DNA of 28,407 bases, from IMG/VR virus record IMGVR_UViG_3300041809_000360, positions 1 through 28,407 of that record, one strand, 5' to 3'. Made by a program: the position numbers and the translations under genes. Positions 1-28,407 of this stretch are shown here, in pieces (within the stretch, counting starts at the first letter, position 1; the number at the start of each line of letters is the position of its first letter). The notes beneath the pieces are model-generated. The model ran no database searches, was not told where the DNA came from, and was given only the letters and a program-made list of their open reading frames with translations. This DNA comes from a virus.

Positions 1-10
1 GGGAACCGAC

Positions 11-280
11 ATGACCGACCCGACCCCGCCCCCAGCGCTGGCAACACCCGCGCCGAGAAACGTGAACCTGCCGCTGGGCGGGGCCGCCGCGATGTACACC
101 CGAGAGAACCTGACCGTGCTCTTCAAGTGCAGCCACGGCGAGCTGGGGCGGCTCCTCGCGCGCAGGATGGCGCCGCTGCCTGTGCGCATCGACGGCCAGA
201 TCCTGTGGTGGATCGACGAGGTACAGAACGCGACCGCGACCGTGCAGCGCACGCTCGAACGATGGAAGACGCGCCGATGA
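11..280 (+). CDS. Small putative helix-turn-helix protein (excisionase/MerR-like)
   Basis: This 89-residue protein has a Pro/Ala-rich N-terminus (residues 1-25) followed by a segment from about residue 30 (YTRENLTVLFKCSHGELGRL) to 75 that resembles the small winged-helix domain of excisionase/AlpA/MerR-type proteins. A helix carrying a Leu/Arg-rich pattern leads to RRMAPLPVRIDGQILWW, which matches the usual 'x-P-x-P-V-R-I-G-G-x-x-x-W' wing, and then IDEV. That family binds DNA as an accessory or regulatory factor. A GGGA sits six bases before the ATG at the very edge of the window, so the start is plausible but upstream context is lost. The stop TGA overlaps an ATG in an ATGA. Function beyond DNA binding is unknown, and other HTH-containing phage regulators are possible. 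Confidence 0.55.
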   Translation: MTDPTPPPALATPAPRNVNLPLGGAAAMYTRENLTVLFKCSHGELGRLLARRMAPLPVRIDGQILWWIDEVQNATATVQRTLERWKTRR

Positions 281-309
281 CCGGCGAGACGTTGATGACG
301 ACCGCATGA
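277..309 (+). CDS. Possible 10-codon micro-ORF linking two genes
   Basis: The ORF reads MTGETLMTTA. Its ATG overlaps the upstream stop as ATGA (277-280), and its own TGA (307-309) overlaps the ATG of the next gene at 306. No strong Shine-Dalgarno precedes the ATG at 306, so a ribosome terminating here could re-initiate on the next gene. The peptide itself need have no function. Similar bridging micro-ORFs occur at 6502-6555 and 9025-9096. It may be chance. Confidence 0.25.
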   Translation: MTGETLMTTA

Positions 310-515
310 AGCGCGCCGAGAAGAAGCCGGCGCACTATCAGCACTATTGGGCGTGCGTGCACTACCCGAGCGCTATGATGAATTTTTTCCGTTCGCCGCG
401 TACTCGCACGATGTGCGTGTACGGGTGCCACATGCAAGAGCTGAAGTGGTACTACAACGGCGAACGGCCGGGCTATGACGTACGGCCGGGCTATGACGTA
501 CGACAAAGTTTCTGA
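306..515 (+). CDS. Hypothetical 69-residue protein, aromatic/Cys/His-rich
   Basis: I do not recognise this protein. It begins MKRAEKKPAHYQHYWACVHY and is rich in Tyr, His, Met and Cys, with Cys at about 17, 37 and 41 and several His residues, which could form a metal site. Its C-terminus contains a duplicated hexapeptide, RPGYDV-RPGYDV, produced by an 18-bp tandem duplication at 465-500. The frame ends at a TGA (513-515) inside the next reading frame, so the last 23-41 bases overlap that gene. The ATG is in an ATGA junction with the preceding micro-ORF. Because the duplication sits at the 3' end, the ancestral protein was probably six residues shorter. Confidence 0.45.
   Translation: MKRAEKKPAHYQHYWACVHYPSAMMNFFRSPRTRTMCVYGCHMQELKWYYNGERPGYDVRPGYDVRQSF
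465..500. repeat. Perfect 18-bp tandem duplication
   Basis: The unit CGGCCGGGCTATGACGTA occurs twice head-to-tail at 465-482 and 483-500. The length is a multiple of three, so both overlapping frames stay open. It adds RPGYDV to the 306-515 product and places a second in-frame ATG (475 and 493) in front of the next gene. Perfect identity suggests a recent slippage or duplication event. Confidence 0.9.
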
Positions 516-675
516 CGAGGTGCTGAGGCAGGTAGCCGAAGGTAGCGGCTACTGCTACCGGCACGAGGGGAAGGCGATGGCGCGCGAGCTGATCGAGCTG
601 CGCGCCGCCGTCGCAGCCGCCAGCAAGGCGGCGCCGGCACCGGTGCAACATAGCATATGGAACGGTATACCGTAG
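475..675 (+). CDS. Hypothetical small helical protein, start at 475 or 493
   Basis: The product is 66 residues from ATG 475 or 60 residues from ATG 493. The latter begins MTYDKVSDEVLRQVAEGSGY and looks like the more natural N-terminus, because residues before it (MTYGRA) are simply the duplicated copy. The central part (SDEVLRQVAEG, then ARELIELRAAVAAASKAA) is predicted helical and Ala-rich at the end. No family is recognised. The stop TAG at 673-675 touches a 12-bp palindrome. Overlap with the upstream frame suggests translational coupling. Confidence 0.45.
   Translation: MTYGRAMTYDKVSDEVLRQVAEGSGYCYRHEGKAMARELIELRAAVAAASKAAPAPVQHSIWNGIP
662..673. promoter_or_regulatory. 12-bp perfect palindrome (possible operator)
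   Basis: ACGGTATACCGT is a perfect dyad at the stop codon of the preceding gene. It is followed at once by the 6-bp palindrome GGTACC (675-680). Such a site at the entry of the long non-coding gap could bind a dimeric regulator, but a short palindrome can also arise by chance. Confidence 0.25.
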
Positions 676-785
676 GTACCACGCCAGCCAGAATCCGAAA
701 GGATGTTCGCGTTCTTAGACGGTGGAAATCCGCGCCCGAACTGAGGGAAGAGGTCTTGTTAGAGGCCGAGCGATCATAACTAGAA

Positions 786-833
786 GCCCGGTGTATTCCG
801 GGCAAGAACTTGTCGGTAGTGAAACCAACCGAC
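786..833 (+). other. Two consecutive hairpins, possible structured leader RNA
   Basis: Hairpin 1 is GCCCGG (786-791), loop TGTATT, CCGGGC (798-803), a perfect 6-bp GC stem. Hairpin 2 is GTCGGT (812-817), a ten-base loop, ACCGAC (828-833), also perfect. The two are eight bases apart. GAGGTC at 750-755 can pair with GACCTC at 831-836, which would open hairpin 2, so two alternative folds are possible. No U-tract follows, so these are not simple terminators. Confidence 0.35.
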
Positions 834-929
834 CTCCGCGGACAGGGCGCGAGCAGAAGCGAACGACACGATGGATACGCCTCCTAGTCGTCCCTGAGCT
901 ATTTTGATGGGTGGTGAGAGACCCGCACT

Positions 930-946
930 GTTCACGTTACGTGAAC
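930..946. promoter_or_regulatory. 7-bp inverted repeat upstream of the first late gene
   Basis: GTTCACG-TTA-CGTGAAC is a perfect inverted repeat with a three-base centre, located 31 bases before the ATG at 978. It could be an operator for a dimeric protein or a hairpin in the leader. It leaves the ribosome-binding site (AGAGGGA) free. Confidence 0.35.
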
Positions 947-977
947 GACGACGACAAATGAACAAGAGGGATCTCTC

Positions 978-1514
978 ATGGCGATTGGTAACCTTGGCGC
1001 CGCCCCCGGCGCGCAGCCCGCGGCCGGCCCGACCGGCGCACCCATCTGGCTCGACACCGGCCCCGCGGCCGGCTCCGCCCCTGTCGGGCAGGCGGGCAAC
1101 CCCGCACCCTACGGGTCGGTCACCTACTTCAACTCCAGCTTCGAGTCGCTGATGGCGGCGGTCTCGCGCGGCGAGGTCTCGCTGAACCAGCTCTACGCGG
1201 TAGCTGGGCTCGGCGGGGTCGGCAACGCGAACGGGAACCCGACCCTGATGCAAGCGATCAGCCAGGGCGTCCCGCAGAACGGAACGAACGGGATCGGCGT
1301 GCAGGCCGGGCCGGCCGGCGGCGCAGGCTACAACCCCGCGGTCGCGGGCGCTGGGACCGTGCTCTCCGGCAACGGCGGGCTCGGCTCTGCCGTGATGGCC
1401 GCGAGCGGCGTCAGCTCGACCAACTTCGGCGGCGCGCAGCTCGCGGACCCGAAGCAGATGGTGAACTCCGCGGCGGTCGCGCTCGCGTCGCCAGCTCAGT
1501 ACGGCGGGAACTAA
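978..1514 (+). CDS. Low-complexity 'SRG-motif' protein 1 (unknown function)
   Basis: This 178-residue protein is dominated by Gly, Ala, Pro, Asn and Ser and has no signal peptide or clear membrane span. It holds the best-defined copy of a motif that recurs in the next four genes: ESLMAAVSRGEVS at residues 56-68. Weaker copies follow at 88-99 (PTLMQAISQGVP) and 137-145 (SAVMAASGV). The C-terminus ends SPAQYGGN, resembling the Y-x-G-G/N ends of proteins 3 and 4. The start follows a strong AGAGGGA site. It is the first gene of the run leading to the tailspike, so a virion or tail role is plausible, but nothing in the sequence assigns a function. Confidence 0.7.
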   Translation: MAIGNLGAAPGAQPAAGPTGAPIWLDTGPAAGSAPVGQAGNPAPYGSVTYFNSSFESLMAAVSRGEVSLNQLYAVAGLGGVGNANGNPTLMQAISQGVPQNGTNGIGVQAGPAGGAGYNPAVAGAGTVLSGNGGLGSAVMAASGVSSTNFGGAQLADPKQMVNSAAVALASPAQYGGN

Positions 1515-1515
1515 G

Positions 1516-2037
1516 ATGACACTCTACGTCCAGCACGGCCCCGTCGTGGGCCAGCCGATGTCCCCGAGCTTCGGCGCGCAGAACGGTCTCGGCGCGACGC
1601 CAGTGATCGAGCAGCCGACCACGGCGCCGGTTGCGGGCGGGATGCAGGCGACCGGCGTCCAGATGTCGCTGCTCGAAGCGTGCTCGCGCGGGCTGATCCC
1701 GCGCAACGCGCAGCTCGCGACCATCGCCGGCCAGGCCGTGAGCGTCGGCATCAGCGCGCTCCAGGGCGACGGCGTGACGCTAGACGAGGCGTTCTCGTCC
1801 GGCAACGGCGCGCAGATAAGCCTCGGGGTGGCGGTGCCGCCGAACGCGGGCAACAACACCGCGGTGACGACTATGGGCGTCAACAATCAGATATTCGTCG
1901 AGGGTATAGCGAACGCGAACGGCGCGCTATCGACCGGGCCGGCGCAAACCAACATCGAGTCGGTGGTGAGCGCCCCGCTCGCCGGCTCGACCACGACCGC
2001 GAACGTCGGCATTCTTTCGGGAGTGTTTCAGGGATGA
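1516..2037 (+). CDS. Low-complexity 'SRG-motif' protein 2 (unknown function)
   Basis: This 173-residue paralogue-like protein starts one base after the previous stop (TAAGATG). The shared motif lies at residues 51-61 (SLLEACSRGLI) with a degenerate copy at 88-96 (TLDEAFSSG). The rest is rich in Ala, Gly, Val, Thr and Asn with alternating small/hydrophobic residues, suggesting extended or beta structure. It ends GILSGVFQG. Its stop overlaps the next start in an ATGA. There is no recognised domain. Composition and spacing match its neighbours, so all five genes are probably co-expressed at similar levels. Confidence 0.7.
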   Translation: MTLYVQHGPVVGQPMSPSFGAQNGLGATPVIEQPTTAPVAGGMQATGVQMSLLEACSRGLIPRNAQLATIAGQAVSVGISALQGDGVTLDEAFSSGNGAQISLGVAVPPNAGNNTAVTTMGVNNQIFVEGIANANGALSTGPAQTNIESVVSAPLAGSTTTANVGILSGVFQG

Positions 2038-2516
2038 CCATCTACGGGACTCCGGCGGGGACGCCGCTCAACCAGACCGGCGGGTTCCAGGGCACGCAGC
2101 CCGGCAACCCCGTACAGGCGACGCTCTCGCCCGTGAACCCTGGCGTGGGTATGTTCCCACCCAACTCGAACAACGCGAGCGGCGACTCGATAATGGCGTC
2201 CGCCTCGCGCGCGACGCTGCCACTGAACGCGCAGGGGTCGGGCTACGGCGTTACCACGCAGGTGGGCGCCGGCCCCGGCGCCTCTGGCGGGCGCACGATG
2301 GCGGAGGCGCTGTCGATTGGTGATAGGAACGGGTCCGGCGCACAGGTCGGCGTCGACAGCTTGAACAGCGACGCGAACGGCGGCCAGAGCCTCGGTGCCG
2401 GCGGCGCGAACCAAACCGAAGGTCCGACTTCGGGAGAGGGGAACCAGGCGTCTACGCAGCAGCCAGTAAACACGCTCACGCTCCAGGGCGGCGCTGTGCC
2501 GATCTACGGAGGGTAG
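2034..2516 (+). CDS. Low-complexity 'SRG-motif' protein 3 (unknown function)
   Basis: This 160-residue protein begins MTIYGTPAGTPLNQTGGFQG. The ATG at 2034 in an ATGA overlap is chosen; the frame is open further upstream, but that part is out of phase with the real gene 2. The motif copies are DSIMASASRATL at residues 51-62, where Gly is replaced by Ala, and RTMAEALSIGD at 87-97. The second half (about 95-150) is Gly/Asn/Gln/Ser-rich and probably disordered or extended. It ends AVPIYGG, like the PVYTGN end of protein 4. Function unknown. Confidence 0.7.
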   Translation: MTIYGTPAGTPLNQTGGFQGTQPGNPVQATLSPVNPGVGMFPPNSNNASGDSIMASASRATLPLNAQGSGYGVTTQVGAGPGASGGRTMAEALSIGDRNGSGAQVGVDSLNSDANGGQSLGAGGANQTEGPTSGEGNQASTQQPVNTLTLQGGAVPIYGG

Positions 2517-2519
2517 CCC

Positions 2520-2963
2520 ATGACTAACCTGTACCCCAACAGCTCTATGCAGAACACGGCCGGCGACGGCGCGGGCCAGCCCGGCGGCGCGCCTGTCGGG
2601 TCGACCATGCAAGGGAACCCGCAAGAGTCTCAGTTCCAGCCCAACGGCGTGCAGCCCCCGACGCCGCTTAACCCGGTCCAGCAGCTGCTCGGTACCCAGG
2701 TCAGCAACGGGCAGGTGCCGGCCCACACGCACCCGAACACGGTCGTGCTCGCGCAGCCCGGCACCGACTCGCTGCTCGCGCAGATGTCGCGCGGCCAGGT
2801 GATCATGGCCGACTCGACCTACGGGCAAGGCGGCTTCATACCGCAAAACGGTGGCGCCAGCCCGCAGGCCGTCACCCCGGCCGCGAACATTACCCAGCCC
2901 GTGCTCGCGCGCGTGGCGAGCGGCTTGGTCCTGCCGGCCACACCCGTCTACACGGGCAACTAA
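2520..2963 (+). CDS. Low-complexity 'SRG-motif' protein 4 (unknown function)
   Basis: This 147-residue protein has the clearest multiple motif copies: QQLLGTQVSNGQV at residues 54-66, DSLLAQMSRGQV at 83-94 and QPVLARVASGLV at 126-137, spaced roughly 30-43 residues. A Gln/Asn/Pro-rich N-terminal 50 residues precedes them. It ends TPVYTGN. The ATG follows the upstream TAG by three bases (GGAGGGTAGCCC before it gives a good ribosome-binding site). The regular repeat pattern suggests a small repeat protein or one copy per structural rung. No family is recognised. Confidence 0.7.
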   Translation: MTNLYPNSSMQNTAGDGAGQPGGAPVGSTMQGNPQESQFQPNGVQPPTPLNPVQQLLGTQVSNGQVPAHTHPNTVVLAQPGTDSLLAQMSRGQVIMADSTYGQGGFIPQNGGASPQAVTPAANITQPVLARVASGLVLPATPVYTGN

Positions 2964-3347
2964 GTGACGACGCCGACCGGGCCAGGGATACTTGTCGGCT
3001 CGCCGGTATACGTAGGCGGTACGGTGGCGAGCGCCAGCGGCGGCCAGAACCTCACGCCGTACCAGAACGTGTTCGCCCCCGCAGGGTTCGGTGGAGATAG
3101 GTGGGGTGCGAACGGCGGCGGTCAGGTTGCGGTCGGCGGCCCGTTGCCCGCGCTCGCGAACGCGGCGCGCGCCGTACGCCAAGCTGACGCTGTGTATGAC
3201 GCGAAGAATAACGTGACGGTGCAGGGCGGTATGTCGCGCGGCGCCGTCAGCACCCAGACCGCGGACCAGGTCTACGCGGACGACAGCTCGAAACAAATAT
3301 GGACCGCGGACCTAGAGTCGCCGGGCGTTGCGGATAGTCAACTGTAA
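2964..3347 (+). CDS. Low-complexity 'SRG-motif' protein 5 (unknown function)
   Basis: This 127-residue protein uses a GTG start directly after the upstream TAA. It is the most divergent member. An N-terminal GSPVYVGG (residues 12-19) recalls the C-terminal PVYTGN/PIYGG of its neighbours, and the motif copy VTVQGGMSRGAV lies at 84-95. The last 30 residues are acidic (DDSSK, ADLESPGVAD) and unlike the other four. Its TAA overlaps the ATG of the tailspike gene, so translation is probably coupled to it. It could connect this family to the adhesin, but that is inference. Confidence 0.65.
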   Translation: MTTPTGPGILVGSPVYVGGTVASASGGQNLTPYQNVFAPAGFGGDRWGANGGGQVAVGGPLPALANAARAVRQADAVYDAKNNVTVQGGMSRGAVSTQTADQVYADDSSKQIWTADLESPGVADSQL

Positions 3348-5167
3348 TGTCGCAGCAACTGATAATCACCACGCCAGCGAACAGCCAGCAGGGAGACTCT
3401 CCGAAGAGCGCGTTCGATAAGATCAACGCGAACTTCTCTGAGGTGTACAACAACATCCCGGTGCTCACCGGAGCGTATGATTTTTCCGGGGTAGATTCTG
3501 GCGCTACGAACGCTTACGTAGTTGCACTTTCTAGTTTGCTTCCAGTGCAAGCGAACCCGCCAGCGCTGGTGGCCGGACTCACTGTAAGCTTCATCCCGCT
3601 GCACGCAAATACGGGCCCGTCAACGCTGAACTTTGTTGGGGACGGCGCCGTCGCCATCGTTGGCACTACCAACGCAGCGCTAGTCGGCGCAGAACTGCAG
3701 CCGCTGATTTTCGTCACACTGAAGTATACCGGAACTGCTTGGCAGATCGTCTCTCCTGTTACGACGAACCCTACATCTAACCCGACATTCGGCTCTATCG
3801 TTGTTGGTGCTCCGACCGGCGGCAACGAGGGCGCCGGCACGGTGAACGCCACCAACGTGTTCGTGAACGGCGTAGCGGTACCAGTTACGCAGGCTGCCGT
3901 CGGCGCGTTCTTCTACCCCCAGAGCGGGGCGGAAGCGGCGGTGCCCGTTGTTCCCACCAACTATTATTATTACTACGGCGACATCCGCCGCTATGGCGCC
4001 ACGACCGCGGCGACCGACAATACGGCGGCGATCCAAGCCGCAATCAATCAAGCCGAGCAGGTCGCGGCCGCGGGCTGCGCGCCGGTGCGAATCCCATTCG
4101 GCACCTGGAAATTTATTACGAACCTTGTCGTCAATAACACGATCAGCATCATCGGCGACGCAAAGTGGGGGTCGGTGCTCGCGAAAAACGCGAACGTGGT
4201 GGGCCTCACGATTCAAGATAACGGGGCCACTTCTTATGGGCAGTGTCTGATTCAGAATCTTTCCATCAACGGCATTTTCGGCGGCGGCGACGCCTCGGTC
4301 GGCGTTTCGATCAATACCCAGGGGCACGTCGTGATGCGCGATGTCGTCGTCTCCACCCACGGCAGCCACGGGATCGAGATTCTGCAAAGCACGGTAGGGC
4401 GCTTTGACACCATCCACACCGTAAGCAATGGCGGGGACGGAATAAAATTGACCGGCTCGGGCGGCTACCAGGCCAACGCCAATATATTCACGGGCGTGGA
4501 CACCCGCGGAAACACCGGCTGGGGGATGAACTTCCTCGCCGCCAACAATAATAGCTGCTTGCAGATTGTCGCCCAGAGCAACACCGCCGGTGGCGTGCAG
4601 CTGGGCGCCTGCGAGGGCAACCGCATCGAGATCTACGGCGAGTCTAATACCGGCGTCGATCTGAATGTACTGTCGACAAATCTCGGCGGCAATTACATCC
4701 ACCTGCTCTATCAAACGACCGGATATGCCTTCGCGGGAGGCACCTACGCCTCGAACGTCGTGCTCCAAAATCGCAATGTAAGCGGCGCGCTCTATCCCGA
4801 TCAGAGCAATGTATTCGCGGACAATGTTATCTTCTCGAATCAACAGCAGACCGCCATAGTGAATGGCGTCTTCACGCTGTCGCACGCAAACTCGGTCGAG
4901 CTCGACGTGGTGCTAAGTGGCTATAGCGCGACGGGGTTGACGAAATTCAGCAATTCAACCGGCGGGTTCTACCACTACGTGCAGGCCGATAATTTTCGAG
5001 TGGCGCAAGCCGCAACCGCCGCAGCCGGCGGGAATCTTGCGCTCGGCAGCAGCACTGCGGCGAGCGCCACTACGGGCGCATCCGGCGCCTTGCCAGCCCA
5101 GGTCGCGGGCTATTTGATCGCCTATCTCGGCAGCACGGCGATCAAGATTCCCTACTACAACAATTAA
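3347..5167 (+). CDS. Tailspike with right-handed beta-helix (pectate-lyase-like fold)
   Basis: This 606-residue protein has a typical phage adhesin plan. Residues 1-45 include DSPKSAFDKINANFSEVYNN, a motif common at the N-terminus of podovirus tail fibres and spikes. About 45-205 is a beta-rich connector. At about 205-235, YYYYGDIRRYGATTAATDNT leads into IQAAINQA, the classic entry to a pectate-lyase/P22-tailspike beta-helix. Rungs with regular Gly/Asn turns continue to about 490, and a C-terminal Ala/Ser/Thr-rich domain follows. Such spikes trimerise, bind and often cleave surface polysaccharide. Catalytic residues cannot be assigned by eye. Length is near P22 gp9 (about 667). The central helix reads as less GC-rich than the flanking genes, as expected for an exchangeable host-range module. 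Confidence 0.88.
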   Translation: MSQQLIITTPANSQQGDSPKSAFDKINANFSEVYNNIPVLTGAYDFSGVDSGATNAYVVALSSLLPVQANPPALVAGLTVSFIPLHANTGPSTLNFVGDGAVAIVGTTNAALVGAELQPLIFVTLKYTGTAWQIVSPVTTNPTSNPTFGSIVVGAPTGGNEGAGTVNATNVFVNGVAVPVTQAAVGAFFYPQSGAEAAVPVVPTNYYYYYGDIRRYGATTAATDNTAAIQAAINQAEQVAAAGCAPVRIPFGTWKFITNLVVNNTISIIGDAKWGSVLAKNANVVGLTIQDNGATSYGQCLIQNLSINGIFGGGDASVGVSINTQGHVVMRDVVVSTHGSHGIEILQSTVGRFDTIHTVSNGGDGIKLTGSGGYQANANIFTGVDTRGNTGWGMNFLAANNNSCLQIVAQSNTAGGVQLGACEGNRIEIYGESNTGVDLNVLSTNLGGNYIHLLYQTTGYAFAGGTYASNVVLQNRNVSGALYPDQSNVFADNVIFSNQQQTAIVNGVFTLSHANSVELDVVLSGYSATGLTKFSNSTGGFYHYVQADNFRVAQAATAAAGGNLALGSSTAASATTGASGALPAQVAGYLIAYLGSTAIKIPYYNN

Positions 5168-5223
5168 CCGTGGCCGGAAATCAGTTACCCGACCCGCAAT
5201 CTGGCCGTTTAGGAATTTCATGT

Positions 5224-5246
5224 AGGTCGTAGCCACGCTACGGCCT
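5224..5246 (+). terminator. Strong hairpin downstream of the tailspike gene
   Basis: AGGTCGTAGC (5224-5233), loop CAC, GCTACGGCCT (5237-5246) forms a ten-pair stem with one G-U wobble. It sits 56 bases past the tailspike stop. There is no T-run after it (GCTGCTTATCC), so it is not a standard intrinsic terminator. It may act as an mRNA 3'-end stabiliser or a weak terminator. Confidence 0.35.
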
Positions 5247-5311
5247 GCTGCTTATCCGTCAAATAAGTTGGCGGCGTTGATGATACTGCGCACGAGCGCG
5301 AGGATATTTTC

Positions 5312-5797
5312 ATGACATTTTTGGGCGTCTTCCGAGATGATTTTTACAACGCAGTCTCAGCGTTGGCGCAGTCGCAGTACACTGCCACCACACAGCTCAC
5401 GGGTACCGTGCTAGCTGCGGCGGCTATGGCTGGTGCGGGCGATTGCTACGTCACCGCGAGCGGTACCGCCGCTACGGCGATCACTACCGACTCCGCGATC
5501 AACATCATCGCGCAGATTCAGATCGCGGTGGCGACGGCATACAAGCAAGGTCTCGGATCGTTCGCGGCCGGCGTCAACCCGCCGCCCGGCGTCCCGAACC
5601 TGTTCAACATGACCTGGACGTTGACGATCAACAACCAGAACTCTGGCACGATGACGCTCACGGGCGGAACCGGAGTCACGATTACTGGCACCAACACCAT
5701 CGCGACCGTTACGTCGCGCGTGTTCGTGGTCACGATAAACTCACCGACCACGGTCACCATGCAGAGCGTTGGCGCGTTCCTGAGCACCGGCGCGTAA
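5312..5797 (+). CDS. Putative virion protein (beta-rich, unknown)
   Basis: This 161-residue protein begins MTFLGVFRDDFYNAVSALAQ. Residues 25-85 are Ala/Thr-rich and probably helical. The second half (about 90-155) is Thr/Val/Asn-rich with alternating residues (WTLTINNQ, GTMTLTGGTG, VFVVTINSP), suggesting a small beta-sandwich. A GAGGA lies nine bases before the ATG. The family is unknown to me. Composition and position just after the tailspike favour a minor structural or tail-associated role. A 144-base gap with a hairpin separates it from the tailspike, so it may be expressed at a different level. Confidence 0.65.
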   Translation: MTFLGVFRDDFYNAVSALAQSQYTATTQLTGTVLAAAAMAGAGDCYVTASGTAATAITTDSAINIIAQIQIAVATAYKQGLGSFAAGVNPPPGVPNLFNMTWTLTINNQNSGTMTLTGGTGVTITGTNTIATVTSRVFVVTINSPTTVTMQSVGAFLSTGA

Positions 5798-5827
5798 TTT
5801 TTTCAATTCAACAGAGAGGATCTTCAC

Positions 5828-6112
5828 ATGGCTAAAGGTAGCAAAGGTTTCGGGGACGAGAAGGCGAACATGCAGGAGAAGCATGTCAAGGGCCGTACGG
5901 CCGGCGTGGAAGATACGTACGGCGGGAAGGACAAGCGCCTGCCGGGACCGCACGGTCGCGTCGCTGAGCGCACCGTCGACACGACCCGGATGGACCAGTC
6001 CGACTCAGGCTCGCTACACAGTGAGCTGACGGACGCCGCCCGGTCGATGTACCAGGACGCGGTCAAGGGCCGCGGCGACAAGCACGGCGACAAAGCGCTG
6101 ACGGAGCGCTAA
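5828..6112 (+). CDS. Small hydrophilic charged protein, unknown
   Basis: This 94-residue protein is almost wholly hydrophilic, rich in Lys, Arg, Asp, Glu and Gly, with no hydrophobic core, beginning MAKGSKGFGDEKANMQEKHV. It is likely disordered or only partly helical; SELTDAARSMYQDAVKGRG near residues 65-83 is the one amphipathic helix. An excellent AGAGAGGA site precedes the ATG, suggesting strong translation. No family is recognised. It heads a small cluster of short genes (5828-6877). It may be a nucleic-acid-associated or internal head protein, but this is a guess from charge alone. Confidence 0.65.
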   Translation: MAKGSKGFGDEKANMQEKHVKGRTAGVEDTYGGKDKRLPGPHGRVAERTVDTTRMDQSDSGSLHSELTDAARSMYQDAVKGRGDKHGDKALTER

Positions 6113-6113
6113 C

Positions 6114-6275
6114 GTGAGCAACGTCATCGTTGCCGGTATCGTTACCGCGGTCGTGGTCGTTGGGTACGTCGTGTACCAGATCCACAAGGCGAAGAAAGCC
6201 GTGACCGTTGCGTCTGTCGTGACTGAGGTCAAGGCGGACGCGGCCGCGGTAAAGAGCGACGCCAAGAAGCTGTAA
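6114..6275 (+). CDS. 53-residue single-span membrane protein
   Basis: A GTG start one base after the previous TAA opens a 53-codon frame: MSNVIVAGIVTAVVVVGYVV is followed by YQIHKAKKAV and an Ala/Lys-rich tail ending KSDAKKL. Residues 3-21 form an obvious transmembrane segment followed by a basic stretch (HKAKK), which predicts N-out, C-in topology by the positive-inside rule. The tail is an amphipathic helix. The uninterrupted hydrophobic run and tight gene spacing support a real gene. It could be a small virion or host-envelope protein, for example superinfection- or lysis-related. It is not near the lysis cassette, so its role is unknown. Confidence 0.6.
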   Translation: MSNVIVAGIVTAVVVVGYVVYQIHKAKKAVTVASVVTEVKADAAAVKSDAKKL

Positions 6276-6298
6276 CAAGCTCTATCTGGAACAACATC

Positions 6299-6505
6299 GT
6301 GCCAAGTAGCACACCTCGTCAAGCAAAGTTTATGCGCGCAGTAGCGCACGGGATGAAACCTATGAACGGTAAGGGCCCTAGCGTTTCCGTAGCGCGAGAG
6401 TTTGAAAAAGCTGACGAGGCAAAAAAGAAAGGCGCCCGTTCGAAAGAACAACGCGTCGACCGTAAGCGCGAGATGAACGAATGGGCTGAGGGGAAACGGA
6501 AATGA
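6299..6505 (+). CDS. Small basic phage protein, unknown
   Basis: This 68-residue protein starts at GTG 6299: MPSSTPRQAKFMRAVAHGMK, then a Pro/Gly linker, then PSVSVAREFEKADEAKKKGA and a strongly basic/acidic helical tail. Short proteins with the 'STPxQAKFMRAVAHG... PSVxVAREF' layout recur in tailed phages of Gram-negative hosts as conserved hypotheticals; I recall the pattern but know no function. The stop overlaps a following ATG (ATGA at 6502). It is rich in Lys/Arg and may bind nucleic acid or another virion component. Confidence 0.65.
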   Translation: MPSSTPRQAKFMRAVAHGMKPMNGKGPSVSVAREFEKADEAKKKGARSKEQRVDRKREMNEWAEGKRK

Positions 6506-6555
6506 TCGGCGACGCAAACGAGTGGTGCGCTGGTAAGCGCGGGAGTTACAAGTAA
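6502..6555 (+). CDS. Possible 17-codon micro-ORF between two genes
   Basis: The frame MIGDANEWCAGKRGSYK starts in an ATGA overlap with the upstream gene, behind the purine-rich GGGGAAACGGAA, and stops at TAA 6553-6555, one base before the next ATG at 6557. It exactly fills the gap. It may be a translated coupling peptide rather than a functional protein, or a remnant. Confidence 0.35.
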   Translation: MIGDANEWCAGKRGSYK

Positions 6556-6556
6556 A

Positions 6557-6877
6557 ATGTCTGTGGACACAGTTTTTAAGCCTACCGGCCCCACCGTTCT
6601 AGTTGTCAACGCCGCAACGTCGTTGGGTACCCAGAACACGGGCGGCGTGTACATGTTCCGCGTCATCAATCTCTCTGCCTCACAGCAGAGGTTCTCGTGG
6701 GGGCGCACCGCCGCCGCCGTGACGGCGCTGGGCGGCGCCGCGCCCGTAGCGGCCGGCACACCGACCACCATCACGATGCTGGCCAACAGCGTGGAGACCT
6801 TCGAGATCCCGTGCGACTCGTTCGCTATCGCAAGCTCTGCGTCAGGGTTTGAGTTCACGCCGGGGCAAGGTTCGTGA
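6557..6877 (+). CDS. Putative small virion protein (beta-rich)
   Basis: This 106-residue protein begins MSVDTVFKPTGPTVLVVNAA. Alternating hydrophobic residues, the segment RVINLSASQQRFSWGRTAAA near residues 33-52, and later TTITMLANSVETFEI suggest a compact beta-sandwich. Similar small proteins sit near fibre genes in podoviruses, which favours a structural role, but I cannot name the family. GGGAG lies 11 bases before the ATG. Its stop overlaps the GTG of the Gly-rich fibre by four bases (GTGA), so the two are probably made together and could be partners. Confidence 0.6.
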   Translation: MSVDTVFKPTGPTVLVVNAATSLGTQNTGGVYMFRVINLSASQQRFSWGRTAAAVTALGGAAPVAAGTPTTITMLANSVETFEIPCDSFAIASSASGFEFTPGQGS

Positions 6878-7890
6878 GTCTCCGTTTCGCTGGTGGTGGA
6901 ACAGGGTCCGGCACCGTCTCGCTTATTCAGAACACTGACGGCTCGATCACCGTCACGAACGGCGGTGGCCCTACGGTCACGCTGTCTGGTACCGAGCCCA
7001 CGAACTTACAGACGTTCACCTCTAGCGGTACATGGACAAAGCCAGCCGGGACGCCAAAAATAACCACGGTTTTGATAATAGGCGCAGGGGGCGGCGGTGG
7101 TGGTGGCGCGCAGCTGGCTTCTGGAACAGCTTCTAGCGGCGGCGCTGGTGGCGGTGGCGCTACGCGGTATGAACGTAGTTTTCCGACTTCCATTTTAGGT
7201 AGTACGGAAATTGTCACGGTAGCGGCAGGCGCCGCAGGCGGGGCAGCAGGATCGTCGAGCGCAGGCGGCAACGGCAGTGATGGGGGTACTTCCTCTTTTG
7301 GAAGTTGGGTGCAGGCACCCGGTGGCGGAGGGGGGACAGGGGGCGCAAGTGCTGCGAATTCAACCGGAGGCGGTGGAGGCGGCACGCAAGGAGGCGGCGC
7401 TGGACCCGCTGCCGGATTCGCTGCCGGATCCGCTGGTACAGCTGGAGCTTCGCCCGCATTACCCACAGGGCCAATGTGTGGCGGTGCCGGCTCCGGGGGT
7501 GTTTCAGGTGCCGCCGGTTCAGTCAACACTTCGACTGCTTTCGATGGTTCGGGGGGAGGCGGTGCGGGAGGCGGCATCGCGGCTGCGCCTACCGCATTTG
7601 CCGGCGGCGGCGGCGGATGGACAGGATCGGCGGCGGCGAATATTCAGCGGGGTACGGCCGGCGCCATAGCTACGGCGGGCAATTCGCCGACATTCGTCTC
7701 CGGATACTTCGACGCTGAAGCGGGTGGCGGGGGTGGGGGATCGGCTATAACAGGTGCAGCCGGGACCGGAGGCGCAGGCATAAATGGCTCTGGCGGTGGC
7801 GGCGGCGGTTCGGCGGTGGTAGGGCTTTCGACGGCAGCCGCTGGCGCCGCAGGCGGCAACGGCATTGTAGTTGTCACCACGTATTTCTAG
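6874..7890 (+). CDS. Glycine-rich tail fibre/adhesin (polyglycine domain)
   Basis: This 338-residue protein (GTG start in a GTGA overlap) opens with a short beta region. At about residues 47-60 it carries TFTSSGTWTKPAG, followed by TTVLIIGAGGGGGGG, the hallmark entry of the glycine-rich domain found in many phage fibres. From about 70 to 325 it is a long array of Gly/Ala/Ser tracts broken by Asn, Thr and short hydrophobic stretches. It closes with GGNGIVVVTTYF, a typical final beta-strand. In T4-like S16 gp38 such tracts form packed polyglycine-II helices that present receptor-binding loops. The gene probably makes a tip adhesin or fibre. The GC-rich repeats make it prone to slippage and recombination. 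Frames within it on other strands are compositional shadows. Confidence 0.8.
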   Translation: MSLRFAGGGTGSGTVSLIQNTDGSITVTNGGGPTVTLSGTEPTNLQTFTSSGTWTKPAGTPKITTVLIIGAGGGGGGGAQLASGTASSGGAGGGGATRYERSFPTSILGSTEIVTVAAGAAGGAAGSSSAGGNGSDGGTSSFGSWVQAPGGGGGTGGASAANSTGGGGGGTQGGGAGPAAGFAAGSAGTAGASPALPTGPMCGGAGSGGVSGAAGSVNTSTAFDGSGGGGAGGGIAAAPTAFAGGGGGWTGSAAANIQRGTAGAIATAGNSPTFVSGYFDAEAGGGGGGSAITGAAGTGGAGINGSGGGGGGSAVVGLSTAAAGAAGGNGIVVVTTYF

Positions 7891-7892
7891 CT

Positions 7893-8402
7893 ATGACTAT
7901 CCAACTCTACGCAGTAGTCAACCCGTCGACGACTGTAATCAACATGGTGGAGTGGGACGGCGTCACGCCGTTCAACGTTGCACCGAACACATTGGTGAGC
8001 GCGCTCGGGCAGCCGAACGCGCAGATAGGCGGCACGTACATCGGCGGAGTATTCACACCGCCAAGCGCTCCAGCACCCCAGCAAGGTTTCGTTTTTCTGA
8101 ACTCACCGGTCAGCGGCGCTACAGTACCATTGCCTAATCCTCCTGCCGCGGCAGGCGCGCAGGAGCTTACAGTCGTACTCGAACCCGCGACGACGCTCGC
8201 TACGCTCACGCTCACGATGCCGACCGCGCAGGTGAACGACGGCACCGTCGTGACGCTCTATAGCACACACGCGGTGACCGCGCTCACGCTAACTGGCGCC
8301 ACCGTCAACAACGCGCCCGCGAGCCTGGCCGCGCTGACACAGTACAATATTCAGTGGAGCCAGCAGTACGGCGTATGGTTCCATCTCGGCCCGAGCGCCT
8401 AG
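7893..8402 (+). CDS. Putative tail-fibre assembly or fibre-associated protein
   Basis: This 169-residue protein begins MTIQLYAVVNPSTTVINMVE and continues with WDG and later NAQIGGTYIGGVFTPPSAPA (about residues 46-65). The pattern 'YAVVNP...V.NMVEWDG ... QIGGTY..GVFTPP' is seen in small proteins encoded just after phage fibres, either fibre chaperones or short fibre segments. Residues 80-165 look like a Thr/Ala/Val-rich beta domain (TLTMPTAQVNDGTVVTLYST) and end in FHLGPSA. Its position directly after the Gly-rich fibre supports an assembly or partner role. Whether it is chaperone or structural cannot be decided. Confidence 0.6.
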   Translation: MTIQLYAVVNPSTTVINMVEWDGVTPFNVAPNTLVSALGQPNAQIGGTYIGGVFTPPSAPAPQQGFVFLNSPVSGATVPLPNPPAAAGAQELTVVLEPATTLATLTLTMPTAQVNDGTVVTLYSTHAVTALTLTGATVNNAPASLAALTQYNIQWSQQYGVWFHLGPSA

Positions 8403-8410
8403 GAGTCCAC

Positions 8411-8638
8411 ATGGCTAAGTTGAACGCGGCAGCGCGAAAGAAAATCTCCGGCAAGAACTTCGCCGGTCCCGACCGTTCGTACCCCATCGAGAACCCGAGC
8501 CACGCGCGCAACGCGCTGGCTCGTGCCAGCGGGAAGCCGGTAGAGGCGCGCGTTCGCGCGGCCGTTCACCGGAAGTACCCGAACATCGGCAAATCTCACG
8601 GAGAGAAGGCCGACCACTACATGCGGACAGGAAAATAG
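8411..8638 (+). CDS. Small basic conserved phage protein
   Basis: The ATG at 8411, behind AGGAG at 8401-8405, gives 75 residues: MAKLNAAARKKISGKNFAGP, then RSYPIENPSHARNALARASG and a C-terminal RVRAAVHRKYPNIGKSHGEK. The sequence 'FAxPxxRxYPIxNxxHARNALAR...VRxxVxxKYP' is a recurring small-protein family in phages and prophages with no established function that I know. It is strongly basic and predicted mostly helical. Longer upstream starts in this frame lack a ribosome-binding site and overlap the previous gene, so they are rejected. Confidence 0.7.
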   Translation: MAKLNAAARKKISGKNFAGPDRSYPIENPSHARNALARASGKPVEARVRAAVHRKYPNIGKSHGEKADHYMRTGK

Positions 8639-9028
8639 ATGGCTGATATAGCCCCAATGCTCGGTGCGATCCTCGGCATCAGCAAGACCCCGAAAGGTCA
8701 AGATAAAAAGCGCGCCGTGAAGCCAAAGACCAAGAAAGGTCGCGGTGACCAGAAGGTAACGGGCGGTGAACATTCCGTCACGGAGCCGGCGCAGCAGCAC
8801 GGCGAGCTGGCGAGTTACCAGGCGCCGAAGCCGGTCTCTGACCGCAAGCTGATCAAAGAGAACGCGAAGCACACTCTGCGTCGCGCGACCGACGACTGGG
8901 TTGAGGGCCGGATCAGCACGAAAGAGCACACGGCGGTGCACGAGCGAACGAAGCACGTTCTCTCGGGTAAGCACCCCCACGAGTTCCGCGGGCCGAGCGG
9001 CGAGCGCTCATTCAAGAAGATGCGATGA
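8639..9028 (+). CDS. Lys-rich hypothetical protein
   Basis: This 129-residue protein begins directly after the upstream TAG. It has a short hydrophobic N-terminus (MADIAPMLGAILGISKTPKG), too weak for a confident membrane span. A very basic disordered segment follows (about 20-42, KKRAVKPKTKKGRG), then a helical part with LIKENAKHTLRRATDDWVEG and GRISTKEHTAVHERTKHVLS. The C-terminus is GERSFKKMR. No family is recognised. It shares high charge and small size with the genes at 5828, 6299 and 8411. Function unknown; DNA or RNA contact is an inference from charge. Confidence 0.6.
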   Translation: MADIAPMLGAILGISKTPKGQDKKRAVKPKTKKGRGDQKVTGGEHSVTEPAQQHGELASYQAPKPVSDRKLIKENAKHTLRRATDDWVEGRISTKEHTAVHERTKHVLSGKHPHEFRGPSGERSFKKMR

Positions 9029-9096
9029 TCATCCTCCAACAGATCCGATTGGGCGTCTGCTACTGCGGCATCCGACTCGACCGCTCCTGGCGGTAG
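9025..9096 (+). CDS. Possible 23-codon micro-ORF between two genes
   Basis: The frame MIILQQIRLGVCYCGIRLDR, ending SWR, starts in an ATGA overlap with the upstream stop and ends at TAG 9094-9096, three bases before the GTG at 9100. The GTG has no strong ribosome-binding site of its own (TGGCGGTAGCCT), so re-initiation after this micro-ORF may drive it. No protein function is implied. Confidence 0.3.
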   Translation: MIILQQIRLGVCYCGIRLDRSWR

Positions 9097-9099
9097 CCT

Positions 9100-9543
9100 G
9101 TGCCTATAGGGAATAGGTACCTCCAGGGTTCACCTATCCTGCCGTACGCCAACGTCAAGGCGTACCCTGGCACGGATATTTTCATGGACTTGCAGTTCGT
9201 CGACCACACGAACACGCCCGTGGTGCCAACCTCGATCAGTATCGAGATAGACGATATCACGAACAGTGTGGTGATGGCCGGCCCGGCGACGCTGAACGCG
9301 GTCGGCGCTATCGGCACCGTTGGCGCACCGTTCACGTACCCGGCGTTCGCGGCGTCGATGTACCTGCAGTGCCTCGCGTCGATGTGGAACATGACGTTCC
9401 CGTACATAGGGTCGCAGCTTTGCCAGGTAGGCATGCAGTTCACGGCCGTCGACTCAGTGACCGGGCAGCCGTTCACGTCGACCGCGGTGATCGCGATCAT
9501 CGAACTGTGTGCGCTCGCAACGGTGAGCGGGCTGACATATTGA
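9100..9543 (+). CDS. Putative virion protein (beta-sandwich-like)
   Basis: This 147-residue protein with a GTG start begins MPIGNRYLQGSPILPYANVK. Residues 20-65 (DIFMDLQFVDHTNTPVVPTS, then ISIEIDDITNSVVM) have the strand-turn pattern of an Ig-like or small beta-sandwich tail protein. The remainder alternates hydrophobic and small residues with four Cys, and ends CALATVSGLTY. I do not recognise the family. It is the last gene before a structured 123-base gap, so it probably closes the adhesion/accessory block. A minor structural role is likely but unproved. Confidence 0.6.
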   Translation: MPIGNRYLQGSPILPYANVKAYPGTDIFMDLQFVDHTNTPVVPTSISIEIDDITNSVVMAGPATLNAVGAIGTVGAPFTYPAFAASMYLQCLASMWNMTFPYIGSQLCQVGMQFTAVDSVTGQPFTSTAVIAIIELCALATVSGLTY

Positions 9544-9551
9544 TCTGAAGA

Positions 9552-9646
9552 CCTGAGTAGCACTCAGGCGGCAGCCAATGACGATCCTGGATCCCGTTAG
9601 AGCTTCGGCAGCGGCAGGAAATTGGCTGCGACATAATTTTTATTTC
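9552..9646 (+). terminator. Hairpins followed by T-rich run (possible terminator)
   Basis: A perfect 7-bp hairpin, CCTGAGT-AGC-ACTCAGG, lies at 9552-9568. A second, 9-bp perfect inverted repeat, GCAGCCAAT (9571-9579) with ATTGGCTGC (9621-9629), encloses 41 bases, and ATAATTTTTATTT (9633-9645) follows it. Together they resemble a terminator with a branched loop. CATAAT at 9632-9637 also fits a -10 box in five of six positions, but no -35 is visible. The region marks a likely transcription boundary before the GroES-like genes. Confidence 0.4.
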
Positions 9647-9666
9647 GTAAGGTGAGAGGTACGAAA

Positions 9667-10014
9667 ATGTCTAAGATAGATTTTAGTCAGCGGCTGCTCG
9701 ACGATCTGATCGCGGTGGCGCTCCTGGACAAGGCGGAAGGAGTAATTAAACTCCCCGACTGGCAAAGAACGCTCCGAGGAGAGGTGGTCGCGGCCGGACC
9801 TGGACGAATGCTCCAGTACGGCGAACGCGCACCTATGGAGACGAAGGTCGGCGATATAGTCGCTTTCGCCGCCACCGCAGGAATGGATGCTGACTTTGGT
9901 GTTGGGAAGAAAGTACGCCTGATGCGGGACACCGACGTCGACGCTATCATCGGTCCGGTGAAAGAGGAATACTCGCGCGTCATAGAGAGGCAGACTGAGG
10001 TGGCGCCGCTATGA
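9667..10014 (+). CDS. GroES-like co-chaperonin (Cpn10 fold)
   Basis: This 115-residue protein starts at ATG 9667, seven bases after GAGAGG. From residue 38 the sequence RGEVVAAGPGRMLQYGERAP, then METKVGDIVAF (58-68), follows E. coli GroES 'RGEVLAVGNGRILENG...VKVGDIVIF' almost position by position. KKVRLMRDTDVDAI (81-94) matches the GroES C-terminal 'EEVLIMSESDILAI'. Residues 20-35 (LDKAEGVIKLPDWQRT) stand where the GroES mobile loop lies, and VIKL replaces the IVL tripeptide that docks on GroEL. By analogy with T4 gp31, it probably caps host GroEL to help fold a virion protein such as coat. The stop overlaps the next gene (ATGA), itself GroES-like. Confidence 0.82.
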   Translation: MSKIDFSQRLLDDLIAVALLDKAEGVIKLPDWQRTLRGEVVAAGPGRMLQYGERAPMETKVGDIVAFAATAGMDADFGVGKKVRLMRDTDVDAIIGPVKEEYSRVIERQTEVAPL

Positions 10015-10553
10015 TACTCACAGAGGAGCTAGAAGACGTCGGCAAACGCGTGCGCGTCCTACGTGACCGCGTGCTCGTAAAGATCCTACCCTACGTTCAT
10101 CCGACGCTGGTGACGCCAGGGATCGAGATAAATAAGGGCGTTGTGATCGCGGTCGGCTACGGCCGGCGCCAGCGGCGCAAGGTCGCGTTCAAGCAAGAGA
10201 TTAGCGACGGGCCGCCCGTGCTCAGCGCCGACGGCCGCGTGATGAAGTTCGCGCCGAGCAAGCTCTCGGGCAAGACCCTCTGGTTTGAAGATGGTGCTGA
10301 GACAGGGGCCATAATTCCGATCCAAGTGCAGCCGGGCGACGTCGTAGAATTCAGTTTCCGCAACATCACGCTCGTCGACTTCGACAAGGTCGGCTTCCCA
10401 GGCATCGGCGACCTCGCCTTCGTCTGGCAAAAGGCGATCTACTCCATCGACCCAGACGAGTCACTCGACGCGTGCCTGATGTGGCAGCAGAGCGCCGGCT
10501 ACGACCGTAACGGAAATTTTATGTCAGGAAGCGAGGACTGGCACCGCGCCTAG
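10011..10553 (+). CDS. Second, divergent GroES-like protein
   Basis: This 180-residue protein overlaps the first GroES-like gene by four bases. Residues 13-50 (VRVLRDRVLVKILPYVHPTL, then VTPGIEINKGVVIAVGYG) match the N-terminal GroES pattern 'x-R-P-L-x-D-R-V-x-V-K ... G-G-I ... G-x-V-x-A-V-G-x-G'. VQPGDVVEFSF at 106-116 matches 'VKVGDIVIF'. An insert of about 55 residues (51-105) and a 60-residue C-terminal extension make it nearly twice the normal length of about 97. The canonical IVL mobile loop is not obvious (TPGIEI is the nearest). It may form mixed rings with the first protein, or be a Cpn10-fold virion protein that no longer acts as a co-chaperonin. Confidence 0.62.
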   Translation: MILTEELEDVGKRVRVLRDRVLVKILPYVHPTLVTPGIEINKGVVIAVGYGRRQRRKVAFKQEISDGPPVLSADGRVMKFAPSKLSGKTLWFEDGAETGAIIPIQVQPGDVVEFSFRNITLVDFDKVGFPGIGDLAFVWQKAIYSIDPDESLDACLMWQQSAGYDRNGNFMSGSEDWHRA

Positions 10554-10556
10554 CGT

Positions 10557-11672
10557 ATGGGACAGAATGTACCGGACGCAGAACAGCTCGGCAGTATGGA
10601 GAAGGCGGCGACACCCTTCGCGCCGCAGCGCTCGTGGGGTAGGTGGCCGAAGATAAAGCCGGAGAGCGTCGCGCCGTTGCGTGACGGTAAGCCGGACATG
10701 TACAACCACCGCCCGACGCGATTCGTATCACTCGCTGAGGCGAAGGCGCGCGGCTGGAAACACTTCTGGACCGGCGAGTCATGCGTCACCGGGCACCGCG
10801 CCGCGCGCTACGTTAAGAACGGCAGCATCTGCATTGACTGCTACCGCATCGAGCAGGGGCTCCTGCCAGTATACGGCAAAGGTGTACCGGAACTTGAGGC
10901 AGCCAGACGACGCAAGTACACCCAGAAAGACACTGCGCCGGCCGGGCCACCTGTACCGAACACCTCCGAGAAGCGTTTTTTGGAGAAGTACGCGGAGCTA
11001 AAAGACTTCACGGAGGCGGCCGACGCGCTCGGGCGCTCCGAGTCTGAATTTTTGGCGATTTTGAGCTGGAACACGACGTTCCGCGACGCGGTGAACCGCC
11101 TAGAAGAGAGCCTCGGCATCGCGCGCACGCAAAAAGTTACCGACGAGTTCGACTGGACGTACGACAAGAGGCGCAGCTTCTTGCTCACGTATGCGAACAC
11201 CGCGGACATGAAGCAGGCACTGCGCTCGGTAGGGGCCACCAACGTGCAGTTTCATCGGGAACTGTCTAACAACGCAGAGTTTCAGCACGAGTTTGACGAT
11301 GCCGCGCAGGTAGCGCGAAACGTGTTCGACCACGCAGCGTCCGCGGCCGCCACGAAAGGTGACGCGCGCATGCTCGGACGTATCGCGGCGAATCTTTTCC
11401 CGGAAAAGTTCGGCGAGAACATGAAAGTTGACTTGAACGTCAAGCAGAACCTCTCACTGGACCAGGCACATGCGCAAATTACCCACCTGCTATCAAGATT
11501 TGATCGACAGGGTCTACTCCCCGCTGCCGGAGTCTCTGACGAACCTATTGAAGAAGCAGAATATCAGCTCGCTGAGCCTACAAGAGTCGACGAAACTGAT
11601 ACAGATCCTGAGCCAGCGAGCGCAGACGCAGGATCAGACCCAAATAGTGACCTGGTTTCAGGATCCGACTGA
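10557..11672 (+). CDS. terS: Terminase small-subunit-like DNA-binding protein
   Basis: This 371-residue protein begins three bases after the previous stop. Residues 64-96 hold ARGWKHFWTGESCVTGHRAA and NGSICIDC, giving a Cys76-x3-His80-x11-Cys92-x2-Cys95 zinc site like that of HNH-type phage proteins, but no HNH catalytic core follows. Two helix-turn-helix-like repeats lie at about 150-185 (FTEAADALGRSESEFLAILS) and 216-250, typical of small terminases that recognise the packaging site. Residues 270-290 (ARMLGRIAANLFPEKFGENM) are also typical of this class. The C-terminus (325-371) is acidic. Its last 203 bases overlap the large-terminase frame. Family assignment rests on HTH layout and position directly before terL. 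Confidence 0.68.
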   Translation: MGQNVPDAEQLGSMEKAATPFAPQRSWGRWPKIKPESVAPLRDGKPDMYNHRPTRFVSLAEAKARGWKHFWTGESCVTGHRAARYVKNGSICIDCYRIEQGLLPVYGKGVPELEAARRRKYTQKDTAPAGPPVPNTSEKRFLEKYAELKDFTEAADALGRSESEFLAILSWNTTFRDAVNRLEESLGIARTQKVTDEFDWTYDKRRSFLLTYANTADMKQALRSVGATNVQFHRELSNNAEFQHEFDDAAQVARNVFDHAASAAATKGDARMLGRIAANLFPEKFGENMKVDLNVKQNLSLDQAHAQITHLLSRFDRQGLLPAAGVSDEPIEEAEYQLAEPTRVDETDTDPEPASADAGSDPNSDLVSGSD

Positions 11673-12381
11673 CCACCCGGCGCTGAAGAACTGCCCGCTA
11701 GGCCGGAAACACTACCCTAAGCAGATGCAGTTCTTCGCTTTGGAGGCGGTCGACGACGAGATAGCACTATTCGGTGGAAACCGGACAGGGAAGACACATT
11801 GCGGGTGCTTCGCGGACACTTTGCACCTCACTGGGCTCTACCCGGACTGGTGGCCCGGACGAAAGTACAGCCGCCCCATCGATATGTGGGTGGCGACCGA
11901 CACCGCGAAGAATACGCGCGATATTTTGCAAGAAAAATTCTGCGGGAAGCCGGGCGTCGAGCAAGCGTACGGTACCGGGATGATTCCTGGCGACCTTCTG
12001 GTGCGGCGGACGGTGAAGCACGGGCTAGCCGACGCGTTCGAGTCGGTCTTCGTGCGGCACGTATCCGGCGGCATCTCTACGCTGCAGTTTAAGTCGTATG
12101 ACCAGGGACGTGAAGCGTTCCAGGGTACGCGTCAGGACCGAATACACCTGGACGAAGAGCCGAAGCTGGAGATATACGCAGAGTGCTCGCTGCGCCTCAT
12201 GAGTACGGTCCCAGGAGAGCCGAACGGCTCGCTGGTACTGACAGAGACCCCGATGCTGGGAGTTTCTGACTTGATGATCAAGTTCATGCCGGACCTGTCA
12301 CCTGAACCCGACGCTATGCCGGCGCAGAGCTGGGACGCTGAGGAAGAGGAGGTAGTCGTCGATGAAGGCGGTATTCCTTGA
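11470..12381 (+). CDS. terL: Large terminase, ATPase domain (first part of split TerL)
   Basis: This 303-residue frame contains the packaging-motor ATPase. It has the adenine-side pattern YPKQMQFFALEA at 82-93, Walker A GGNRTGKT at 102-109 and Walker B with catalytic Glu in RIHLDEEP (about 224-231). The coupling motif LTETPMLG lies at 257-264. The frame then ends in an acidic run (EEEEVVVDEGGIP) without a nuclease domain, which lies in the next frame. The ATG at 11470 gives a 203-base overlap with terS and has only a weak ribosome-binding site. A later start is possible, but residues 20-60 look helical as in other TerL proteins. The final codons are CCT TGA at 12376-12381, where a +1 slip would join the nuclease frame. 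Confidence 0.85.
   Translation: MRKLPTCYQDLIDRVYSPLPESLTNLLKKQNISSLSLQESTKLIQILSQRAQTQDQTQIVTWFQDPTDHPALKNCPLGRKHYPKQMQFFALEAVDDEIALFGGNRTGKTHCGCFADTLHLTGLYPDWWPGRKYSRPIDMWVATDTAKNTRDILQEKFCGKPGVEQAYGTGMIPGDLLVRRTVKHGLADAFESVFVRHVSGGISTLQFKSYDQGREAFQGTRQDRIHLDEEPKLEIYAECSLRLMSTVPGEPNGSLVLTETPMLGVSDLMIKFMPDLSPEPDAMPAQSWDAEEEEVVVDEGGIP
12347..12352 (+). promoter_or_regulatory. Consensus ribosome-binding site for the TerL nuclease frame
   Basis: AGGAGG lies inside the 3' end of the ATPase gene, nine bases before the ATG at 12362, and is part of a longer purine run (GAGGAAGAGGAGG). It supports independent translation of the nuclease part. The same bases also encode the acidic Glu run of the ATPase protein. 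Confidence 0.65.
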
Positions 12382-13132
12382 TATGGACGACGTACCACAC
12401 CTGAGCGATATAGAGAAGAAGAAGATTCTCGCCGGCATACCGTCGTGGCAGCTGCAGGCGCGTAAGTCAGGGATACCCGGGCACGGCGTTGGCGCGATCT
12501 ACCCGATCCCCGAAGACGTAATGCTGATCCAGCCGTTCGATATCCCGATGCATTGGCCGCGCTCCTACGGGATGGACCCGGGCTGGAACTGCACCGCGGT
12601 AGTCTGGTTCGCGTGGGATATCGACAACGGTTTCAAAGACGCCGCCGGCAACCAACGGTACCCTGCAGTTGCGTACGACGAATACTATCGGGGCCAGGCG
12701 GACCCGGCCGTGCATGTCGCGGCAATCAACCGCCGCGGTCCGTGGATTCACGGTGTCATTGACCCCGCCGCACAGAAGGCTCGTGGCACGGACGGCGAGC
12801 TGTTGATAGATACGTACTGTAATCTCGGCCTGAAGGTTACGAAGGCTGATAACACGGTCGTGACCGGGCTGGTGCAGACCTGGGACATGCTCTCGACGCA
12901 GCAGCTGCGTATCTTCAACACGCTGACGAACTGGCGCAAAGAAGTGCGCCTGTACCGCCGCGACGAGAAGGGAAATATAATAAAAAAGAATGACCACCTA
13001 ATGGACGCCACACGCTACAACGTGATGAGTGGGTTCGAGGTGGCGAAGGCTCCTCCGGCCAGCGATGGTGGCGTACCCTGGTTCAGTTGGGCCCCTGAGA
13101 TGGCGACGCCGGGTGGTGTATGGAGCGGGTGA
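12362..13132 (+). CDS. terL: Large terminase, nuclease domain (second part of split TerL)
   Basis: This 256-residue frame begins MKAVFLDMDDVPHLSDIEKK. MDDVPHL is the linker normally found mid-protein in intact TerL, followed by QARKSGIPGHGVGAIYPI. The RNase H-like nuclease signatures are all present: GMDPGW with Asp72, VIDPAAQ with Asp134, and DHLMDATRY with Asp211/Asp215 as metal ligands. It cuts the concatemer at packaging start and headful end. It overlaps the ATPase frame by 20 bases and is +1 relative to it. A TAG in its own frame at 12353-12355 means no read-in from further upstream. It may be a separate subunit, the product of a frameshift, or one gene broken by an indel or sequence error. 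Confidence 0.85.
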   Translation: MKAVFLDMDDVPHLSDIEKKKILAGIPSWQLQARKSGIPGHGVGAIYPIPEDVMLIQPFDIPMHWPRSYGMDPGWNCTAVVWFAWDIDNGFKDAAGNQRYPAVAYDEYYRGQADPAVHVAAINRRGPWIHGVIDPAAQKARGTDGELLIDTYCNLGLKVTKADNTVVTGLVQTWDMLSTQQLRIFNTLTNWRKEVRLYRRDEKGNIIKKNDHLMDATRYNVMSGFEVAKAPPASDGGVPWFSWAPEMATPGGVWSG

Positions 13133-13329
13133 CCCCCATCCACGTATTGGAGTATGAGTTCCGCCGGAAAGGCGTTTTCGTTTTGGTTGATGCGCGCCGC
13201 CGGGAGCTTTGGTTCTACGGATATAAGCCCACCGAGATCAAGCAAATGATTGACTCCATCAGAGGGCGCAGTGAAGAGATGGTGAAGTTTTTAATCGCGC
13301 GAGCAAGCGTAAGGGGTGAGACCAAATGA
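13120..13329 (+). CDS. Small hypothetical protein between terL and portal
   Basis: The product is 69 residues from ATG 13120 or 66 from GTG 13129, which would give a tidy GTGA overlap with the terL stop and has GGAG just upstream. The sequence includes VLEYEFRRKGVFVLVDARRR and ELWFYGYKPTEIKQMIDSIR: two or three beta-strands followed by helices, a compact alpha/beta miniprotein. No family is recognised. ATGA overlap with the next gene indicates coupled expression in the packaging/head operon. Confidence 0.6.
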   Translation: MERVTPIHVLEYEFRRKGVFVLVDARRRELWFYGYKPTEIKQMIDSIRGRSEEMVKFLIARASVRGETK

Positions 13330-13820
13330 GCGTTACATTGAAGTTGGTGCACGAAGAGGGTATCCGCCTGCGACAGCAGTCGGCCCATAAGATCGAACAG
13401 ACGGATTTGGCTGGTGGCCCGTCAACGCAGATCGTTGACTGGCGCTTCGTTAAGCGGCCAGCGTCGGACGGCAAGATCGTCGAGGAGTGTCAGCAAGATG
13501 AAGATCCGCGTCGTGTCGACGCCAACGGCCGCAAGGCGCAGCTGGGCACCTACACAGTGCACGTCACGGCTGGAATGAACAACCTGGTGATCGAGCGCAA
13601 GGGTAAGGTATCCCCGTACAGCTTCAAGAACCCTGCTATTCGTAACCAGGTTCGTGTCCAGCACCAGCGGTTGGTTGAGTCCGGCCGCAAGACCAAAGAA
13701 GGGAAATCCGTGCACGAGTGGAAGAACGACGGGGTAGCCAAGTACGTTCCACCAAACTCTTTCGACGGAGTTTTTGTGGGTGATGGGCAACGCGCAATCT
13801 TGGATGAAATGCCGACGTAA
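13326..13820 (+). CDS. Hypothetical protein upstream of the portal gene
   Basis: This 164-residue protein begins MSVTLKLVHEEGIRLRQQSA. It is hydrophilic and mixed alpha/beta, with basic segments (VIERKGKVSPYSFKNPAIRN and QHQRLVESGRKTKEGKSVHE). It ends DGQRAILDEMPT directly before the portal ATG with no gap. I do not recognise it. Its invariant-looking placement between terminase and portal would fit a packaging or head-assembly accessory, but sequence alone does not show this. Confidence 0.6.
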   Translation: MSVTLKLVHEEGIRLRQQSAHKIEQTDLAGGPSTQIVDWRFVKRPASDGKIVEECQQDEDPRRVDANGRKAQLGTYTVHVTAGMNNLVIERKGKVSPYSFKNPAIRNQVRVQHQRLVESGRKTKEGKSVHEWKNDGVAKYVPPNSFDGVFVGDGQRAILDEMPT

Positions 13821-16298
13821 ATGGCTAGTACGAACGCGTCTGACAATTGGGACCTAGTAGGAAACGTGCCGGGACAGTCCGGCGCGCTCCCCCGTTCTCC
13901 TGGGTTCGACATCGAAGACAAGGGCGCGCTGATGTCGCGCATCCGCAATTTTCATGACGATGGTGTCGGCGCGTGGGAAGAGAACCGGCGCATGCACTCT
14001 GAAGACCTGAACTTCATCTACAACGCTGAGGCGATGGGTCAGTGGGACCCGGTTGTTCTCCAGAACAGGCGCGGTAAGCCGTGCTACACCTTCAACCGGT
14101 GCCTGCAGCCGGTGAACATGGTGGTCGCCGACATGCGCCAGACGCGCCCCGCCGGCAAGGTTCGCCCCTCGTCCGACGGCGCGTCTGAGGCAATCTCTGA
14201 TATTTTTGGCGGCCTGTGCCGCGATATCGAAAAATGTAGCCGCGCTGACCAGATATACAAAGAGCAGTTTAAGTTCGCTGTCGCTGGCGGGTTCGGTGCG
14301 TGGCGCATCATGCCCACCTACATGCAGGACGATGGCGACGGCGCCTTCGATCAGGTGCTGCGTGTCATCAATATCGCTAACCCGCAGACGGTAGTGTGGG
14401 ATCCGCAGTGTGCTGACGCGTGCGCGGCCGACGCCAACCGCTGCATAGTCGCCGAGCGCATCTCCGACGATATCTACGATCAGCTGTACACTACCGGCGA
14501 GAATCCTGTAGGCAACCGCTCCAGCTTCAACATGTCGCGCGACAGCTACGGTTGGTTTACCGACAAGGAAGTCCGCATAGCTGAGTACTTCGAGCGTGTT
14601 CCGCGCGAGAAGTTGATCGCCAAGATGACCGACGGTACCGTGCGCGAGTACGACGCCGACCTTAGGGCGACTGAAGAGCACCTCGAAGATCACGGGCTGA
14701 CGCACGAGAAGCAGGGCGTCACCCGCATCGCCACGAACAAGAAGACCGGTGCCAAGATGATCCGTAAGACCACGAAGTGGCAGGTCATGTGGGTTAAGGT
14801 AGACGGCTCCAACGTGCTCGAAGGGCCGTACTACTATGATTGGAAGAGGATCCCGGTCGTTAGATGCCCCGGCCGCTACATCAACATCGAAGGCCGCAAG
14901 AAGTTCCAGTCATTGGTCCGCCACTCCAAGGACGCGCAGCGCAGCTACAACTCCCGCGCGTCGGACATGATCGAGCGCAGCGCGCTCCTGCCGAAGGCGC
15001 CGTACCTAGTGACGGAGGCCATGATCAAAGGCTACGAGAACGAGTGGAACCAGGCGAACGTCGCCTCGCGACCGTACTTGCCGTACAACGTCGACAAGAA
15101 CGCAGAGGGCGGGATGCCGTTCCGCACGCCGCCGCTCGACCTGCCACAGGGCGCTATGGCGCTCGCGCAGATGTCGATCCAGGACATTCAGGCCACCATC
15201 GGCTACTTTGATCCCGCGCTCGGGAACGCGGAGGATATGAACCGCGTCTCAGGGAAGGCGCTCGTGCAGCACACGAAGCGGTCCGACCTCGGCAGCTTCG
15301 AGTTCATTGATGGGTACGGGTCCGCGCTGCAGCTGACCTGGGAGATGATGGTTGACATGATCCCGACCGTTATGGACTCGGAGCGCGTAGTGCGCATCAT
15401 CGGGAACGACGGTGTCGAGAAACTGGTAGAGATCAACAAAGAGCATGAGCTGACCGGCGACATCATGAACGACCTCTCGAAGGGGTCGTACGACGTTGAG
15501 GTCACCATCGGCCCGAGCTTCCAGTCCGCGCGCCAGGAGGCGCTCGATACGCTGATCTCGTTCGCTGAGGCGATGCCGACGGCCGCGCCCGTTATCCAGG
15601 ACCTGATCGCGAAGAACATCGACTCGCCGGACGCGCAAGAGATGTCGAACCGGCTGAGGATCCCGCTGATACAGCAGGGCATCATCCAGCCGACTGAGAA
15701 AGAGAAGCAGGCAGGCGTCGGATCGAAGAAGAACGCGCAGCAACAGCAGCAGGAACAGACGCAGGCGCTTGAGCTGCAGCTGCTCCAGGGCAAGACCCAG
15801 AAGATGACCGCCGACGCGCAGATCGCGCAGTCTCGCGCTCAGGCTAGCCCGATGGAGCAGCAGAAGGTTCAGTACGAGACCGCCGGCAAGCACCTGGCGA
15901 ACATCAAGCTGGCGCACGAGATAGGCGCCGACACGCAAGACCGCCAGAATGAAGCGCAGTCGGCGCAGATGGATCTCGCCGCCAAGCACGTTGGGAATCT
16001 GCAAGATCTGACGCACGCGGGCCAGCAGCACCAGCAGGATATAGCGCAGCAGGCTCGCGCGCACCAGCACGATCAGATACAGGCGCAGATCAGCTCGCAG
16101 GCAGAGCACCAGCGCGCCCAGCAACAGCACGAGGCAGAGATGCAGCGCGCCGCCCAGGCGCACGAGGCCGAGATGGCGCGCATGCACGCGAAGCACTCGC
16201 TGACGATGAAGCACACACAGGAGTTGAATGAGCAGAAGGTTGCCGCCGCGAAGGCGCTGGCCGCTGCTAAGCCCAAGAAGCCGAAAAAGGCTGCTTGA
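13821..16298 (+). CDS. P22-like portal protein
   Basis: This 825-residue protein resembles the P22 gp1 portal family (about 725 residues in P22). The N-terminal part (30-110) has a helical segment, RRMHSEDLNFIYNAEAMGQW, and then GKPCYTFNRCLQPVNMVVAD. The wing/stem/crown core follows, with GAWRIMPTYM near 157-166 and MSIQDIQATIGYFDPALGNA near 452-471. From about residue 635 to the end it is Gln/Ala/His/Lys-rich and helical (KKNAQQQQQEQTQALELQLL and repeats of QAHEAEMxRxxA), consistent with the long C-terminal barrel of P22-type portals but longer. It forms the dodecameric vertex that the terminase docks to and DNA passes through. The start directly follows the upstream TAA. Confidence 0.88.
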   Translation: MASTNASDNWDLVGNVPGQSGALPRSPGFDIEDKGALMSRIRNFHDDGVGAWEENRRMHSEDLNFIYNAEAMGQWDPVVLQNRRGKPCYTFNRCLQPVNMVVADMRQTRPAGKVRPSSDGASEAISDIFGGLCRDIEKCSRADQIYKEQFKFAVAGGFGAWRIMPTYMQDDGDGAFDQVLRVINIANPQTVVWDPQCADACAADANRCIVAERISDDIYDQLYTTGENPVGNRSSFNMSRDSYGWFTDKEVRIAEYFERVPREKLIAKMTDGTVREYDADLRATEEHLEDHGLTHEKQGVTRIATNKKTGAKMIRKTTKWQVMWVKVDGSNVLEGPYYYDWKRIPVVRCPGRYINIEGRKKFQSLVRHSKDAQRSYNSRASDMIERSALLPKAPYLVTEAMIKGYENEWNQANVASRPYLPYNVDKNAEGGMPFRTPPLDLPQGAMALAQMSIQDIQATIGYFDPALGNAEDMNRVSGKALVQHTKRSDLGSFEFIDGYGSALQLTWEMMVDMIPTVMDSERVVRIIGNDGVEKLVEINKEHELTGDIMNDLSKGSYDVEVTIGPSFQSARQEALDTLISFAEAMPTAAPVIQDLIAKNIDSPDAQEMSNRLRIPLIQQGIIQPTEKEKQAGVGSKKNAQQQQQEQTQALELQLLQGKTQKMTADAQIAQSRAQASPMEQQKVQYETAGKHLANIKLAHEIGADTQDRQNEAQSAQMDLAAKHVGNLQDLTHAGQQHQQDIAQQARAHQHDQIQAQISSQAEHQRAQQQHEAEMQRAAQAHEAEMARMHAKHSLTMKHTQELNEQKVAAAKALAAAKPKKPKKAA

Positions 16299-16305
16299 TT
16301 TTCCC

Positions 16306-16341
16306 AGTCTGGTGAGACTCGCCTCGCGGCAGCGTATGCCG
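16306..16341 (+). other. Two small hairpins between portal and scaffold genes
   Basis: AGTCT-GGTG-AGACT (16306-16319) and CGGCA-GCGTA-TGCCG (16327-16341) are two perfect 5-bp hairpins in the 61-base gap before the scaffold gene. TAGGAGA (16348-16354) is the ribosome-binding site. They may tune the jump in expression needed for scaffold and coat, or protect a processed mRNA 5' end. No T-run follows. Confidence 0.3.
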
Positions 16342-16359
16342 TGTAATTAGGAGACTATC

Positions 16360-17565
16360 ATGGCCTTTTCGAGAGAGGATTTAGAGAACTACGAGAAGCA
16401 ACCGCAGAAGCAGGTCGACGACAAGTTGAACCCGTTTCGCGGTGCTACCCCCGCCCGCGCCGCCGACGCCGCCGCCGTAGCTGCGGTCGCCGCGGGCCAA
16501 GTTGACGCCACTCCGGGAGGCAGAGCTGCAGCGGCAGTCTCGGACCAGCTCGTTGACGACGATGCCCCTATCGTCGACGAAGATGGCACACTCGGCGACC
16601 AGACCGACTCTGGTGAAGGGACTTCGGACGAAGACGCGGACACGTCCACCGCAGACGTCGATCTCAGCGATGAAACGGATCCCAACACGGACTTGACTGG
16701 TGAAGAGGAAGTCGTAGAGGCGACAACTTCTCGGCCGGCACCGAAGAAAGGCTCCGCTGAGGAACGCATAGTAGAGCTGAACGATCTGCTCGAAGGCACG
16801 AAGATATTTGGTAAGCACATGCAGACCCAGCTCAAGGACGCACTGTCCGAGCTGGAGCGGTTGAAGAACGGCGGCAAGCCCACCGAAGCTCAAACCACAG
16901 CTGCAGTTGCTCCTCCTGTTGATGAGGACGAGCCGATGCCGGACCTAGCCGACGCGGACATCGCCTTCGACAACGACAAGTACCGCGCCAAGATGCAGAA
17001 GTGGTCGAAGACTCAGGCAAAGATCGCCGCTCGTGAGATAGTTCGCGAGATGACCGGACAGGACGAGGCGGTGAAACGCCGCGCAGTAGTCGAAGAGAGA
17101 ATCGAGAAGTTTGCGAAAGCGAACCCGGACTACAAGAAGGTAGTTACGGAGAATCCGATTCTGGCTTCGAACCAGCTGGCTCCGGACGCAGGGATCGCCG
17201 TCGCTCAGTCGGAGCACGTCGCCCGTATTCTGTATGAGTTTGGAAAGGATACCGCGCTCGCCATACGAACGGCGAAGCAGTCCCCTGCCCAGCAGCTCAT
17301 CACCATCGGGAAGATAATTGCGAAGATCGAGTCAGAAATCACTTCAGGATCCAAGCAGAACGGCTCTAAGCCCAATGCGCAACAAGGGCAACAGAAGTCC
17401 ATCACCAAGGCGCCTCCTCCCCCGACCCCGACAAGGGCCGGCGGCCGCGCAGCTGAACGCGATATCGTCGACCCTAACATGTCGATGGAAGAGTTCGCTC
17501 GGCGGCACAGAGGCGGTAAACAGTCAGCCCGCGAGACAGCTCGGAAGATGCGCGGACTGAACTAA
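16360..17565 (+). CDS. Capsid scaffolding protein (P22 gp8-like)
   Basis: This 401-residue, highly acidic and largely disordered/helical protein sits directly before the coat gene, the scaffold position. Residues 65-125 are Asp/Glu/Thr-rich (VDDDAPIVDEDGTLGDQ). A coiled-coil-like stretch lies at 130-170 (ERIVELNDLL, then LKDALSELERLK), and helical segments span 200-320. The basic C-terminus (370-401, SMEEFARRHRGGKQSARETA then RKMRGLN) fits the short helix-turn-helix by which P22 scaffold binds coat. It nucleates procapsid assembly and normally leaves before packaging. It is about 100 residues longer than P22 gp8 (303). Confidence 0.82.
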   Translation: MAFSREDLENYEKQPQKQVDDKLNPFRGATPARAADAAAVAAVAAGQVDATPGGRAAAAVSDQLVDDDAPIVDEDGTLGDQTDSGEGTSDEDADTSTADVDLSDETDPNTDLTGEEEVVEATTSRPAPKKGSAEERIVELNDLLEGTKIFGKHMQTQLKDALSELERLKNGGKPTEAQTTAAVAPPVDEDEPMPDLADADIAFDNDKYRAKMQKWSKTQAKIAAREIVREMTGQDEAVKRRAVVEERIEKFAKANPDYKKVVTENPILASNQLAPDAGIAVAQSEHVARILYEFGKDTALAIRTAKQSPAQQLITIGKIIAKIESEITSGSKQNGSKPNAQQGQQKSITKAPPPPTPTRAGGRAAERDIVDPNMSMEEFARRHRGGKQSARETARKMRGLN

Positions 17566-17584
17566 AACAAATCGGAAAGGAATA

Positions 17585-18868
17585 ATGGCTAACTCACTAA
17601 TCACCGCTCAATGGGTCGCTCGCAAGGCGCTTGTCTTGCTGCACTCCAAGAGCAACTTCACGGGTCGCACGAACCGTGACTACCAGAGCTTGCTGCCCGG
17701 CCCCATCAACGGGGTCATCTTGGGTCAACAGCTCTCGATCCGTCTCCCGTTCCAGTACATGCTCCGTACCGGACCGCAGATGAACGCTCAGAACTCTGTC
17801 CAGCGCTTCGCTACCCTGTTGGTCAACCAACAGCTCGGCGTCGACATCAACTTCACTTCGGTGGAGCGGGCGATGTTGCTGAACAACTTCGAAGAGCAAG
17901 TGCTCGAACCTGCTATGGCGCGCCTCGCGGCCGGCATCGAGAACTTCACCACGGGACAAGTCAACAACGTCCCGAAGTTCACTGGCGCCTTCAATACCAC
18001 CGCTACCTACGACCAGCTGCTCCAGAATGAGCAGTACCTGACGGAAGCGTTGGCCCCGGAAGACGACCGGCGCACTTTCACGGCGACCCCGCAAACCTCG
18101 CGGTACTTCGTCCGTGACAACAAGGGCCTCTTCAACCCCGAGTCCACGGTCTCCGACCAGTGGCTGGAGGGTGTGATCGCTGACAAGGCCGCCGGCTACG
18201 TCTGCTTCCGTAATACGAAGCTCCCGACGCACGTCTGCGGTTCGTTCAGCACCACGGCGGCCCCGGCCGTCAACGGTGCCGGTCAGTCCAACCCCGGCGC
18301 GGGCAACGCGTTCGTTTCGACCTTCACGCTGGTCACCAACGGCTGGGCGTCTGGCCTCACGACCTTGAACGCTGGTGACGTCATCAGTATCGCGGGCGTG
18401 AACGAAGTAGACCCGGAGACGAAGGCGTCCCTCGGCCGTCCCAAGCAGTTCGTTGTGACCTCAACCATCAGCGATACCGCGGGCGCGATCTCGATTCCGA
18501 TTGCGCCTGGCATCATCACTGGCGGCGCGTACCAGAACGTGGACAACGTTCCGGCCTCGGGCGCTCTTATCAGCGTCTTCGGCCAGAGCGGCGCTGCCGC
18601 GATTGCCGCGCTCAACGGCGCGTTGATCAAGCAGTCCCTCGGCTGGTACCGGGACGCGATTGTGTTTGCGAACCCCCCGATGCTCGACCTCAGCCCCCTC
18701 GTCAAGATGACGGCTGCGGAAGCGTTCGAAGGGTACAACATCCGCTTCGCGCAACAGTGGGATCCGTCTAACGACGTGCTCCCGGCTCGTCTCGACTCGA
18801 TTGTCGGCGCCGTGCTCGCTTACCCCGAGCTGGCTGTGCGGAACATTGAAGTCGCGTCGGCTGCCTAA
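17585..18868 (+). CDS. Major capsid (coat) protein, P22 gp5-like
   Basis: This 427-residue protein is close to P22 gp5 (430). It begins MANSLITAQWVARKALVLLH, and LSIRLPFQYMLRTGPQMNAQ near 50-69 is characteristic of the P22 coat family. The HK97-type core is split by a beta-rich insertion at about 220-330 (TFTLVTNGWASGLTTLNAGD, VISIAGVNEVDPETKASLGR), corresponding to the telokin-like I-domain. The core resumes with LIKQSLGWYRDAIVFANPPM and ends in the spine/P-domain region. A strong AAAGGA site precedes the ATG, as expected for the most abundant virion protein. It is the likeliest client of the two GroES-like proteins, by analogy with other phages. Confidence 0.9.
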   Translation: MANSLITAQWVARKALVLLHSKSNFTGRTNRDYQSLLPGPINGVILGQQLSIRLPFQYMLRTGPQMNAQNSVQRFATLLVNQQLGVDINFTSVERAMLLNNFEEQVLEPAMARLAAGIENFTTGQVNNVPKFTGAFNTTATYDQLLQNEQYLTEALAPEDDRRTFTATPQTSRYFVRDNKGLFNPESTVSDQWLEGVIADKAAGYVCFRNTKLPTHVCGSFSTTAAPAVNGAGQSNPGAGNAFVSTFTLVTNGWASGLTTLNAGDVISIAGVNEVDPETKASLGRPKQFVVTSTISDTAGAISIPIAPGIITGGAYQNVDNVPASGALISVFGQSGAAAIAALNGALIKQSLGWYRDAIVFANPPMLDLSPLVKMTAAEAFEGYNIRFAQQWDPSNDVLPARLDSIVGAVLAYPELAVRNIEVASAA

Positions 18869-18886
18869 CCCATAGGAATATAGAAA

Positions 18887-19312
18887 ATGGCTAACATTCA
18901 AGTTGGATATGGGCACGGCGACGTTGTCGGCATCCCGTTCGACTTCTACGGTGGCGCGACCCTGGTAACGGGGTCTACCATCACGATGCAAACGGGGCAG
19001 CTCCTGCTGCAGCCTACGGCTGCTGTTTCTCTCACGATCAACCTTCCGCTGAACCCGGTGGACGGTTGCTGTGCTGAGATCAGCAACGTGGCGGCGGTTG
19101 TAGGCTCGGTCATTACGTTGACTGCGGTCAATGCCAACACCGGCGACTCGATTGCGACTGCGGGGCTCGGTGTCCCGGCTTCCCTCACCGTGGTGGCCTC
19201 CACCACGGGCGGCAGCGCGATCAACACCATCAAGTACAAGTACACGTTGAACGGCTTCCAGCCGGCCTCGGGTGCTGCGGTCGCTCCGCGTACTTGGTTC
19301 CGTGTGCAATAA
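18887..19312 (+). CDS. Candidate capsid decoration protein
   Basis: This 141-residue protein begins MANIQVGYGHGDVVGIPFDF, directly after the coat gene with its own AGGA site. It is almost entirely beta-type, alternating Thr/Val/Ser/Gly, with SLTINLPLNPVDGCCAEISN at about 49-68 and YKYTLNGFQPASGAAVAPRT near the end. It has no signal peptide. A small beta-sandwich encoded immediately downstream of coat is the usual location of decoration or cementing proteins (compare phage L Dec, epsilon15 gp10), which strengthen the shell. The assignment is by position and composition only; a small head-completion protein is the alternative. Confidence 0.55.
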   Translation: MANIQVGYGHGDVVGIPFDFYGGATLVTGSTITMQTGQLLLQPTAAVSLTINLPLNPVDGCCAEISNVAAVVGSVITLTAVNANTGDSIATAGLGVPASLTVVASTTGGSAINTIKYKYTLNGFQPASGAAVAPRTWFRVQ

Positions 19313-19319
19313 GAAAAAC

Positions 19320-19348
19320 AGCGCCGCCGCCCTCACCCGGTAGGCGCT
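19320..19348 (+). other. Hairpin in gap between capsid and tail-adaptor genes
   Basis: AGCGCC (19320-19325) pairs perfectly with GGCGCT (19343-19348) around a 17-base loop, seven bases after the preceding stop. A further 5-bp repeat, ACGTC/GACGT, lies at 19357-19361 and 19376-19380. There is no T-run. It may reduce read-through from the highly expressed coat genes into the tail genes or protect mRNA ends. The rest of the 110-base gap shows only the AGAGG site for the next gene. Confidence 0.3.
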
Positions 19349-19422
19349 TGTGGTGAACGTCCACCCATTTAAGTAGACGTGACAAGTCGGGAGAGACCGG
19401 CATCTAATTTCAGAGAGGCGAC

Positions 19423-19857
19423 GTGGCTCAGACGAACCAGCAGATCATCACCGAATCTTTCCAGATTCTTGGCGTCGTACGCGAGGGGCGGCAACCTACG
19501 CCCACGCAGTCCGCCAACGGGATGACGATCCTCAACGACAACCTTCTGACGCAGATGCGCGACGGTTGGGGGAACATTGGCTGGTACCCGCAGACGATTG
19601 CGCAGTTGAATAGCATCGCGCCTCTCAAAGACGAAGACATCGCCGACGTGAAGTACATCCTGGCCGCGTGGCTCTCCGCGCGTTACGGGATCACGATATC
19701 GCCGCCGATGAGCCCGGACGATACTTTTTCGTTGGGTGGAATGATCATGGCAGCCTTCCGGCGCCTGACCAAGCGGTACCTGAAGTACACCGAGTGCGAT
19801 CTCGGCGAGCTATCACGTCCGCAAGGCGGCCCGTGGGGTGGGCCGAACTGGCTCTAA
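19423..19857 (+). CDS. Head-to-tail adaptor, P22 gp4-like
   Basis: This 144-residue protein with a GTG start behind AGAGG begins MAQTNQQIITESFQILGVVR. The N-terminal helical pattern (IITESFQILGVV, then ANGMTILNDNLLTQMRDGWG) and DVKYILAAWLSARYGITISP near 75-94 match the P22 gp4 tail-accessory-factor family (166 residues in P22). That protein forms the ring under the portal and in P22 also has muralytic activity. The C-terminal tail GGPWGGPNWL is Gly/Trp-rich. Its TAA overlaps the ATG of the gp10-like gene, the same gene order as in P22. Confidence 0.8.
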   Translation: MAQTNQQIITESFQILGVVREGRQPTPTQSANGMTILNDNLLTQMRDGWGNIGWYPQTIAQLNSIAPLKDEDIADVKYILAAWLSARYGITISPPMSPDDTFSLGGMIMAAFRRLTKRYLKYTECDLGELSRPQGGPWGGPNWL

Positions 19858-21401
19858 TGGCTCCAGCGAAACCGACCACCGTACCGCTCCCGCTCGCCTC
19901 ATACCAGCTCGCCGACCTACGCGCCGGCTCGAAGCGGTTGATCGGCTGCTACCCGGAGCCGGCGCCGCAGACGCAGCCTGACGACACCAAAGACCAGCAG
20001 CCGGCGTGTCTGCGGCGCTGGCCTGGGCTCTCTACGTTCACTCCGAGCGGGCTGACCAACCCGCTGCGCGGCATGTGGGAGATGGCTGGCGTCGTGTACG
20101 CTGTAGTAGGGTTCGATCTCTACACAGTAAGCAGCGCGGGCGCGTTCACCCTCGTGCCAGGTTCGGCCAGCGGCATCATCGGCAACGGGTTCGTTCGCAT
20201 GACGGACAACGGCGCGTGCCTGGTGGTGCTGGTGCCTGGTACCGACGTATGCTACACGTACACACCGTTCTCTGGCGGGGGTGGCGTGCAGCAGCTGACC
20301 AGCGCGTTCTTCCTGGCGCTTGGTGGTGCAATTGATTGCTGGTTCGTCGACACCTACATCGTGTTCCTGGCGAACAATAATAACGGTAACGGGTCGTACA
20401 CGTTCTTCAACGATGACGGGCGGCAGGTGTCCGGCAACGCGCAGATTACCTTCACTACCGCCGCGTCGTTCAACCGGCAGTTCGGTACCGACCCGTTCTA
20501 CGGGATGTGCGTCGACCACCGCGAGATCTTGATGTTCGGCTCGCGCTCGTCGGAAGGGTTCGTCAACACGGGCAACCCTACCGGCACGCCGTTCAGCGCG
20601 GCGTCGGACACGTACATGCCGTACGGCGTGCACCCGATGTGTCCCTACAGCATCGCGCTCCAAGACAACTCGGTCTTCTGGGTCTGCAATGACCTAACCG
20701 TGCGGCGACGCGAGGGACAGACCCCGACCCGCATCTCGACAGCTGGCGTCGAGGCCGTACTATCGAACGCGAACAAGCAAGGGCTCTTGCTCGGTACGTA
20801 CGCCCTATCGTCGCCAGCCGGCGGCCCTACTTGGAACGGGCACCCATTCTATGTTCTGACGATACCGCTTGCGGAGCGCACGCTCGTTTACGATTGCGTG
20901 ACGCAGCAGTGGTTCGACCTGGTGTCGGTGCTCAACGGCCAAGAGGTGCAGTACCGCGGCATCGCCTACCTGAATGCGTTCGGCAAACAACTTGTCGGCG
21001 ACTCAGAGAGCGGCACCATAGGGTACCTGGACGACACCGTCCAGAATGAGTTCGGGAACACCAACGCGCCGACAGTGTGCGCGTTCACTACGCAGGCGAT
21101 CTACAGCCAGAACAACCGCCAGACCGTGCGGCGCGTCGAGGCCGTAGTTACGGCCGGCGCTGGGCCGACGCCGGGCGTCGCGCCGCGCATCAGCCTGCTG
21201 CTTTCGGACAACTGGGGGCAAACGTTCGATGTATCTGGCGACGATTCGCAGACGCTGGGGCTGCCTGGCGACACGGACAACCGTGCGGTATGGTGGAACC
21301 TCGGGCAGCACTATAGTCTGGTGCTGCAGTTCCGTGTTACGGACGCGTCGACTACGTTTACTGTCGACGTGACCGCGATGGTTGAACCTTGCAAGTGGTA
21401 G
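19857..21401 (+). CDS. Packaged-DNA stabilisation protein, P22 gp10-like
   Basis: This 514-residue protein starts at ATG 19857 in a TAATG overlap. The open frame continues upstream, but that part overlaps the gp4-like gene out of phase and is ignored. MAPAKPTTVPLPLASYQLAD and the following RAGSKRLIGCYPEP are the usual N-terminus of the gp10 family. It is beta-rich throughout, with repeated aromatic/Gly patterns (WFVDTYIVFLANNNNGNGSY; DNSVFWVCNDLTVRRREGQT), fitting the beta-propeller-like tail hub of P22 gp10 (472 residues). It plugs or extends the portal/gp4 ring and keeps packaged DNA in the head. It ends in DVTAMVEPCKW, and the next gene starts five bases on. Confidence 0.82.
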   Translation: MAPAKPTTVPLPLASYQLADLRAGSKRLIGCYPEPAPQTQPDDTKDQQPACLRRWPGLSTFTPSGLTNPLRGMWEMAGVVYAVVGFDLYTVSSAGAFTLVPGSASGIIGNGFVRMTDNGACLVVLVPGTDVCYTYTPFSGGGGVQQLTSAFFLALGGAIDCWFVDTYIVFLANNNNGNGSYTFFNDDGRQVSGNAQITFTTAASFNRQFGTDPFYGMCVDHREILMFGSRSSEGFVNTGNPTGTPFSAASDTYMPYGVHPMCPYSIALQDNSVFWVCNDLTVRRREGQTPTRISTAGVEAVLSNANKQGLLLGTYALSSPAGGPTWNGHPFYVLTIPLAERTLVYDCVTQQWFDLVSVLNGQEVQYRGIAYLNAFGKQLVGDSESGTIGYLDDTVQNEFGNTNAPTVCAFTTQAIYSQNNRQTVRRVEAVVTAGAGPTPGVAPRISLLLSDNWGQTFDVSGDDSQTLGLPGDTDNRAVWWNLGQHYSLVLQFRVTDASTTFTVDVTAMVEPCKW

Positions 21402-21405
21402 TAGT

Positions 21406-22341
21406 ATGGCGACCCCGTTAAAGTCAAAGCCAGGGCTGACCGGCGCCACCGCGCTCTCGATCCCGAAGACTTGGGACCCGAAGTGGTTCCGTGGGTTCAT
21501 CAGCAACATGCTGAAGGGTGCCGACGTTCGCAATGCTATCGGAGTGGACGGTATCACTATCACCGGCAACATTTCGAGTCCGTACGCGACGATTGGTTTC
21601 ACAGGTGCCCCCTCGGCGAACGTAACCCCTGACACGCACCCCGCTTCTCCAAACACATCTAATGATGAGTTTGAATTTGGCTCATCGCTCGATCTGACTG
21701 GCGCCCGCGGTGCAGGCGCAGTAGCCTGGTCCTGGCTCAACCAAGGCGTATCGACCGCGAACGTCACGTCAGGTGCTCTAGTCCTCAATGCAGCTACGGG
21801 TGGTATTAGTAGCGTAGCCATCGTTGAACAGTCAATTGTTAACCCCAGCGCCGCGTGGGACTTTCGCTGCAAGTTGCTAGGGATAGATTGGTATAATGTG
21901 CAGACCGGCTCAGATAGCCGTGGCGGGATGTGGGTAGGGGACAACACAGGCGGCGGCGGCCTGAGCTATACGATGTCGTCGTACTACGATTCCGGTGCAG
22001 GCTATCTGCGATGGAATGTTGCACGGTGGAGTTCCCCAACTACTGCAGTTTCTGCGCTCTTTACGTCGAGTACGAGCAGTAGCGTACTGTTGGATCAGTG
22101 GGCCGGCGTCATGCCGATGACCTCTAACGGGCAGGCCGTGTACTATCGGATCACGTTCGATGGGACTACGCTACGTTGGTACGTTTCGCAGGACGGCGTT
22201 GTCTACGCTCTCGCTACACAAGAAGCAGTCGGCGCGTACCTAATCACTAACCCCGCAGGGATAGGTCTATTCGCTTCGGAAGCTAACAATAGTGCACAGC
22301 AGGCATCTGCTGTGTTCGATTGGTTTAGGCGCTATGCGTAA
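21406..22341 (+). CDS. Concanavalin-fold (lectin/LamG-like) tail protein
   Basis: The ATG at 21406 gives 311 residues; the TTG at 21382 is inside the previous gene and is rejected. Residues 1-60 (MATPLKSKPGLTGATALSIP, then WDPKWFRGFISNMLKGADVR) look like an attachment segment. From about 85 to the end is a jelly-roll domain of the concanavalin A-like/DUF1349 type: a signature YYRITFDGTTLRWYVSQDGV, then GIGLFASE and a final AVFDWFRRYA. Such domains bind carbohydrate. P22 encodes the tail needle gp26 at this place; no trimeric coiled-coil needle is seen here. This protein may therefore be a tail-tip or receptor-binding component. Direct evidence for virion location is lacking. Confidence 0.65.
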   Translation: MATPLKSKPGLTGATALSIPKTWDPKWFRGFISNMLKGADVRNAIGVDGITITGNISSPYATIGFTGAPSANVTPDTHPASPNTSNDEFEFGSSLDLTGARGAGAVAWSWLNQGVSTANVTSGALVLNAATGGISSVAIVEQSIVNPSAAWDFRCKLLGIDWYNVQTGSDSRGGMWVGDNTGGGGLSYTMSSYYDSGAGYLRWNVARWSSPTTAVSALFTSSTSSSVLLDQWAGVMPMTSNGQAVYYRITFDGTTLRWYVSQDGVVYALATQEAVGAYLITNPAGIGLFASEANNSAQQASAVFDWFRRYA

Positions 22342-22362
22342 CGCTGAAGGAACGAGAGCGAG

Positions 22363-22653
22363 ATGACCCTGCACTGGACGACAGAGTCGATGGTAGCTGC
22401 CGTAGCTGTGGTCGTTACCACAGCCGGCGGCTTGTACACGACCAGCTATCACTGGGGCTCAGTCAACGAGCAGATCATCGAGCTGCAGGACAAGAGCGCA
22501 CAGACGGAGACCCACATCGTTAAGCACGACGATCAGCTGGACGCCATCAAGCAACAGAACGCAGCGATGCAACAGGCGCTGGACGATATCAAAGATACTG
22601 TCCACGACATACAATCTCAGGTGAGGAAGACACAACATGGCCATCACGAATGA
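22363..22653 (+). CDS. Membrane-anchored coiled-coil protein (putative inner spanin-like)
   Basis: This 96-residue protein has one N-terminal hydrophobic segment (about 9-25, SMVAAVAVVVTTAGGLYTTS) followed by a long heptad-rich helix (36-88; VNEQIIELQDKSAQTETHIV and IKQQNAAMQQALDDIKDTVH). It ends in a His-rich tail (QHGHHE). An N-terminal anchor plus a periplasmic coiled coil is the architecture of inner-membrane spanins (Rz). It overlaps the lysozyme gene by 17 bases, so a lysis role is likely. A small regulator of the holin is the alternative. No outer-membrane lipoprotein partner is seen in the overlapping frames. Confidence 0.6.
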   Translation: MTLHWTTESMVAAVAVVVTTAGGLYTTSYHWGSVNEQIIELQDKSAQTETHIVKHDDQLDAIKQQNAAMQQALDDIKDTVHDIQSQVRKTQHGHHE

Positions 22654-23143
22654 AACGGTTCTTGACCCGTCTATTGATCGACGTCTTGCTGTGGATCTCG
22701 ACGCGGCGGAAAATGACAAACTTGAGGCGTATCCAGACTCGCTAGGTAACTGGACCTGCGGCCGCGGGCACCTGCTGCCGCGTCCGGCGCCGGGCCGCTC
22801 GTGGGAGGGGTTCACCGTCCCACAGTCTACCAGCGACCGCTGGTTCAGCACCGACATCATGAACGCGATGCGGCTCGCGTCGCGGTGGGCAGAGTTCGAA
22901 TCGTGTGACACGGACTGCCGCAAGAACGCGCTCTACGAGATAGCGTTCAACATGGCCGGCAAGTGGGAGGCGTGGGGGCCGACGCGGGCTCTTATCACCG
23001 CGAAGAACTGGCGGGGCGTGCATGACCACCTGCTCGCGAGCCTGTGGGCCAAGGAGGTGCAACCGCACGGCCTCGATACGCCGGGACGCGCCACCCGCAT
23101 CGCTAATTATTTTCTGAGCGGGGAGTATCCCGATGGGGCTTGA
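22637..23143 (+). CDS. Endolysin, GH24 T4-type lysozyme
   Basis: This 168-residue protein is the size of T4 lysozyme (164). The catalytic block at residues 22-48 reads DAAENDKLEAYPDSLGNWTC, then GRGHLLP. Glu25, Asp34 and Thr40 have exactly the spacing of T4 Glu11-Asp20-Thr26 (9 and 6 residues). It hydrolyses the beta-1,4 bond between N-acetylmuramic acid and N-acetylglucosamine in peptidoglycan. RKNALYEIAFNMAGKWEAWG is the conserved C-terminal helical lobe. There is no signal peptide or SAR segment, so release depends on the holin encoded next (overlap of 11 bases). AGGAAG precedes the ATG inside the upstream gene. Confidence 0.88.
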   Translation: MAITNETVLDPSIDRRLAVDLDAAENDKLEAYPDSLGNWTCGRGHLLPRPAPGRSWEGFTVPQSTSDRWFSTDIMNAMRLASRWAEFESCDTDCRKNALYEIAFNMAGKWEAWGPTRALITAKNWRGVHDHLLASLWAKEVQPHGLDTPGRATRIANYFLSGEYPDGA

Positions 23144-23543
23144 TATCACCGGGATCGGCTCGATAGCCGACCTGCTCGGCACCGCCGTCAACAAAATATG
23201 GCCCAACCCCACGGAGGCGGCGGCGGCCAAGATCGCCCTGCTGAACGCGCAGCAGGCCGGCATGTTCAAAGAGATGGACGCGCAGCTCCAGACCAACATC
23301 GAGCAGATCAAGGCGAACGCGGCGGAGGCTGCGAAGCCGGGCCTAAGCTTCCGCGATGGCGCCGGGTGGGTATGCGTCATAGGGTTCGGCATCGCGACAC
23401 TGAAGTCACCTATCGAGTGGGCGTGCTCGCTAGCTGGTCACCCGGTGACGTTGCCGGCTGTAGATACTGGCACGAGCACGACGATGCTGTTCGCTTTGCT
23501 TGGGATAGGTGGGATGCACGTCTACGAAAAGACGCAGAAGTGA
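23133..23543 (+). CDS. Holin, 3-TM gene-transfer-agent type
   Basis: This 136-residue protein begins MGLDITGIGSIADLLGTAVN and then KIWPNP (21-26), the signature of the 3TM/GTA holin family. Charged helix AQLQTNIEQIKANAAEAAKP (50-69) is followed by hydrophobic segments at about 78-97 (GWVCVIGFGIATL) and 114-131 (TSTTMLFALLGIGGMHVYEK). The first segment (about 8-20) is only weakly hydrophobic, so two or three spans are possible. It would form membrane lesions that free the lysozyme encoded just before it. It ends 14 bases before the next gene. Confidence 0.78.
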   Translation: MGLDITGIGSIADLLGTAVNKIWPNPTEAAAAKIALLNAQQAGMFKEMDAQLQTNIEQIKANAAEAAKPGLSFRDGAGWVCVIGFGIATLKSPIEWACSLAGHPVTLPAVDTGTSTTMLFALLGIGGMHVYEKTQK

Positions 23544-23557
23544 TCTAACCTGAAATC

Positions 23558-25333
23558 ATGGCCGCTCCCGTAAGCTCTACCACAGGGACAGGGAACACCC
23601 TCGCAACGCCGGGGGCGGCTAACTCGCCGTCTAACTCGCCCGCGTTCTTGAATGCGGCGCAGACAACGTACAACGACCTGAACTCTGGAAACTACGCCGG
23701 AGCGTGGAACACGGCTCTCGGTACGTCGAGCATGTTCGGCACCAACATGGGTGCGCAGACGACAGACCCGCTCCTGCAGGCGCTGGAGAGTAGTCAGGGA
23801 CTGCAGGCGTTTGACCCGACGAAGAAGTGGGACGCGTCGTCACTCGACGCATACTACGCCGCCTTCAACAGCACAGGCGCGTACCACGGCAACAATACCG
23901 GCACCAACGGGTACCTAGGCCAGAACCCGTACGGCAACTGGGGCGCGGCCAGCGCGATAACGAGCGGCAGCGACCAGGCGGCTAACCTCTCGCAAGAGGG
24001 CGCGACGCCTGACGTCGCGAGGTTCGTAGGTGCGAGGCCTACGAAAAGTTTTCTAGGCAAGTACGGCGCCGACATCGGCATGCTCGCTCTGGCGGTAGCC
24101 GCCCCGTACGCTGTCGGCGCTCTCGCACCGGAGATTGCCGGCGGCGCAGCGATAGCGTCTGGCGGCGCTACCGGCGCGGCTACTGGCGCGATTGGATCTA
24201 TCGGCGCGGGCGCGCTGGTTGGTGCCGGAGGCGGAGCAGCGCTCGGAGCGTTAAGCGGCGGCAACGTCGGGAAGGATGCGCTGCTCGGCGGCCTCACTGG
24301 CGGGATAGGGGCCGGCGCTAGCACGCTCGGCAGCTACTACGGCGTACCTGGCGCAGCGTCGTCGCTCGCCGGCAAGGTAGGATCGAACCTAGCGACCGGC
24401 GCCGTACAAGGCTCCGGTGGCGGCAACGTCGGCAATATCAACGGCGCGGTTACAGGCGGACAGGGGAACAACGGTAACATGGCAAGTACAGACTCATCTC
24501 TAGCCGGAACCATCTCGGGCGCGCTGCCCGGCGTGCTTCAGGCTGGCGCCGGTATCTACGGATCGCAGAACGCCGCGCAGGCGATGACGGGAGCTGAGGC
24601 GAACGCTATCGGGACGCAGCAGTCCACGCTCGGCAATATAGGTAATATTTGGAGCACTCAGCAGAACCTAGGCCAGGGCGCGCAGACGCAGCTCGGCGCC
24701 GCGCTCGGCACGAACGGCCAGCCCGCAAACTACTCGAACTTCATGAATATGCCCGGGTACCAGTTCGCTGTGAGCCAGGGCACGCAAGCGGTCCAGCGCC
24801 AGGCTGCGGCGATGGGCAACGCGTACACCCCGAACACTGCGGCGGCCATCGGTCAGTACGTGACCGGCACCGCGTCGCAGGACTACAACACGTACATCAA
24901 TCAGCTGATGGGTGCGGCCGGCCTCGGCAGCACAGCGAACGCCGGCATCGCGACACCTACCTACCAGACCGGCGCGAACATCAGCACACTGCAGCAGAAC
25001 CAGGGCTACGCGCAGGCGTCCGGCGTGTCTGGCGCTTCGAACGCCGTCGGCGGCCTCTTCAATCCCAGCGGGGCGGGCACCAGCCTGGTAGGCGCTGCCG
25101 CTAAATATCTTGGCGGTAGCAACGGCACCACTACCGGCAACCCTAACAATCTCGGCGGGTCCACGCCGACAGCTCCCCCTGGACAGACATTGCAGTACGA
25201 CGCGAACGGGAACATCATAGGGTCTGCGGACACGTCTCAGTTTGCGGGGTCGGCCAACTACGGCGCCAGCGACACGAGCGGCGCTTCCACCGACTGGCTG
25301 ACCGGCGGTACTAACTTTCTGGGCGGCCCATAA
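23558..25333 (+). CDS. Putative ejection (pilot) protein 1
   Basis: This 591-residue Gly/Ala/Asn/Gln-rich protein has a central small-residue hydrophobic region, about 171-255 (IGMLALAVAAPYAVGALAPE, then repeated GAxxGA-type glycine zippers such as GALVGAGGGAALGALSGG). Such segments insert into or span membranes in phage internal virion proteins. Residues 340-470 are helical with QQSTLGNIGNIWSTQQNLGQ and AVSQGTQAVQRQAAAMGNAY, a pattern common in podovirus DNA-transfer proteins. It is the first of three large genes in the position of P22 gp7/gp20/gp16. The ribosome-binding site is weak (AACCTGAAATC). Assignment rests on composition and gene order. Confidence 0.6.
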   Translation: MAAPVSSTTGTGNTLATPGAANSPSNSPAFLNAAQTTYNDLNSGNYAGAWNTALGTSSMFGTNMGAQTTDPLLQALESSQGLQAFDPTKKWDASSLDAYYAAFNSTGAYHGNNTGTNGYLGQNPYGNWGAASAITSGSDQAANLSQEGATPDVARFVGARPTKSFLGKYGADIGMLALAVAAPYAVGALAPEIAGGAAIASGGATGAATGAIGSIGAGALVGAGGGAALGALSGGNVGKDALLGGLTGGIGAGASTLGSYYGVPGAASSLAGKVGSNLATGAVQGSGGGNVGNINGAVTGGQGNNGNMASTDSSLAGTISGALPGVLQAGAGIYGSQNAAQAMTGAEANAIGTQQSTLGNIGNIWSTQQNLGQGAQTQLGAALGTNGQPANYSNFMNMPGYQFAVSQGTQAVQRQAAAMGNAYTPNTAAAIGQYVTGTASQDYNTYINQLMGAAGLGSTANAGIATPTYQTGANISTLQQNQGYAQASGVSGASNAVGGLFNPSGAGTSLVGAAAKYLGGSNGTTTGNPNNLGGSTPTAPPGQTLQYDANGNIIGSADTSQFAGSANYGASDTSGASTDWLTGGTNFLGGP

Positions 25334-27249
25334 TGAGCGACATCCCTGACAGCGGTTCATTCAACCTCGGCCTCGCGAACATAGCGTCGCAGAACTATGG
25401 GCCGACCGCGACGGCCAACCAGGCGAACACGGCCGCAAGCACCGCGCAGACGCAGCAGCAGACGCAAGCCGCCGCCATGCAGAACAAGCTGATGGCCGCG
25501 CGCATGCCGCTGATCCTCTCGCAGCTGCACGATGAGTCTGTCGGCTCGGGCGACCAGTCCGGTGTCGGCGGGAACGCTCCAGGGGGCGGCGCCGGCTCCG
25601 CGCCGCGCACCCCCGGAGAAGACATCGCGTCCGAAGACAAGTCGGCGGTAGCCTCCGACCAGAACTTCTACCAGCCCGACAAGATCGATGCCGCGCTGCG
25701 CTCGCAGTATTTCGTGCCGCAGTACACGCCGCAGGAGATGGCCGCACTGCGTCGCTCGTATCTGGTAGACCCGGGCGACCAGTACGGTATGGGGCCGAAG
25801 CGCGTTATGGCGATGCGGGATATGCGAATCCAGCAACAGACACAAAACAATCAGCTGGAGTCGCGCGATGACTTCGACAAGCTACACGCTGTGACAGACG
25901 CCCCGGAGGGTGGAGCTATGGGCGTGCTCGAAGCGTCCCACCCCGAGACCGTCGCCGCGATCCGGCGCCAGTTCGCGAAAGACCCCGACGAGGACAGAGA
26001 CGAAGACGCGGCCGCGCGCATGTTCGCCTCACACGTTGCCGGCGCCGTGCACCAGTATACCGGCCGCAAGGCCGTGAAGGACGAGGCCGGGGTCTACCGC
26101 GACGAAGATACCGGGATCCCGATCCCTGGCGTCGAGAAGGTCGGCCTCTCGACCGACCAGTACGTGAAGCTTGCGCACGAGGCGATCACGCCGTCGGTAG
26201 ATATGGACGACGGCAACGGCGGCAAGATCAAGGTCGCCCCGTGGAAGGCCGCGCAGATGGGCGGCGCGAAGAACATCAACGGCCCGGGCGACTGGATGAT
26301 GGTGCGCGCATCGCAGTTGGGCCTACCCGGCGCCGCCTCAACGCTGAGCGGTAACAGCGCGCCGAAGCAAGAGGCGCGAGCTACGGCGCAGACCGCGCTC
26401 ACCACCGTGCAGAAGCAGCAAGCCGCCGCCGCCGCCCCGGCGCCAGCCGACGGCACACCGAAGCCGGTGAACGGCGTCGGCGCCGCGACCACCCCGCAGG
26501 GGCAGCTCGACCCCAAGCTGACCACCGCGCTGCAGGATTCGAAGTACAAGTACACGCCGTCGAACAACGGCGCGCCGTACACGCCGCAGATCGGGCACAC
26601 GCCGCCGCCCCCCGTGCTCGACGACATGAAGAACCAGACCACCGCACGCAACGAGCTGGCAAAGACGTCTAACCAGGGCGTAGGTGCCGCCTCTGCGGCG
26701 CTGACGATGTACCAGGCCGCGCAGGATATCCTCGCCAAGGGCCGGTACGACGGCGGAGCGTGGGACGCGAAGCTATCGAAAGAGGCCGGCAAGTACCTTC
26801 CGGTCGGGTGGCAGAACGCTTCCAAGACCGGCGACTACCAGGAGCTGGCGAAGATGCTGGGCACCGCCGCCCTGCAGTCTGGCAAAGGTATCTTTGCTAA
26901 GATGACGCAGATGGAGGCGAAGATGCTGACCACCGAGCTGAGCCCCGCGCCGGGAATGCAGCCGGAGGCTATGCGTGATATGATAGCGCAGGGTCAGAAG
27001 ATGGCACAGTACACGGTCGACTCCGCGAAGCGCGTGCCTTCGTACTTGCATGCGGGCAACGACGCGAACCAGTTCCCGGCGTGGAACCAGGAACATTTCC
27101 CGATGGAGAAGGAAACGATCCCTACCCCGGCCAAACCGAACGCGGCAGGTAACAATCCGCCAAAATATTCTGATGAGCAGGTGAAGGCGTACATGCAGAA
27201 GCACGGACTGAAGGACGAACAGGCTACCCGCAAAGCGTTGGGGCTGTAG
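25333..27249 (+). CDS. Putative ejection (pilot) protein 2
   Basis: This 638-residue protein overlaps the previous stop by one base (TAATG). Residues 20-65 form a Gln/Ala/Thr-rich helix (NQANTAASTAQTQQQTQAAA). A Gly/Ser linker (about 70-95) and a charged mixed region to 330 (YVKLAHEAITPSVDMDDGNG) follow. A Pro/Ala/Gln linker runs to about 420, and the C-terminal half is helical (TARNELAKTSNQGVGAASAA; KMLTTELSPAPGMQPEAMRD), ending in QVKAYMQKHGLKDEQATRKA. No catalytic motif is recognised. Place and composition match internal head proteins injected with the DNA. It may pair with its neighbours to build the trans-envelope channel. Confidence 0.58.
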   Translation: MSDIPDSGSFNLGLANIASQNYGPTATANQANTAASTAQTQQQTQAAAMQNKLMAARMPLILSQLHDESVGSGDQSGVGGNAPGGGAGSAPRTPGEDIASEDKSAVASDQNFYQPDKIDAALRSQYFVPQYTPQEMAALRRSYLVDPGDQYGMGPKRVMAMRDMRIQQQTQNNQLESRDDFDKLHAVTDAPEGGAMGVLEASHPETVAAIRRQFAKDPDEDRDEDAAARMFASHVAGAVHQYTGRKAVKDEAGVYRDEDTGIPIPGVEKVGLSTDQYVKLAHEAITPSVDMDDGNGGKIKVAPWKAAQMGGAKNINGPGDWMMVRASQLGLPGAASTLSGNSAPKQEARATAQTALTTVQKQQAAAAAPAPADGTPKPVNGVGAATTPQGQLDPKLTTALQDSKYKYTPSNNGAPYTPQIGHTPPPPVLDDMKNQTTARNELAKTSNQGVGAASAALTMYQAAQDILAKGRYDGGAWDAKLSKEAGKYLPVGWQNASKTGDYQELAKMLGTAALQSGKGIFAKMTQMEAKMLTTELSPAPGMQPEAMRDMIAQGQKMAQYTVDSAKRVPSYLHAGNDANQFPAWNQEHFPMEKETIPTPAKPNAAGNNPPKYSDEQVKAYMQKHGLKDEQATRKALGL

Positions 27250-28407
27250 TGGCCGGCGCACCCGTCGATATTAGCGGCATGCCGGATCCCGGCGCCATCG
27301 GACTGAATCCGGCTACACAGCAAGCGCCGTCGGATCCGGCGGGCGGCATGCCCGATCCGGTCGACCTGTACAAGAAAACGTACGGCCAGGATCCGTATCA
27401 CGGTGTGCCGAAAGAGGTGGGCGATGAGGCGGTAGCCAACTTTATGGCGCATCCGCCAGAGAAGACATTCGGGGCAGCCGCATCCTCTATCACCGGCCTA
27501 CCGCGCGCAGCGGCCGGCTATGCGTTGGCTGTGCCGGCGGCCGTCGCAAGTCTTCTTGGACAAGCCACCGCCGTACCTGGCATTGTCGCTGCTGTTGGCA
27601 CAGGGAGGACGGATCTGATACCGGCCGCGGCCGAGCAGGCGAACGCACGCGGCCGCGAATGGTCGGAAAAGATCTCAAAGCTGGCGGACTATGTGCCGGC
27701 TACACCGAAAGGCGCTGAGGCGGCTGAGACGCTGATGGGTCTGCCAGGCGAAGCCATCAAGAGTACGGTCGGCGCCGGCCTCAAGGCCGCACTGCCGGAA
27801 AATGCGTACCGTGCCGTAGGCGAAGTCGCCCAGGACATCGGCACCGACCTGCCCGCGCTCGGCGCCCCCGCCGCAATTCGCGCCGGTGCCAAGGCGGCCG
27901 CTCCGGTTGCCCGAGCCGCTGGCCGGGCGGCCGGCGCCGCTGCGGACATATTCAGGACTGATTTCACCCCCACGCCTAAGACGGCGCCACTGACGCCAGA
28001 TGTAGGTGAGCCGGTCACGGGCGCCACGCTGCGCGCTCAGCCGAACCCGATCCCGCCCCCGGGCGGCACCGTAGCGGCCGCCAAAACCGCCGCCGCCGCC
28101 ACCCCGCCGGCCGCCACGACGGTCACGCTCCCCGAGACAGATACCACCCCGCTGGACATGTCCCTGACGAAAGAGCAGCGGGCGCTCGTGCGGGAAGGCA
28201 TCGCGGCGCGCCGTGCGGCGCAGGAGGCGCCGAACGCCGGGGGTGGGGGTACGCAAGTAGCCACCCCCACCGGGATCGCCGCCCCTGGAGCCTCTCCGGC
28301 GGTTGACACAACCGAGCCGACCCTCCCGCCTACAGATACCACCCCGCTGGATATGTCCCTGACGAAGGAGCAGCGGGCGCTGGTACGCGAGGGCGTCGCC
28401 GCGCGCC
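27249..28407 (+). CDS. Putative ejection protein 3, 5' part (runs off window)
   Basis: A GTG at 27249 sharing the last base of the previous TAG opens a frame that stays open to the window end (386 codons, no stop). It begins MAGAPVDISGMPDPGAIGLN and has a hydrophobic Ala-rich segment at about 77-108 (TGLPRAAAGYALAVPAAVAS, LLGQATAVPGIVAAVG) and a second Ala-rich region at 195-235. From about 245 it is a Pro/Ala/Thr linker carrying two copies of DTTPLDMSLTKEQRALVREG. Full length is unknown; in this position phages often encode a very long protein with a transglycosylase or other enzymatic domain further on. None is visible in this part. Confidence 0.6.
   Translation, partial: MAGAPVDISGMPDPGAIGLNPATQQAPSDPAGGMPDPVDLYKKTYGQDPYHGVPKEVGDEAVANFMAHPPEKTFGAAASSITGLPRAAAGYALAVPAAVASLLGQATAVPGIVAAVGTGRTDLIPAAAEQANARGREWSEKISKLADYVPATPKGAEAAETLMGLPGEAIKSTVGAGLKAALPENAYRAVGEVAQDIGTDLPALGAPAAIRAGAKAAAPVARAAGRAAGAAADIFRTDFTPTPKTAPLTPDVGEPVTGATLRAQPNPIPPPGGTVAAAKTAAAATPPAATTVTLPETDTTPLDMSLTKEQRALVREGIAARRAAQEAPNAGGGGTQVATPTGIAAPGASPAVDTTEPTLPPTDTTPLDMSLTKEQRALVREGVAAR
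28137..28407 (+). repeat. In-frame 76-bp repeat pair, 195-bp period
   Basis: The segment 28137-28212 recurs at 28332-28407 in the same reading frame, 195 bases (65 codons) apart; the second copy is cut by the window edge. Both encode T-DTTPLDMSLTKEQRALVRE-G-[IV]-AAR. Nearly all base differences are at third codon positions (GAC/GAT, AAA/AAG, CTC/CTG, GTG/GTA, CGG/CGC, GAA/GAG); only Ile/Val changes the protein. Confidence 0.85.

What the first reader, a model, noticed from the sequence alone, without database searches (positions are those of the whole stretch)
978..3347. Five tandem genes share a novel-looking short motif, S-L-[LM]-x3-S-R-G-x-[VIL]
Five consecutive, tightly coupled genes (127-178 residues) encode Gly/Ala/Pro/Asn-rich proteins with no domain I recognise. 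Each carries a core motif: ESLMAAVSRGEV (protein 1, 56-67), SLLEACSRGLI (2, 51-61), DSIMASASRATL (3, 51-62), DSLLAQMSRGQV (4, 83-94) and VTVQGGMSRGAV (5, 84-95). Degenerate extra copies lie in proteins 1-4; protein 4 has three, 30-43 residues apart. Proteins 1, 3 and 4 end in YGGN, PIYGG and PVYTGN, and protein 5 has GSPVYVGG near its N-terminus. This suggests duplication and divergence of one small repeat protein directly upstream of the tailspike. Possible roles, all inference: fibre/collar building blocks, a tailspike adaptor stack, or decoy/decoration proteins. I know of no described family with this layout.
Basis: partly seen in the sequence, partly recalled or inferred. Interest (0 to 1): 0.75.

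Follow-up and report, generated by a model that had tools for sequence, protein, structure and literature searches.

The report
Duplicated phage anchor-like genes beside tailspike
A soil phage and its uncultured relatives carry a conserved row of small duplicated genes, of a family not described before, whose last member links to interchangeable host-binding proteins, so the set probably fastens adhesins to the virus particle.

Summary
Genes P1-P5 (978-3347) are tightly coupled and recur in the same order in 22 of 50 related contigs (window included; many others are truncated). The motif is not a composition artefact: a matrix from three families finds the fourth at the right place (p<=1/301 in most orthologs), and among 732 ORFs of three genomes only P1-P4 score highly. 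Profile comparison shows P1, P2 and P3 are paralogs. P4 shares the motif and C-terminus. P5 shares a degenerate motif, in register in 19 of 35 P5 relatives. No member matches PHROGs, Pfam (above cut-off), PDB or 50,697 phage records.

P5 is the informative one. Its GGDxWGANGGG domain is the C-terminal end of larger proteins with lectin (LamG), PASTA or propeller-like domains in relatives. In the seven phages where a tailspike gene follows, and only there, P5 ends in WTADxESPxVADSQL. Neighbour G7 folds like T4-gp10/CBA120-TSP4 adaptor domains.

Best reading: a virion anchor set for exchangeable receptor-binding proteins, P5 being the swap point. Homology and modularity are shown; virion location and docking are inferred. 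Capsid decoration (Hoc-like) is the main rival. The sequence family is new; the way of working resembles known tailspike adaptors.

The parts
978..1514 (+). P1, 178 aa, two motif copies, C-terminus AQYGGN
   Evidence: orthologs and motif; C-termini
1143..1178 (+). P1 main motif ESLMAAVSRGEV (residues 56-67)
   Evidence: p=1/301 in all 15 orthologs
1239..1274 (+). P1 second copy PTLMQAISQGVP (residues 88-99), the most conserved stretch of P1
1516..2037 (+). P2, 173 aa, paralog of P1 and P3, C-terminus GVFQG
   Evidence: AF2 model
1663..1710 (+). P2 main motif MSLLEACSRGLIPRNA (residues 50-65); helix 52-57 in the model
1774..1806 (+). P2 second copy VTLDEAFSSGN (residues 87-97); helix 89-95 in the model
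2034..2516 (+). P3, 160 aa (overlaps the P2 stop by 4 bases), C-terminus PIYGG
2184..2231 (+). P3 main motif DSIMASASRATLPLNA (residues 51-66)
2292..2321 (+). P3 second copy RTMAEALSIG (residues 87-96)
   Evidence: sequence
2520..2963 (+). P4, 147 aa, shares motif and C-terminus (VYTGN) only
2682..2717 (+). P4 degenerate copy QLLGTQVSNGQV (residues 55-66)
   Evidence: not significant alone
2766..2813 (+). P4 main motif DSLLAQMSRGQVIMAD (residues 83-98)
2895..2933 (+). P4 degenerate copy QPVLARVASGLVL (residues 126-138)
   Evidence: not significant alone
2964..3347 (+). P5, 127 aa, bare form of a C-terminal domain that carries lectin/PASTA/propeller domains in relatives
3090..3122 (+). P5 core GGDRWGANGGG (residues 43-53)
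   Evidence: W, G, G, G invariant in 35 relatives
3213..3248 (+). P5 degenerate motif VTVQGGMSRGAV (residues 84-95)
   Evidence: in register with the motif of P5 relatives
3261..3344 (+). P5 C-terminal tail ADQVYADDSSKQIWTADLESPGVADSQL, found only where a tailspike gene follows
3347..5167 (+). Tailspike, 606 aa, pectate-lyase-type beta-helix (PF12708)
3347..3454 (+). Tailspike N-terminal 36 residues, conserved although the rest is not; candidate docking peptide
5312..5797 (+). G7, 161 aa, conserved neighbour; XD-like adaptor fold

Best explanation
P1-P5 are a set of small paralogous virion proteins that anchor and space exchangeable receptor-binding proteins on a P22-like podovirus. Each carries a short amphipathic helix capped by S-x-G, usually twice about 30 residues apart, and P1-P4 end in an aromatic-x-Gly strand; this module is the docking part. 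P5 is the swap point: its anchor domain either carries a fused lectin/PASTA/propeller domain, or ends in a tail that holds the N-terminal 36 residues of a separate tailspike, or is bare. Translational coupling keeps the subunits in proportion. Shown: homology of P1-P3, shared motif, conserved order, modular P5, tail/tailspike association. Inferred: presence in the virion, docking by the motif, binding of tailspike to P5.
For: Conserved order P1-P2-P3-P4-P5-G7 in 22 contigs with gene gaps of -4 to +6 bases in most. Paralogy P1-P3 against column-shuffled controls. Motif tests. P5 fused to LamG, PASTA, BNR-like domains. P5 tail present in 7 of 7 phages with the downstream tailspike and in none of the roughly 29 other P5 loci; the state changes at least 4 times on the P4 tree, P5 tail and tailspike going together in 4 of 4 independent pairs; closest pairs share P4 at 91-94% but P5 at 35-38%. 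G7, next to the cassette, models at pLDDT 82.6; its best PDB matches (Z 5-7) are a capsid spike, tailspikes, CBA120 TSP4, T4 gp9 and gp10, and in L142 G7 is the N-terminus of a tail-fibre-like protein. In L138 a P5 domain ends a protein that directly follows a head/packaging structural gene and a tail-fibre gene. P22-like coat, portal and gp10-like head closure.
Against: No virion proteomics or experiment. Single-chain AF2 of P2 is poor (pLDDT 52), so the 'docking module' has no reliable structure. P5 tail and tailspike start overlap in the DNA, so plain linkage could explain their co-transfer; the sign test on 4 pairs gives only p=0.125. L119/L120 and L138 have P5 with no detectable P1-P4, so P1-P4 are not needed for P5 in those phages. 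Most relatives have no tailspike at this place. Capsid versus tail is not decided; the top G7 match is a capsid spike and all Z values are below 8.
Confidence: 0.5

Rival explanations
1. Capsid decoration set: P1-P5 are outer-head proteins; P5-type proteins display lectin, PASTA or propeller domains from the capsid surface, as Hoc of T4 or pb10 of T5 do.
For: LamG/PASTA/propeller display on a small anchor is what adhesive decoration proteins look like (PMC7602432). Best single PDB match of neighbour G7 is a capsid spike. In L129, L130 and L139 G7 lies just after the coat gene.
Against: A pectate-lyase tailspike with a conserved N-terminal peptide is the next gene in seven phages. Most other G7 matches are tailspike/baseplate adaptors. 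P5 of L138 sits beside tail-fibre genes.
Confidence: 0.22
2. Non-virion morphogenesis factors: assembly chaperones or scaffolding helpers for the tailspike and fibres.
For: Small, Gly/Ala/Pro/Asn-rich, low-confidence folds, located just before adhesin genes.
Against: P1-P4 are kept when the tailspike is absent. P5 is covalently fused to binding domains in relatives, which makes sense for a displayed protein, not a chaperone.
Confidence: 0.12
3. The motif is a lure: Gly/Ala-rich sequences with a helix-capping S-x-G that arose independently; only gene order is conserved.
For: Individual extra copies are not above shuffles; P4 and P5 align with P1-P3 only over the motif.
Against: Leave-one-out motif test and 14-bit gap to all other ORFs; P1-P3 align over 40-140 columns above every column shuffle.
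Confidence: 0.08
4. Distant relatives of plectin repeats (PF00681) that act as cytolinker-like repeats.
For: 13 of 24 P2 members match PF00681 weakly, best E 0.004.
Against: All below the curated cut-off; the match covers 19 of 39 positions; the same search rings in 10 of 14 control genomes; no PDB match.
Confidence: 0.02

Closest known systems
Anchor-branched and adapter receptor-binding systems of podoviruses (K1-5 gp37, G7C gp66/gp63.1, KP32 viruses)
   Same: A conserved virion-side adaptor with T4gp10-like fold and a second receptor-binding protein attached through a short conserved N-terminal peptide (PMC6872550); here tailspike residues 1-36 are conserved and a gp10/XD-like protein (G7) is adjacent.
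   Different: P1-P5 show no sequence match to these; four to five tandem small paralogs with a shared two-helix motif and an anchor at the C-terminus (P5) are not part of those systems as described in that paper.
CBA120 / Ackermannviridae branched tailspike complex (TSP1-4)
   Same: XD domains organise several tailspikes and tailspike genes are swapped as modules (PMC8825819, PMC11414711); G7 matches TSP4 at Z 5.7-6.3.
   Different: CBA120 carries XD domains inside tailspikes; here the XD-like G7 is a separate small protein and P1-P5 are extra.
Hoc-type adhesive decoration proteins (T4 Hoc, T5 pb10, N4 gp17, phi29 gp8.5)
   Same: Small capsid-binding part plus displayed binding domains used for adhesion (PMC7602432); P5 with LamG/PASTA fits this way of working.
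   Different: No sequence match; capsid location not shown; coupled to a tailspike gene in seven phages.
Plectin repeat PF00681
   Same: Sequence likeness over 19 positions of the helix (E 0.017 for P2)
   Different: Below cut-off; unspecific in control genomes.

Membership tests
Plectin repeat PF00681 | Score over the curated cut-off of 20.5 bits | tested here: not met
   15.4-16.4 bits at best; 10 of 14 control genomes ring at the same level
Any PHROG family (phage protein families) | HMM match to P1-P5 | tested here: not met
   No family for P1-P5 at E<0.1; two chance-level hits at 0.25 and 0.33
Podovirus adapter / anchor-branched RBP system | gp10-like (XD) adaptor protein in the receptor-binding locus | tested here: inconclusive
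   G7 AF2 model pLDDT 82.6; VIA Z 5.1-7.2 to gp10, gp9, TSP4, tailspike and capsid spike, all below 8
Podovirus adapter / anchor-branched RBP system | Short conserved N-terminal peptide on an otherwise variable tailspike | tested here: met
   Residues 1-36 shared (61.8-80.6% in L003, L009, L020), no further blastp match reported over the rest; N-termini in seven phages
Podovirus adapter / anchor-branched RBP system | Physical binding of the peptide to the adaptor and presence in the virion | not testable with these tools
   needs protein work
Hoc-type decoration protein | Displayed binding domain(s) joined to a small virion-binding part | tested here: inconclusive
   P5 relatives carry LamG, PASTA, BNR-like domains; that the P5 part binds the virion is inferred
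Hoc-type decoration protein | Location on the capsid | not testable with these tools
   no virion data

The most novel reading that the evidence does not exclude
A previously undescribed virion display system: tandem paralogs built on a two-helix docking module with an aromatic-x-Gly C-terminus form a shared platform whose last subunit is a plug, swapped repeatedly between a tailspike-holding form and forms carrying fused lectin, PASTA or propeller domains.
Probability: 0.35. Interest if true: 0.65.

Novelty: new variant of a known kind. Interest (0 to 1): 0.5.

Why it matters
If right, it adds a new family of anchor proteins to phage receptor-binding apparatus, found in uncultured phages and absent from the phage records searched, and it marks P5 as the point where host-binding modules are exchanged. 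The tail/tailspike pairing gives a concrete, testable docking pair, and the P5 domain offers a sequence tag for finding adhesins in unannotated phage genomes.

Tried and rejected
Phage records: blastn of 900-3400 and tblastn of P1, P2, P4 and G7 found nothing. PHROG, Pfam, PDB sequence searches found no relative. Plectin repeat: considered because of PF00681 hits in P2, rejected after control genomes rang equally. Fold search with the P2 model: no PDB match with Z of 2 or more, no viral match; the model is too weak to interpret. Ribosome-binding-site origin of the Gly-rich C-termini: considered because the codons lie just before the next start, rejected because the ending stays where the next gene is far away. 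A strictly linear stack was dropped because P5 exists without detectable P1-P4 in L119/L120 and L138. Literature searches found no paper on PASTA-bearing phage fibres of this kind and none on plectin repeats in phages. Host: genome contigs gave one MAG contig binned as Solirubrobacterales, which may be a misbinned phage, so no host is claimed.

Full report
What is there. The window is a 28.4 kb IMG/VR fragment of a P22-like podovirus: P22-type portal (PF16510, E 1.7e-146), P22 coat (PF11651, E 1.9e-24), scaffold, gp10-like head closure and DNA-ejection genes. The five genes are at the coordinates given and are coupled: P1-P2 one base apart, P2-P3 overlapping by four, P3-P4 three bases, P4-P5 none, P5-tailspike overlapping. 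The same tight gaps recur in most relatives.

Relatives. Protein and profile scans of IMG/VR brought in relatives and one MAG contig. Iterative HMMs found P1-P2-P3-P4-P5-G7 in this order in 22 of 50 distinct contigs, window included; partial sets include contigs cut at an end, L035 without P2, and contigs with P5+G7 or G7 alone. Two longer relatives of 61.0 and 59.2 kb show the cassette upstream of the terminase-portal-coat block as in the window.

Is the motif real? A 16-column matrix built from three of the families was used to scan the fourth. It finds the reported site in all P1, P3 and P4 orthologs and 14 of 15 P2 orthologs, nearly always at the lowest p the test allows (1/301). Across 732 ORFs of three genomes the P1-P4 genes score 29.7-47.8 bits and everything else 15.4 or less. 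For P5 the window site alone is marginal (p about 0.013-0.02), but in the P5 family the best site falls in that same column in 19 of 35 domains against a shuffled maximum of 6, with a second cluster about 30 columns upstream.

Are they related? Profile-profile comparison gives P1-P3 94.5%, P2-P3 95.5%, P1-P2 48-70% probability, above all 60 column-shuffled controls; G7 serves as an unrelated control. P4-P1 (24%), P4-P5 (22%) and P1-P5 (12%) lie above the shuffles but align over the motif region or weakly. Two P5 nulls contain outliers of 133-135 that look like gap artefacts, so P5 values are rough. P1, P2 and P3 end in [YF]-x-G(-G/N) and P4 mostly in YTGN/T; the ending stays where the next gene is 183-807 bases away, so it is not merely a ribosome-binding site. 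AF2 of P2 is poor (pLDDT 52) but puts its better-predicted residues (blocks 51-80) on a helix at the motif, with a strand, a second helix at the second copy and a C-terminal strand.

P5 is a module. In L034 and L047 the P5 domain ends a protein with LamG and PASTA domains, in L012 and L028 with PASTA, in L018 with a BNR/sortilin-like propeller, in L103 and L138 with LamG+PASTA. In seven phages P5 is short and ends in WTADxESPxVADSQL; in all seven a large gene follows whose N-terminus reads like MTQQxIVTTPANSGQGDSPKSAFDKINANF. None of the other P5 loci has this tail or this gene. On the P4 tree the tailspike state changes at least four times, forced by well supported branches, and the P5 tail changes with it in 4 of 4 independent pairs, although four pairs cannot reach significance (p 0.125). 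W and L115 share P4 at 91% but P5 at 38%; L100 and L106 share P4 at 94% but P5 at 35%. So the locus is a recombination point. The tail and the tailspike start overlap in the DNA, hence linkage alone could make them travel together; functional docking is an inference.

Neighbour G7. It models well (pLDDT 82.6). Of its best PDB matches, Z 5.1-7.2, most are phage adhesin or adaptor parts: Pa223 capsid spike, Solidus gp83 tailspike, CBA120 TSP4, Klebsiella phage KP1 baseplate, T4 gp9 and the T4 baseplate entry. The values are below 8, so this is a lead. In L142 G7 is the N-terminal domain of a 717-residue protein with tail-fibre PHROG hits.

How it likely works. The locus reads as a receptor-binding module: a constant part (P1-P4, G7) and a variable part (P5 extension or tailspike). 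The simplest mechanism is that the shared helix module docks the small proteins to the virion or to each other, and P5 offers the attachment for the host-binding domain. Known systems that work in a similar way are the podovirus adapter and anchor-branched systems, in which a second receptor-binding protein attaches by a short conserved N-terminal peptide to a gp10-like adaptor (PMC6872550), and the CBA120 complex (PMC8825819). The alternative of adhesive decoration proteins (PMC7602432) stays open because nothing here fixes the place on the virion.

Verdict. A real, new protein family with a plausible but untested role. It is a new variant of a known kind (virion adaptors for exchangeable receptor-binding proteins), not a new principle as far as shown.

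Noticed in passing
window 11470-12381 and 12362-13132: The large terminase is split into two ORFs, ATPase half (PF03237) and RNase H-like half (PF17289); the same split occurs in G001 and G003, so it is a fixed trait and not a sequencing error.
   Followed up: partly
window 9652-10014 and 10011-10553: Two adjacent GroES-like (Cpn10) genes, the second divergent and below the Pfam cut-off, just upstream of the terminase genes.
   Followed up: partly
window 21382-22341: 319-residue protein after the gp10-like gene: in G001 and G003 only the first 75-77 residues are conserved, so it looks like a second receptor-binding slot with an N-terminal anchor.
   Followed up: no
window 6874-7890: Glycine-rich protein resembling PF21722, just below its cut-off; possibly another fibre or adhesin part.
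   Followed up: no
L137 4525-5481 and 5490-5903; L124 2-229: Divergent motif-bearing proteins; the 318-residue one has about 240 residues before a motif region and ends in PPVFGG, suggesting that P2/P3-like modules can also carry extra domains.
   Followed up: partly
L120 988-1275 and 1275-1682: Two tandem small genes related to each other (66% over the first 35 residues) upstream of a long P5 protein; possibly a remote version of the cassette.
   Followed up: partly
L128 8001-8480 and 10846-11382; L142 2231-4384: G7 is duplicated in L128 and forms the N-terminus of a 717-residue fibre-like protein in L142.
   Followed up: no
L070 (PLES01000005.1): Cassette on a MAG contig binned as Solirubrobacterales from a bog; host or misbinned phage not resolved.
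   Followed up: no
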